Origin: Thermus thermophilus
GTDB taxonomy: Bacteria; Deinococcota; Deinococci; Deinococcales; Thermaceae
Assembly (NCBI RefSeq): GCF_019974155.1
Contig: NZ_AP025158.1
Span: 1,302,001 to 1,366,000 of the forward strand
Direction: 5' to 3'
Length of the DNA stretch: 64,000 nt
In this document: positions 1 through 64,000 of the stretch, in pieces
Numbering within the stretch: the stretch's first letter is position 1
How the letters are laid out: every line of letters starts with the position of its first letter
Made by a program: the position numbers and the translations under genes
The notes under the pieces: generated by a model
What the model saw: the letters and a program-made list of their open reading frames with translations, nothing else
The model's database searches: none
Told to the model about the DNA's origin: nothing

Positions 1-1
1 G

Positions 2-733
2 GCGATGCTGGACCTGAGGGAGGTGGGGGAGGCGGAGTGGAAGGCCCTAAAGCCCCTCCTGGAGGGCGTGCCCGAGGGCGTTCCCGTCCTCCTCCTGGAC
101 CCCAAGCCGAGCCCCTCCCGGGCGGCCTTCTACCGGAACCGGGAAAGGCGGGACTTCCCCACCCCCAAGGGGAAAGACCTCGTAAGGCACATAGAACACC
201 GGGCCAAGCGCCTGGGGCTCAGGCTCCCGGGCGGGGTGGTCCAGTACCTGGCCTCCCTGGAGGGGGACCTCGAGGCCCTGGAGCGGGAGCTGGAGAAGCT
301 TGCCCTCCTCTCCCCTCCCCTCACCCTGGAGAAGGTGGAGAAGGTGGTGGCCCTGAGGCCCCCCCTCACGGGCTTTGACCTGGTGCGCGCCGTCCTGGAG
401 AAGAACCCCAAGGAGGCCCTCCTGCGCCTCAGGCGCCTCAAGGAGGAGGGGGAGGAGCCGCTAAGGCTTCTCGGGGCCCTCTCCTGGCAGTTCGCCCTCC
501 TCGCCCGGGCCTTCCTCCTCCTCCGGGAAAACCCCCGGCCCAAGGAGGAGGACCTCGCCCGCCTCGAGGCCCACCCCTACGCCGCCAAAAAGGCCCTGGA
601 GGCGGCGAGGCGCCTTGGGGAAGCGGCCCTCAAGGAAGCCCTGGACACCCTCATGGAGGCGGAAAAGCGGGCCAAGGGGGGGAAGGACCCGTGGCTCGCC
701 CTGGAGGCGGCGGTCCTCCGCCTCGCCCGTTGA
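2..733 (+). CDS. holA: DNA polymerase III delta subunit, C-terminal part
   Basis: The frame is open from the window edge, so the N-terminus (the AAA+ P-loop-like part) lies outside. The visible ~243 residues contain the helical middle and collar domains of the clamp-loader delta subunit: a charged segment around RHIEHRAKRLGLRLP, then GDLEALERELEKLALL, and a C-terminal region ending in DTLMEAEKRAKGGKDPWLALEAA. In the family, delta opens the beta sliding clamp during clamp loading at the replication fork. The assignment rests on the overall pattern seen in Thermus holA proteins. The stop TGA is followed 31 bases later by the next start, so no independent terminator is evident. Confidence 0.8.
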   Translation, partial: AMLDLREVGEAEWKALKPLLEGVPEGVPVLLLDPKPSPSRAAFYRNRERRDFPTPKGKDLVRHIEHRAKRLGLRLPGGVVQYLASLEGDLEALERELEKLALLSPPLTLEKVEKVVALRPPLTGFDLVRAVLEKNPKEALLRLRRLKEEGEEPLRLLGALSWQFALLARAFLLLRENPRPKEEDLARLEAHPYAAKKALEAARRLGEAALKEALDTLMEAEKRAKGGKDPWLALEAAVLRLAR

Positions 734-764
734 CCCGCGGGTCAGGGGCGGGTAGACTCGGGAC

Positions 765-1998
765 ATGCTCAAGCCCGAGCTGGTGGAGGCGGTGCTCGCG
801 CGGGCGCTGAAGGGCGGGGCCGACTTCGCCGAGGTCTACGCCCAGCGCGCCAAGAAGCGCAGGATGAAGGTCCGCCAGGGGGCCCTGGAGGAGGCCCTCT
901 CCGGCCTGGACTACGGGGCGGGGGTGCGGCTTTTCTTCGGCACCGAGGTGGTCTACGCCTACACCAACGACCTCACCCAAGAAGGCCTCATGGAGGCCCT
1001 GGAGACCCTCCTCCGGGCCAAGCGCCACGCCGCGGAAGAAGGAGGCGGCCCTCGCCCTGGAGGAGGCCCTGCGGGAAGACCCTCGGGTGAAAAGCGTCCT
1101 CATGGGGGGCTACCTGGAGCGGGAGGTCCGGGTGGCCCTCAAAAGCACCCAAGGGGCGGAAGGAAGCTTCCGCACGGGCTTCGCCGCCCTCATGGGAAGC
1201 TTCGTCATGGCCCAGGGGAAAAGCGTCAAGCAGGGGTGGGACTTCAAGGCGGGCAAGGAGTTCCACGCCCTGGAGCCGGGGCGCACCGCCCTCGAGTTCC
1301 GGGAGAAGACGGCGAGGCTCCTTGAGGCCAAGCCCCTGAAGACGGGCCGCTACCGGGCCTACCTGGAGCCTGAGGCCATGGCCATGCTCCTTTCCGTCCT
1401 CGCCGAGGCCTTTTCCGGCAAGAACGCCCTGGAGGGGAAAAGCCGCCTCCTGGGGAGGCTTGGGGAGAGGATCGCAAGCCCCCTCGTGACCCTCGTGGAC
1501 GACCCCACCCTGGAGAAGGGCCTCCTCTCCCGCCCCTTTGACGCCGAGGGCACCCCTACGGAGCGCACCGTGGTGGTGGAGAAGGGGGTCTTTAAGACCT
1601 TCCTCCACAACCTGGAGACGGCCAGGGCCCTGGGCCAGAGGAACACGGGCCACGCCGCCCGGTCCTACCGGGAAACCCTCGAGGTCGCCCCCACCAACCT
1701 CTACCTGGAGCCCGTGGGGAACCTCCGCCTCACGGACGGGGTGGTGGTCACGGAGTTCATGGGCCTCCACGCCGGGGCAAACCCCGTGACCCTGGACTTC
1801 TCCTTACAGGCCCTGGGGCTTTGGGTGGAGGAGGGGGAGGTGCGGCACGCCGTGGAGAACTTCGCCGTCTCCGGAAACCTCCTGGAACTCCTCCAAGGGG
1901 TGGAGGCGGTGGGGGACGACCTGGACTGGCTCCTCCTGGACGCCGCCTACGGGAGCCCCACCGTGGCGGTGGCCGAGCTCTCCTTCGCCGGGGCGTGA
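765..1998 (+). pseudogene. pmbA: PmbA/TldE-family modulator, frameshifted
   Basis: Two overlapping frames together give one PmbA/TldE protein. The first (from 765) holds the N-terminal domain with LARALKGGADFAEVYAQ and loses homology after ETLLRAK (~1020). The second (in frame from ~1030 to 1998) continues with EAALALEEALREDPRVK and the C-terminal barrel with RNTGHAARSY and AAYGSPTVAVAELSFAG. The combined length of 1234 bases is not a multiple of three, so one base is gained or two are lost between about 1011 and 1060, a GC-rich stretch. PmbA/TldE pairs with TldD to form a protease acting on microcin B17-type peptides and gyrase modulators; the TldD zinc motif HExxxH is absent, as expected for the E partner. 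A possible -10 TAGACT lies just before the start. It may be a true mutation or a sequencing error. Confidence 0.75.
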
Positions 1999-2003
1999 TA
2001 CCA

Positions 2004-2031
2004 CCCCATGCGGGCTTGCGCCCGCACGGGG
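2004..2031 (+). terminator. Hairpin after pmbA (repeated Thermus-type stem)
   Basis: CCCCATGCGGGC and GCCCGCACGGGG flank a TTGC loop, forming a 12-bp stem with one A-C mismatch. There is no U-tract. The same stem recurs at 35471-35498 and, with small changes, at 60967-60994, always just after a stop codon, so I read it as a terminator or 3'-end stabiliser. Confidence 0.5.
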
Positions 2032-2049
2032 GCCCCGGTAAAAAGGGGC

Positions 2050-2985
2050 ATGAAGGTCTTCGTCACCCGTACCCTTCCCGGGAAGGCCTTGGACCGCTTG
2101 CGGGAAAGGGGCCTACAGGTGGAGGTCCACCGGGGGCTCTTCCTCCCCCGGGAGGAGCTCCTAAGGCGGGTGGAGGGGGCGGTGGGCCTCATCCCCACGG
2201 TGGAGGACCGCATAGACGCCGAGGTGATGGACCGGGCCAAGGGCCTCAAGGTCATCGCCTGCTACAGCGTGGGGGTGGACCACGTGGACCTCGAGGCGGC
2301 CCAGAAGAGGGGCATCCGGGTCACGAACACCCCCGGGGTCCTCACCGAGGCCACCGCCGACCTCACCCTGGCCCTCCTCCTCGCCGTGGCCAGGCGGGTG
2401 GTGGAGGGGGCGGCCTACGCCCGGGATGGGCTCTGGAAGGCCTGGCACCCCGAGCTCCTTTTGGGCCTGGACCTCCAGGGCCTCACCCTCGGCCTCATCG
2501 GCATGGGCCGCATCGGCCAGGCGGTGGCCAAGAGGGCTTTGGCCTTCGGGATGCGGGTGGTCTACCACGCCCGCACCCCCAAGCCCCTCCCCTACCCCTT
2601 CCTCTCCCTGGAGGAGCTCCTTAAGGAGGCGGACGTCGTCTCCCTCCACACCCCCCTCACCCCGGAAACCCATAGGCTTTTAAACCGGGAACGGCTCTTC
2701 GCCATGAAGCGGGGGGCCATCCTCCTCAACACCGCCCGGGGGGCCCTGGTGGACACCGAGGCCCTGGTGGAGGCCTTAAGGAGCCACCTCTTCGGGGCGG
2801 GCCTGGACGTCACCGACCCCGAGCCCCTGCCCCAGGGCCACCCCCTCTACCGCCTCCCCAACGCCCTCGTCACCCCCCACATCGGCTCGGCGGGGAGAAC
2901 GACCCGGGAGCGCATGGCCGAGGTGGCGGTGGAAAACCTCCTCGCCGTCCTAGAGGGGAGGGAGCCGCCAAACCCGGTAGTATAG
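2050..2985 (+). CDS. D-isomer-specific 2-hydroxyacid dehydrogenase (glyoxylate/hydroxypyruvate reductase type)
   Basis: This 311-residue protein has the layout of NAD(P)H-dependent D-2-hydroxyacid dehydrogenases. N-terminal substrate-binding segments carry VGVDHVDLEAAQKRGIRVTN; the Rossmann motif GLIGMGRIGQAVAKRA lies near residue 150; the catalytic Arg is in LLNTARGALVD; the acid is in DVTDPEPLP; and the His is in VTPHIGSAGRTTRE. Substrates of the family include glyoxylate and hydroxypyruvate; the exact one cannot be told from sequence. I chose the ATG at 2050, preceded by AAAAGGGGC, over the in-frame ATG at 2008, which lies inside the hairpin after pmbA. The stop is 5 bases before the TauE/SafE start. 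Confidence 0.88.
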   Translation: MKVFVTRTLPGKALDRLRERGLQVEVHRGLFLPREELLRRVEGAVGLIPTVEDRIDAEVMDRAKGLKVIACYSVGVDHVDLEAAQKRGIRVTNTPGVLTEATADLTLALLLAVARRVVEGAAYARDGLWKAWHPELLLGLDLQGLTLGLIGMGRIGQAVAKRALAFGMRVVYHARTPKPLPYPFLSLEELLKEADVVSLHTPLTPETHRLLNRERLFAMKRGAILLNTARGALVDTEALVEALRSHLFGAGLDVTDPEPLPQGHPLYRLPNALVTPHIGSAGRTTRERMAEVAVENLLAVLEGREPPNPVV

Positions 2986-2990
2986 GCGCC

Positions 2991-3728
2991 ATGGGCCTTC
3001 TCGTCGGCTTCCTCGGCGGGGTCTTCGGCGGCCTCGTGGGCCTAGGCGGCGGCACGGTGATGATCCCCCTGATGGTGGGGCTTCTCAAGCTTCCCCAGCA
3101 CAAGGCCCACGGCACGAGCCTGGTGGCCGTCTTCTTCACGGGGCTCGTGGGGGCCTTGACCTACGGCCTGCAGGGCTCCTTGGCCCCCAAGGCCGCGCTT
3201 TTCCTGGCCCTCACCGCCATCCTAACCGCCCGCTTCGGCGCCCGCTTCGCCCACGGCCTCTCCGAGAACAACCTCAAGCGGTCCTTCGGCTGGTTCCTCA
3301 TCGCCGTGAGCTTCCTCCTTCTCCTCAGACCCTACCTCGCCCCCCTCGGCCTGGTGCGGGGCGAACTCCTCCAGGACCTCGCCCTCCTCCTCGCCGGAAG
3401 CCTCACCGGCTTCCTCTCGGGGATGATGGGGGTGGGCGGGGGGACGATCATGGTCCCGGCCATGGTCCTCCTCCTGGGGATGCCCCAGCACACCGCCCAG
3501 GGGACGAGCCTCCTCGCCATGGTCCCGGCGAGCCTGGTGGGCGCCCACACCCACCTGCGCCTGGGGAACGTGGACCGGGACCTCGCCCTAGGCCTCGTGC
3601 CCGGGGTCCTGGTGGGCACCTTCCTAGGGGGGGAGCTCGCCCACATCCTCCCGGAAGGCGCCTTGCGGCTCGTCTTCGCCGCCGTGCTCGTCTGGACGGG
3701 GTGGCGGTACGCCCGTGCAGGAAGGTAA
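2991..3728 (+). CDS. TauE/SafE-family anion exporter
   Basis: The 245-residue, strongly hydrophobic protein has about eight membrane segments in two homologous halves. Each half has the glycine-rich family signature: GLVGLGGGTVMIPLMV followed by LPQHKAHGTSLVAV in the first half, and SGMMGVGGGTIMVPAMVLL followed by MPQHTAQGTSLLAM in the second. This family (formerly DUF81) exports sulfite, sulfoacetate or related organosulfur anions through the inner membrane; the substrate here is unknown. It starts 5 bases after the dehydrogenase stop and is probably co-transcribed with it. Confidence 0.88.
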   Translation: MGLLVGFLGGVFGGLVGLGGGTVMIPLMVGLLKLPQHKAHGTSLVAVFFTGLVGALTYGLQGSLAPKAALFLALTAILTARFGARFAHGLSENNLKRSFGWFLIAVSFLLLLRPYLAPLGLVRGELLQDLALLLAGSLTGFLSGMMGVGGGTIMVPAMVLLLGMPQHTAQGTSLLAMVPASLVGAHTHLRLGNVDRDLALGLVPGVLVGTFLGGELAHILPEGALRLVFAAVLVWTGWRYARAGR

Positions 3729-3842
3729 CTTCAAACACTTTTTCACGGGCTCAACCGGCTCCACCTCGGGCTCCTGGTGGGCCTCCTCGCCCTGAGCGTG
3801 GCCCGCGAGAAGCCCAAGACGGCCTAACCCCGCGCCCGGGCT
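3729..3842 (+). other. Intergenic stretch with short hydrophobic frame
   Basis: After the TAA of the TauE gene the same frame stays open for 32 codons (LFHGLNRLHLGLLVGLL, then a basic tail) before the next TAA. It has no ATG or GTG with a ribosome site at a sensible position. I see either an eroded gene end or chance; I do not call a gene. Confidence 0.3.
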
Positions 3843-3870
3843 CCCCGCCCGAGGCCTTCCTTGGGCGGGG
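3843..3870 (+). terminator. Terminator before the pyr promoter
   Basis: CCCCGCCCGAGG pairs with CCTTGGGCGGGG across a CCTT loop (12 bp including one G-U pair), followed by TT. It separates the exporter gene from the pyr promoter at 3877. Confidence 0.6.
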
Positions 3871-3876
3871 TTCCCC

Positions 3877-3905
3877 TTGCCCGGACGGGGCGCCGGGTGT
3901 AAGGT
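3877..3905 (+). promoter_or_regulatory. pyr operon promoter
   Basis: TTGCCC at 3877-3882 and TAAGGT at 3900-3905 are separated by 17 bases. The predicted transcript start (~3912) lies just ahead of the PyrR-binding hairpin. Confidence 0.65.
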
Positions 3906-3907
3906 AG

Positions 3908-5478
<1,571 letters not shown>

Positions 5479-5497
5479 CGTGGGGTACCATGAGGCC

Positions 5498-5647
5498 ATG
5501 GTGAAGGCCGAGGAAGCCCTGGCGGAGCTTCTCAACCGGGTGCGGGTGCTCCCCCCGCAAAAGGCCCGCAGGAAGCGTCCCAAGCCGGTGCTCCTGAAGG
5601 GAGAAACGCCCCCTCTCCATGAACTCCTCACCCGGGAACGGCGCTAA
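5498..5647 (+). CDS. bbc: Small basic protein between pyrB and pyrC (bbc), possible antitoxin
   Basis: ATG 5498 opens a 49-residue, Arg/Lys/Pro-rich frame (MVKAEEALAELLNRVRVLPP, then ARRKRPKPVLLKGE). It ends 29 bases inside the following PIN-domain gene. A gene between pyrB and pyrC was named bbc in Thermus ZO5, as I recall. The size, the overlap with a PIN protein and an N-terminal amphipathic helix followed by a basic, unstructured tail are what one sees in VapB-type antitoxins. No DNA-binding fold is recognisable, so the antitoxin role is inferred from context only. Confidence 0.6.
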   Translation: MVKAEEALAELLNRVRVLPPQKARRKRPKPVLLKGETPPLHELLTRERR

Positions 5648-6083
5648 GGTTTTCTTCGCCGACACCAGCGCCCTCCTCTACCTCGTGGTGGACCACCCCG
5701 GCGAGCCCTTCGCCTGGGTTCGGGGCCTCCTCCGGGAGGCCCCCCTGGCGGCCTGCGACCTCTTCCTTCCGGAAGCCGTGGCCGCCCTAAGGGGGCGCCG
5801 GGACGGGGGCCACCTGAGCCCGAGGGGCTTTCGGAAGGCGGTGCGGTCTCTGGAAGAGCTGCTCCCGAGCCTTTACCTCGTGGAAAGCGGCCTGGCCCTG
5901 ATGCAGGCGGCAAGCCTCCTTGCCCGCGAGCATCCCTTGCGGGGGGCGGACGCCGTCCACCTGGCGGCCATGGCCCTTTTTCGCCAGGTTTCGGGGGTGT
6001 TCTTGACCCTGGACCGCAGGCAATACCGGGTGGCCAAGGTCCTGGTGCCCACCCACCCGGTGCCCGAACTGGAGGAAGCATGA
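5619..6083 (+). CDS. PIN-domain ribonuclease (VapC-like)
   Basis: The 154-residue protein shows the four acidic positions of the PIN nuclease fold: D15 in [14 protein letters not shown]52 in [13 protein letters not shown]111 in [12 protein letters not shown] and D132 in [13 protein letters not shown]. VapC toxins with this fold cut tRNA or rRNA and are neutralised by a small partner made from the same transcript; the upstream bbc frame overlaps it by 29 bases. Its stop overlaps the pyrC start (ATGA), so it is translated with the pyr operon. Whether it is a toxin or has been tamed for an RNA-processing role in pyrimidine control is open. Confidence 0.8.
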
Positions 6084-7360
6084 TCCTGATCCGAAACGTA
6101 CGGCTCGTGGACGCTACGGGGGAACGCGGCCCCCTGGACGTCCTCATCGGCGAAGGGAGGATCCTCTCCCTGGAAGGCGGCGAGGCGAAGCAGGTGGTGG
6201 ACGGCACGGGGTGCTTCCTCGCCCCGGGGTTTTTAGACCTCCACGCCCACCTCCGCGAGCCCGGGGAGGAGGTGAAGGAGGACCTCTTCTCGGGGCTTCT
6301 CGCGGCGGTGCGGGGCGGGTACACGGACCTCGTCTCCATGCCCAACACCAAGCCCCCTGTGGACACCCCGGAGGCGGTGCGGGCCCTCAAGGAGAAGGCC
6401 AAGGCCCTGGGCCTCGCAAGGCTCCACCCCGCGGCCGCCCTCACCCTGGGCCAGGAAGGGAAGCACCTCGCCCCGGCGGGGCTTCTCCGGGAGGCGGGGG
6501 CGGTCCTCCTCACGGACGACGGCCGCACCAACGAGGACGCCGGGGTCTTGGCGGCGGGGCTCCTCATGGCCGCGCCCCTAGGCCTCCCCGTGGCGGTGCA
6601 CGCGGAGGACGCGGGCCTAAGGCGAAATGGGGTGATGAACGACGGGCCCTTGGCGGACCTCCTGGGCCTTCCCGGAAACCCCCCGGAGGCCGAGGCCGCC
6701 CGCATCGCCCGGGACCTCGAGGTCCTGCGCTACGCCTTAAGGCGAAGCCAGGCCACCCCCCGCCTCCACGTCCAACACCTCTCCACGAAGCGGGGCCTGG
6801 AGCTCGTCCGGGAGGCCAAGCGAGGGGGCCTCCCCGTGACCGCCGAGGCCACCCCCCACCACCTCACCCTCACGGAAGAGGCCCTAAAGGCCTTTGACCC
6901 CCTCTTCAAGGTGGCCCCGCCCCTCCGCACCCGGGAGGACCGGGAGGCCCTCGTGGAGGGGCTTCTTGACGGCACCCTGGACGCCATCGCCACCGACCAC
7001 GCCCCCCACACCCTGTCGGAGAAGGAGATGGACCTCCTGAGGGCCCCCTTCGGCATCCCGAGCCTCGAGGTGGCCTTCCCCCTCCTTTACACCGAGCTCC
7101 ACCTGAAGCGGGGCTTTCCCCTGCAAAGGCTCGTGGAGCTTTTCACCGACGGCCCCAGGCGGGTCCTGGGCCTTTCCCCTATTCACCTGGAGGAAGGGGC
7201 CGAGGCGAGCCTCGTCCTCCTCTCCCCCAAGGAGCGCCCCGTGGACCCCAGGGCCTTCGCCTCCAAGGCCCGCTACTCCCCCTGGGCGGGGTGGGTCCTC
7301 GGAGGGTGGCCCGTCCTCACCCTGGTGGAGGGGCGGATCGTCCACGAGGCGCTAAAATAG
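6080..7360 (+). CDS. pyrC: Dihydroorotase (class I, zinc)
   Basis: The 426-residue amidohydrolase has the metal-binding motif [14 protein letters not shown], the segment [14 protein letters not shown], the metal-site His in [13 protein letters not shown] and the catalytic motif [15 protein letters not shown]. It cyclises carbamoyl aspartate to dihydroorotate, following PyrB. The ATG overlaps the stop of the PIN gene, so translation of pyrC depends on ribosomes passing through the PIN frame. The 3' end TAAAAT also looks like a -10 element for the next gene. Confidence 0.95.
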
Positions 7361-7364
7361 GGGC

Positions 7365-7844
7365 GTGCTGAAGAAGCTCCTGGAGGCGGATGCCATCGGC
7401 CTCAGGCTGGAGTGGGTGGGGGGGCTTCCCCTCTGGGAGGCCCAGCCCACCTACCGGCACCAGAAGGCGGTGGACCGGATCCGGCAAAGCCTCCGGCCCA
7501 AGGAGGGCGCCCCTTGCGCCTGCGTCCACGTGGCCACCGTCTACGTGCGCTTTCCCGACGGTTCCTACAAAAGGCCCGACATCGCCATCTTCTGCCGGGA
7601 ACCCGAGGAGCTGGACGAGGCCATCACCCTTCTCCCCGAGGCGGTGGTGGAGGTGGTGAGCCGGGGCTACGAGGCCAAGGACCTGGAGATCGGCCCCCGC
7701 TTCTACCTCTCCCAGGGGGTGAAGGACGTGGTGGTCTTTGACCCCTACACCCTTCTCGTCCTCCACCTGCGCCGCGATGGGGCCTCACGCTACGTTTCCC
7801 CGGTGGAACTGGAGCTGGAGGCGGGCTGCCTCCTCACCGTCTGA
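7365..7844 (+). CDS. Uma2-family (DUF820) putative endonuclease
   Basis: A 159-residue protein of the Uma2/DUF820 family, which has a restriction-endonuclease-like fold. The PD...E-type core is visible as RPDIAIFCREP and AVVEVVSRGYEAKDLE, followed by YLSQGVKDVVVFDPY. Family members are abundant in Cyanobacteria and Deinococcus-Thermus, but their biological role is not known. The start is GTG 7365, 5 bases after the pyrC stop. TAAAAT within the end of pyrC (7354-7359) could serve as a -10 element and make the mRNA leaderless, in addition to read-through from the pyr operon. Confidence 0.75.
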   Translation: MLKKLLEADAIGLRLEWVGGLPLWEAQPTYRHQKAVDRIRQSLRPKEGAPCACVHVATVYVRFPDGSYKRPDIAIFCREPEELDEAITLLPEAVVEVVSRGYEAKDLEIGPRFYLSQGVKDVVVFDPYTLLVLHLRRDGASRYVSPVELELEAGCLLTV

Positions 7845-7846
7845 AC

Positions 7847-7877
7847 CCCGTACGGGCTTGCACCCCCATGGGAGCCC
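7847..7877. terminator. Weak hairpins between converging genes
   Basis: The palindrome CCCGTACGGG (7847-7856) and the pair GGGCT/AGCCC (7854-7858 and 7873-7877) fill the 43-base gap between the Uma2 gene and pyrD, which converge. Neither has a U-tract. It resembles a degraded copy of the stem seen at 2004 and 35471. Confidence 0.3.
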
Positions 7878-7887
7878 GGACCCCGGC

Positions 7888-8925
7888 TCACGAGCGGCGA
7901 AGTTCCCCCAGGGAGGAAACCCCCTCGGCCTCCATGAGGCGGAGAAGCCCCAGGAGGAGCCTCCTGGGGAAGAGGGGCCCCCCGTAGACGAAGCCCGTGT
8001 AGACCTGGACCAGGCTCGCCCCGGCCTTGAGCCGCTCCCAGAGGTCCAAAGGCGTCTCCACCCCCCCCACGCTCACCAGGGCAAGCCCCTCCGCCTGGGC
8101 CAGATGGCGGAGGACCTCCAGGGCCCTCCCCTTCAGGGGCCTTCCCGAAAGCCCCCCGGCTTCCCGAGCGAGAGGGCTTTTTAGGCCCTCCCGGGCGAGG
8201 GTGGTGTTCACCGCCACCAGGCCCTGAAGGCGGTGCTTCTTGGCCAGGGCGAGGACCTCGTCCAGGGCCTTGGGGGAGAGGTCCGGGGCCACCTTGAGGA
8301 GGAGGGGCTTTGGGGTGGCCGGGCGGAGGCGGGCGAGGAGCTCGTCCAGGAAGGGGCCTTCCTGGAGGGTCCGAAGCCCTGGGGTGTTGGGGGAGCTCAC
8401 GTTCAGGACGAAGTAGTCCCCAAAAGGCTCCAGGAGGCGGAGGGCCTTTAGGTAGTCCTCCGCCGCCCGCTCCAAGGGCGTGTCCCGGTTCTTCCCCAGG
8501 TTGACCCCAATGGGCAGGGGAAGCCCCCTTTGGCGGAAGCGCTTTAGGCGCGTGGCGGCCTCCTCCGCCCCCCGGTTGTTGAAGCCCATGCGGTTGATGA
8601 GGGCGCGGTCTTCCCCCAGGCGGAAAAGCCTCGGCCTCGGGTTGCCCTCCTGGGGCCTCGGGGTGAGGGTCCCCACCTCGGCGAAGCCGAAGCCCAGGGC
8701 CCACCAGGCCCCGAGGGCCCTCGCGTCCTTGTCCATCCCCGCGGCGAGGCCCAAGGGGTTGGGAAAGGAAACCCCAAAGGCCTCCACCCGGAGGCGGGGG
8801 TCCTCCACCCGAAGAAGCCTCGCGGGAACCTCCAGCAAGGGCCCCCTTTCCGACCAGAGAGCGAGGAGGCCCAAGGTGAGCTCGTGGGCGGTCTCGGGGT
8901 CTAAGGCGAAGAGGAGGCGGTGCAC
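7888..8925 (-). CDS. pyrD: Dihydroorotate dehydrogenase (quinone, class 2)
   Basis: The 345-residue protein starts at GTG 8925. The N-terminal helix MHRLLFALDPETAHELTLGL is the membrane-associating extension of class 2 enzymes. The FMN barrel follows with NPLGLAAGMDKDA, INRMGFNNRG, the catalytic-Ser segment FVLNVSSPNTPGLRTLQ, VNTTLAREG and SVGGVETPLDLWERLKAGA. It oxidises dihydroorotate and passes electrons to the quinone pool. It is encoded opposite to the other pyr genes, as in other Thermus. A -10 TAGCAT lies 6 bases before the start, so the mRNA is probably leaderless. Confidence 0.95.
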   Translation of the reverse strand: MHRLLFALDPETAHELTLGLLALWSERGPLLEVPARLLRVEDPRLRVEAFGVSFPNPLGLAAGMDKDARALGAWWALGFGFAEVGTLTPRPQEGNPRPRLFRLGEDRALINRMGFNNRGAEEAATRLKRFRQRGLPLPIGVNLGKNRDTPLERAAEDYLKALRLLEPFGDYFVLNVSSPNTPGLRTLQEGPFLDELLARLRPATPKPLLLKVAPDLSPKALDEVLALAKKHRLQGLVAVNTTLAREGLKSPLAREAGGLSGRPLKGRALEVLRHLAQAEGLALVSVGGVETPLDLWERLKAGASLVQVYTGFVYGGPLFPRRLLLGLLRLMEAEGVSSLGELRRS

Positions 8926-8972
8926 AGACCCATGCTACCCCCTCGCCGCCCGCGTCCGGTTAGAATGGCCGC
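8926..8972. promoter_or_regulatory. Divergent leaderless promoters of pyrD and the lipoprotein gene
   Basis: In this 47-base gap the minus strand has TAGCAT 6 bases before the pyrD start, and the plus strand has TAGAAT (8961-8966) 6 bases before ATG 8973. No -35 element is obvious for either. Confidence 0.5.
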
Positions 8973-9482
8973 ATGAGGCGAGTCTTCTGGCCCCTCGTGG
9001 CCCTAGCCGGGCTCCTTGCCGCCTGCTCCGTCAGCTTCACCATCCCCCTCCCCGACCAGACCGTCCAGCTCCCCGCCCTGGGGGGCACCCTGGGCCGGGT
9101 GGTCTACCCCGCCCAGGCCCAGAGCTTCCCCCCGCCCGGGGGCGTCCTCAAGGACGTCCAGGTCACGGGCACCCTCGAGGCCAGCCAGCCCCTCTCCTTG
9201 ACCCTGGACCTCTACGCCCGCACGAAAGACCCGGCCCAGGACGAGAACTGCCTGGCCCTGGGCGGGTACGCCTACGCCTGCGCCCTGGGCCCCGAGGACG
9301 GGCCCATAGGCCGCGCGAGCTTCGCCGGAACCTCGGCCCCCCTTTCCCTCAAGGGGGAGAAGCTGACCCAGGGGGTGCAGGAGGGGAGGCTTTGGCTTGG
9401 GGCCATGGTCCAGGGCCTGCCTAATGGCGGCCTCACCCTCACCTTCAAGAACCTCAAGGCCACCCTCACCCTGGGCCTCTAG
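8973..9482 (+). CDS. Putative lipoprotein of unknown function
   Basis: The 169-residue protein begins with a lipoprotein signal peptide, RRVFWPLVALAGLLAACS, with the lipobox LAAC and Cys18 as likely lipidation site. The rest is rich in Leu, Pro and Thr, with beta-type strands (TLTFKNLKATLTLGL at the end) and a pair of cysteines in NCLALGGYAYACALG. I recognise no family. It is transcribed alone from a leaderless promoter and is followed by lon under its own promoter. Confidence 0.65.
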   Translation: MRRVFWPLVALAGLLAACSVSFTIPLPDQTVQLPALGGTLGRVVYPAQAQSFPPPGGVLKDVQVTGTLEASQPLSLTLDLYARTKDPAQDENCLALGGYAYACALGPEDGPIGRASFAGTSAPLSLKGEKLTQGVQEGRLWLGAMVQGLPNGGLTLTFKNLKATLTLGL

Positions 9483-9538
9483 GCCTTTGTGGCGGTGGGC
9501 CCCATGGCCCCCGGGCCGCCCGGGTATCATGGGGGTAG

Positions 9539-11923
<2,385 letters not shown>

Positions 11924-12118
11924 GGCAACGCCCCCTTCCGGTTGGCGTTGAGGAAAACCCCCGCCCGAAGCGGGCCACCACCTCCTCTGTCGGGACATAG
12001 GTGGCCCCTGCGCCTTCAAGGAGCTCTGCGGGGACCCGGCCAAAGTCCACTGGGTGCGGGCCCCCTGAGGGTGGCCTTGGCCACCCTGGCCGGGAGGCGG
12101 ACCGGGGAGAATGGGCCT
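11924..12118 (+). other. Intergenic stretch with DUF1059-like fragment
   Basis: One frame from about 11952 to the TGA at 12066 reads HHLLCRDIGGPCAFKEL and resembles the start of the small DUF1059 family (CRDLG..C pattern), but it has no start codon and diverges after about 20 residues. I take it as a gene remnant. The remainder holds no other feature apart from the likely promoter of the HtrA-like gene near 12106. Confidence 0.3.
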
Positions 12119-13123
12119 ATGCGCCCCCTGAAGGCCTTGTTCCTCCTTTTGCCCCTGGGCCTCGCCCTTTACGCCCTCCTCACCCGGGGCTCCCCCGTCC
12201 TCTGGGCCGAGCCCGCCCAGGCGGGGCCCGGGGCCCTGCAGGAGGTCTACATCCGGGCCCACCCCGCGGTCTTGGGCATCGCGGACGGGGGGGGGACCCG
12301 GGGCACCGGGTTCTTCTACCGGGAAGGCCTCGTCCTCACCGCCTACCACGTGGTGGCGGAGGGGGGGCCCTTCCGGCTCGTCCTGGCGGACCGCACCCAG
12401 GCCGAGGCCCGGGTGGTGGGGTTCGCCGAGCCTCTGGACCTGGCCGTGCTCGCCACCCCGGCTAAGGCCCCCGTCCTCCTGCCCCTGGAGACGGCGAGGA
12501 GGCCCAAAACTGGGGAGCCCGTCCTCCACATCGGGAACGGCCGGGGCCAGTTCCTCGCCCCCCGGTACGGGCGGGTCACCGGCCTCGAGGTCTCCCCCTC
12601 CCCCTTCCTCCCCCAGGGCCTGGTGGAGACCTCCCTCCCCCTCGCCCCCGGGGACTCGGGGGGGCCGGTGCTGGACGCGGAAGGGCGGGTGCTGGGGGTG
12701 GCGGTGGCCATCGGCCAGACGGAGGAAGGCTTCCGCAGCTTCTTCACCTCCCTCTTCGGCCGGGGGGAGGCCCTCGCCGCCTTGGAGAGGGGGGAAAGGC
12801 GCTACTGGCCCTACCTGGGCCTCCGGGGCCCAAGGGCCCTCACGGCGGAGCTCGCCCGGGAGCTGGGCCTGCCCCCGGGCGGGGTGGTGGTGGGGGAGGT
12901 GGTGCCGGGCGGGGCGGCCCACCGGGCGGGGCTTAGGGGGGTGGAGTCGGGCGGGGTGCCGGACGTGATCCTCGAGGTGGACGGGGTGCCGGTGAACAGC
13001 TTTGAGGACCTCCTCCGCGAAGTGCGCAGGCACCAGGTGGGAGAAAGAATCCGTCTCACGGTGCGCCGGGAAAGCCAGGTCCTCCAGGTGGAAGCGGTCC
13101 TCGCCCCCTTCCCAGGACGCTAA
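12119..13123 (+). CDS. HtrA/DegP-like membrane-anchored serine protease with PDZ domain
   Basis: The 334-residue protein has one N-terminal membrane segment (residues ~5-22), a trypsin-fold S1C protease domain with the triad His77 (LTAYHVV), Asp107 (EPLDLAVL) and Ser180 (APGDSGGPV), and a C-terminal PDZ domain with GGVVVGEVVPGGAAHRAGL and VNSFEDLLREVRRHQVGE. Such proteins act as envelope quality-control proteases. The ATG at 12119 begins the signal anchor; GAGAAT lies 7 bases upstream as a possible -10 element, which would make the mRNA leaderless. It is a single gene, converging with the aqualysin locus. Confidence 0.85.
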   Translation: MRPLKALFLLLPLGLALYALLTRGSPVLWAEPAQAGPGALQEVYIRAHPAVLGIADGGGTRGTGFFYREGLVLTAYHVVAEGGPFRLVLADRTQAEARVVGFAEPLDLAVLATPAKAPVLLPLETARRPKTGEPVLHIGNGRGQFLAPRYGRVTGLEVSPSPFLPQGLVETSLPLAPGDSGGPVLDAEGRVLGVAVAIGQTEEGFRSFFTSLFGRGEALAALERGERRYWPYLGLRGPRALTAELARELGLPPGGVVVGEVVPGGAAHRAGLRGVESGGVPDVILEVDGVPVNSFEDLLREVRRHQVGERIRLTVRRESQVLQVEAVLAPFPGR

Positions 13124-13128
13124 AGGAA

Positions 13129-13158
13129 AAACCTCCCCCAGGCGCTTCCCAGGGGAGG
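13129..13158 (-). terminator. Intrinsic terminator of the aqualysin gene
   Basis: On the minus strand CCTCCCC and GGGGAGG form a 7-bp stem followed by five T residues, 14 bases after the aqualysin stop. The stem can also stop transcripts of the converging HtrA-like gene. Confidence 0.7.
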
Positions 13159-14390
13159 CAGAAACCCCTGACCTAGGGACGCTGGAGCCAGAACTCGTAC
13201 ATCCCCGAGCCGCTATAGGCGTAGATGCGCCAGACGTAGTAGCCAGCGGTTCCGCTATAGCTGATGCTTTCCTCCGAAGTAGGTCCCGTAGAGCTGGCCA
13301 CGGTCACCCAACGGGAGCCGTTCCAACGCCAGAGGTAGAGGTCAAAGTCCGCTCCGGCGGGGCCCCTAAGCCAGGCCCTATGGGTACCTGCAGGGCTGTA
13401 GTAGGAGGTACCGTTGGGTTGGAAGTCATAGTCGCCAGGACCGGAAAGGCTGCCCGTGTAGTAGCTGCAGTCGGTACATGGGGCTGTGGAACCACCCCCC
13501 GAGGAGAGCAGGGAGTAAAGGAGGCGGTTAGGGGACCCCGAACCGATCCCCGAAAGCCGCCCCGTAGTGGCCCCGTTGAGGATAGCGCCCGCAACGGCGG
13601 CCGGCGTGGCCGAAGGGTTTTGTTCTAGATACAAGGCAGCCACCCCGACCACATGGGGGGTGGCCATGGAGGTGCCGCTGAGGGTCTGGGTGGCCGTGTC
13701 CGAGGTGTACCAGGCCGAGGGGATGGAAGTTCCAGGGGCGAAGAGGTCCACGCAACTACCGTAGTTGGAGAAGCTGGCACGGGCATCGGAAGATGTGGTG
13801 GCGCCCACGGTAAGGGCCTCGGCCACCCGGGCTGGGGAGTAGTTGCAGGCGTTGGCATTGTCGTTCCCCGCGGCCACAGCGTAGACCACCCCCGCGGCGA
13901 TGGAGTTCTTCACGGCGTTGTCTAAGGCCGTGGAGGCTCCGCCTCCCAGGCTCATGTTGGCGACGGCCGGCTTGCGGTGGTTCTGGGTAACCCAGTCCAC
14001 CCCGGCGATGACCCCAGAAGTGGAACCGGAACCGTTGCAGTCCAGGACGCGCACAGCATAGAGGTTGGCCGCCTTGGCTACTCCATAGGTCACCCCACCG
14101 ATCGTCCCCGCCACGTGGGTACCGTGGCCGTTACAGTCCTGGCCGTTTCCCCCTAGGGTGTCATAGCCCACCCGGGCTCGGCCGCCGAACTCCTGGTGGG
14201 CCGTGCGAATTCCGGTGTCAATCACATAGACGTTAACCCCCCTTCCCGTAGCGGTGTAGGTGTAGCTGTTGGAAAGGGGGAGGTCCCGTTGGTCAATCCG
14301 GTCCAGGCCCCAAGGAGCAGGGCTCTGGGTAGACTCAAAACTTGCACTTATTCACCGCGGGCATGAGTATGCTTGGGGACCACTTGAAGA

Positions 14391-14439
14391 GGGCTACTGG
14401 TTTCCCCTCTTATGAGGGGTGCCATGAGACCAGTAGCCC
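14391..14439 (+). repeat. Hairpin over the transposase start
   Basis: GGGCTACTGGT (14391-14401) and ACCAGTAGCCC (14429-14439) are perfectly complementary. Inside them CCCCTC pairs with GAGGGG around TTAT. The ribosome site GAGGGG and the ATG at 14424 fall inside the folded structure, which would block translation of transcripts entering from outside. Confidence 0.65.
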
Positions 14440-15524
14440 TATCCCTACTTTGGACCATCCTGGCCCTCATGCCAACCCCCCACCTGCGGGAATCCTTGAA
14501 GGCCCTGTTGTTCCTTTTCCTCACCGGTCACGGCAAGGCTAGACCCCAGCACAGCAAGACCAAGTCCCCCTCCGCCCTCTCCCGCTTCCTCAACCGCTAC
14601 CCCTGGCCCACCCGCGCCCTCATCCGCCTGGCCCGCGAGGAGGCCCAGAAAGCCCTGGACCGGGCCAGGCGGAGAAAGGGCCCCAAGCCCCGCCTCCTGG
14701 TGGTCCTGGACCTGGTCACCCTGGAAAAGCGGGGCCACTTCCCCCACCTCCCCCTCTCCTTCTTTCACGGCAAGTGGGGCCTCCACCTCGTGGTCCTTTA
14801 CCTCGTCTACGGGGACCTCCGCGTCCCCTGGGCCTACCGTCTATGGCGGGGCAAGGGGGAGAAAGGCCTCTCCCTCCTGGCCCTGAGCCTCCTGGCCTCT
14901 CTGCCCCTCTGGATGCGCCGGACCTTCCGGATACGGGTGGCCGCGGACGCGGCCTTTGGTACGGCCTGGTTCCTCTTTGGGGTGAGGCGGTTGGGCTTGG
15001 AAACGGTGGTGGGGATGCGGCGGGACCGGAGGCTGCGGGGAGGGGGAAGGCTTTTGGACCTCAGGCGGCAGGGGAGCCGGGTCTACCTGTGGGGGCTTTC
15101 CTTCCCGGTCTGGGTGGCCTGGTACCGCTACCCCCTGCCCCAAGGGGGCTGGGAGTGGCGGTACGTGGTGGCCACCTTTCCCGCCACGCCCCGGACCATG
15201 CTCACCTGGGGAAGGAGGCGGTTCACGGTAGAGCACTTCTTCCGGGCTGCGAAGAGTGAGTTCTCCCTGGGGCAGTTCGGGCAGCGGACGGCCTTGGGGG
15301 TGCACCGCTTTCTGGTGCTCTCCCTTCTGGCCTACCTGCTGGCCCACTGGGTGGGGGTGGAGGGGAAGGGGAGCTGGCGGGAGGCCAGGGAGGGGGCAGC
15401 TCGGGTTCTCTTGCCCGAGCTGGTGGTGCAGGTCATCCTGCGGGAGCTCCACGCCCTGGGTCTGGGGCCGCCGGGGGGAGGGGGTGAAGGTTTATGCGGG
15501 GTATGCGGGAGGTGCAAGTTTTGA
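14424..15524 (+). CDS. DDE transposase (IS4/IS701-like)
   Basis: The 366-residue protein has a basic N-terminal segment and the DDE pattern of the IS4 superfamily: first Asp in LLVVLDLVTLEKRG, second in RVAADAAFGTAWFL and Glu in RRFTVEHFFRAAKSEFSLGQ (the Y-REK-like region), then GVHRFLVLSLLAYLLAH. The TGA stop is formed by the last three bases of the right inverted repeat. I chose ATG 14424, 4 bases after GAGGGGTGCC; an ATG at 14412 lies inside the hairpin loop. The exact family (IS701 or another IS4-type group) needs comparison with ISfinder. Confidence 0.85.
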   Translation: MRPVALSLLWTILALMPTPHLRESLKALLFLFLTGHGKARPQHSKTKSPSALSRFLNRYPWPTRALIRLAREEAQKALDRARRRKGPKPRLLVVLDLVTLEKRGHFPHLPLSFFHGKWGLHLVVLYLVYGDLRVPWAYRLWRGKGEKGLSLLALSLLASLPLWMRRTFRIRVAADAAFGTAWFLFGVRRLGLETVVGMRRDRRLRGGGRLLDLRRQGSRVYLWGLSFPVWVAWYRYPLPQGGWEWRYVVATFPATPRTMLTWGRRRFTVEHFFRAAKSEFSLGQFGQRTALGVHRFLVLSLLAYLLAHWVGVEGKGSWREAREGAARVLLPELVVQVILRELHALGLGPPGGGGEGLCGVCGRCKF

Positions 15525-15878
15525 GTAGACCAAGCCCGCACCACCTTGTCCGCCTCTATGAACTCCACGTCGGGATTCTGCCTTAAGGTCTCTAAGGCCT
15601 GGGGCGCCATCACCGCCGCAAATCCCCGGAGAGCGCCCGTGTAGGCCTGGGTCACCGCCACCCCCTGAGGAGCCAGCCGTGCCTGCAGGGTTGTCAATCC
15701 ACCTTGGAGCAGAGACTGACCCCTTCCCTTCTTAAAGACGACAATGTACTGGCCTGGGATAGCCTCAGGGTCATCCAGGCCATAGACGGGGGCCTCCTTG
15801 GGCCAGAAGGCCTCAGCTAAGGTAGGGGTTGGATCGGGCTTGGAAGCCATCTGGCAACCGCCCAAAAGGAAGGCCGCG

Positions 15879-17136
15879 GGTCGTGTCAAGAGTTATGTGT
15901 AAGAGTCTGTGTACGGGGGGCATACCGCTCCTGAAGCATCTTCTCCAGCACCTCCTTCACCTCCGAGAACCCCTTTAGTTTCCGTTCTGCCCACCTCCCT
16001 TCCTGCCTCTCTGACTCCAGGTAAAGGAGCTTGTACACCGCCTCTTCCTTAGGAAACTTGTGGTCCCGCACCTTCGTCCCCCGCCGTAGCTCCCGGATAA
16101 ACCGCTCCATCAGGTTGGTGCTCCGCAGGTACGGCCAAAGCACCTTGGGGTACCCGTAGAACCGCAGGAAGGCCCCCGAATCCTGTACCCAAAGCCCCAC
16201 CACCCCCGGGTACCGCGAACCCCAGGCGGCCTTCACCTCCTCCAAGGCCCTAAGGGCTTCATCCCTGCTCTCCGCCCCGTACACCCGCCTCAGGTCCTCC
16301 GCCAGCAGGCCCCGGTCCCGCGCCCGCACCTGGGACAGGCTCCACCGCACCCCGTGCACCACGCACCGCTGCCACTCCGCCTGAGGGTAGACCCTGCGGA
16401 TCGCTTCAGGAAGCCCGGGCAGCCCGTCGGTGATGAAGAGCAATACCCGCCGCAGGCCCCGCTGCCAAAGCTCCCCCAGGACCCCCTCCCATCCCAGGGC
16501 GCTCTCCGTGGGCAACAGCCAGAACCCCAGGACCCGCCTCTCCCCATCAGGGGCGATGCCCAGGGCCACATACACCGTTTCCCGCACAATCCCTTCCCCT
16601 TCCCTGAAGACCTTTAAGGAAAGCCCGTCCAGGTAGACGAAGGCCATCTCCTCGGGCAAAGGCCGGGTGCGGAAGGCTCCTGCCGCCTCCAGGACTTGGT
16701 CGGTCAGAGCGCTTAGGGTCTCGTGGGAGTAGCGGTGGCCTAAGAGCAGGCTCAATATCTCGGCCGCCTTGCGCTGACTGACCCCGGCGGCGTACAAGGC
16801 CACAGCTACTTCCCCCACGTCCACCAGGCGGCGGGCGTAGGGCTTAAGGAAAGCCGGGTAATACCGAGATTCCCGATCCCTAGGGACCTTCAGGTCCACC
16901 TGGCCGAAGGTGGTCTCCAGCTTGCGGGGGTAGTAGCCGTTCCTGCGCCCCCCGTGCACCTGCAAGAAGGCTGTCCGGTCCAGCTCCAGAACCGTCTGCA
17001 GAACCTCGGCTACTGTCTCCCGCACCGCTTCCCTCAGCAAGATCCGCAAGGTATCCTGGTCCACGGGGCACCTCCTCGTGCTAAGGTGTGCCCCCCTATT
17101 AAACACGGGCCCTTACACATAAATCCTTACACGACC
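15879..17136 (-). mobile_element. IS256-family insertion sequence in the aqualysin signal sequence
   Basis: The 1258-bp element has imperfect terminal inverted repeats of ~26 bp beginning GGTCGTGT at both ends and sharing TTATGTGTAAG. It is flanked by the 8-bp duplication AGGCCGCG (15871-15878 and 17137-17144), as typical of IS256. It splits the aqualysin signal peptide between GLFAA and FLLGG. Confidence 0.93.
15886..17064 (-). CDS. IS256-family transposase
   Basis: The 392-residue protein (from GTG 17064, preceded by GAGGAGGTG) has the mutator-type DDE core: Asp in VYLDGLSLKVF, Asp in FITDGLPGLPEAI with the CVVH motif following (WQRCVVHGVRW), and Glu in STNLMERFIRELRRGTKV. The N-terminal region has NGYYPRKLETTFGQVDLKVPR, typical of the family. 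It is full length and likely functional. The stop is in the terminal inverted repeat. Confidence 0.95.
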   Translation of the reverse strand: MDQDTLRILLREAVRETVAEVLQTVLELDRTAFLQVHGGRRNGYYPRKLETTFGQVDLKVPRDRESRYYPAFLKPYARRLVDVGEVAVALYAAGVSQRKAAEILSLLLGHRYSHETLSALTDQVLEAAGAFRTRPLPEEMAFVYLDGLSLKVFREGEGIVRETVYVALGIAPDGERRVLGFWLLPTESALGWEGVLGELWQRGLRRVLLFITDGLPGLPEAIRRVYPQAEWQRCVVHGVRWSLSQVRARDRGLLAEDLRRVYGAESRDEALRALEEVKAAWGSRYPGVVGLWVQDSGAFLRFYGYPKVLWPYLRSTNLMERFIRELRRGTKVRDHKFPKEEAVYKLLYLESERQEGRWAERKLKGFSEVKEVLEKMLQERYAPRTQTLTHNS

Positions 17137-17172
17137 AGGCCGCGAAAAGCCCTACCAGCCAGTAAGTCTTCC

Positions 17173-17403
17173 TCATACGCTCCTCCGCGGTTTTAACGAG
17201 GGCAATCTATCCCAAGAATGCCCAGGCGTCAAGGAAACTTGGGGAACGGTGGCGGTGTAGCGGAGCTCAGAAAGGCTTTTGGAATAGGCAAGTGCCCAAG
17301 AGACCGCGAAGAGAGCGAGTATGCGAGCAAGGATTGGTCGTGCCATTAAGTGACATAAGTGAAAAAAGGCAAGCGGCAAAAATGGGACAGGTTGGCTACT
17401 CAT
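17173..17403 (-). CDS. Small hydrophobic frame between CPBP and aqualysin genes
   Basis: A 76-codon frame whose ATG overlaps the CPBP stop (ATGA) and whose TGA overlaps the aqualysin ATG (ATGA). The first half holds a possible membrane segment (LARILALFAVSWALAYS); the second half is polar and covers the aqualysin promoter. The exact 4-base overlaps at both ends argue for a translated frame, but the overlap with a good promoter argues against constraint on the second half. I recognise no family. A shorter start at MARPILARI is also possible. Confidence 0.35.
   Translation of the reverse strand: MSSQPVPFLPLAFFHLCHLMARPILARILALFAVSWALAYSKSLSELRYTATVPQVSLTPGHSWDRLPSLKPRRSV
17204..17232 (-). promoter_or_regulatory. 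Aqualysin promoter
   Basis: On the minus strand TTGACG (17232-17227) and TAGATT (17209-17204) are 17 bases apart, about 28 bases before the ATG at 17176, which itself follows GGAGGAGCGT. The promoter lies inside the small upstream frame 17173-17403. Confidence 0.7.
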
Positions 17404-18065
17404 GTGTAATTGAGGCTGATTGGAAAGAAACCCATGTTAATCAAGGCATGAACCAAAGAAGTCATAGAAAGCGATCGTAAAAAGAGAAAGGAGCCGATTA
17501 AAAAAAGTGTGATTACTGTGTAGAGCAAAATTAATTCTGGTTCTAATTGAACCCCGGTCCATGGGTTTACGAGATGAACAAAGACAAACGATACCCCCGA
17601 GAAAAGAAGTCCTTTGCTTCCAGCTAGTTGGTAAGGAACGTACCGGAACAAGAACTCCTCAATGTAAGCTCTACTTAACCAAAAGAACAAGGTGATGAAT
17701 AGGGAGAGGTGCTCTCCGGAGTCAAGCACGTACCAGAACCTACTTGGAGGCCAGTAGGGTAACTTTAAGGCCAGAAGAAACACGAAGAGAAGGTGTCCAA
17801 ACAAAAGTATAACCGCTAGCCTAAAGACTGGGCTAAAGAGTAGACCCCTGGTGAAGAAGCCCTTCTCGGCTTCAATAAAAGTAAGCCTAGCCCTATACTT
17901 CAGGTAGAAAAGCCCTGAAAAAGCGACAATGAGCCAGAGGCCCGTATCGATCAAAAAGGAATCGAGCGGGTGTAGTAAAAAGGCAAAAAAAGAAAACAAC
18001 GGGCCGAGGAAAAGAAAGATCAGAGGTGCCACAAGGGCCCCCCCGACCTTAGCCTTTACCTGCAT
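17400..18065 (-). CDS. CPBP-family intramembrane glutamic protease
   Basis: The 221-residue, very hydrophobic protein has about six to seven membrane segments and all three CPBP (Abi/CaaX-like) motifs: E136-E137-xxx-R141 (IEEFLFRYVPY), F160-xxx-H164 (SFVFVHLV) and H206-xxx-N210 (SLVHALINM). In bacteria such proteins are often encoded beside bacteriocin genes, where they act in precursor processing or self-immunity. The ATG at 18065 overlaps the stop of the secreted-peptide gene (ATGCAGGTAA), so the two are translationally coupled. The gene is clearly AT-richer than its surroundings and uses A/T-ending codons, a sign of transfer. It is the only intact gene of this locus. Confidence 0.85.
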   Translation of the reverse strand: MQVKAKVGGALVAPLIFLFLGPLFSFFAFLLHPLDSFLIDTGLWLIVAFSGLFYLKYRARLTFIEAEKGFFTRGLLFSPVFRLAVILLFGHLLFVFLLALKLPYWPPSRFWYVLDSGEHLSLFITLFFWLSRAYIEEFLFRYVPYQLAGSKGLLFSGVSFVFVHLVNPWTGVQLEPELILLYTVITLFLIGSFLFLRSLSMTSLVHALINMGFFPISLNYT

Positions 18066-18237
18066 TTGCCTACACAAACCGTAGTGGAACTCGAACCATC
18101 AGGCTTTGTTTCGTGCTTGACTTCAGCACTACATCCACGCGAAATTAGAAGACCGACAATAGCAGCCCCAGCAAGCACAGCTGGCAATATAGCGCCATGT
18201 GTTTCTGCGAGTTCATCAGCTGTAATTTCCTGTAATG

Positions 18238-19152
18238 CCTTCGTGTGCTACTTGATCTGGACCCCCGGGGTGTGAAAAAAGAGGGGGTGCCATGCGGCAA
18301 GATCGTGAGCACCCCCTTTACCATCTTGACGCAGAGACCCTTCTCGTGGCTATCTACGTCTGGGTAGATGACGAACTGAAAGCCCTGCAGGCCCAAGGAT
18401 TCAAGCTCCCCCCAAAGCAAAAGCACCAGAAGGCCACCCTGGCCGAGCTCTTGACCCTCGCCATCTTCGTCCTGTTGCAAGGCCAGGACCTCGCCAAAGG
18501 CTACCTGGCCGCCAAGACCACCCTCAAGGCCTACTTCCCCTCCCTCCCCCACCTCTCCCGCTTCTACCGGGTCCTTCAGAAGGCTCAGGGGTTGTTGGCT
18601 CACCTGGCCATAAGGCTCTCCGGAGGGCAAGGTCTTCTGCAGGTGGTGGACCTCAAACCCATCCCCCTGGCCCACGGCCACCGGATTCACGGCTTGGACC
18701 TTCCTGAGGCCGCTGTGGGGGTGGGCCCCCTGGGGGCTTTCGCGGGCTACGTTCTCATGCCGGTGATGAACGAGCGCGGCCTCTTTTTTCGTTGGGCTAT
18801 CCTCCCCGGGAATGCCCGGGAGACCTGGGGGAGGGACCTGCTGGACGGTCTGCCCGCGGTCTTGGGGGACCGGGGCTTTCGCTGGGTCCAGGGGGTCAAG
18901 ACGCCACCCTATCGGGTCAGGGGAGGAACGGTGGTGGAGACGGGATGGAAAGAGTGGATGGGGAGGGTACGGAACTGGATTGAGACGCGGTTTAGCGTGA
19001 TGGTGCGGTCTTTGGGGCTTCATCGGATAGAAGCGCGGTCCTACTGGGGGCTGGTGGCCCGGGTGAATCTCATCCTGCTCGTTCACAACCTCATACGTAG
19101 CCGGGTGCTTCTCAGGATGGCCGGGGTGGAGCTATGAGGTAGCACACGAAGG
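18238..19152 (+). mobile_element. IS982-like insertion sequence
   Basis: The 915-bp element has 14-bp perfect inverted repeats (CCTTCGTGTGCTAC at both ends) and is flanked by AATG (18234-18237 and 19153-19156). It splits the secreted-peptide gene after codon 40. It looks complete. Confidence 0.88.
18292..19137 (+). CDS. IS982-like transposase
   Basis: The 281-residue protein has the order seen in IS982 transposases: N-terminal segment AIYVWVDDELKAL, QKATLAELLTLAIFVLLQG, LSRFYRVLQ, then DDE residues: Asp in LLQVVDLKPIPLAH, Asp in AVLGDRGFRWVQG and Glu in [32 protein letters not shown] precedes the ATG at 18292. It is full length. The family call rests on these motifs; the 4-bp flanking repeat is shorter than usual for IS982, so the subgroup should be checked. 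Confidence 0.8.
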   Translation: MRQDREHPLYHLDAETLLVAIYVWVDDELKALQAQGFKLPPKQKHQKATLAELLTLAIFVLLQGQDLAKGYLAAKTTLKAYFPSLPHLSRFYRVLQKAQGLLAHLAIRLSGGQGLLQVVDLKPIPLAHGHRIHGLDLPEAAVGVGPLGAFAGYVLMPVMNERGLFFRWAILPGNARETWGRDLLDGLPAVLGDRGFRWVQGVKTPPYRVRGGTVVETGWKEWMGRVRNWIETRFSVMVRSLGLHRIEARSYWGLVARVNLILLVHNLIRSRVLLRMAGVEL

Positions 19153-19289
19153 AATGAAACGTTCCTACCCTGACTGTGCAGGGCGTAGGAGACCAAGTAC
19201 CCCTGAGCCAGGGATTGGGCAGGTAAGACCGCCACCAGGGCCAGGGCCATCAGGACCATGAGCACCTTGCGCATCCTTTACCTCCTCGC

Positions 19290-19308
19290 TGTAGGGAGTG
19301 TCCCTACA
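19290..19308 (-). promoter_or_regulatory. Perfect inverted repeat before the peptide gene
   Basis: TGTAGGGA and TCCCTACA flank GTG, a perfect 8-bp dyad 15 bases before the ATG of the secreted-peptide gene and directly before its ribosome site. It may be an operator for an unseen repressor or an RNA hairpin beside the ribosome site. Confidence 0.5.
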
Positions 19309-19325
19309 CCTCAAGGGGTACCATG

Positions 19326-19345
19326 CCCCCCCCCCTTGCTGTCAA
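19326..19345 (-). promoter_or_regulatory. TTGACA box followed by a run of ten G
   Basis: On the minus strand TTGACA (19345-19340) is followed by GCAA and G10 (19335-19326). A good -10 hexamer at normal spacing is not visible (GGTACC at 17 bases), so a promoter is only possible. The G-run sits where a spacer would be and could vary in length. The neighbouring IS begins about 5 bases upstream. Confidence 0.35.
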
Positions 19346-19349
19346 GGTT

Positions 19350-20412
19350 CTGTGGGCTTGCCTAGTAAATTGCCTTGTACCCCGGAGGGGGCGGGAGAAG
19401 GGAGAGAAGAACCCTAAGGCCGTAGGCGATGAGCTCCAAAAGCGCCCGCGCCATGGCCGTCCAAGGCTTCCGCTCCCAAAGGTATCCCCCACCCAGCCGC
19501 GTCTTCATCCCCCCAAACACCCCCTCCACTACCCCGCGAAACCGGTACACCTCGGGGTCCCACCCCTCCCGCGCCCGCACCCGCGCCTCCTCCCTGGCCT
19601 CGCCCCCGCCCCGAAGCCGGATCACCGGCCGCACCCCCGCCTCCCCCAAAACCCCCCACACCTCCTTCCCGTCAAACCCCGCGTCCGCCAAAAGCCACCC
19701 CCGGGAAGGAGGAAACCGCTTCAAGATGTTCTCCTGACGGAGAAGCAACAGCACCTCCCCCCCAAGCCGGGGGTCCGGGGCGTAGCCCTCCCCCACCACT
19801 CCACCCCAGGGCCACAAGAGCCGCCTCTCCCTATCCCACCGCATCAGGGCCAGAAGCCGCGCGTGCCCCCGCACCCGCCGCACCTCCTTCCCCCGGCGGA
19901 AGCGGAGAAGCCGGCCCTTGCTCCGGTAGGCCAGCCCCGTGGTGTCCATGAGGTAGAGAGGGGGAAAGCGCCGCCAGGTGTGCCGGCGCCTCGTCCGAAG
20001 CCGCTTCGCCTTCCGGCGAGGACTCCGGGGCGAGATGGGCCTCCAGTTCCCGGGCAAGCCTCTCCAGGAGGGCCTCAAGGAGTTTGGGGTCCAGGTGGTG
20101 CACGGCGTAGCGGGCCAGGGACTGGTGGGAAGGGAAGGGGCCTTCCATGAGGTCCTGGAGTGAGGCCTCCGTCTCGCGGTAGGTGAGGCGGAAGAAGGCG
20201 CGGAAGAGAAGGAGGGCCAGGTAAAGGGCGTGGTCGTAGCGCCAGGGGCGGCCCCGCTTGCCCTTGGGGGTGGGAGGGGCCACCTCCCGGGCCAGGCGCA
20301 GGCAGTGTTCCAGGACCTCCTTGGGGCTTGCCTCCCGGCGAACGAAGCCGCGCTTGCCCATCAGGAGGGAGATATACACCCGTCCTCCTGACCTTTGCAA
20401 GGCAAGCCCAGG
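19350..20412 (-). mobile_element. IS5-like insertion sequence
   Basis: TGGGCTTGCCT at 19353-19363 is repeated in inverse orientation at 20400-20410, with partial matching on either side, giving an element of about 1.06 kb. No flanking direct repeat is visible, so a neighbouring deletion or recombination may have removed one side. The exact ends are uncertain by a few bases. It sits between the promoter region of the secreted-peptide gene and the end of the S58 peptidase gene. Confidence 0.7.
19362..20361 (-). CDS. IS5-like transposase in two frames
   Basis: Frame A (20361 to ~19965) has the N-terminal helix-turn-helix region: KGKRGRPWRYDHALYLALLL, YRETEASLQDLMEG and SHQSLARYAVHHLD. Frame B (to 19362) carries the DDE core: Asp in YLMDTTGLAYRSKGR, Asp in WLLADAGFDGKEVW and Glu in FRGVVEGVFGGMKTRLG. 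Frame B is +1 relative to A; the switch lies near 19980, around CTTTCCCCCTCT. IS5-type elements of the IS427 group use programmed frameshifting between two such frames, so this may be normal expression and not decay; a simple indel in the C-run is the alternative. Confidence 0.7.
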
Positions 20413-20426
20413 AAACTTTTATTCGG

Positions 20427-21413
20427 TCATCCTCCATTCTTATGCACAAGCTCCCGGTAGGCGGGCACCCCCGGCATCCCCTCCGCCAAGAGCACCCCCC
20501 GGGCGATGGCCCGGGAAAGCGCGTCGGCGACGTAGGCCCCAAGGCGCAAGAGGAGGAGGGGCTCCACCCCCCCTCCCTCCCCCAGGGCCAGGGCGAAGAC
20601 CAGGTCCCCGTCCAAAGGGGTGTGGGCGGGGCGGAGGGCCCGGGCGAGGCCGTCTTGGGCCATGATGGCGAGCCTTTTGGCCTGGGCCTTGGTGAGGGGG
20701 GCGTCCGTGGCCACCACCGCCAGGGTGGTGTGCTGGCCGAGGAGGAAGGGAAAGCGGTAGTCCTCGAGGCCTCCCCGGTAGCGGGAGAGGTCGGGGAGAA
20801 GCGCCCGCTCCTCCGGGGCGAGGAGGCCCTCGGCGTAGAGCCTCCCCGTGAGGGGGTCAAAGGGGCGGCCGAGGCTGTTCACCGCGGCGAGGGCCACCAC
20901 CCTAAACCCCTCCTCCAGGAGGTAGCCCGCAAGGCCAAACCCCCCCTTCACCCCGCCCGCCACGGCCCCCGTGCCCGCCCCCACGCTCCCCTCGGCCACC
21001 CCGCCCCCTGCGGCCAAGCAGGCCCCATACCCCGCCTCCGCCCCCGGGGGGCGGAAGACCTCCCCCCGCCCCAGGTCGTAAAGCACCGCGGCGGGCACGA
21101 TGGGCACCACCCCTGCGGGCGTGGGGAAGCCCTTTCCCCGCTCCCGGAGGTAGCGCACCACCCCGTCCGCGGCGGCGAGGCCCAAGGCGCTTCCCCCGGT
21201 GAGGAGGACCGCCTGGACCCGCTCCACGGTGTTCTCGGGGGCGAGGAGGTCCGTCTCTCGGGTGCCGGGGGCCGCCCCCCGCACGTCCACCGCCGCCACC
21301 GCCCCCTCCTCCACCAGGACCACGGTGCACCCGGTGCGGGCCTCCCGGTCCGTGAAGTGGCCCACCCGAAGCCCGGGAAGGAGGGCCCTTTCCCCCCAAA
21401 GCGCTTCCGCCAT
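20427..21413 (-). CDS. P1-family (S58, DmpA-like) peptidase
   Basis: The 328-residue protein belongs to the P1/S58 N-terminal-nucleophile family (DmpA aminopeptidase, NylC-like). Visible are the N-terminal GLRVGHFTDREARTGCTVVL, DVRGAAPGTRETDLL, LTGGSALGLAAADGVVRYL, the loop EGSVGAGTGAVAGG and, near the C-terminus, AVVATDAPLTKAQAKRLAIM. Members self-cleave and release N-terminal residues from peptides or beta-peptides. ATG 21413 is one of two divergent starts within 45 bases. The stop is 15 bases from the neighbouring IS. Confidence 0.8.
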   Translation of the reverse strand: MAEALWGERALLPGLRVGHFTDREARTGCTVVLVEEGAVAAVDVRGAAPGTRETDLLAPENTVERVQAVLLTGGSALGLAAADGVVRYLRERGKGFPTPAGVVPIVPAAVLYDLGRGEVFRPPGAEAGYGACLAAGGGVAEGSVGAGTGAVAGGVKGGFGLAGYLLEEGFRVVALAAVNSLGRPFDPLTGRLYAEGLLAPEERALLPDLSRYRGGLEDYRFPFLLGQHTTLAVVATDAPLTKAQAKRLAIMAQDGLARALRPAHTPLDGDLVFALALGEGGGVEPLLLLRLGAYVADALSRAIARGVLLAEGMPGVPAYRELVHKNGG

Positions 21414-21457
21414 GCGCCCAGTATGGGGTAGGCTAAGGGCCAGAGCAAGGAGGCGCC

Positions 21458-22515
21458 ATGTGGGAATACCTCATCCACGGCGAACCCACGCCTAAGCTCA
21501 AGCCTTTTTTGGAGGGCGTCGGCAAGGCCCTCGAGGCCCAAGGCTTCCGCCATAACCCCGAGTCCGAAGCCCCGAACCTCGTCCTCAACGCCATCACCCC
21601 GGAAAACCCCAAACCCTACCGCCGCAAGGCCCAGGCCACCTTCGTGGCCTCGGTCCTGGAGCTTCCCGAGTTCCCCCAAGACCCCTTGCGGGAGCTTTAC
21701 CCCTACCTGGTCCGGGCGCTCTCCAACGTCCTTTTGGCCTACGTGCCGGGCCAGGGCGTCAAGTTCCTCACCCTGGAGCTCGGCCACTACGGGGAGCCCG
21801 AGGGGGAGGGGTTCTACGAGCGGGTGGCGGCCCGCCTAAGGCCCATCGCCTGCAGCCGCCTCGTCATCAACAACATCTTTGAGCCGGACCTCGAGCCCGA
21901 GCTCTGGCAGGGGGACGAGCTCACGGAGAGCATGTACCGGGCGGGGAAGAAGCTCAAGGAGTGGGACCTCCTCCCCGCCCCCTTCCCCATTGAGGAGATC
22001 CTCTCCCCCGAGGACCTGAGGCACGTGAAGAGGCTCTACGGGATCGGGGGGCTCTCCTACGGCAACCTCTCCGTGCGCAAAGACGAGAAGCGCTTCTGGA
22101 TGTCGGCAAGCGGGGTGGACAAGGCGAACCTCCGGGAGATCGGCCGGGACATCCTCATGGTCAAGGACTACGACCCCAAGAGGAACGCCATCCTCCTCTC
22201 CGTCCCCCCCCACGTGGAGCCGAGGCGGGTGAGCGTGGACGCCATTGAGCACTGGATGATCTACCGGGAGCACCCCGAGGTGGGGGCCATCCTCCACGTA
22301 CACGCCTGGATGGAGGGCGTGCCCGCCACCCCCTTCAACTACCCCTGCGGCACGTATGAACTCGCCCAGGCGGTGGCGGAGAAGGTGCGCCAAGCCCCCG
22401 ACCCCGCCCGGGCCGTGGTGGGCCTTAAGAACCACGGCCTCACCATCACCGGAAGGAGCCTGGACGAGATCCTGGAGCGCATAGAGGGCAAGCTCATCCG
22501 CACCGTGCCCATGGC

Positions 22516-22519
<4 letters not shown>
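21458..22519 (+). CDS. Class II aldolase/adducin-family protein with N-terminal extra domain
   Basis: In this 353-residue protein residues ~1-150 form a domain I do not recognise (MWEYLIHGEPTPKLKPFLEG, with VLELPEFPQDPLRELYPYL). The C-terminal ~200 residues are a class II aldolase/adducin domain with zinc-type ligands: GGLSYGNLSVRKDEKRFW, FWMSASGVDKANL, the His pair in ILHVHAWMEGV and His in VGLKNHGLTITGRSLDE. Family members cleave or form sugar phosphates (fuculose, rhamnulose, ribulose types). AAGGAGG precedes the ATG. The stop overlaps the next start (ATGA), and dehydrogenase and SDR genes follow, suggesting a sugar or polyol pathway. Confidence 0.78.
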
Positions 22520-24313
<1,794 letters not shown>

Positions 24314-24322
24314 GGTGGAGGC

Positions 24323-24733
24323 ATGGTGCCGCCCAAGCTCAAGCAGGCCCTGGAGCTTTTCAAAAGCCTTCCCAAGGAGCTCCGCTCCCAGGTGCTCCTG
24401 GAGTACGCGGCCAAGGTCCCCCCGCCCCCGCCCGGGGTGGAGCTGGAGAGGGTCCACGAGTGCCAGACGCCCTTCTTCGTCCACGCCGACGTGGAGGGGG
24501 GGAAGGTGCGCCTCTACTTCCACGTCCCCGACGAGGCCCCCACGGTCAAGGCCTTCGCCGGCCTTCTCCGGGAGGGCCTCGAGGGGGAAAGCCCCGAGGC
24601 CGTCCTGGAGGTGCCCCCGGGCTTCTACCGGGGCTACGGCCTGGAGGAGTTCTTCACCCCCTTGCGCCTGCGGGGCCTGGAGGCGGCCCTCCTCCGGCTC
24701 CAGGCCCAGGTGCGCAAGGCCTTGACCTCCTAG
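24323..24733 (+). CDS. sufE: SufE-family iron-sulfur assembly protein
   Basis: The 136-residue protein matches SufE: KQALELFKSLPKELRSQVLL, the key Cys in RVHECQTPFFVHADVEGG (persulfide acceptor), VKAFAGLLREGLEGESPEAVL and the C-terminal RLRGLEAALLRLQAQVRKAL. SufE takes sulfur from the cysteine desulfurase SufS and stimulates Fe-S cluster assembly on SufBCD; those genes are not here. It starts 9 bases after the SDR. The promoter of the SAM riboswitch overlaps its last codons. Confidence 0.85.
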   Translation: MVPPKLKQALELFKSLPKELRSQVLLEYAAKVPPPPPGVELERVHECQTPFFVHADVEGGKVRLYFHVPDEAPTVKAFAGLLREGLEGESPEAVLEVPPGFYRGYGLEEFFTPLRLRGLEAALLRLQAQVRKALTS

Positions 24734-24750
24734 GCCGGAAGGGCTACACT
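24722..24750 (+). promoter_or_regulatory. Promoter of the met leader
   Basis: TTGACC (24722-24727) and TACACT (24745-24750) are separated by 17 bases and lie 41 bases before the SAM aptamer. Confidence 0.7.
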
Positions 24751-24790
24751 TGGGGCTAACCGCGCCGGGGCGCGGCGAAAACCAGCCCGT

Positions 24791-24929
24791 TCTCTTATCC
24801 AGAGCGGTGGAGGGTACGGCCCTGTGAAGCCGCGGCAACCTCCCGCCCCTTCCGTTGCATGGCCGGATGCGGGCGGGGCTGGTGCCAACGCCGGCCCGGG
24901 CGGGGGAAACGCCCGGGGACGATAAGAGA
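24791..24929 (+). promoter_or_regulatory. SAM-I (S-box) riboswitch
   Basis: All S-box landmarks are present in order: CTCTTATC (24792-24799) pairs with GATAAGAG (24921-24928) as P1; AGAGCGGTGGAGGG; GGCCCTGTGAAGCCGCGGCA with following ACC; and GGTGCCAACGCC. When S-adenosylmethionine binds, the P1 helix is stabilised and the downstream terminator can fold. The natural target is the metY-metX operon. Confidence 0.95.
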
Positions 24930-24951
24930 GGGGGGTAAGCGCCACGCCCAA

Positions 24952-24995
24952 CCCCTTCTTGGCGAGAGAACGGACGCCGGGAAGGGGCTTTTTTT
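24952..24995 (+). terminator. Riboswitch expression-platform terminator
   Basis: CCCCTTCTTGGC and GCCGGGAAGGGG form the stem, followed by C and seven T residues. The arm GAAGGGGC can alternatively pair with GCCCCTTC at 24997-25004 beyond the T-run. Confidence 0.85.
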
Positions 24996-25076
24996 GGCCC
25001 CTTCAAGGTTACGCCCCCGCGTGACCCAAATGCCCCTGGCCGGGACTTTGGAAAGGAGGCCAAGGATGAGGTTTGA

Positions 25077-28609
<3,533 letters not shown>

Positions 28610-28618
28610 ACTGGGGCC

Positions 28619-29530
28619 GTGGCGGAGATCCGCGTGGGCACGGCCAGCTGGACCGACCCCACCCTCCTCGCCTCCGGCTGGTACCCCCCTGGGGTGAGGA
28701 ACCATCCGGAGAAGCGCCTCCGCTACTACGCCCAGCACTTTGACACCGTGGAGGTGGACAGCACCTTCTACGCCCTGCCCCGCCTCGAGGTGGTGGAGAA
28801 GTGGGCGGAAAGGACCCCCGAAGGCTTCCTCTTCCACGTCAAGGCCTTCTCCGCCTTCACCGGGCACGGGCTGGAGGCGGACGCCCTCCCCAAGGACCTC
28901 AAGGCCCTCCTGCCCCGCCAGGAGGGGCACCTGGCCCAGCGGGAGGTGCCGGAAGAGGTGGTGGAGGAGGCCTGGCGGCGCTTCTTCGGGGCGCTAAGGC
29001 CCCTGGAAATGGCGGGAAAGCTTGGCTACCTCCACTTCGGCCTTCCCCCCTGGACCGAGCCCAAGCCCAGGAGCTTCCGCTACCTGGAGCGCCTGGCAGA
29101 AAGGACCCAGGGGTACCTGGTGGCGGTGGAGTTCCGCAACCCCAAGTGGTACACCGCCTGGGGCTTCGTGAAGCGGGAGCTAAAGCGGCTTGGCCTCGTC
29201 CACGTGAGCGTGGACGCCCCGCCCCACCCCGAGGCCCCGCCCAGGGTCTTAGAGCCCACCCACCCCGTGGCCGTCCTCCGCTGCCACGGGAGGAACGCCG
29301 AGGCCTGGAAGGGCCCCCACACGAAACCCTACGAGCGCTTCAACTGGCGCTACTCCGAGGAGGAGCTTCGGGACCTGGCGGAGGCCACCCACACCCTGGC
29401 CGCGCAGGCGGAAAGGGTCTTCGTCATCTTCAACAACAACTACGGCACCCAAGGGGTGGAGGCCGCTTTGGGACTCAAGCGCCTTCTGGGTCTTGGGAAG
29501 CCTCCCTGGACCGAAGGGCCGTTTTATTAG
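28619..29530 (+). CDS. DUF72-family protein
   Basis: The 303-residue protein is a clear DUF72 member (TIM-barrel-like): VGTASWTDPTLLASGWYPPG, YYAQHFDTVEVDSTFYALP, FLFHVKAFSAFTGHG, LVAVEFRNPKWYT and the C-terminal FVIFNNNYGTQGVEAA. DUF72 proteins occur widely in bacteria; no reaction is established to my knowledge. The start is GTG 28619, 9 bases after the metX stop, so it may belong to the met transcript. Confidence 0.8.
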   Translation: MAEIRVGTASWTDPTLLASGWYPPGVRNHPEKRLRYYAQHFDTVEVDSTFYALPRLEVVEKWAERTPEGFLFHVKAFSAFTGHGLEADALPKDLKALLPRQEGHLAQREVPEEVVEEAWRRFFGALRPLEMAGKLGYLHFGLPPWTEPKPRSFRYLERLAERTQGYLVAVEFRNPKWYTAWGFVKRELKRLGLVHVSVDAPPHPEAPPRVLEPTHPVAVLRCHGRNAEAWKGPHTKPYERFNWRYSEEELRDLAEATHTLAAQAERVFVIFNNNYGTQGVEAALGLKRLLGLGKPPWTEGPFY

Positions 29531-29582
29531 ACCAAGTACAGGACATTTGTCCTCTGAACCACTGCTTAGACTTCTTTATCGT

Positions 29583-30296
29583 ATGGAGCTGGGTTTGCTT
29601 TCGGAAAAAGGAAACTTTTCCAGGGAAAATGATCCCTTTATCTGGGATCCAATGAAGGAAAGTCTAGAAGGGGCTTGCAAGCGGCTTCTCGCCCTTTACG
29701 ACCGCGTTCTTCTTTTGATGACCCGCCCCCCCTTCGGCGCCCACCTGGCCCTGGCGGAAGCCCTTCGGGAACGGTACCCAGGACGCCTCCTCCTCCACGC
29801 CACCCCCCTCTTCGGCCCGGGGCTCCAGGCCCTGCACGAACGGGCCGAGGAACTCCTCGGCAAGGCGGAGCCGGAAGACGTGCTCGCCGAGCTACGGCGA
29901 ATGGAACGGGAAGGCCGCCTATACCTGGCCTCCGCCGATCCCGAGGCCCTAGGACGCCAAGGCTGGCTTCCCCCGGGAGGAAAGTTGGTCATGCGCCTGG
30001 GCTTCCACGCCCTCTTCGCCCTAGAAGGCGAGCGCTTCCGCCTACCCCCCTTGCCCGTGCCGGAAGGCCAGGTTCCCGCCGCCTTCGCGGAGTTCTGGGG
30101 GCGGGCCTTCGCCGGAAGACCCGTCCGGGCCTACCTCAATCTGGGCAAGGCCACACCCCCCTCCTGGCGAAGGGCCTTGGAGGAGGGACTCAAGGCCCAC
30201 CTTGCCCTGCAGAAGGCGCGCCTCTCTCCCATGCCCCAGGACCTACAGGAACGGATCGGGGCGAAGAGCCTCCTGGGGTTCGCCTATCCGCTTTAG
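29583..30296 (+). CDS. Hypothetical protein
   Basis: A ~237-residue frame I do not recognise. From about residue 24 the composition is typical for Thermus (LLALYDRVLLLMTRPPFGAH, LGKAEPEDVLAELRRMEREG, WLPPGGKLVMRLGFHALFAL), while the first 70 bases are AT-rich. ATG 29583 or ATG 29652 may be the true start; neither has a strong ribosome site. No membrane segment or signal peptide. It converges with, and its stop overlaps, the next gene by 4 bases. Confidence 0.55.
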   Translation: MELGLLSEKGNFSRENDPFIWDPMKESLEGACKRLLALYDRVLLLMTRPPFGAHLALAEALRERYPGRLLLHATPLFGPGLQALHERAEELLGKAEPEDVLAELRRMEREGRLYLASADPEALGRQGWLPPGGKLVMRLGFHALFALEGERFRLPPLPVPEGQVPAAFAEFWGRAFAGRPVRAYLNLGKATPPSWRRALEEGLKAHLALQKARLSPMPQDLQERIGAKSLLGFAYPL

Positions 30297-31486
30297 GGGA
30301 GAAGGTCCAAAAGCCCCCCGTAGAGGGTGAAGGCCTTGAGCTCGTCCACCTCCTCCCCGTTCCACACGAAGGCCACGCAGTAGCGGCTTTCGCCGCGGGA
30401 AAGGCCGTGAACCAGGCTCAGCACCCCGGGCCTAAAGCCCCCCTTGTAGGCCACCCGGTCCCAGCGGAAGGCGGCCACCCCGGGGTTGATGCCCATGAGG
30501 GGAAGGTCGGCCACCTTCCCCATCCAGCGGCAGAGCTCCCTCGGGGTAAAGCGCCAGTCCGCCTCGGGCGGCCAGTCCCCTGGGTCTAAAGGCAGGTCCG
30601 TCACCGAGGGCAGGCCCCGGGCCCTCAGGGCCTCCAGGGCCTGGCGCTTGGCCTCCAGGTCCCCGTCCCGGAAGGCCGCCAAGAGGTCCCGGTTGCCCCG
30701 GGCGGCGAGGCCGAAGGCCTCCCCGGTGGTGAGGAAGGGGCGGTTGCGGGGGGAGAGGGCCTCGAGGCGCTCCCGCCCGAGGAGGGCGATGAGGGCGTCC
30801 GTGGCGGTGTTGTCGGAGAGGGAGATCATGAGGGCCGCCAGGGTGTGGAGGGTCAAGGGGCTTCCTTCCGGCCAGCCCTGGAGCAAACCGGAAGGCAGGC
30901 TCTTCCAAGCCTCCTCCAGGCGGACCACCTCGTCCCACGCCCGCCTCCCCGCCTCCACCTCCTCGCGCAAGGCGGCGAGGACCAAGAGCTTGAAGGCCGA
31001 GGCCACGGCCAAAGGCGTGTCCTCCTCCAGGGCCAAGACGGGCCTCCCGTCCTGCTCCACCCATAGCCCCACCCGTCCCGGGAGGGCCCGGAAGGCCTCC
31101 AGGGCCTCCTCGAGGCTTCCCAGCTTGGCCACGGGGGGCTCAAAGAAGAGGCCCGCGATGCGCCCCTCCCGGTCCAGGCCGATGCGGGCGGGCACGTACC
31201 CCCGCTCAAGCTCCAAGAGGTACCTCCCCGGCTCCAGGAGCTGCGCCCCTTTGAGTTCTCCCAGGTTGGCCTTCAGCTGGGCCACGATGACCGCCACCTG
31301 GGCCGCGGGCACCTGGGCCAGGAAGCCCGGAGCGAAGGCCTCCTCGCGGACCCCCTCCGTGAAGAGGCGAAAGAGCACCACCGCCCCCTGTTCCAGCCTC
31401 CCCCCCATGGGGTCCCCAAGCCCCTCCGCCCCGCCGAACCCGCCCAGGAGGGCGAGAAACCCACAAAAAAGCTGTTTAATCCTCAT
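30293..31486 (-). CDS. Class A beta-lactamase-like serine hydrolase
   Basis: The 397-residue protein starts with a signal peptide (RIKQLFCGFLALLGGFGGAE). An N-terminal ~130-residue domain (with KANLGELKGAQLLEPGRYLL, possibly a gating or binding domain) precedes a class A beta-lactamase-fold domain with Ser-x-x-Lys in AVASAFKLLVLAAL, Ser-Asp-Asn in MISLSDNTATDALIALL and Lys-Gly-Gly in VAYKGGFRPG. The family includes penicillin-binding enzymes and lactamases. Whether this one hydrolyses lactams cannot be told. It follows the gamma-glutamyltransferase gene on the same strand by 9 bases. Confidence 0.82.
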   Translation of the reverse strand: MRIKQLFCGFLALLGGFGGAEGLGDPMGGRLEQGAVVLFRLFTEGVREEAFAPGFLAQVPAAQVAVIVAQLKANLGELKGAQLLEPGRYLLELERGYVPARIGLDREGRIAGLFFEPPVAKLGSLEEALEAFRALPGRVGLWVEQDGRPVLALEEDTPLAVASAFKLLVLAALREEVEAGRRAWDEVVRLEEAWKSLPSGLLQGWPEGSPLTLHTLAALMISLSDNTATDALIALLGRERLEALSPRNRPFLTTGEAFGLAARGNRDLLAAFRDGDLEAKRQALEALRARGLPSVTDLPLDPGDWPPEADWRFTPRELCRWMGKVADLPLMGINPGVAAFRWDRVAYKGGFRPGVLSLVHGLSRGESRYCVAFVWNGEEVDELKAFTLYGGLLDLLP

Positions 31487-31495
31487 GGCTCCAGG

Positions 31496-33070
31496 CTACC
31501 ACGCCAGGGCGAGCCCCTCGGCCCGGGGGTCGCTCGCCCCCACGAGGGCCTCCCCAAGACGGAAGACCGCCTGCCCCCGCCCGAAGAGGCCGTACTCCGC
31601 CTCGTAGCGCACCCTATGCCCGAGGTCCCGCAGGAAAAGCGCCGTGGCCTGAGGGATGCCGGGCTCAAAGAGCACCTCGTCCCCCGGCACCACCTGCCAG
31701 CGGGGCCGGTCCAGGGCCGCCTGGGGGTTCAGGCCGAAGTCCGCCAGGCCCACCACCACCTGGACGTGCCCCTGGGGCTGCATGAACCCCCCCATGACCC
31801 CGAAGGGCCCAAGGGGCTTCCCCTCCCGGGTGAGGAAGCCCGGAATGATGGTGTGGAAGGGCCTCTTTCCCGGCCCCACCCGGTTCGGGTGCCCCTCCTC
31901 CAGGGAAAACCCCAGGCCCCGGTTGTGCAGGGCGATCCCCGTCCCCGGCACCAAAACCCCGGAGCCGAACCCCTGGTAGTTGGACTGGATGAGGGAGACC
32001 ATCACCTCCCCGTCCGCCGCCGCGAGGTAGACCGTCCCCTCGGGGCGGAGGCCGGGAAGGACCCGGGGAAGGGCCCTTTCCCCGATGAGCCTCCGCCTCT
32101 CCGCCGCATAGGCCTTGGAGAGGAAGGCCTCGGGGGCAAGCTCCATGTGCCGCGGGTCGGCCACGAAGCGGTAGGTGTCCGCCAGGGCGAGGCGCATGGC
32201 CTCAATCTGGAGGTGGTAGCTCCAGGGGTCTTCCGGCCTCAGGTCAAACCCCTCCAAAAGGTTCAGGGCGAGGAGGACCGCCACCCCCTGGCCGTTTGGG
32301 GGAAGCTCCCAGACGGTGAGCCCCTTGTACTCCGTGGAAAGGGGCGTCACCCACTCCGGGGCGTGGGCCTCGAGGTCCTCCCGGGTGAGGAGCCCCCCCG
32401 TGGCCTCGCTGAAGCGGAGGAGGGCCTCGGCCAAGGCCCCCCGGTAAAGGCTTTCCCCATAGGACTCGGCGATCTCCTTAAGGGTCTTGGCGTGGAGGGG
32501 GCTTCGCCACACCTCTCCCGCCCTTGGGGCCCTCCCCCCGGGGAAGAAGACCTCCTTGAAAGCCCTAAACTCCGGCCCCTCCAAGGGGAGGAAAACGCTT
32601 TCCGCCCGCCGCCAGCTCCTCGCCGTCTCCGGCCCCACGGGGAAGCCCTCCTCGGCGTAGCGGATGGCGGGGGCGAGGACCTCGGCGAAGGGGAGCCTGC
32701 CCCAGCGTTCGTGCAGGGCCCGCCACCCCGAGACCGCCCCAGGCACGGTCACGGGAAGCCACCCCCGCTCCGGCATCCTCCCGGGAAGCCTCTCCGGGGT
32801 GAGGGCCATGGGGCTTTTCCCGGAGGCATTGAGGCCGTGGAGGGTTCCGTCCCACACCAGGGCGAAGAGGTCCCCCCCGATCCCGTTGGAGGTGGGCTCC
32901 ACCACGGTGAGGCAGGCGGCCATGGCAAGGGCGGCGTCCACGGCGCTTCCCCCCTTTTGGAGCGTCTCCATCCCCGCCAGGGCCGCCAAGGGCTGGCTCG
33001 TGGCCACCGCGCCCCGCCTCCCCAAGACCACGTGGCGGCGGGAGGGGTAGGGGTAGTGGGTGAGGTCCAT
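31496..33070 (-). CDS. ggt: Gamma-glutamyltransferase
   Basis: The 524-residue protein has the GGT order: AVATSQPLAALAGMETLQKG, VEPTSNGIGGDLFALVWDG, a linker with the expected autocleavage/nucleophile Thr in EGTVYLAAADGEVMVSLIQS, and SNYQGFGSGVLVPGTGIALHNR followed by GKRPFHTIIPGFL. No signal peptide is seen, so it is probably cytoplasmic, as in several thermophile homologs. Family members transfer or hydrolyse gamma-glutamyl groups. The -10 TAGCAT lies 6 bases before ATG 33070, sharing a 23-base gap with the divergent regulator gene. Confidence 0.9.
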   Translation of the reverse strand: MDLTHYPYPSRRHVVLGRRGAVATSQPLAALAGMETLQKGGSAVDAALAMAACLTVVEPTSNGIGGDLFALVWDGTLHGLNASGKSPMALTPERLPGRMPERGWLPVTVPGAVSGWRALHERWGRLPFAEVLAPAIRYAEEGFPVGPETARSWRRAESVFLPLEGPEFRAFKEVFFPGGRAPRAGEVWRSPLHAKTLKEIAESYGESLYRGALAEALLRFSEATGGLLTREDLEAHAPEWVTPLSTEYKGLTVWELPPNGQGVAVLLALNLLEGFDLRPEDPWSYHLQIEAMRLALADTYRFVADPRHMELAPEAFLSKAYAAERRRLIGERALPRVLPGLRPEGTVYLAAADGEVMVSLIQSNYQGFGSGVLVPGTGIALHNRGLGFSLEEGHPNRVGPGKRPFHTIIPGFLTREGKPLGPFGVMGGFMQPQGHVQVVVGLADFGLNPQAALDRPRWQVVPGDEVLFEPGIPQATALFLRDLGHRVRYEAEYGLFGRGQAVFRLGEALVGASDPRAEGLALAW

Positions 33071-33093
33071 GCTTCCATGCTACCTTTAGGGGG
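33071..33093. promoter_or_regulatory. Divergent leaderless promoters (ggt and DtxR-type regulator)
   Basis: The 23-base gap contains the minus-strand -10 TAGCAT (33082-33077) and a plus-strand -10-like TACCTT (33081-33086), overlapping by two bases, each 6-7 bases from its ATG. Confidence 0.5.
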
Positions 33094-33753
33094 ATGGCGA
33101 GGCCGCCCCTCACCGAGGCCCAGGAGGATTACCTAAAGCACCTCTTCCTTCTGGAGGAGGCCCTCGGGGGGCCCGTCCCCACCCAGGCCCTGGCGGAGCG
33201 CCTCTCGGTCAAGCCGCCTTCCGTCACGGAGATGCTGAAGAAGCTCAAGGCCCTGGGCCTTCTGGAACACGAGCCCTACCGGGGGGCCCGGCTCACGGAG
33301 CGGGGGCGGAGGGTGGCCCTCGAGGTCCTGCGCCACCACCGCCTCCTCGAGGCCTACCTCCACCAGGCCCTGGGCTACGGCTGGGAGGAGGTCCACCAGG
33401 AGGCGGAGAGGCTGGAGCACGTGATCAGCGAGGATCTGGAGGAAAGGATCGCCGAGTACCTGGGCCACCCCCCCTTTGACCCCCACGGGGACCCCATCCC
33501 CACCAAGGACCTGGCCCTTCCCTCCTCCCAGGCCCTCCCCCTCACCGAGGCCCCCCTGGGGCGGGCCCGGGTGGCCCGCGCCCTGGCCCAGGACCGGGGC
33601 ACCCTGAACCTCCTCGCCCGGCTCGGCCTGGTGCCGGGAAGGCCCCTCCGGGTCCTGGAGAAGGGCGAGGGGGTGCGGGTGGAGGTGGCGGGGGAGGTCT
33701 ACCTCCTGCCCCGGGCCCTCGCCCAGGCGGTGGGGGTGGAGCCTTTAGGCTAG
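33094..33753 (+). CDS. DtxR/MntR-family metal-dependent regulator
   Basis: The 219-residue protein has an N-terminal winged helix ([40 protein letters not shown]), the metal-binding dimerisation domain ([51 protein letters not shown]) and a C-terminal SH3-like FeoA domain ([20 protein letters not shown]). Such proteins repress iron or manganese uptake genes when the metal is bound. No obvious target is adjacent; the divergent ggt may share the promoter gap. A truncated aldolase gene follows. Confidence 0.88.
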
Positions 33754-33757
33754 GGGC

Positions 33758-33982
33758 ATGCGCCTCGTGGACCTGCGGAGCGACACCCTCACCCGCCCCA
33801 CCCCGGCCATGCGGAAGGCCATGGCGGAGGCGGAGGTGGGGGACGATGTCTACGGGGAAGACCCCACGGTGAACCGCCTCGAGGCCCTGGCGGCGGAAAG
33901 GCTCGGGTTTGAGCGGGCCCTCTTCCTGCCCTCGGGCACCATGGCCAACCAGGTGGCCCTCCTTCACTCCAGCCCCAGGTAG
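33758..33982 (+). pseudogene. Low-specificity L-threonine aldolase, N-terminal fragment
   Basis: Residues 1-69 read as the start of a PLP-dependent threonine aldolase: [40 protein letters not shown] and [15 protein letters not shown]. The homology ends abruptly at about 33963, where the frame runs into the 3' end of the opposite serine hydrolase gene and stops. The family usually has about 340 residues, so ~80% including the PLP lysine is missing. A deletion has joined the two genes. The fragment starts 5 bases after the regulator gene. Confidence 0.85.
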
Positions 33983-35139
33983 ACCAGGGTGCGGAAGGCG
34001 TGCTGGAGCCTCGCCCCAAGCCGGGAGTGGAGGGCCCTTTCCGGCTCCAGGACGGAGAGGAGGTTCGGGGCCTGGGCGAGGTAGAGGGCGGTGACCTCAT
34101 GGAGGGGGTCCACGAAGAAGAAGGTCCCGCCGAAGCCCGCCCAGGTCCACTCCCCCAGAGAGCCCGGAGAGTAGCCCATGGGCTCCACCCGCACCGCCAC
34201 CCCGAGGCCGAAGCTGTACCCTGGCCCGGGGAGGTACTCGGGCCCCCGCTTGAGGCCTTCTTGGTAGAGGCCTCCCAAGTGGTCCTGGACCATGAAGCCC
34301 GCCAGGGTGGAGGAAAGCAGGCCCCGGCCCAGGCGAAGGGCCTCGAGGAAGGCGAGGTAGTCCGCCGCGGTGCCCACGCCCCCCATCCCCCCGGCGTACC
34401 GGGGCGGGGGAGCCTCCACGGGAAGGAGGACGATCCTCCGGCCCGTCTCGGGGTCCTTGGGAAAGGGCTGGGCCAGCCGGGCGGGGTCCTTGGCCTGGAA
34501 GCCCGAGTCCTTCATGCCCAGGGGGCGGAAAAGCCTTTCCTCCAAAAGCTCCGCCAGGCTCCGCCCCGCCAAAGCCTCCAGGAGGTGGCCGAGGAGGTCG
34601 GTGGAAAGCCCGTACTCAAAGGCCTCCCCGGGCTGGAAGCGCAAAGGCAGGGCGGCGAGGCGCTGCAAAAAGGCCTCCCGGTCCAGGTCAAACCGGTCCA
34701 CCCCGGCCTCGAGGTAAAGGCGCTTCACCGGGGAGCGGAAGAAGACCCCGTAGGTGAACCCCGCGGTGTGGCGGAGGAGGTCGTAGACCGTGAGGGGGCG
34801 CTTCAGGGGCTCCAAAACCACCTCCTCCCCCACCTCCCGCCCCACCCGGAGCCCGGAAAACCCCGGGAGGTACTTCTCCACGGGGTCCAAGAGGGAAAGG
34901 ACCCCCTCCTCCACGAAGCCCAGGGCCAGGGCGGAGACCCAAGGCTTGGTCATGGAGTAGAGGCGGAAAAGCGCGTCCTCCCGCATGGGGAGGCCCTTTT
35001 CCGGGTCCAAAAAGCCGTAGACCCCCTGGAAGACCACCTCCCCTCCCCGGGCCACGAGGACCACGGCCCCGGGGAGGAGGCCCTCCTCCACCAGGCGCCG
35101 GAAGTAGGCGTCAAGCCTCCGGAAGTCCACCCTCACCAC
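33964..35139 (-). CDS. Class C beta-lactamase-family serine hydrolase
   Basis: The 391-residue protein shows the Ser-x-x-Lys motif in [17 protein letters not shown] (~residue 63), ending features [15 protein letters not shown] and [19 protein letters not shown] (Tyr motif), and [14 protein letters not shown]. This family covers esterases, D-aminopeptidases and penicillin-binding proteins; no signal peptide is seen, so a cytoplasmic esterase-like role is likely. Start GTG 35139 overlaps the end of the small membrane protein gene. Its stop borders the deletion that removed most of the threonine aldolase. Confidence 0.83.
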
Positions 35140-35408
35140 CCCTCAGGAACGGGCCTCCTCGGGCTTAGGAGGAGCCAGAGGGCGAGGAGGAGAAGCGCCA
35201 AGGGCAAAAACCACTTCACGAAGAAGCCCAAAAGGCCGAGGGCGGCCCCCAAAAGGGCGAGGAAGAGGCCCACGGGAAGGGCCAAGGCGGCGAGGAGGAG
35301 GGCCAGGGGAAGGGCCAAAAGGACGAGGACCAGGGCCACGAAAGGGCCCAGGAGAAACCAGGCGAGGACGAGCCCCAAAAGGAGAAGGACCCAGCCTAGG
35401 ACCCGCAT
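35133..35408 (-). CDS. Small hydrophobic membrane protein
   Basis: The 91-residue frame consists almost wholly of membrane segments, about three or four (VLGWVLLLLGLVLAWFLLG; LALLLAALALPVGLFLALLG; FLPLALLLLALWLLLSP). It begins at ATG 35408 and overlaps the next gene by 7 bases. I recognise no family. The composition fits a real membrane protein, but G/C-rich Leu-coding DNA can produce such frames by chance. Confidence 0.5.
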   Translation of the reverse strand: MRVLGWVLLLLGLVLAWFLLGPFVALVLVLLALPLALLLAALALPVGLFLALLGAALGLLGFFVKWFLPLALLLLALWLLLSPRRPVPEGW

Positions 35409-35470
35409 GCCTCAAGCCTACACCCTCTTCCGCCTCCGATGCCCGAACGAAGGCTAGGCCTTTTCGGGGC

Positions 35471-35498
35471 CCCCATGCGGGCCCAAGCCCGCATGGGG
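35471..35498 (-). terminator. Perfect hairpin terminator after the SDR gene
   Basis: CCCCATGCGGGC and GCCCGCATGGGG are perfectly complementary around a four-base loop (TTGG on the minus strand), 5 bases after the SDR stop. No U-tract follows. It is the perfect version of the stem at 2004-2031. Confidence 0.65.
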
Positions 35499-35503
35499 TG
35501 CTC

Positions 35504-36241
35504 TCAGGCCGGGGCCGCCCCAATGGTCCTCCCCCCGTCCACGAAGAGGACCTGGCCGGTGATGAAGCTGGACTCGTCGGAGACCAGGAAGAGGGCGGCG
35601 TAGGCCACCTCCAAGGGCTTCCCCGCCCGGCCCAAGGGGGTGGCGGCGATGGCCTTCTCCCGCACCTTCTCCGGCACCTTGGCCGTCATCCGCGTCTCAA
35701 TAAACCCCGGGGCCAGGGCGTTCACCCGGATCCCCCACCGCCCAAGCTCCAGGGCCAAGGTCCGGGTAAGCCCCACCACCCCCGCCTTGGAGGCGGCGTA
35801 GTTCGCCTGCCCCAGGTTCCCCAAATAGACCCGGCTTGCGGTGAGGACGATGCTCCCAGGGTTTTTCTCCCGCATGGCCTCGGAGGCCGCCTTGGCCACC
35901 AGGAAGCTTCCCGTGAGGTTTACCCGGAGGACGAGCTCCCAGTCCTCCAGGGGCATCTTCCAGTGGAAGTTGTCCCGGGTGATCCCGGCGTAGTGCACCA
36001 CCCCGTCCAGCCGGCCCAGGTGGGCTAGGGCCTCGGCAAACCCCCGCTCCACGGAGGCGGGGTCGGCCACGTCCATCACCACCGGATGGGCCCCCACGCT
36101 TTCCGCCGCCTCCCTTAAGGGGCCTTCTTCCACGTCGCAGGCCACGAGCCTCGCCCCTTCCCGGGCGAAGAGCTCCAGCGTGGCCCGGCCGATGCCGTGG
36201 GCCGCCCCCGTGATGAGCACCGCCTTGTCCTTGAGCCGCAT
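35504..36241 (-). CDS. SDR, 3-oxoacyl-ACP reductase (FabG)-like
   Basis: The 245-residue classical SDR has VLITGAAHGIGRATLELF, DVADPASVERGF, VHYAGITRDNF, Ser/Tyr/Lys in LTASRVYLGNLGQANYAASK and the C-terminal FVSDESSFITGQVLFVDGG-type segment seen in FabG-like enzymes. It probably reduces a 3-oxoacyl thioester or a related substrate. Start ATG 36241 follows AGGAGGTGCGGG. A PfmR-type operator lies 17-32 bases upstream, which points to fatty-acid or phenylacetate metabolism. Confidence 0.85.
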   Translation of the reverse strand: MRLKDKAVLITGAAHGIGRATLELFAREGARLVACDVEEGPLREAAESVGAHPVVMDVADPASVERGFAEALAHLGRLDGVVHYAGITRDNFHWKMPLEDWELVLRVNLTGSFLVAKAASEAMREKNPGSIVLTASRVYLGNLGQANYAASKAGVVGLTRTLALELGRWGIRVNALAPGFIETRMTAKVPEKVREKAIAATPLGRAGKPLEVAYAALFLVSDESSFITGQVLFVDGGRTIGAAPA

Positions 36242-36257
36242 CCCGCACCTCCTAGAC

Positions 36258-36273
36258 GACCAACCGGTCGGTA
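36258..36273 (-). promoter_or_regulatory. PfmR-type (TetR-family) operator
   Basis: On the minus strand TACCGACCGGTTGGTC fits the pseudopalindrome TACCGACCGNTNGGTN that I recall for PfmR, a T. thermophilus repressor of phenylacetate and fatty-acid genes. It lies between the FabG-like SDR start and the opposite gene end. Confidence 0.65.
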
Positions 36274-36281
36274 AGCCCACC

Positions 36282-36614
36282 CTACTCCCGGCCCCGGGGC
36301 CCCGTCAAGGGCCAGGCGTAGTAGGGGGTCTCCACGAACTCGGGGGGGCCTCCCAGGTAGACCCGAAGCCCGGGCAGGACCAGGGTCTCCCCCTCCCACT
36401 CAAAGGCCAGGGGGTCCACCTCCAGGGGGTAGTGGAGGACGGCCTCCCTCGGAAGGCCAAGCCTCAGCCACTCGGGCGGGGAGACCCGCCCCACCAGGAG
36501 GTAGCGGGCCCGCCGCGGCCCCCCCTCGGTGTAGAGGAGGACCTCCTCCCCCAGGTCCAGGAGGAAGGCCCGCCGCCTTACGAAGAGCCTGGCCCTACGG
36601 GTCCAGGTAGACAT
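36282..36614 (-). CDS. Hypothetical protein at the end of the btu operon
   Basis: A 110-residue frame starting at ATG 36614, inside the last codons of btuD. It contains RARLFVRRRAFLLDLGEEVL, RARYLLVGRVSPPEWLRLGL and LVLPGLRVYLGGPPEFVETP. I recognise no family; there is no membrane segment. The 20-base overlap and same strand place it in the B12 uptake operon. Confidence 0.55.
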   Translation of the reverse strand: MSTWTRRARLFVRRRAFLLDLGEEVLLYTEGGPRRARYLLVGRVSPPEWLRLGLPREAVLHYPLEVDPLAFEWEGETLVLPGLRVYLGGPPEFVETPYYAWPLTGPRGRE

Positions 36615-37347
36615 GGGGCCTCCCCCCCAGGCGGACGACCCGGACCCCCGGCCCGTAGAGCCGGGCGAGGAGGGGTTCCTGCAGGACCGCTTCAGGCCTC
36701 CCCTCCGCCACCACCCTTCCCCCTTCCAGCACCGCCACCCGGTGGGCGAGGGCCGCCTGGTTGGGGTCGTGGAGGACGGAAAGCACCCCGAGGCCCATCC
36801 CGGCAAGCCGCCTCAAAAGCCCTACCACCGCCCCCTGGTGCTCCAGGTCCAAGAAGGTGGTGGGCTCGTCCAGGAGGAGGTACCTGGGCCTCCCCGCCAG
36901 GGCCCGGGCGAGGAGGACCCGTTGCCTCTCCCCGCCCGAGAGGGTGCCGAGGAGCCTTCCCCGAAAAACGGAGGCCCCGGTGACCTCGAGGGCCCAGTCC
37001 ACCGCTTCCCGGTCCTCCCGCCCCTCCCGCCCCCAAAGCCCGAGGTGGGGAAGCCTCCCCAGGCGCACCACCTCCTCCACCAAAAGCCCCTCGGGGTAGG
37101 GGCCGCCCTGGGGGAGGTAGGCGAGGAGGCGGCCCCGCCCGTAGCTGCCGTGGGCCCTAAGGGGCCTCCCCTCCAAAAGCACCTCTCCCCGCCTGGGCCT
37201 AAGGAGCCCCGCCATCACCCTTAGGAGGGTGGTCTTCCCCGAGCCGTTGGGCCCGAGGAGGGCGAGCCACTCCCCCGGGCGCAGGAGGAGGTCCACGCCC
37301 TTTAGGGCGAAGGGCCCCACAACCCCCCTGGCCTCAAGCCCGCCCAC
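36595..37347 (-). CDS. btuD: Vitamin B12 ABC transporter ATP-binding protein
   Basis: The 250-residue ATPase has Walker A LLGPNGSGKTTLLRVMAG, the signature LGTLSGGERQRVLLARAL, Walker B YLLLDEPTTFLDLEHQG and the H-loop VLSVLHDPNQAALAHRVAVL. Start GTG 37347 overlaps btuC by 14 bases. The subfamily (BtuD/FhuC/HmuV) imports cobalamin, siderophores or haem; the upstream cobalamin riboswitch decides for B12. Confidence 0.92.
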   Translation of the reverse strand: MGGLEARGVVGPFALKGVDLLLRPGEWLALLGPNGSGKTTLLRVMAGLLRPRRGEVLLEGRPLRAHGSYGRGRLLAYLPQGGPYPEGLLVEEVVRLGRLPHLGLWGREGREDREAVDWALEVTGASVFRGRLLGTLSGGERQRVLLARALAGRPRYLLLDEPTTFLDLEHQGAVVGLLRRLAGMGLGVLSVLHDPNQAALAHRVAVLEGGRVVAEGRPEAVLQEPLLARLYGPGVRVVRLGGRPHVYLDP

Positions 37348-38362
37348 GCCGCCTCCACATGAGGTAGAGGAAGAAGGGCCCCCCGAGGAGGGTGGTGACC
37401 ACGCCCACGGGAAGCTCCGCGGGCCGGGCGAGGGTGCGGGCGAGGAGGTCGGCCAGGGCGAGGAGGGCCCCGCCCCCCAGGGCGCTGGCCGGGAGGAGGA
37501 GGCGGTAGTCCTCCCCCAGAAGCCGCCTCAGCATGTGGGGCACCACCAGGCCCACGAAGCCGATGATCCCCGCCTGGGCCACGGCGGAGGCGGTGAGGAG
37601 GCTCGCCGCCCCGAGGAGGAGAAGCTTTAGGCCCTCCAAGGGAAGCCCGAGGCTTTTCGCCGTCTCCTCCCCGAGCTGCAAGGCGTTGAGGACCCTTCCC
37701 AGGAGGAAAAGGGGAGGCAGGGCGAGGAGGAGGGCCAGGGCCAAGGCCCGCACCCCCGCCCAGCCCATGAAGGCCAGGTTGCCCAGGGTGTAGGCGAAGA
37801 CCGCCCGCACCCGGTCGGCGTCCTGCATCATCAGGTAGGTGGTGAGCCCGGTGAGGACGCTCCCCACCACCACCCCGGCCAGCACGAGCTCCCCCGTGCG
37901 GGCCACCCCCCCCGCCAGGACCAGGGTGAGGAGGGTGGCCAAGAGGGCCCCAAGGAAGCCGAAGAAGGTGGCGGAGAGGGGCAGGTGCTGGAAGACGGCG
38001 TGCTGGGCGAAGGCGGGGGAAAGCCCCCCCAAGAGGACGGCGAAGAGGGTCACGGCGAAGGCCGCCCCCGAGGCGGAGCCCATGAGGTAGGGGTCGGCCA
38101 GGGGGTTGCGGAAGAGCCCCTGGAAGGCGGCCCCCGAGACCGCCAAGGCCCCCCCCACCAACATCCCCCCCAGGACCCGGGGCAGGCGGAGCTCGGTGAC
38201 GATGGGGTTTTCCTCCAGGCCCAGGAGGGCCCGGACCACCGCCTCCGGGGGCAGGGCCACCGCCCCGAAGGCGAGGCCCAGGACCAAGGCCCCGAGGAGG
38301 AGGAAGAGGAGCCAGGCGAAGACCAGGCCCCGCCTTACGGCCAGGGGGAGGCTTAGGGTCAT
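37334..38362 (-). CDS. btuC: Vitamin B12 ABC transporter permease
   Basis: The 342-residue FecCD-family permease has about ten membrane segments. Visible family features are LRLPRVLGGMLVGGALAVSG, AAFQGLFRNPLADPYLMGSA, GASGG-like SASGAAFAVTLFAVLLGG, and IIGFVGLVVPHMLRRLLGED near the C-terminus, which holds the ATPase-coupling loop. Its ATG overlaps the btuF stop. Confidence 0.93.
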   Translation of the reverse strand: MTLSLPLAVRRGLVFAWLLFLLLGALVLGLAFGAVALPPEAVVRALLGLEENPIVTELRLPRVLGGMLVGGALAVSGAAFQGLFRNPLADPYLMGSASGAAFAVTLFAVLLGGLSPAFAQHAVFQHLPLSATFFGFLGALLATLLTLVLAGGVARTGELVLAGVVVGSVLTGLTTYLMMQDADRVRAVFAYTLGNLAFMGWAGVRALALALLLALPPLFLLGRVLNALQLGEETAKSLGLPLEGLKLLLLGAASLLTASAVAQAGIIGFVGLVVPHMLRRLLGEDYRLLLPASALGGGALLALADLLARTLARPAELPVGVVTTLLGGPFFLYLMWRRRGRA

Positions 38363-39216
38363 GGCTTGCCGTGGAAGCAGTCCACGAGGAGCCTCAGGCC
38401 CTGGGCCACCCGGGGGCCGGGGCGGGAGAGAAGGCTGTCCTCACCCCCGGTGTAGACGCAGATCCGGCCCGCGCGCACCGCCCGGACCCGGTCCCAGCCG
38501 GGGCGCTTGCGGATGGTCTCCAGGGCGTTCGGGTAGGTGGCCACGATGACCTCGGGGTCCTTCTCCACCACGAACTCGGGGGCGATCTTGGGGAAGAGGC
38601 CGAGCTCCTTGGGGACGACGTTCACCCCCCGGGCCTTTTGGATGAGAACCCCGATGAAGCTCTCGGGGCCCACGGTGTAGGGGGTGGGGTCAATCTCGTA
38701 GTAGACCCGGGGGCGGGACTTGGCCTTGGCCGCCCGGGCCTCCTCCTGGTAGACCTCCTTCTGGATCTGGGCCACGAGCCGCTCGGCCTGGGCCTCGAGG
38801 CCAAGAAGCCTCCCCAGGGTGCGCACGGTGCGGAAGATGTCCTCGTAGGTCTCCGTCCTCACGGCGTAGACCGTAAGCCCCGCCCTTTCCAGGGTCTCGT
38901 AGAGCCTCCCATACTTGGAGACCAGGACCAGGTCGGGCTTGAGGGAGACGATGAGCTCGGGGTTGGGGTTGTAGAGGCCGCCCGCCTTGGGGAGCTTTTT
39001 GACGCTTTCCGGCCAGTCGGAGTAGTCGTCCGTGGCCATGATGCGGTCGCAGGCCCCCAGGGCGCAGACCGTCTCCGTGACCGAGGGCAGCATGGTGACG
39101 ATGCGCTTGGGCGGGGCCTTGAGGGTGACCGTGCGCCCCAGGTCGTCCTGCAGGGTGAGGGGAAAGGCGAGGGCCAAAGCCCAAAGGACCGCAAGAAACG
39201 CCAGAATCTTCCTCAT
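38359..39216 (-). CDS. btuF: Cobalamin-binding periplasmic protein
   Basis: The 285-residue protein has a cleavable signal peptide (MRKILAFLAVLWALALAFPL), then the class III binding-protein fold: LQDDLGRTVTLKAPPKRIVT, PSVTETVCALGACDRIMATD, PDLVLVSKYGR and AGRICVYTGGEDSLLSRPGP. Start ATG 39216 follows AGGGAGGTAGGC. It delivers B12 to BtuCD; it is the first gene after the riboswitch. Confidence 0.9.
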   Translation of the reverse strand: MRKILAFLAVLWALALAFPLTLQDDLGRTVTLKAPPKRIVTMLPSVTETVCALGACDRIMATDDYSDWPESVKKLPKAGGLYNPNPELIVSLKPDLVLVSKYGRLYETLERAGLTVYAVRTETYEDIFRTVRTLGRLLGLEAQAERLVAQIQKEVYQEEARAAKAKSRPRVYYEIDPTPYTVGPESFIGVLIQKARGVNVVPKELGLFPKIAPEFVVEKDPEVIVATYPNALETIRKRPGWDRVRAVRAGRICVYTGGEDSLLSRPGPRVAQGLRLLVDCFHGKP

Positions 39217-39262
39217 GCCTACCTCCCTAAGGCCGCTAGGGCCAGGCCCGGGGGAGGTAGGG

Positions 39263-39287
39263 AAAAACCCCTGCCGGGAGGCAGGGG
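39263..39287 (-). terminator. Cobalamin riboswitch terminator
   Basis: On the minus strand CCCCTGCC and GGCAGGGG form a perfect 8-bp stem with a TCCC loop, followed by five T residues, 47 bases before btuF. Confidence 0.85.
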
Positions 39288-39354
39288 CTAAAGGCAAACG
39301 CCGTTTATCCCCCACTTCTCCCCCATCCGCGTGAGGTGCCCGCCCCGGGGAAGG

Positions 39355-39545
39355 GCGGACGGCCCTGGCAGGCATTCGGGCTTCCGGCCTACGACGAAGG
39401 GCGTGACGCGCGACCGGTTACCGTTGCGGGACAGCGCCGGACTTGCACCGGACTTCCCCACTTTAAGCCTGGACTACGCGCCCAGGCACCAGGGCTACGG
39501 GACCTGGCTTTGGGGCCCTAGCGGGCCTCGCCTTCCAGGCTAGGG
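39355..39545 (-). promoter_or_regulatory. Cobalamin riboswitch
   Basis: On the minus strand the conserved core GTCCGGTGCAAGTCCGGCGC (39452-39433), directly followed by TGTCCCGCAACGGTAACCGG, and the distal element GAAGCCCGAATGCCTGCCAG match the AdoCbl riboswitch. Adenosylcobalamin binding would favour the following terminator and shut off btuFCD. Confidence 0.93.
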
Positions 39546-39632
39546 CACCCCCCCCTCCCGCGCAACCCCGTCTTCCCTCCCGCGGGCTTTCACACGGCCT
39601 TAACACCCATTGGCTACGCTTAAAATAAAACG
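39546..39632. other. Divergent promoter region of btu and the decayed membrane gene
   Basis: Plus strand: TAAAAT about 9 bases before ATG 39633 is a likely -10 element, with TTAACA upstream. Minus strand: a promoter for the riboswitch transcript must lie here, but no clear pair of hexamers stands out. Confidence 0.35.
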
Positions 39633-41084
39633 ATGAAGAAGTTTATCAAGCGCTGGCCTTGGGCTCTCCTGACTGGCCTATTGGTTGGCGGCCTGGCCTG
39701 GTGGATGGGGCACAAGCCCTTTCCACCTAAGCCCCAGGCCGATCAAACCTACCGGTTCCCCACGACCCTGTCCTCCCCGCCCAACCTGCCTCCGCTCTTA
39801 GAGGCTGTCGTAAAACCCTTCCACGGCCAGCTACGCGGCCCTGGCCAGCCGCTTCACCAACAAGCGTAGCATGCCCAGATACACCCAGGCCTCGCTCACC
39901 CCAGGGTTGGCTTCATAGTCCTTGGCGAGCCGCCGATTCCGCCCCAGCCAGGCAAAGGTCCGCTCCACCACCCACCGCTTGGGCAAGGGCTTGAACCCCC
40001 TCTCCCGCGGAAGCTCCGGCGCCTCTTCCCCCTCCCGCACCCAGACCCCTCGCACCCCCGCGTAGGGACGGGCCACCACCTCAAGCTCCAGCCCCAGGGA
40101 AGAAGCCAGCCCCTTGAGGCCCCGGTACCCCCAGTCCACAAACAGCTTCTGCACCCTTGGCCAAAGGGAGAGGTCCATCCCCAGGAGCAAGGCCTCCCCA
40201 CCCCGCTTGTCGTGCTCGTTGCTAGACGAGGGCCTCTCCTTTTACCTCTTCGCCTCCGGGCTCGTCCTCGGAGCCGCCGTGTATACCACCCCCTTCGCCC
40301 TTCCCCTGGGGCTCTTCTTCGCCCTGGGCCTCGGCCTCTTCCGCAAGTTAGAACCCCCGGCCTGGGCCGCGGCGAGCCTTGTGCTCCTCTTCCCCCTCCT
40401 CTCCACCCTCTTTGCCTGGGGCTACCTCTCCTGGATCTTCACCGGGGAAGCCGCCTTCCTCTACGAAGCCCTGCCCAAGGAAGCGCCCTCCCTAGGGACC
40501 GTCCTCCTGGCGAGTCCGGCCTATCTGGGAACAGGGCTTCTAGCCCTTCTCCGCCCACGGGCAAGCTTCCTCCTTTACCCCGTGCCCCTTCTCCTCCTCC
40601 TCGTCCTCCCCGCCATGGGGTTCGGCCACACGCCTGCCATGGCCGTGGGGCTCCTCTTCCTCTTCGCCTTAGGAGGGCTTCCCCGCCTCGCCCCGGGCCC
40701 CGGAATCCGGGCCGTGGGCCTCGGCCTCGCCCTCCTCCAGGCCGCCTTGGGATGGGCCCTCCTACCCCCCCTAAACCCCCTCCCGACGCCTTGGAGCGGG
40801 CCATCGGCCAAGCCTTGGCCCAGGCGCCTCCCCGCTCCATCCTAGCCGACGACCGGGAGAGTTACCGTCTGCTGGCCTGGGCAGGCACCGCCCGGCCCTT
40901 CCTCCTCCCCGCAGACGCCGGTTTTACCCTGGCCCTCTCCGCCCCAAGCCTCTACGTGGACCGCGTCCTCGTCTGCCGGGGCCCAGGCGCCCTCTACCGC
41001 CGCTACGGCGAGCACGACCTCCCCGGCTTTCGCGAGGTCTGGCGGTACAAGGGGTGCAGGCTCCTGGAGCAGCGCCCCTCCTAG
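39633..41084 (+). pseudogene. Membrane protein (possible glycosyltransferase), disrupted
   Basis: ATG 39633 starts KKFIKRWPWALLTGLLVGGL, a membrane anchor, with coding sense to about 39795 (SSPPNLPPLL). An IS remnant follows (39800-40215). Hydrophobic sequence resumes at about 40216 (LSFYLFASGLVLGAAVYTTP, LVLLFPLLSTLFAWGYLSWI, LLLLVLPAMGFGHTPAMAVG), with a frame change in the C-run near 40764-40780, and continues as [20 protein letters not shown] to 41084. The C-terminal part with membrane helices followed by a soluble domain resembles PMT/ArnT-type glycosyltransferases, but a middle part is missing, so the family is uncertain. Confidence 0.7.
39800..40215 (-). mobile_element. IS5-like remnant (3' part only)
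   Basis: The left end GAGGCTGTCGTAAAA is present, and the minus strand encodes the C-terminal part of an IS5/IS1031-type transposase ending at 39831: NEHDKRGG, RVQKLFVDWGYRGLKGLASS and KRWVVERTFAWLGRNRRLAKDYE (catalytic Glu). The N-terminal half and the other terminal repeat are missing; the truncation point is near 40215. It is not mobile by itself. Confidence 0.75.
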
Positions 41085-41100
41085 GAACCCGAACGCGCCC

Positions 41101-41127
41101 TTGACTTTGCCCGAGGGAGCCCGGAGG

Positions 41128-41129
<2 letters not shown>
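41101..41129 (+). promoter_or_regulatory. lepA promoter
   Basis: TTGACT (41101-41106), a 17-base spacer and GAGGAT (41124-41129) point to a transcript start at about 41136, directly at ATG 41137. Confidence 0.5.
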
Positions 41130-42943
<1,814 letters not shown>

Positions 42944-42960
<17 letters not shown>

Positions 42961-43921
42961 GCTCGCCCTGGTCATCGCCCTCCTCGCCTTCCTGCCCAAC
43001 CTGGTCCTGGCCCTCACCCTGGGGGTCCTGGGGGAAGGCCCCTGGCCTCCCCTCCTCCTCTGGCTTTTCCTCCTCGCCCTCCTCTCGGGCCTTGTGGGCT
43101 ACTTCCTGGCGAAAAGCCTCCTCAGGCCCCTGGAGGAGCTCACCCGGGCCCTGGCCTACCTCTCCTTGAAGGAGGGGCCCCTGGAGGCCCTCCGCCTCCC
43201 CACCCCCAAGGAGCCCCCTCCGGAGGAGATCGCCCTCCTCCGCGCCCGGTTCTCCGAGCTCCTCGCCCGGCTCAAGGAGCTCCTGGAGGCCCGGGAGGGC
43301 CTGTACGCCGCCCTGGCCCACGACCTCAAGACCCCCCTCCTTTCCGCCCTGCGCCTCTTGGACTACCTGGAGAGGGCGGACGACTTGGGGAAGGAGCGGC
43401 GCGTCGCCCTGCTCCGCGCCCTGAGGGAGGAGCTCGCCCGGGGCTACCGCCTGACGGAGAACCTCCTTGCCCTCGCCCGCCTCGAGGCCCGCCCCCCCCG
43501 GGGCGAGACCCTGAACCTCAGGGCCCTGGCCGAGGACCTCCTCCTCCGCTACCGGGACGAGGCGAAGAGGCGGGGGCTCCTCGTGGAGGTGGAAGGGGCG
43601 GGCCTCGCCCGGGGGGAAAGGCTCCTCGTGGAAAGGGCCCTCGCCAACCTTCTGGAAAACGCCCTCCGCCACGCCAAAAGCCGCGTCCGGCTCCGGGTGG
43701 GGGAAGGCGTGTTCCTCGTGGAGGACGACGGCGCAGGCCTTCCCCTACCCCTGGAAGCCCTCGCCCGCCCCTTCCTCCAGGGGGAGGGCAGGAGGGGAAG
43801 CGCGGGCCTGGGCCTCTACACCGCCAAGCGGGTGGCCGAGGCCCACGGGGGCAGGCTCTTCCCCTGCGAGGGCACCCTGGGAGGGGCCTGCCTGGGCCTG
43901 GAACTCCCCAAGGGGGCCTAA
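42944..43921 (+). CDS. Sensor histidine kinase, orphan
   Basis: The 325-residue protein has two N-terminal membrane segments with only a very short external loop ([40 protein letters not shown]), a HAMP-like linker ([19 protein letters not shown]), the dimerisation/His domain ([20 protein letters not shown]) and the ATPase domain with N-box [14 protein letters not shown]1 [11 protein letters not shown] and G2 [19 protein letters not shown]. With almost no extracytoplasmic domain it probably senses a membrane or intracellular signal. No response regulator gene is adjacent. It overlaps lepA, so it is transcribed with it. Confidence 0.88.
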
Positions 43922-43943
43922 CGCCGGGCTTGGAGCCCCGGCG
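43922..43943 (+). terminator. Hairpin after the histidine kinase gene
   Basis: CGCCGGGCT and AGCCCCGGCG pair with one bulged base around TGG, followed by AAAA; it lies between converging genes. Confidence 0.45.
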
Positions 43944-43968
43944 AAAAGCCCGGGCGGGGAACGAACGC

Positions 43969-44631
43969 TTAGCCCATCACCGGGGGGATCTGCCGCACCC
44001 AGAGGATGTAGGAGAGGTACTCCAGGTAGCGCAAGGGCACCTCGGAGAGGGGCCGGTCCACCTCTATGCTCATCATCGCTTCCCCGCCCCGCTTCTTTCG
44101 GCTCACGGTGAGGTAAGCGATGTTCACCTCGTCGTCGGCGAGGATGCGGGCCACCCGGGCCACCACCCCGGGCGTGTCCACGTTCTTGATCACCAGGGTG
44201 GGGGCGCTCCCCGTGATCCGCACCTCAAAGCCGTCCACGTCAAAGACACGCACAAGACCCCCCCCGAGGGAGCTGCCCGTGACCACGAGGCGCTCCTTCT
44301 CCCCCTCGAGGACCATCCGCACCGTGTTGGGGTGGACGTCCCCGAGCTCCACCTCCTTGAAGACCACCTCCACCCCTTCCCGCTCCGCCAGGGAAAGGCT
44401 CTCCTTGAGCCTCTCGTCGTCGGGGGTGAGGCCCAGGACCCCCGCGGCCAAGGCCAGGTGGGTGCCGTGCCCTTTCCCCGTCTTGGCGAAGGAGCCGTGG
44501 AGGCCGAACTCCACCCTTTTGGGCTTCTCCCCGAGGAGGTGGCGGGCGAGGAGGGCGAGGCGGCAGGCCCCCGCCGTGTGGCTGGAAGAAGGCCCCACCA
44601 TCACGGGGCCGATCATGTCCAAAAGGCCCAT
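43969..44631 (-). CDS. sdaAB: L-serine dehydratase beta subunit with ACT domain
   Basis: The 220-residue protein begins GLLDMIGPVMVGPSSSHTAG, the hallmark of the beta chain of Fe-S L-serine dehydratases, with KTGKGHGTHLALAAGVLGL. Residues ~145-215 form an ACT domain (LVIKNVDTPGVVARVARIL, AYLTVSRKKRGG). The heterodimer with SdaAA deaminates serine to pyruvate; the alpha gene is not in the window. A -10 TATTCT lies 6 bases before the start and overlaps that of the divergent gene. Confidence 0.93.
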   Translation of the reverse strand: MGLLDMIGPVMVGPSSSHTAGACRLALLARHLLGEKPKRVEFGLHGSFAKTGKGHGTHLALAAGVLGLTPDDERLKESLSLAEREGVEVVFKEVELGDVHPNTVRMVLEGEKERLVVTGSSLGGGLVRVFDVDGFEVRITGSAPTLVIKNVDTPGVVARVARILADDEVNIAYLTVSRKKRGGEAMMSIEVDRPLSEVPLRYLEYLSYILWVRQIPPVMG

Positions 44632-44648
44632 GCTGATAGAATACGCCC
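44632..44648. promoter_or_regulatory. 17-base divergent gap with overlapping -10 elements
   Basis: Plus-strand TAGAAT (44637-44642) and minus-strand TATTCT (44643-44638) overlap by five bases and each lies exactly 6 bases from its ATG. Both mRNAs should be leaderless, and the two promoters cannot be occupied at once. Confidence 0.6.
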
Positions 44649-46574
44649 ATGCGGAGCTTCTGGCCCCTTTTGCTCCTCCTCGCCCTCGGGGTAGGCCTCG
44701 GCCAGCGCCTCGTCCTGCCGGAAGGGGCCGTGGCGGGGGAGCCCCTCACCCTCTCGGGGGAAGGGCTTCCCGACGGGCGCTACCCCCTGGCCCTGGAAGG
44801 CCCCGGGGGCGCCCGGGTGGAGGAGGTGGAGGTCCAGGGAGGGAGGTTCGCCCTCCCCCTCACCCTCGAGGCCCCCGGGGAGTACCGGGTGCGGCTCAAC
44901 CTGCCCTCGGGCGCCTTGGAGGGGCGCTTCCTCCTCCTCGCCCCCACGCCGCCCGAGCTCACCCCGGAGGGGCTCAAGCTCCCCTGGGGGCTCCTCCCCC
45001 TCCCCCAGGGCCCCTGGGTGGGCCCCCTGGTGGAGGGGGAGCGGGTCTACGTGGCCCAAGGGCTCCTCGTGGTGGAGGCGGGCCTTAAAGAAGAGGGGGT
45101 CCGCTACCACTTCGCCCCCGCAAAGGTCCTCGCCCTCCGCCCGGGCCCCGAGGCCCTCCTGGAGGGGGAGCGGGTCCTGCCCATCCCCTTCCCTCCCGTC
45201 CCCTTCCAGGGCAAGGAGGAGGACCTTAAGGCCCTCAGGCCCCTCCTCCTGGCCCTGAACCCCCCCAAGCCCTGGCCCTACTTCGCCTACTGGGCCCTCC
45301 CCCCGGAGACCCTGAGCGAGGAGGACCTCGCCGCCTACGGCCAGGACCTCCGGGCCCGGGGCCACCGGCCCGAACTGCCCTTCGGCCAGGAGGGCGTCCT
45401 ACGGATGGCGGAGGCGGCCCGCGCCCTCCTCGGCGAGGACCCCGCCCGGGCCAAGGCCCTGACCCTCGCCCTCCTGCGCTACACCCCCCTCTTCCCCGGC
45501 TCCGAGGCCTTCTTCCGGGAGATGGCCGAGGCCCTCGAGGCCCAAGGGGAGGTGGCCACCGCCCTCCGCCTGCGCGAGGCCCTGGCCCTTTCCGCCCCCT
45601 GGAGGCCGCCGGACCTCGGCTTCCTCGCCCCCGCCTTCTTTGTCCTGGGAACGGCGTACCTGGCCCTTTTCCTCTACCTCTTCCTCTTCTACCTGCCCGC
45701 CCAGCTCAAGGACCTGAGGCCCATCGGCGGCTACCTGGGCGGGTTCTTCCGCCACCCCCTCCTGCGCCTGCGCCACCTCCACCTGGCCTACGCCAGCCTA
45801 GGGGAAAGGCTCCTCGCCCTCCTCCTCTTCCTCGCCACCCTCGCCGCCCTCCTCCTCTACGGCCTGGACGCCAAGGCCCGGGCCGCCCTCTGGGCCCCGC
45901 CCCTGGACCAGGGGACCCTCTTCACCCCGGCGGCCCAGGCCTGGGCCCGGTCCCTGCCCCCTACCCCCGGGGCCAAGGCCCTCCAGGGGTACACCCTCCT
46001 CCGGGACAACCCCACCCAGGCCCGGGCCCTGCTCAGGGAAGGGGCGCCCCTGCCCTTCGCCCTCGCCCTCCTGGGGGAGAAGGAGCTCGTCCTGGCCTAC
46101 GAGCAGGCCCCCTGGTCCGGCCCGGTGCAAAGCCTCCTCGGCCTCGGCGCCGACCCCTGGGGGCCGAGGGAGCCCGCCCCCACCCTCCGCACCCTTTACA
46201 CCCTCCTCCTCGAGGCGGAGGCGCGGCGCCTGGCCGAGGACCCCTGGCGCGGCTTCTCCCAACTCCCCCTCCCCCTTCCCGAGGGGTACCGGGCCTGGGC
46301 CTTCGCCGCCCTTCTCCTCCTCGCCCTCTACCACCTCCTCACCTTCTTCCTCCCCAGAAGGCGGGGCCAGCCCTCCCCCGCCTACGCCCTCTTCCTCCGC
46401 CTCCTCCTCCCGGGAAGCCTGGGCCTCGGCGGAGGGATTGGGGTGGTCCTTTTGCTCCTCGCCGCCTACGGCCTGTGGGCCCTCCTCCAGGGCTCAAGCC
46501 CCCTCTACCTCGCCGCGGCCTACGGCCTCCACCTCCTCTTTGTGTTAAGCTCCGGGGCCTGGAGGCGCGCATGA
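44649..46574 (+). CDS. Large membrane protein of unknown function
   Basis: The 641-residue protein has a signal peptide (RSFWPLLLLLALGVGLGQ), an extracytoplasmic part of ~300 residues beginning with an Ig-like beta domain (LSGEGLPDGRYPLALEGPGG, APGEYRVRLNLPSG), and a C-terminal half with about six membrane segments (FLAPAFFVLGTAYLALFLYL; LLALLLFLATLAALLLYGLD; AWAFAALLLLALYHLLTFFL). A helical, repeat-like stretch near 230-310 (AEAARALLGEDPARAKALTL) could be TPR-like. I recognise no named family. It is followed with overlap by the aldolase gene. Confidence 0.65.
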   Translation: MRSFWPLLLLLALGVGLGQRLVLPEGAVAGEPLTLSGEGLPDGRYPLALEGPGGARVEEVEVQGGRFALPLTLEAPGEYRVRLNLPSGALEGRFLLLAPTPPELTPEGLKLPWGLLPLPQGPWVGPLVEGERVYVAQGLLVVEAGLKEEGVRYHFAPAKVLALRPGPEALLEGERVLPIPFPPVPFQGKEEDLKALRPLLLALNPPKPWPYFAYWALPPETLSEEDLAAYGQDLRARGHRPELPFGQEGVLRMAEAARALLGEDPARAKALTLALLRYTPLFPGSEAFFREMAEALEAQGEVATALRLREALALSAPWRPPDLGFLAPAFFVLGTAYLALFLYLFLFYLPAQLKDLRPIGGYLGGFFRHPLLRLRHLHLAYASLGERLLALLLFLATLAALLLYGLDAKARAALWAPPLDQGTLFTPAAQAWARSLPPTPGAKALQGYTLLRDNPTQARALLREGAPLPFALALLGEKELVLAYEQAPWSGPVQSLLGLGADPWGPREPAPTLRTLYTLLLEAEARRLAEDPWRGFSQLPLPLPEGYRAWAFAALLLLALYHLLTFFLPRRRGQPSPAYALFLRLLLPGSLGLGGGIGVVLLLLAAYGLWALLQGSSPLYLAAAYGLHLLFVLSSGAWRRA

Positions 46575-47422
46575 TCCTGCCCCCCATCCCCACCCCCTTT
46601 GACCGGGAAGGAAGGCTGGACGAGGAGGCCTTCCGGGAGCTGGCCGCGGCCTTGGAACCCCTGGTGGACGGGCTCCTCGTTTACGGCTCCAACGGGGAAG
46701 GGGTCCACCTCACCCCCGAGGAAAGGGCCCGGGGCCTCCGGGCCCTTAGGCCCAGGAAGCCCTTCCTGGTGGGCCTCATGGAGGAGACCCTGCCCCAGGC
46801 GGAAGGGGCCCTCTTGGAGGCCAAAGCCGCGGGGGCCATGGCCCTCCTCGCCACCCCGCCCCGCTACTACCACGGAAGCCTCGGGGAAGGGCTTCTCCGC
46901 TACTACGAGGCCCTGGCGGAGAGAATGCCCCTCTACCTCTACCACGTGCCCCAGAACACCCGGGTGGACCTTCCCCTCGAGGCGGTGGAGGCCTTGGCCC
47001 GGCACCCGAACGTCCTAGGCATCAAGGACTCCAGCGGCGACCTCGGCCGGATCGCCTTCTACCAAGCCCGCCTCCGGGAGTTCCGGGTCTACACCGGCCA
47101 CGCCCCCACCTTCCTCGGCGCCCTGGCCCTGGGGGCGGAAGGGGGGATTTTGGCCGCGGCGAACCTCGCCCCCAGGGCCTACCGGGCCCTTTTGGACCAC
47201 TTCCGGGGGGGGAGGCTTGCCGAGGCCCAGGAGCTCCAGAAGAAGCTCTTCCCCCTGGGGGACCTCCTCGCCAAGGGCGGGGTGCCCCTCCTGAAGCAGG
47301 CCCTCCGGCACCTGGGCCTCCCCGCGGGCTACCCCAGGCCCCCCTACCCGGCGGAAAGCCCCCTTTGGGGGAGGCTCCTCCCCGTCCTGGAAAGCCTAAA
47401 GGAGGAAGGATGGGTCCTGTAG
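46571..47422 (+). CDS. DapA-like aldolase/lyase (DHDPS family)
   Basis: The 283-residue TIM-barrel protein has the family features LPPIPTPFDREGRLDEEAF, YGSNGEGVHLTPEERARGL, the catalytic Tyr in LYLYHVPQNTRVDLP and the Schiff-base Lys in VLGIKDSSGDLGRIAFY. The family includes dihydrodipicolinate synthase, N-acetylneuraminate lyase and 2-keto-4-hydroxyglutarate or KDG aldolases; loss of the DHDPS-specific TTGE-type motif (here SNGE) favours another keto-acid aldolase. ATG overlaps the stop of the membrane protein gene (ATGA). Confidence 0.85.
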   Translation: MILPPIPTPFDREGRLDEEAFRELAAALEPLVDGLLVYGSNGEGVHLTPEERARGLRALRPRKPFLVGLMEETLPQAEGALLEAKAAGAMALLATPPRYYHGSLGEGLLRYYEALAERMPLYLYHVPQNTRVDLPLEAVEALARHPNVLGIKDSSGDLGRIAFYQARLREFRVYTGHAPTFLGALALGAEGGILAAANLAPRAYRALLDHFRGGRLAEAQELQKKLFPLGDLLAKGGVPLLKQALRHLGLPAGYPRPPYPAESPLWGRLLPVLESLKEEGWVL

Positions 47423-48087
47423 CCCGCCCGTTGAGGTTCTCCCTGCTTTTGGGCCTCCTGGTCCTCGCCGCCTGCGCCCCAAGGCCCCTTCCCCCCGAGG
47501 CCCGCTTCCTCGGGGCGGAGATCCGGGGCCTGGAGCTTTCCCCTGAGCCCGCCCTGCTCCTCGCCGTGCGGGCCGCCTTCCACAACCCGAACCCCTTCCC
47601 CCTCCCCCTCGCCGCCTTCGGGGCGCGGCTTCGGGTGGGGGAGGTGAGGGTGCCCTTAGACCTCACCCTCCCCCCCGGGGAGAAGGAGGCCTCCCTTCCC
47701 GTGCGCCTCACCCCCAGGGAGGCCCTGGCCACCGCCCGGGCCCTCCTCTCCCGGGAAGGCGTGGAAGTGGCCCTGGAGGGGGAGACTTTGGGCGGGCGGC
47801 TCACCTTCTTCCAGGCCCGCCTCGCCTTCCCCTTGGAGCCCGTAAGGGTGCGCCGGGCCGGGGTCAACCTCTTCCTGGAAAACCCGAACCCCCTCCCCCT
47901 TCGCGTGGAGGGCGCCCTCATCCTTCTGGGCCAGCGCCTTTCCGTGCGGGCGGACCTCCCGGCGAAGGGAGAGGCGAGGGTCCAGGTGGTGGGCTTCAGG
48001 CCCGGGCTTGAGCGGGGAAGCGGGCGGCTTGAGCTTCGCCTCGAGGTCCCGGGCTTCCTCAGCCAGACCCTGGTTCTGGACCTCTAG
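47410..48087 (+). CDS. LEA type 2 (WHy-domain) lipoprotein
   Basis: The 225-residue protein has a lipoprotein signal, RPLRFSLLLGLLVLAACAP, and two LEA14/WHy-like halves recognisable by the repeated pattern FHNPNPFPLPLAAFGARLRV and LENPNPLPLRVEGALILLG. WHy domains occur in stress and desiccation proteins; the exact role here is unknown. It overlaps the aldolase by 13 bases and converges with cdd. Confidence 0.8.
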   Translation: MGPVARPLRFSLLLGLLVLAACAPRPLPPEARFLGAEIRGLELSPEPALLLAVRAAFHNPNPFPLPLAAFGARLRVGEVRVPLDLTLPPGEKEASLPVRLTPREALATARALLSREGVEVALEGETLGGRLTFFQARLAFPLEPVRVRRAGVNLFLENPNPLPLRVEGALILLGQRLSVRADLPAKGEARVQVVGFRPGLERGSGRLELRLEVPGFLSQTLVLDL

Positions 48088-48458
48088 AGGCGGAAGGCCA
48101 GGGGGAGGAGGGCCCCCAAGGTGGTGCGCACCTCCTCCTCGGGCCCGTGGAGGACCACCTCCACCTCCGGCCCCCCGAACTCCATGAGGACCTGCCGGCA
48201 CCCCCCACAAGGGGGGATGGGCCCCTTGGGGCTATAGATGTGCACCCGCTCCAGGCGGCGCTTCCCCGCGAGGACCATGGCCGCCACGGCGTTCCTTTCG
48301 GCGCACTGGGAGAGGGGGAAGGAGGCGTTTTCCACGTTGACCCCGAGAAACGCCTCCCCCTCGGCCTCCACCAGGGCCACCACGGGGAAGCCCGAGTAGG
48401 GGGCGTAAGCCTGCCCCACGTGGGCCTTCAGGACTTCCTTAACCGCCTTGGCGTTCAC
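48084..48458 (-). CDS. cdd: Cytidine deaminase
   Basis: The 124-residue protein has AYAPYSGFPVVALVEAEG, GVNVENASFPLSQCAERNAV with zinc Cys and catalytic Glu, and PIPPCGGCRQVLMEFGG with the other two zinc Cys. It converts cytidine to uridine in pyrimidine salvage. ATG 48458 lies 20 bases inside the end of the upstream CNNM/CorC gene, so the two are co-transcribed. Confidence 0.95.
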   Translation of the reverse strand: MNAKAVKEVLKAHVGQAYAPYSGFPVVALVEAEGEAFLGVNVENASFPLSQCAERNAVAAMVLAGKRRLERVHIYSPKGPIPPCGGCRQVLMEFGGPEVEVVLHGPEEEVRTTLGALLPLAFRL

Positions 48459-49779
48459 GCTCCACCACCCGTTCCACCCGAACCCGCTCCAGGCGCCTCT
48501 GGTCGGCGCTTTCCACCACGAAGCGGAAGCCCTGCCACTCCACGCTCTCCCCCACGCCGGGAATGCGCCCGAACTGCTCGTAGAGAAACCCCGAGAGGGT
48601 GTCGTACTCCCCCTCGGGGAGCTCCACCCCCAGGACCTCGGAGACCTCGTCTATGGGGGTCTGGGCCTGAATGGAGAAGGAGCCCTCGGGAAGGCGCCGG
48701 ATGGCCGCGTCCTCCGGCTCGTCCGTCTCGTCGTAGATCTCCCCCACGATCTCCTCCATTACGTCCTCGAGGGTTACGAGGCCCGCCGTGCCCCCGAACT
48801 CGTCCACCACGATGGCCATGTGCACCTTGCGGCGCCTAAGCTCCCGGAGGAGGCTCCAGGCGTCCATGTTCTCCGGGACAAAGTAGGGGGGGTGGGCGAT
48901 GGAGGTCACCTTGAAGGCCTTGAGGTCCTCCTCGCAGTAGTAGGTGAGGAGGTCCTGGACGTAGGCCACCCCCACGATGTGGTCCACGCTCTCCCGGTAG
49001 ATGGGCACCCGGCTGTAGCGGTGCTCCCGGTAGAGGGCGAGGAGGTCCTCCAGGGTGGCCTCGGCCTCTATGGCCACCATCTCCACCCTCGGGGTCATGA
49101 TCTCCCGCACCGGGGTCTCCTCCAGCTCCAGGATGGAGTGGATCATCTCCTCCTCCTGGGCCTCAATGGTCCCGGACTCCTCGGCCCCCGCCAGGATGAG
49201 CTTGAGCTCCTCTTCGGAGACCAAAGGGGTCCCCCGGGGCTCCAGGCCGAGGAGGCGGAGAAGCCCTCCGGAGACGAGGCTGAAGAAGCGCCCGAGGGGG
49301 TAGAAGAGGACGGAGAGGCCGTAAATGGGCCAAGCGGCCAGCCGGGCGATGGCCTCCGCGTGGTGGACGGCGAGGGACTTGGGGGTGATCTCGCCGAAGA
49401 AGAGGATGAGGAAGGTCATCGCCCCCGTGGCCACCCCCACGCCCGCGGAGCCGAAGGCCCGGGTGGCGAGCTCCGTAACCAAGGCGGTGGCGGCGATGTT
49501 CACCAGGTTGTTGCCCACCAGGATGGTGGTGAGGAAGCGGGTGATGTCCTCGGAAAGGAGGCGGAAAGGGCCGTTCTTGCTCTCGGCGAGCTCCCTAAGC
49601 TTCCACGGGTAGAGGGTGGTGATGGCCGTCTCGCTTGCGGAGAAGAAGGCGGAGAGGGCGAAGAGGAGGACGAGGACCGCCCAAAGCCACGGGTTTTCCG
49701 GGGAAGCCGCCTCGCCTTGCGCCAAAGCCGGGGTACCGAGGGCCAAAAGAAGAAGCCACCGACTCGGAGGACGATCCAT
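48439..49779 (-). CDS. CNNM/CorC-family transporter (hemolysin-type)
   Basis: The 446-residue protein starts with a signal-like segment (SRWLLLLALGTPALAQGEA), then the CNNM/DUF21 membrane domain (FALSAFFSASETAITTLYPW, LVGNNLVNIAATALVTELAT, FLILFFGEITPKSLAVHHAE), two CBS domains (PVREIMTPRVEMVAIEAEAT; HMAIVVDEFGGTAGLVTLED) and a C-terminal CorC_HlyC domain. The family handles Mg2+ or Na+/metal export. Cdd follows with overlap. Confidence 0.9.
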   Translation of the reverse strand: MDRPPSRWLLLLALGTPALAQGEAASPENPWLWAVLVLLFALSAFFSASETAITTLYPWKLRELAESKNGPFRLLSEDITRFLTTILVGNNLVNIAATALVTELATRAFGSAGVGVATGAMTFLILFFGEITPKSLAVHHAEAIARLAAWPIYGLSVLFYPLGRFFSLVSGGLLRLLGLEPRGTPLVSEEELKLILAGAEESGTIEAQEEEMIHSILELEETPVREIMTPRVEMVAIEAEATLEDLLALYREHRYSRVPIYRESVDHIVGVAYVQDLLTYYCEEDLKAFKVTSIAHPPYFVPENMDAWSLLRELRRRKVHMAIVVDEFGGTAGLVTLEDVMEEIVGEIYDETDEPEDAAIRRLPEGSFSIQAQTPIDEVSEVLGVELPEGEYDTLSGFLYEQFGRIPGVGESVEWQGFRFVVESADQRRLERVRVERVVERERQGG

Positions 49780-49902
49780 ACGCCTTCCGCCATTCTACAC
49801 CAGGCCCGCCGCCACGTACCCCAAAGGGTTTCCCACGGCCCCCGCCCGGGCATCCCATGGGGCGAAACCCCCGTGCGCCCGCCCAGGCGGACGGAGGTTG
49901 CC
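49780..49902. other. Intergenic region between CorC and MarR genes
   Basis: About 120 bases upstream of the divergent CNNM/CorC gene. Palindromic pieces such as CGCCCGCCCAGGCGG are present. I see no clear gene or promoter for the minus strand. Confidence 0.3.
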
Positions 49903-49931
49903 TTGACTAAATAGTTGACTTGACTTAATCT
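49903..49931 (+). promoter_or_regulatory. Promoter and likely MarR operator of the efflux operon
   Basis: TTGACT (49903-49908), a 17-base spacer and TAATCT (49926-49931) form a strong promoter 9 bases before ATG 49941. The spacer holds the imperfect dyad TTGACTA-AA-TAGTTGA and a second TTGACT, likely the binding site of the MarR-type product. Confidence 0.7.
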
Positions 49932-49940
49932 TTTCCCGGT

Positions 49941-50375
49941 ATGAACGGACCACCGCCCCCCCTGGTCCAGGAGCTTGCGGCGCTGGGGTACGCCTTCACC
50001 CACGCCCTTTACAGCGAGGCCAAGGAGCTCCTCGTCAAGGAAGGCCTCTCCCCGAGGAAGGCCCACCTCCTCGGCCTCCTGGCCAAGGGGGTGGACCTCC
50101 CCTCCCAGCTCACCGAGCTCCTCGAGGTCCACCCCTCCCAGGTCTCCCACCTCCTCGCCGCCCTGGAGGAGGAGGGCCTGGTGGAGCGGAGCCCCGACCC
50201 CCAGGACCGCCGCAAGGTGAAGCTCTTCCTCACGCCCAAAGGACGGGAGGTGGCGGCCCGGGCGGAGGCGCTTTGGCTCGCCGTCTTCGGCCGGAGGCTT
50301 GCCCGCCTCTCCCCGGAGGAGCAGGCCGCCTTCCTCCAGATCCTGCGCAAGCTCACGGAGGTGGGGGATGCGTAG
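49941..50375 (+). CDS. MarR-family transcriptional regulator
   Basis: The 144-residue winged-helix protein has LVKEGLSPRKAHLLGLLAKG, the recognition region LPSQLTELLEVHPSQVSHLL and the wing RSPDPQDRRKVKLFLTPKGR. MarR proteins repress efflux genes and release DNA when a toxic ligand binds. It is the first gene of the RND operon; its stop overlaps the next start by 8 bases, so autoregulation through the dyad in its promoter is likely. Confidence 0.92.
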   Translation: MNGPPPPLVQELAALGYAFTHALYSEAKELLVKEGLSPRKAHLLGLLAKGVDLPSQLTELLEVHPSQVSHLLAALEEEGLVERSPDPQDRRKVKLFLTPKGREVAARAEALWLAVFGRRLARLSPEEQAAFLQILRKLTEVGDA

Positions 50376-51633
50376 GCTTCTCCTCCTTCCCCTCCTCGCC
50401 CTCCCCGCCTTGGCCCAGTCCGCCCTGAGCCCACTCCAGGACCACCCCCTCCTCAAGCAGGCGGAGGCCTACCTCCTCGCCGCCCGCAAGTCCCTCGAGG
50501 CCCAGGCCGCCCCCCTCGCCCTGAACGTCCAGGGGAACTACCTCCGCTACGGCTACACCTGCGAGCCGGAGGCGGTCTGCGCAAGCCTCCCCGAGTCGGC
50601 CCAGAGCCTCACCCTCGCCCTCGTCCTCACCCCCTTCCCCTTCGGGGAGGTGGCGGACGGGGTGGAGCGGGCCCAAATCGCCCTCAGGCGGGCTGAGCTC
50701 GCCTACCGCAAGACCCGCGCAGGCCTCGAGGCCCAGGCGGTGGCCGCCTACGGCCGCTACCAGGAGGCAAAGCTCGGCGTGCGGATCGCCGAAAAGGCCC
50801 TGGAACTGACGCAAAAGGCTCTGGAGGCCGCCAGGAAGCGCCAGGCGAACCCCAAGGAGCTCAGGGAGGCGGAGCTCGCCCTGGAGGAGGCGCAAAACCG
50901 CCTGGAGGAGGCGCGGAGGGGCCTCGCCCTCGCCCTGGAGGCGGCCCGGGACCTGGTGGACCCGGAAGCCCCCCTGCCCCCCATCCCCGAGCCCAAGGGG
51001 ACGACCCCCTTGAGCCTGGAGGAAGCCCGCCTGAACCTCCTGGAGGCCCAGATCGCCTTGGAGGCGGCGCAAAGGAGCCTCCTCCCCACCCTCCAGGGGA
51101 GCTACACCCGCTACCCCAGCGGCCACGACACCCTAACCCTCTCCCTCTCCAGCAAGACCCTCCAGCCCACCCTGGCCTACACCCGCCAGAACCCGGCCCA
51201 GGCGGCCACCGCCCTGCCCGGGGGCGGCCGCTACCGGGCCACGGAGGAGCTTCGGCTAAGCCTCTCCCTCACCCTCTCCCCCGGCCTCTTCGCCGCCCTG
51301 GAGGCCGCCCAGGCCCAGGCCCGGGGGGCGGAGGAGGCCTTCCTCGCCGCCTCCCGCCAAGCCCGCCTGCAGGAGGAGAGCCTCAAGGCGGGCCTTTTGG
51401 GGGCCCGGTCCGCCTTGGCCCTGGCGCAAAGCCGCAAGGCCTCCGCGGAGAAGGCCCTTGAGGAGGCGCAAAAGCGCCTCGCCCTGGGGCTGGAAAGCCC
51501 CCTCGGGGTCCTGCAGGCCGAGCTCAACCTGCTCCAGGCGGAGCTCGGCCTCCTCCAGGCGGAAAACAACCTCAGGAACCGGCTTATGGAGCTTTACCAG
51601 TTTTACGGAGAACTTTTGGAGGTGAACCCGTGA
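50368..51633 (+). CDS. TolC-family outer membrane efflux protein (first)
   Basis: The 421-residue protein has a signal peptide (MRRLLLLPLLALPALAQ) and the long alternating helices of TolC: QGNYLRYGYTCEPEAVCASL (an unusual Cys pair), KLGVRIAEKALELTQKALEA, ELALEEAQNRLEEARRGLAL, and the repeated C-terminal half with LGLESPLGVLQAELNLLQAE. It would form the outer membrane channel. ATG 50368 overlaps the marR stop. Confidence 0.85.
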   Translation: MRRLLLLPLLALPALAQSALSPLQDHPLLKQAEAYLLAARKSLEAQAAPLALNVQGNYLRYGYTCEPEAVCASLPESAQSLTLALVLTPFPFGEVADGVERAQIALRRAELAYRKTRAGLEAQAVAAYGRYQEAKLGVRIAEKALELTQKALEAARKRQANPKELREAELALEEAQNRLEEARRGLALALEAARDLVDPEAPLPPIPEPKGTTPLSLEEARLNLLEAQIALEAAQRSLLPTLQGSYTRYPSGHDTLTLSLSSKTLQPTLAYTRQNPAQAATALPGGGRYRATEELRLSLSLTLSPGLFAALEAAQAQARGAEEAFLAASRQARLQEESLKAGLLGARSALALAQSRKASAEKALEEAQKRLALGLESPLGVLQAELNLLQAELGLLQAENNLRNRLMELYQFYGELLEVNP

Positions 51634-52601
51634 AGAAGCCCCTCTTTGCCCTCGCCTTGGGCCTCACGGCCCTGGGGCTCGCCCAGCCCCTGCCGGAGGC
51701 CCTCAAGAAGGCCCAGGAAGCGCCCGCCGTGGTGAACGCCCGGCTCGAGGTCCAGGCCAAGGCCCGGGACCTGGACCGCACCCTGAAAGACCCCTTGCGC
51801 ACCGCCTTGGACGAGCTCCAGGCCCGCCAGGCCCTGGAGCTCGCCGAGGCCAGGCTCCGCCGCGCCCTGGCCCAGGCGGAAAGCGAGATCGTCGCCGCCT
51901 ACACCCAGGTCGTGGAGGCGAGGCTCCAGGTCCGGGTCCTGGAGAAGGCCTTGGAGGTGGCGGAGCTTTCCCTCAAGGCCACGGAGATCCGGGTGAAGGG
52001 CGGCGGGGCCACCAGCCTGGACCTCCTCGAGGCCCAGAACCGGGCCCAGGAGGCCCGGAAGAACCTGGACCAGGCCCAAAGGGGCCTGGAGAGCGCCCAG
52101 GCGCAGCTCGCCAACCTCGTGGGCCCCTGGGAGCCCGAGCCCGTGGCGGACCTCCCTGGGCTTCCCGAGGCCGGGCTCGTGGAAACCCTCCTGGAGGAAA
52201 ACGCCGACCTCCTCCAGCTCCGCCACTCCCTCGCCCTCCTCAAGGCCCAGCGGGCCCTACTGGACGAGGGCTTCGCCGCCCGCAAGGACATTGACGCCCT
52301 GGAGGACCAGATCGCCGCCCTCGCGACCCAGCTGGACGGCGCCGCCTCCTCCCTCCGGGTGGGCCTGGAGGCCCGTTTCCGCGGGCTTCCTCCCCTCCTC
52401 GAGGGGGTGCGCCGGGCGGAGGAGGCCCTGGAGGCGGCGAAGAAGCGGTACGAGGCGGAAAGGGCGCGCTTCGCGGCGGGGCTCGCAAGCCGCCTCGCCC
52501 TCCTCCAGCAGGAGCTCAACCTCCTGCAGGCGGAGCTCGCCCTGGAGCAGGCCAAGCACGCCTACCTCAAGGCCTACTACGGCCTCCTCGCCACGAGGTG
52601 A
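51630..52601 (+). CDS. TolC-family protein (second)
   Basis: The 323-residue protein has a signal peptide (KKPLFALALGLTALGLAQ) and TolC-type coiled coils: LELAEARLRRALAQAESEIV, TSLDLLEAQNRAQEARKNLD, FAAGLASRLALLQQELNLLQ. It is about 100 residues shorter than the first TolC and starts at a GTG overlapping its stop. The two may form a mixed channel or serve different pumps. Confidence 0.8.
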   Translation: MKKPLFALALGLTALGLAQPLPEALKKAQEAPAVVNARLEVQAKARDLDRTLKDPLRTALDELQARQALELAEARLRRALAQAESEIVAAYTQVVEARLQVRVLEKALEVAELSLKATEIRVKGGGATSLDLLEAQNRAQEARKNLDQAQRGLESAQAQLANLVGPWEPEPVADLPGLPEAGLVETLLEENADLLQLRHSLALLKAQRALLDEGFAARKDIDALEDQIAALATQLDGAASSLRVGLEARFRGLPPLLEGVRRAEEALEAAKKRYEAERARFAAGLASRLALLQQELNLLQAELALEQAKHAYLKAYYGLLATR

Positions 52602-52604
52602 GCC

Positions 52605-53780
52605 ATGAAGCGCCTCCTCGTCTTCCTTCCCCTCCTCCTCCTCGCCTGCGCCCCCAAGGAGGCGAAGGTGCCCCAGACGGCCGGCCCCCTCCGCGCCCAG
52701 GTGCGGACCTTCAAGGCCGAGCCCGGCCTCCTTACCCGGGAGGCCCGGGCCTCGGCCAACGTGGTGGCCGAGAAGGAGAGCCTGGTGGCGGCGGGGGCCT
52801 CGGGCCGGGTGGTCCGGACCCTCCCCGCGGGCACCCGGGTGCGGGCCGGGGAGGGGGTGGTCTTTCTGGACCCCGCCCCCTTCCAGGAGGCCTTGGCCCA
52901 GGCCCGGCTCGCCCTGCGCCAGGCCGAGGAAAACCTGGCCCGGGCCGAGGCCCAGACGGAGGGGAACCGGAAGGCCCTAGAGGCCCAGCTCGCCGCCGCC
53001 GAGGCCCAGCTCGCCGCGGCCAAGCGCCGCTACGAGGAGGGGAAGGCCCTCCTCGCCCTGGGCGCCCTGGCCCCCCTCGAGCTCAAGGGCCTCGAGGCCC
53101 AGTACCTCCAGGCGCAAAGCGCCTACGAGAACGCCAAGGAAACCCTGGCCCGCCTGGAAAGGGAGGACGACCTCCGCCTCCTCAGGCTCCAGGTGGAGGC
53201 CGCCCGCCTCCAGGTGCAGCAGGCGGAGCGGAACCTCAGGGAGAGCGTGGTCCGGGCCCCCTTCGCCGGGGAGGTGGTGGAGGTCTACGTGAAGGAAGGG
53301 GAGTTCGCCGGGGCGGGGAGCCGGGCCTTCCGCCTGGCCACCACCGACCGCCTCCTGGTCAAGGTCTACCTCCCCCCCGAGCGGGCGGCCGCCCTCACGG
53401 AGGACACGGCCTTCCGCGTGCGCCAAAACGGCAAGGAGGTGGAGGCCCGCCTCCAGGCGAAAAGCGACCTCCCCGGGCAGAACCGCCTGGTGGAGGTGAC
53501 CCTGAGGCCCACAGCCTCCCTCCTCCCCGGGGCGGCGGAGGTGCGCTACCCCGAGGTCCTGGCCGAGGGCCTCCTGCTTCCTGCGGGGGCGGTGCGGGCC
53601 GAGGGCGGCGAGGCCTTCGTCTACGTGGTGGAGGAGGGCCGGGCGCGGAAGCGGCCCGTCCGGCTCCTCGCCCAGGAGGGAGGCCAGGCCGCCGTGGCGG
53701 GCCTTAAGGCGGGGGAGGCGGTGGTCTACCCAGTGCCCGAGGGGCTGGAAGACGGCGACCCCGTGGAGGTGGTGCCGTGA
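52605..53780 (+). CDS. RND efflux periplasmic adaptor (membrane fusion protein)
   Basis: The 391-residue protein is a lipoprotein (KRLLVFLPLLLLACAPKE) with the adaptor order: lipoyl half VAAGASGRVVRTLPAGTRVR, a helical hairpin (LAQARLALRQAEENLARAEA), second lipoyl half SVVRAPFAGEVVEVYVKEGE and beta-barrel domains. It links the RND pump with the TolC channel. It starts 3 bases after the second TolC gene. Confidence 0.9.
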   Translation: MKRLLVFLPLLLLACAPKEAKVPQTAGPLRAQVRTFKAEPGLLTREARASANVVAEKESLVAAGASGRVVRTLPAGTRVRAGEGVVFLDPAPFQEALAQARLALRQAEENLARAEAQTEGNRKALEAQLAAAEAQLAAAKRRYEEGKALLALGALAPLELKGLEAQYLQAQSAYENAKETLARLEREDDLRLLRLQVEAARLQVQQAERNLRESVVRAPFAGEVVEVYVKEGEFAGAGSRAFRLATTDRLLVKVYLPPERAAALTEDTAFRVRQNGKEVEARLQAKSDLPGQNRLVEVTLRPTASLLPGAAEVRYPEVLAEGLLLPAGAVRAEGGEAFVYVVEEGRARKRPVRLLAQEGGQAAVAGLKAGEAVVYPVPEGLEDGDPVEVVP

Positions 53781-56700
53781 GGGAAAACCCCCTGGTGGCC
53801 TTCTTCGTGGAGCGCTTCGTCTTCGCCACCTCCATCTTCGTGGGCATGGTCCTGGTGGGGCTCCTTCTGGGCCTCGGGCTTGGGGTGGAGCTCCTTCCCC
53901 GGTTCAGCGTCCCCGTCATCGCCATCTCCACCAGCTACCCCGGGGCCGGGCCCGAGGAGGTGGCGGAGCAGGTCTCCAAGCCCCTGGAGGACGCCCTCTC
54001 CACCCTCACGGGGGTGGACGTCATCGGCTCCAGCTCCACGGAGGGGTTCAGCCTGGTCTTCGTCCAGTTCAAGCAGGGGGTGAACGTGGACCAGGGGGCG
54101 GTGGAGGCGAGCCAGAAGGTGGCCGCCATCCGGAGCACCCTCCCCAAGGATGCCTCCGCCCCCGTGGTGCAGAAGTTTGACCCCTCGGCGAGCCCCATCC
54201 TCTACCTGGCCCTCGAGGCCCCGGGGGAGGACCTCGCCGAGGTCCTCCGCTACGCGGAAAGGACCCTCAAGCCCCGCCTCCAGCTGGTCTCCGGCGTGGC
54301 CGACATCCGGCTCACGGGCGCCCCCAAGACGGCCATCAAGGTCTACCTGGACCCCGACCGCCTCCAGGCCCTGGGGATCCCTCCCCTCCAGGTGGTCCAG
54401 GCCCTCTCCGCCTCGGCCCTCAACCTCCCCTTGGGGGCCCTCACGGAGGAGGAGCGGCGCCTGGTCTACACCCTACGCGCCACCCCCCGCACCGCTCTGG
54501 AGGTGGCCGAGGTCCTGGTGGACCCGGGCCGGGGCGTCCGGGTGCGGGACGTGGCCCGGGTGGAGGAGGCCCGGGAGGCCCCCACCACCCTGAACCGGGT
54601 GAACGGCCGCCCCGCCGTGGTCCTGGCCGTGGTCAAGACGCCGGACGCCAACGCCGTGGCCGTGGCCCAGGGGGTGAAGCGGGCCCTGGAGGAGACCTCC
54701 CTCCCCCCCGGGTACCGGGCGGAGGTCGCCCTGGACACCACCCGCTTCATCCAAGCCGCGGTGGAGGACACGGTGCGGGAGGCCTTTTTGGCCGCCCTGG
54801 CCGTCTCCTTGGTGGTCCTCGTCTTCCTGGGGAAGCTCAACTCCGTCTTCTCCGTGATCCTGGCCATCCCCATCACCCTCTCCGGGGCCATCCTCCTCTT
54901 CGGCGTCCTGGGCTTCACCTACAACCTCATCAGCCTCCTCGCCCTCACCGTGGCGGTGGGCATCGTGGTGGACGACTCCATCGTGGTGGCGGAAAACATT
55001 GACCGCTACCGCCGCATGGGGCTCGGCCTAAAGGAAGCGGTCCTCAAGGGGGCGAGCGAGGTGAGCGCCGCCGTGGCCGCGGCCACCCTCAGCCTCCTCG
55101 CCGTCTTCCTCCCCATAAGCTTCCTCCCGGGCCTCATCGGCCAGATCTTCCAGCAGTTCGGCTTGGGCATGGCGGCGGCCATCGGGGTGAGCTGGCTCGA
55201 GGCCCTCCTCTTCCTCACCGTCCGCCTCGCCTACTTCCCCGACCCCGACCCCCCCACCCTCAAGGAGGCCCTGCGGGCGGCCCTCCTCCTCCCCAAGGAC
55301 CTCGCCTGGGCCTACCGCCGGGGCTTCCGCACCGCCTTGGGCCTCCTCCTCGGCCTCGGCGTGGCCTTTCTCCTCTACCGCCAAGGCCCCCTCCACCTCC
55401 TCCTCCTCGTCCTCTACCCGGCCCTCCTCGGCCTTGGGCGCTATGTGGGAAGGCTCCTTCTGGACCTCGCCGGGGCCCTGACCCGGCTCCTGCACGAGGC
55501 CACGGAGGGGGGGGTGCGCAGGCTCACCGAGGGGTACGCCCGGGCCCTGGAGGCCGCCCTCGCCCGGCCCTACCTGGTCCTGGGCCTGGCGGGCCTCGCC
55601 TTCCTCTCCGTCTTCCCCATCCTGCCCCGGATCCCCTTCAACTTCACCCCCCGCGCGGACACCGGGGTGCTCACCGCCACCCTCCTCCTCCCCAAGGACA
55701 CGCCCCTCTCCGTCTCCGACCGGGCGGCGCGGGCCCTAGAGGCCTACTTCCTCGCCCACCCGGCGGTGGAGCGGGTGGTGACCACCGTGGGGGCGAGCGC
55801 CACCGGGGGGGCCCAGGTGGGGGACCCCTCCCGGGTCCAGCTCCAGATCGTCCTCAAGCCCAAAGGGGAGCGGCAGGACATCTTCACCCTCACCGAGGTT
55901 TTCAATCGGGAGGGCAAGGAGGCGCTTAAGGACTTCCCTGGGGCGGACCTCCGCGTCCTGGCCCAGACCGGCCCCGAGGCGGGGGACGCCGACCTCCAGT
56001 TCTTCGTCACCGGCCCCGACCGGGAGGCGCTGGAGGCCCGGGTCCAGGCCATCGTGGAACGGATCGCCGAAAAGCCCTACGTCCTGAACGTGAAGAGCAC
56101 CCTGGAGGCCACCCAGCGGGAGCGCGTCTTCGTCCCCGACCCGGCGAGGCTCTCCGGCACCGGCCTCACTCCCCAGGACCTGGCCCAGACCCTGAGGCTC
56201 TACCTCTCCGGGACCCAGGCGGCCACCGCCCGGAGGAGCGGGGAGGAGTTCCCCGTGGTGGTCCAGGCGGACCCCTTGCGCCTGGGGGGCGAGGCCGACC
56301 TCCTCTCCCTCCCCGTCTACGCCCCCGCCCTCCAGGCCTTCCTGCCCTTAGGAAGCCTCGGCCGGTTTGAAGAGCGCCCCTCCCCCACCCTGATCTCCCG
56401 CCGCAACCAGGCCTACGCCGCCGGGATCAACATCAACCTCAAGCCCGAGGCCCCGGGCGCCCTCCAGGTCCAGGCGGAGCTGGAGCAGGACCTTAGGGCG
56501 GCGGGGCTCCTCGGGGACGGGGTGGAGCTCGTGGCCTCGGGGCTTGGGAGCTTCACGGAGGAGCTCGCCTCCCTCGCGCCCCTCGCCTTCGGCCTCGCCC
56601 TCGTCCTCAACTACCTCGTCATCGCCAGCCAGTTCAACGCCTGGCGCTACCCCCTCTACCTCCTCCTCCCCGTGCCTTTGGCCCTGGTGGGGGCCTTTTG

Positions 56701-57076
56701 GCTCACCTACCTCCTGGGCACGGGCCTGGACGTGATCAGCGTCTTAGGGGTGGTGATGCTCATCGGCCTGGTGACCAAGAACGCCATCCTCCTCCTGGAC
56801 TTCGCCTCCCGCCGCATGCGGGAAAAGCCCCTCAAGGAGGCCTTGGTGGAGGCGGCCAGGCTCAGGCTTAGGCCCATCCTCATGACCACCCTCACCGTCC
56901 TCATCATCAGCCTCCCCCTCCTCCTCGGGGCCGGAGAAGGGTCGGAGTACCGCAGGCCCTTGGGCGTGATCATCCTGGGGGGGATGCTCTCCTCCACCCT
57001 CCTCACCCTCTTCGTGGTCCCCGCCGCCTTCTTCGCGGTGGAGGGGCGCCTCGCGCGGAAAGGGGGAGAGGGATGA
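53777..57076 (+). CDS. RND-family efflux transporter (HAE1/AcrB-like)
   Basis: The 1099-residue pump starts at GTG 53777, overlapping the adaptor stop. It has the twelve membrane segments and two large periplasmic loops of the HAE family: VIAISTSYPGAGPEEVAEQV, LSGAILLFGVLGFTYNLISL, the proton-relay Asp pair in VAVGIVVDDSIVVAENIDRY, FLPISFLPGLIGQIFQQFG, and in the second half VVMLIGLVTKNAILLLDFAS. An extra ~80-residue insertion between segments 6 and 7 (DPDPPTLKEALRAALLLPKD onwards, with two hydrophobic stretches) makes it longer than AcrB (1049). Substrates are unknown. Confidence 0.92.
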   Translation: MRENPLVAFFVERFVFATSIFVGMVLVGLLLGLGLGVELLPRFSVPVIAISTSYPGAGPEEVAEQVSKPLEDALSTLTGVDVIGSSSTEGFSLVFVQFKQGVNVDQGAVEASQKVAAIRSTLPKDASAPVVQKFDPSASPILYLALEAPGEDLAEVLRYAERTLKPRLQLVSGVADIRLTGAPKTAIKVYLDPDRLQALGIPPLQVVQALSASALNLPLGALTEEERRLVYTLRATPRTALEVAEVLVDPGRGVRVRDVARVEEAREAPTTLNRVNGRPAVVLAVVKTPDANAVAVAQGVKRALEETSLPPGYRAEVALDTTRFIQAAVEDTVREAFLAALAVSLVVLVFLGKLNSVFSVILAIPITLSGAILLFGVLGFTYNLISLLALTVAVGIVVDDSIVVAENIDRYRRMGLGLKEAVLKGASEVSAAVAAATLSLLAVFLPISFLPGLIGQIFQQFGLGMAAAIGVSWLEALLFLTVRLAYFPDPDPPTLKEALRAALLLPKDLAWAYRRGFRTALGLLLGLGVAFLLYRQGPLHLLLLVLYPALLGLGRYVGRLLLDLAGALTRLLHEATEGGVRRLTEGYARALEAALARPYLVLGLAGLAFLSVFPILPRIPFNFTPRADTGVLTATLLLPKDTPLSVSDRAARALEAYFLAHPAVERVVTTVGASATGGAQVGDPSRVQLQIVLKPKGERQDIFTLTEVFNREGKEALKDFPGADLRVLAQTGPEAGDADLQFFVTGPDREALEARVQAIVERIAEKPYVLNVKSTLEATQRERVFVPDPARLSGTGLTPQDLAQTLRLYLSGTQAATARRSGEEFPVVVQADPLRLGGEADLLSLPVYAPALQAFLPLGSLGRFEERPSPTLISRRNQAYAAGININLKPEAPGALQVQAELEQDLRAAGLLGDGVELVASGLGSFTEELASLAPLAFGLALVLNYLVIASQFNAWRYPLYLLLPVPLALVGAFWLTYLLGTGLDVISVLGVVMLIGLVTKNAILLLDFASRRMREKPLKEALVEAARLRLRPILMTTLTVLIISLPLLLGAGEGSEYRRPLGVIILGGMLSSTLLTLFVVPAAFFAVEGRLARKGGEG

Positions 57077-57819
57077 GCGCGCGGCGGGTGGTCCTCGCGG
57101 TGGTCCTGGGGGCGGTGGCCCTCGCCGCCTTGGCCGCGGGGCTCGTCCTCTTCCTCTTCCGCCCCTTGAAGGCGGAGCCCGTGGCCCTGGACGCCCTCGA
57201 GGGCCTGAGGACCCGGGAGGCCCCTTACGGCCTCGAGGTCCTCCCCCGGGCCCCCAAGGCCCTCCTCGCCTTCTACCCGGGGGCCCGGGTGGAGCCCCTG
57301 GCCTACGCCCCTGTCCTCGCCCCCCTCGCAGGAAACGGGTACCTGGTGGTCCTCCTCCGGGTGCCCCAGGGGATCGCCCTCCTCGGCCAGGACCGGGCCC
57401 TGGAGGCGGGGCGGGCCCACCCCGGGCTTCCCCTGGTGGTGGGGGGGCACAGCCTGGGCGGGGTGGTGGCGGCGGGGGTGGCGGCCCGGGAAGGGCTTCC
57501 CCTCGTCCTCTTCGCCGCTTACCCCGAGGAAGACCTCTCCCAGGAGACCTTCCCCACCCTCGCCCTCTACGGCACGGAAGACGGCCTCCTGCCCCCCGAA
57601 AAGGCCAGGGAGGTGGCCAAAAGGCTTCCCAGGGGCGCCCGGGTGGTCTTCGTGGAGGGGCTGAACCACGCGGGCTTCGGGGCCTACGGCCCGCAAAGGG
57701 GGGACAGGCCCGCCACGCGCCCCCGGGAGGCCTTGTGGGAAGAGGTCCGGGAGGAGGTCCTCCTGTTCCTCGAGGGCCTGGGGTGGGACACGCCTCCCTC
57801 TCCGGAGGCGTTGCACTAG
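57073..57819 (+). CDS. Alpha/beta hydrolase at the end of the efflux operon
   Basis: The 248-residue protein has an N-terminal membrane anchor (RRVVLAVVLGAVALAALAAG) and an alpha/beta-hydrolase domain with nucleophile elbow VVGGHSLGGVVAAGVAA, Asp in YGTEDGLLPPEKA and His in EGLNHAGFGAYGP. ATG overlaps the pump stop (ATGA). It probably acts at the outer face of the membrane, perhaps on esters handled by the pump; that link is inferred from the operon. Confidence 0.82.
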   Translation: MSARRVVLAVVLGAVALAALAAGLVLFLFRPLKAEPVALDALEGLRTREAPYGLEVLPRAPKALLAFYPGARVEPLAYAPVLAPLAGNGYLVVLLRVPQGIALLGQDRALEAGRAHPGLPLVVGGHSLGGVVAAGVAAREGLPLVLFAAYPEEDLSQETFPTLALYGTEDGLLPPEKAREVAKRLPRGARVVFVEGLNHAGFGAYGPQRGDRPATRPREALWEEVREEVLLFLEGLGWDTPPSPEALH

Positions 57820-57866
57820 GGGCATGGACCGGAGCCAGGCGGGCCACGCCGCGCCCCTTCTGGGAA

Positions 57867-57875
57867 TGCTATAGT
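57867..57875 (+). promoter_or_regulatory. Extended -10 promoter of acnA
   Basis: TGCTATAGT forms an extended -10 element. The resulting leader of ~97 bases before acnA is GC-rich, but I see no known riboswitch in it. Confidence 0.5.
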
Positions 57876-57978
57876 GGAGGTAGCCGGGGCGGGCGCTCCC
57901 CCTCGGGCTGGAATCTTCCCCCAAAAGCAAGCGTCCAGGATCGCCCTTTACCCGAATGGGGGAAGGGAAAGGAGGACC

Positions 57979-60687
<2,709 letters not shown>

Positions 60688-60700
60688 GCCCACGCGAGGG

Positions 60701-60733
60701 AAAACGCCCCGGGCTTTAGGCCCGGGGCGTTTT
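60701..60733. terminator. Bidirectional terminator of acnA and tRNA-Leu
   Basis: AAAACGCCCCGGG and CCCGGGGCGTTTT form a perfect 13-bp stem around CTTTAGG, giving T-runs on both strands; it serves acnA and the converging tRNA gene. Confidence 0.9.
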
Positions 60734-60820
60734 GGTGCCGGGGACGGGACTCGAACCCGTACGGGGGCTACCCCCCAGCGGATTTTAAGTCCGCAGCGTC
60801 TACCGTTCCGCCACCCCGGC
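60733..60820 (-). tRNA. tRNA-Leu (anticodon TAA)
   Basis: The minus strand reads GCCGGGGTGGCGGAACGG... with the anticodon loop CTTAAAA (anticodon TAA), a long variable arm (GGGGGGTAGCCCCC), the T-loop GTTCGAGTC and acceptor end CCCCGGCACCA. The class II long variable arm and encoded CCA fit a bacterial tRNA-Leu; 88 bases including CCA. Confidence 0.95.
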
Positions 60821-60831
60821 GGGCCCTTTTC

Positions 60832-60861
60832 ATCCTAAGGAGCCACGTGGGGGTTGCGCAA
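60832..60861 (-). promoter_or_regulatory. tRNA-Leu promoter
   Basis: On the minus strand TTGCGC (60861-60856) and TAGGAT (60837-60832) are 18 bases apart, 11 bases before the tRNA. Confidence 0.5.
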
Positions 60862-60966
60862 CACGGGAGGCCCGAACCGAGGCCCTTTCCCAGGGCGAAG
60901 GCCGCGGTGGAGGGCTCATCCGGTGTCCTTCGCCCGACGAGCTCCCTAGGAACCTTTTGCAGGGGC
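60862..60966. other. Intergenic region with long-loop inverted repeat
   Basis: GGGCGAAGG (60893-60901) and CCTTCGCCC (60927-60935) are perfect inverted repeats around a 25-base loop. No frame or promoter with support is visible. Confidence 0.35.
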
Positions 60967-60994
60967 CCCCATGCTGGCTTGGGCCAGCATGGGG
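60967..60994 (-). terminator. Hairpin after the LCP gene
   Basis: CCCCATGCTGGC and GCCAGCATGGGG form a perfect 12-bp stem, 5 bases after the LCP stop. It is the same design as the stem at 35471-35498 with compensating T/A changes on both arms. Confidence 0.65.
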
Positions 60995-60999
60995 TGGCC

Positions 61000-62145
61000 T
61001 CAGCGGGGAAGCCCCCCCCTGCCCAGGCGCAAGACGAGGTCCGCCCCCAAGGCCGCCTCCCCGGAAACGCGGTAGGGAACGCCCAGGGCCTCGCCCAAGG
61101 CCTGGGCGAGGCGGCCCGGGCCGTTTTCCAGCACCTCCGTGCGCTCGGGGACCAGGGCGAGCTCCCGCAGGCTCACCGAGAGGCCCAAGGCCTTAAGCCG
61201 CTCCGCCGCCTCCTGGGCCAGGGCCTCCTGGCCAGGCCCGAAGAGGACCACGGCCCGCTTCCCCGCCAAGGCCTCTCCCCAGGCCTCCCGGCCCTCAAAG
61301 TAGACCGCCCGAAGCCGGGCCCAGGCCGCCTCGTCCACCGCCCAGCCCCCGGCGAACCGCCCGGGAAGGAGGAGGCTCACGAAGGCGGGCCTGCGGAGGA
61401 GGAAGCCGAGCAAGGCCCCCTTCTCCCCCCGGGTGAGGTCGGTGGCCACGTAGGGCTCCACCGCCGCCACCGCCCGGGGGAGGCGGAGGAGGCCCGGCAG
61501 GGAGAAAAGCTGGTCCTTCAGGGCGTGGAAGAAGGCCTGCTGGCGCTGGATGCGGCCGATGTCCCCCAGGGCGTCCTTGCGGAAGCGGAGGTAGCCCTCC
61601 GCCTGCGCGCCGCTAAGCACCTGGCAACCGGGCTCCAGGTCTATAACAAGCCCCGCCGCCTGGTCCCGGTAGCGCATGGGCTTCTCCACGCAGACCCGAA
61701 CCCCCCCCAAGGCGTCCACGCCCCGGCGGAGGGCCTCGAGGCTCACCACCACGTAGCGGTCGGGGCGCACCCCCGTGATCCGGGCCACGGCCTCCTTCAT
61801 GAGCTCCGGCCCCCCCAAGGGGCTTGCGGCGTTCACCTTGTGCCAGCCGTGGCCGGGAAGCAGGACCCAGACGTCCCGGGGCACGGAGAGGAGCACCACC
61901 CGGTTCGCCCCAGGGTCCAGACGCACGAGGAGGATGGTGTCGGCGAGGCCCCGGAAGCGCTCCGGGGCCCTCTTGTGGTAGCCCACGTACTCGGGGCTCG
62001 AGCCGTAGACCAAAAGGGTGAAGGGCTCCTTCAGGGCGAAGGGGTTAGGGACCGCCCCATGCCGGAAGAGAGGGCCCAGAAGGGGAAAGGCCCAAACCCC
62101 CACGAGGAGGGCAGGGGCCAGGAAAAGGAGCGCCCGCCGCCACAC
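61000..62145 (-). CDS. LCP (LytR-CpsA-Psr)-family protein
   Basis: The 381-residue protein has one N-terminal membrane segment (RALLFLAPALLVGVWAFPLL), the LCP domain with GLADTILLVRLDPGANRVVL, LSVPRDVWVLLPGHGWHKVN and YLRFRKDALGDIGRIQRQQA (the conserved Arg/Asp phosphate-binding residues), and a C-terminal LytR_C-like domain (VVLFGPGQEALAQEAAERLK). LCP proteins attach polyisoprenyl-linked glycopolymers to the cell wall. In Thermus it may attach the secondary cell-wall polymer that holds the S-layer. Confidence 0.85.
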   Translation of the reverse strand: MWRRALLFLAPALLVGVWAFPLLGPLFRHGAVPNPFALKEPFTLLVYGSSPEYVGYHKRAPERFRGLADTILLVRLDPGANRVVLLSVPRDVWVLLPGHGWHKVNAASPLGGPELMKEAVARITGVRPDRYVVVSLEALRRGVDALGGVRVCVEKPMRYRDQAAGLVIDLEPGCQVLSGAQAEGYLRFRKDALGDIGRIQRQQAFFHALKDQLFSLPGLLRLPRAVAAVEPYVATDLTRGEKGALLGFLLRRPAFVSLLLPGRFAGGWAVDEAAWARLRAVYFEGREAWGEALAGKRAVVLFGPGQEALAQEAAERLKALGLSVSLRELALVPERTEVLENGPGRLAQALGEALGVPYRVSGEAALGADLVLRLGRGGLPR

Positions 62146-62180
62146 GAAGCCCTAGTGTAGCCCCCTTTGGGTGAGGCGGA

Positions 62181-63485
62181 TTAGGGGAAGCAGTAGGTGG
62201 TGTCCGTCATCACCCGGTCGGCCCGGAGAAGGCCGAAGCCGTATTCCGGGTCCAAACCGGCAGGACCCAGGTCCTCGGCGGTGTTGATGAGGCACTGGTA
62301 GACCTGGTCCGGGCTAGGCCACGCCTTCCGCTCGCTGGCGTACTTGCTCATGTAGAGGGCCACCACTCCGGCCACGATGGGGCTAGCCAAAGAGGTGCCG
62401 CTCACAAAGCGATAGTTGCCTGAAGGGCCTGCCGCCAAAACCTCCACCCCTGGAGCCATTAGGTCAAGCTCGGGGCCATAGGCCGAAAAATTCGCCCGTC
62501 TTTTAAGGAGATCTACCGCACCCACAGCGAGAGTGTTGGGGCTGCTGGCAGGGAACATAACCGGTCCCCCATTCCCGGTCTCGTAGTTTCCCGCCGCAGC
62601 TACAATAACCCTCCCCTCGTTCCGAGCCCGGGCCAGCTCCTCATCCAGAACCTCGTCATAGTCGTTACCCCCCAGCGAAATGTTGATGACCTGGGCCCCC
62701 AGTTGGCGGGCTAACCGAACCCCCTTGAAAAGGGTTTCATACGTGGCTCCACCACCCCGGTAGAAAACCTTGATTGGAACGACGTATCCACCCCAGGTAG
62801 TCCCTGCTATTCCCTTAGAGTTGTTGGTATCCGCCCCCAAGACCGAGGCCACCTCTAAACCATGCCCCCAATTGTTGGGAGCCGAGTCGTCCGTGGGATT
62901 GGCATCTCCGTCAGCCACGTCCAGGTTAACCCCGGCGGGGAGGTACTTGCTGGCATGAAAGTCCTCGTGGGCAAGAACTCCCGTGTCTAGAACGGCCACA
63001 AGGGGCGGGCATCCCCTGCCTGTGCTGAAGTCCCAAGCGCTTTCTAAACGCACCAACCGATTCAAGTAGGCGCTTTGATCGGGGTAATAGAGGTCATTCG
63101 GAGCCCGCAAAGGCCGGTAAACGTAGTTGGGCTGGACATACTGAGCACCTGCTCGCAAAAGGGCTTCCGCTCGGACTTTCTCCTCCCCATGGGGAACCTT
63201 CACCTTGATTACGTCCAGGGCAAGCTGGGCCTGGGGCTCTACTCCTGAGGCCCGCAAGCTCTGAAGGGAAAGACCTGGTTTGGGCACTACAATGAGTTCC
63301 CCCGGAACGAACTCCCCTTCAAAGCTTCCCAAACCGTGCAGCTTAGAAGGAGCATCCAGGCTCTGCACCCGCAGGGGATCTACCGGGCACTCGGCGGGGT
63401 TCACGGGCGGGGGCGGATTCTGGGGGCAGGCCGTGAGGAGGAGGGCCGTGGAGAGGAGAAGGGGCCCAAAGAGCAGGCGCTTCAT
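62181..63485 (-). CDS. S8 (subtilisin-like) lipoprotein protease
   Basis: The 434-residue protein has a lipoprotein signal (RLLFGPLLLSTALLLTACPQ), a propeptide part (GELIVVPKPGLSLQSLRASG) and an S8 domain with Asp in LVAVLDTGVLAHEDFH, His in NNWGHGLEVASVLGAD (GHGLE instead of the usual GHGTH), Asn in IVAAAGNYETGNGG and Ser in RFVSGTSLASPIVAG. ATG 63485 follows TATATT by 7 bases, so the mRNA is probably leaderless. The middle of the gene is less GC-rich than its surroundings, with many A/T-ending codons, hinting at transfer. All catalytic residues are present. Confidence 0.85.
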   Translation of the reverse strand: MKRLLFGPLLLSTALLLTACPQNPPPPVNPAECPVDPLRVQSLDAPSKLHGLGSFEGEFVPGELIVVPKPGLSLQSLRASGVEPQAQLALDVIKVKVPHGEEKVRAEALLRAGAQYVQPNYVYRPLRAPNDLYYPDQSAYLNRLVRLESAWDFSTGRGCPPLVAVLDTGVLAHEDFHASKYLPAGVNLDVADGDANPTDDSAPNNWGHGLEVASVLGADTNNSKGIAGTTWGGYVVPIKVFYRGGGATYETLFKGVRLARQLGAQVINISLGGNDYDEVLDEELARARNEGRVIVAAAGNYETGNGGPVMFPASSPNTLAVGAVDLLKRRANFSAYGPELDLMAPGVEVLAAGPSGNYRFVSGTSLASPIVAGVVALYMSKYASERKAWPSPDQVYQCLINTAEDLGPAGLDPEYGFGLLRADRVMTDTTYCFP

Positions 63486-63520
63486 GGCCTCCAATATACG
63501 CCGCCCCTCCAGGCCCCGCC

Positions 63521-64000
63521 TTAAGCCTGGGCTAAGGTTTCCTCCACCCGGTGGGCGAGCTTCTCCAGGAAGCCGAAGAACATGGGCCCGTAGTGGGCGA
63601 GCTCGTCCCCGTCCGTGGCCGCCACGGGGAAGTCCCAGCCCCTCTCCCGGGCCAGGGCCCTCGCCTTCTCCAGGGGGTTTTTGCCCCAGGGCTTGGGCTC
63701 GTAGAGGAAGAGGTCCGGGGCCCTCCGCCTCACCTCCTCCAGGTCCGGGGTGAAGTAGGCCTGGGGCACGTCCAGGAAGAGGGGCCTCAGGCCCAGGTGC
63801 AGGAGGGCCTGGGCGATGTAGCTCCCCCGGCCCACGGTGATGGGCCCGCCCAGGTCCATTTCAAAGTAGACCCGGAGGGCGAAGCGGTCCTTCAGGGCGG
63901 CGTAGCGGAGGGCGAGCTCGTGGGCCAGGGCGGTGGCCCTTTCCTCCAGGTCCAGGAGGTGGCCCAGGGTGGAGAGGTTTTCCAGAATGCCGTAGGGGCT
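63521..64000 (-). CDS. Periplasmic binding protein of ABC transporter (B12/metal type), C-terminal part
   Basis: The frame is open to the window edge; at least 159 residues belong to the C-terminal lobe of a TroA/BtuF-like binding protein: NLSTLGHLLDLEERATALAH, RVYFEMDLGGPITVGRGSYI, PDLEEVRRRAPDLFLYEPKP and FFGFLEKLAHRVEETLAQA. The N-terminus and possible transporter partners lie outside the window. It resembles btuF-like proteins without the same neighbours, so its substrate is open. Confidence 0.7.
   Translation of the reverse strand, partial: SPYGILENLSTLGHLLDLEERATALAHELALRYAALKDRFALRVYFEMDLGGPITVGRGSYIAQALLHLGLRPLFLDVPQAYFTPDLEEVRRRAPDLFLYEPKPWGKNPLEKARALARERGWDFPVAATDGDELAHYGPMFFGFLEKLAHRVEETLAQA

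Follow-up and report, generated by a model that had tools for sequence, protein, structure and literature searches.

The window, meaning the whole stretch of 64,000 nucleotides of Thermus thermophilus DNA that was analysed, contains a pyr operon in which a small basic open reading frame (ORF) and a PIN-domain gene, together called the cassette in what follows, are found between pyrB and pyrC. The features of this region, numbered by their positions in the window, are the following:

3910–4022, forward strand: pyr leader, with a PyrR-binding-site-like RNA and an intrinsic-terminator-like hairpin, upstream of pyrR (Rfam RF00515).
4031–4576, forward strand: pyrR (ORF; Pribosyltran domain, 5.7e-22).
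4573–5478, forward strand: pyrB, aspartate carbamoyltransferase (OTCace_N and OTCace domains; junction comparison).
5463–6139, boundaries approximate: recombination patch that contains the cassette and reaches from the final codons of pyrB to about nucleotide 60 of pyrC.
5498–5647, forward strand: small ORF ('bbc'), a proposed antitoxin consisting of the toxin-binding tail only (frame, conservation beside PIN relatives, C-terminal 20 residues, model).
5619–5647, forward strand: overlap of 29 nt between the 3' end of the putative antitoxin gene and the 5' end of the putative toxin gene, also found in related loci.
5619–6083, forward strand: PIN-domain (VapC-like) putative toxin gene, 154 residues (PF01850, alignment, AF2 model, Foldseek).
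6080–7360, forward strand: pyrC, dihydroorotase (Amidohydrolase domain), starting within the PIN stop (ATGA).

The small ORF extends from the ATG at 5498 to the TAA at 5647 and specifies 49 residues (13 K/R versus 6 E). An alternative in-frame GTG at 5480 would lengthen the product to 55 residues, and the Shine-Dalgarno sequence GGGAGG, which ends 4 nt before this GTG, is better placed for it than for the ATG. The PIN ORF, from the ATG at 5619 to the TGA at 6083, shares 29 nt with the small ORF, and its stop has ATGA in common with the pyrC start codon at 6080. Both overlaps, as well as the four acidic residues of the PIN protein, had been pointed out in a preliminary description of the locus and can be read directly from the sequence. 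The 29-nt overlap recurs in the pyr loci of four other genomes (G043, G039, G038 and G036) and in the plasmid cousins G025 and pTP143. The cassette has only pyrB and pyrC as neighbours, with no regulator gene in between, and the junction comparison showed that the final pyrB codons in the window are unlike those of empty operons. Directly after pyrC, at 7365–7844, there is a nuclease-like gene of the Uma2 family (PF05685), and several other Thermus also have such a gene in the vicinity of pyrC; a role as a solo toxin has been proposed for Uma2 (PMC2701414).

The leader at 3910–4022 is matched over its full length by RF00515 with 37.5 bits, below the gathering score of 54, and E 0.03, and it ends in a terminator-like element at 3992–4011 formed by a hairpin plus CTCTTTTT. 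The pair was originally described as embedded in the operon, and it does lie behind this candidate PyrR-type leader upstream of pyrR. A scan with the sigma-70 consensus revealed no sigma-70-like promoter between 3600 and 9500, and the leader appears to be the sole promoter-level control in sight for the cassette.

The PIN protein is matched by PF01850 of Pfam (E 1.9e-7, 32.2 bits versus a cut-off of 23.6). Its catalytic acids D15, E52, D111 and D132 are all present; in an alignment with 12 relatives, the last three are invariant and the position of D15 is occupied by D or E. Using its AlphaFold (AF2) model (pLDDT 89.4) as a query, Foldseek retrieved PAE0151, an M. tuberculosis VapBC toxin (5x3t) and M. 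tuberculosis VapC20, with E between 3e-8 and 6e-5, so that the PIN fold and the four conserved acids by which VapBC toxins are recognized are both found here. NCBIfam gave no VapC match for the protein, and one of the 12 relatives reaches E 0.055. On the basis of the model, the protein is best described as VapC-like in fold, with a putative role as a toxin. In comparison with the most distant pyr copy, that of G038, the PIN gene shows a dN of 0.31 and a dS of 1.32; a dN/dS of ~0.2–0.3, together with intact frames and retention of the four acids in four genomes, points to purifying selection. This selection, together with the recurrence of the 29-nt overlap in plasmid cousins and three further pyr operons, argues that the pairing of the two genes is more than chance.

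The product of the small ORF, Bbc, has no match in Pfam or NCBIfam, and no Pfam DNA-binding family was detected in it or in 12 relatives. The Phd DNA-binding domain (PF02604) is likewise absent from Bbc, which thus falls outside the Phd/YefM family. No match was found for a Bbc-like profile among PDB sequences, nor by PADLOC. That the small ORF might be a spurious frame was considered and ruled out, as a short ORF whose Arg-rich tail ends in RR or RK precedes the PIN gene in all 20 related Thermaceae loci with a readable start. In these same 20 loci the arrangement of VapBC systems, in which an upstream overlapping antitoxin gene is inherited with the toxin, is therefore present, and the possibility that bbc would be missing where the PIN gene occurs was checked and not borne out. 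The pyr and plasmid groups share an overlap of 29 nt and the Meiothermus group has one of 23 nt, and most loci show one of these two conserved lengths; for a fourth group the value is 4 or -2 nt.

More distant PIN relatives, encoded in Deltaproteobacteria, Thermodesulfovibrionia, Holophagales and Isoptericola, are paired with Phd-type antitoxins. Eight of these were aligned; every one is matched by PF02604, and the majority have a terminal tail of the type VPIKGKPLSKIVVEERR. The last 20 residues of Bbc were compared with such tails in a manner anchored at the C-terminus, with 978 unrelated C-termini as background. Bbc scored 22.3 against Phd/HTH-VapB tails, with unrelated C-termini reaching at most 12.5 (none of the 978 as high), and 20.4 against the tail-only cousins, with unrelated C-termini reaching at most 17.8; only true antitoxins of the loci in the set outscore Bbc. 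Because a whole-length HMM of Phd-VapB tails fails on Bbc (0.2 bits, with 1242 of 2000 shuffles as high), the link to VapB is confined to the C-terminal 20 residues and synteny. The model of Bbc consists of a helix (residues 2–14), an extended stretch (15–39) and a second helix (40–48), and contains no DNA-binding fold; its low pTM of 0.26 is as would be expected for an isolated tail. Given the tail similarity, the co-occurrence with the PIN gene, the model and the absence of a family match, we read Bbc as a putative antitoxin without a DNA-binding domain. The toxin-binding C-terminal tail of VapBC antitoxins is recognized in it by C-terminal similarity alone, the binding itself being predicted, and neither an N-terminal DNA-binding domain nor autorepression emerged from the family searches, the model or the promoter scan. 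Antitoxin tails are often acidic, and the basic character of Bbc counts against its reading as an antitoxin. The earlier proposal of a VapBC-like pair nevertheless gains support, in that the PIN fold is nearest to VapC structures, the partner is always beside the PIN gene and the tail resembles Phd-VapB tails. Two loci from other Deinococcota families (L096 and L092) encode members of the same PIN clade, and their antitoxins have similar tails and long N-terminal parts that differ from Phd and look like helix-turn-helix domains, which suggests a modular tail that may be attached to various DNA-binding domains or occur without any.

When considered across the Thermaceae, the pyrB-pyrC junction is empty in 44 of 49 genomes and filled by the pair in four, and in the remaining genome a decayed toxin gene stands next to an intact antitoxin gene. 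Within Thermus, pyrB and pyrC adjoin in 22 of 27 genomes with a gap of at most 28 bp, mostly with a 4-nt overlap, and all 22 junctions of other Thermaceae with a pyrC match are empty as well, with gaps of at most 89 bp. The intact pair is carried by the genome of the window, Thermus sp. JCM 17653 (G043), T. parvatiensis RL (G039) and G038, and the pyr-embedded PIN proteins form a single clade (support 100/99). In G036, the small ORF is intact and the PIN gene has lost E52 and D111 through internal deletions and has an early TAG after them. The same combination of a dead toxin and an intact antitoxin was seen once more, on pTT27 of T. thermophilus HB27, and such loss of the toxin with the antitoxin kept is the pattern expected of a true pair. 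The idea of a conserved Thermus pyr gene was rejected, as the pair is missing from most Thermaceae junctions. The conservation that the preliminary description suggested checking holds for both genes and the acidic residues in four genomes and does not extend to all Thermus; a general role in the Thermus pyr operon is not supported, given the empty junctions and the one Thermus with a dead toxin.

The near-identical empty operon of T. arciformis (G028) served as the reference for delimiting the recombination patch. The window differs from it at 11 positions in nt 1–890 of pyrB, and in pyrC at 14 positions in nt 1–60 and at 6 in nt 61–600. The 5' patch of pyrC in the window is 94–96% identical to the carriers G036, G039 and G043 and 88% identical to G028, whereas the rest of pyrC shows the reverse, the window being nearer to G028 than to these carriers. 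Across close carriers, the cassette and its immediate flanks are 93–98% identical, and the outer flanks are often lower, down to 82–92%. These mosaics in pyrB and pyrC indicate that homologous recombination within the neighbouring genes transfers the cassette or erases it. Either gain or loss may underlie the difference between the window and G028, and the empty junctions in 44 of 49 Thermaceae favour gain within Thermus.

Relatives of the cassette are also found away from pyr genes. Plasmid cousins in Thermus and Allomeiothermus, free-standing on megaplasmids and annotated as a VapC family toxin plus a hypothetical protein, encode PIN proteins that are 40–44% identical and a tail-only partner of 58 residues. 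On pTT27 of HB27 (L117, 3350–5368), a TnpB-related (IS200/IS605) gene interrupts the cousin toxin, and the intact short antitoxin frame is annotated merely as a hypothetical protein. Near the antitoxin start of the free-standing Thermus copies there are TAGACT- or TAGGAT-like motifs, which are read as their own promoters from the sequence; no such motif was found near the antitoxin start of the pyr copy. In Meiothermus (L012, L015, L017, L018, L020; context in L115), a pair of tail-only antitoxin and PIN genes lies directly upstream of, and overlaps, a packaging-ATPase gene. The host element is a P23-77/IN93-like provirus (ATPase 77–78% identical), free phages of this kind have a small ORF at that position instead of the pair, and a search of phage records for the PIN cousin gave no match.

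The placement of Bbc between pyrB and pyrC also accommodates the explanation that it serves the aspartate carbamoyltransferase-dihydroorotase complex as a regulatory subunit for feedback inhibition, with the PIN gene being incidental. In a 1997 paper on Thermus ZO5, the bbc product was reportedly suggested to influence how the ATCase–DHOase complex is feedback-inhibited; the name presumably stems from that work, where it may denote either ORF, the small one or the PIN gene. Since the cassette is missing from most Thermaceae, with pyrB and pyrC occurring without Bbc in 22 of 27 Thermus and 22 of 22 other Thermaceae, a general role of Bbc in this feedback is argued against, and, far away from any pyr genes, plasmids and a provirus carry cousin short ORFs that have PIN genes as partners. 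We consider this explanation improbable, and the same is true of a domesticated, non-toxic PIN RNase that would act with its partner as a local regulator of pyr mRNA. The latter would be consistent with the operon position, the overlap with pyrC and the purifying selection on the PIN gene, but the pyr operon of G036 persists with a dead toxin, and the cassette is missing from the near-identical operon of G028 and from most species. Finally, patchy presence and the decay in G036 would fit a neutral remnant of a transferred toxin-antitoxin locus that is functionless by now; intact frames with all four acids in four genomes and a dN/dS of ~0.2–0.3 make this highly improbable.

We find it probable that the two genes constitute a VapBC-like type II toxin-antitoxin cassette lodged in a host operon. 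The sequence itself shows the gene anatomy, co-occurrence, tail similarity, the absence of a recognizable DNA-binding domain, patchy distribution and the recombination patch; what we infer beyond it is co-transcription, toxicity, binding, an RNase target, addiction and a response to pyrimidines. The PIN protein would be a VapC-type RNase toxin, and Bbc would be reduced to the toxin-binding part, namely a first helix, a basic/proline linker in extended form (KPVLLKGE) and, at the C-terminus, a helix whose last residues are ERR. As in VapBC complexes, Bbc may wrap around a PIN dimer and insert its terminal arginines into the acidic active site. The DNA-binding domain by which VapB proteins repress their own promoter would have been lost. 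Because Bbc is devoid of such a domain, control of the level would come from PyrR attenuation, the cassette having no recognized promoter and being presumably co-transcribed with pyrR-pyrB-pyrC, and the antitoxin:toxin ratio would probably come from translational coupling via the 29-nt overlap. Homologous recombination in pyrB and pyrC on either side would carry the cassette from one Thermus genome to another, and an empty allele replacing it would free the more stable toxin, thereby favouring its keeping; hypothetically, pyrimidine status may also free the toxin, and replacement by an empty allele may be punished, much as the preliminary description proposed for pyrimidine supply and for loss of the operon. 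A more far-reaching proposal, which we put forward tentatively and would not call probable, is that a Thermaceae cassette lineage has shed its own regulator and, as a passenger in operons and replicons (the pyr operon, the structural operon of a P23-77-like provirus, megaplasmids), borrows host regulation; for the pyr copy, this would couple the freeing of the toxin to PyrR-controlled pyrimidine status and shield the operon against being replaced.

According to published descriptions (PMC2701414), type II antitoxins have two domains and bind DNA as well as the toxin. The pyr cassette resembles VapBC systems with a Phd/YefM-type VapB, such as M. tuberculosis VapBC5 (3DBO), in the downstream PIN toxin, the overlapping upstream antitoxin gene and the same kind of C-terminal tail, but differs from them in that Bbc has no recognizable Phd, AbrB, RHH or HTH DNA-binding domain and in that the cassette is enclosed by a biosynthetic operon and shows no sign of an autoregulated promoter. 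An antitoxin without a DNA-binding domain is shared with the three-component systems omega-epsilon-zeta and PaaR-PaaA-ParE (PMC5086665), which, in contrast, have a third gene for a repressor, where in the pyr cassette control would come from PyrR, and whose toxins belong to a family other than PIN. The plasmid cousins in Thermus and Allomeiothermus are free-standing, whereas the pyr cassette is embedded in an operon. A literature search on toxin–antitoxin pairs in pyr operons found nothing relevant.

If the reading is true, a family of tail-only antitoxins residing in a metabolic operon that has a regulator of its own would mean that autoregulation is dispensable, and a different explanation would be offered for the 'bbc' gene of the Thermus pyr cluster. 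Empty, filled and decayed alleles occur naturally in close relatives and can be compared, and the pyr cassette would be a natural case for testing whether toxin–antitoxin pairs on chromosomes guard the operon around them.
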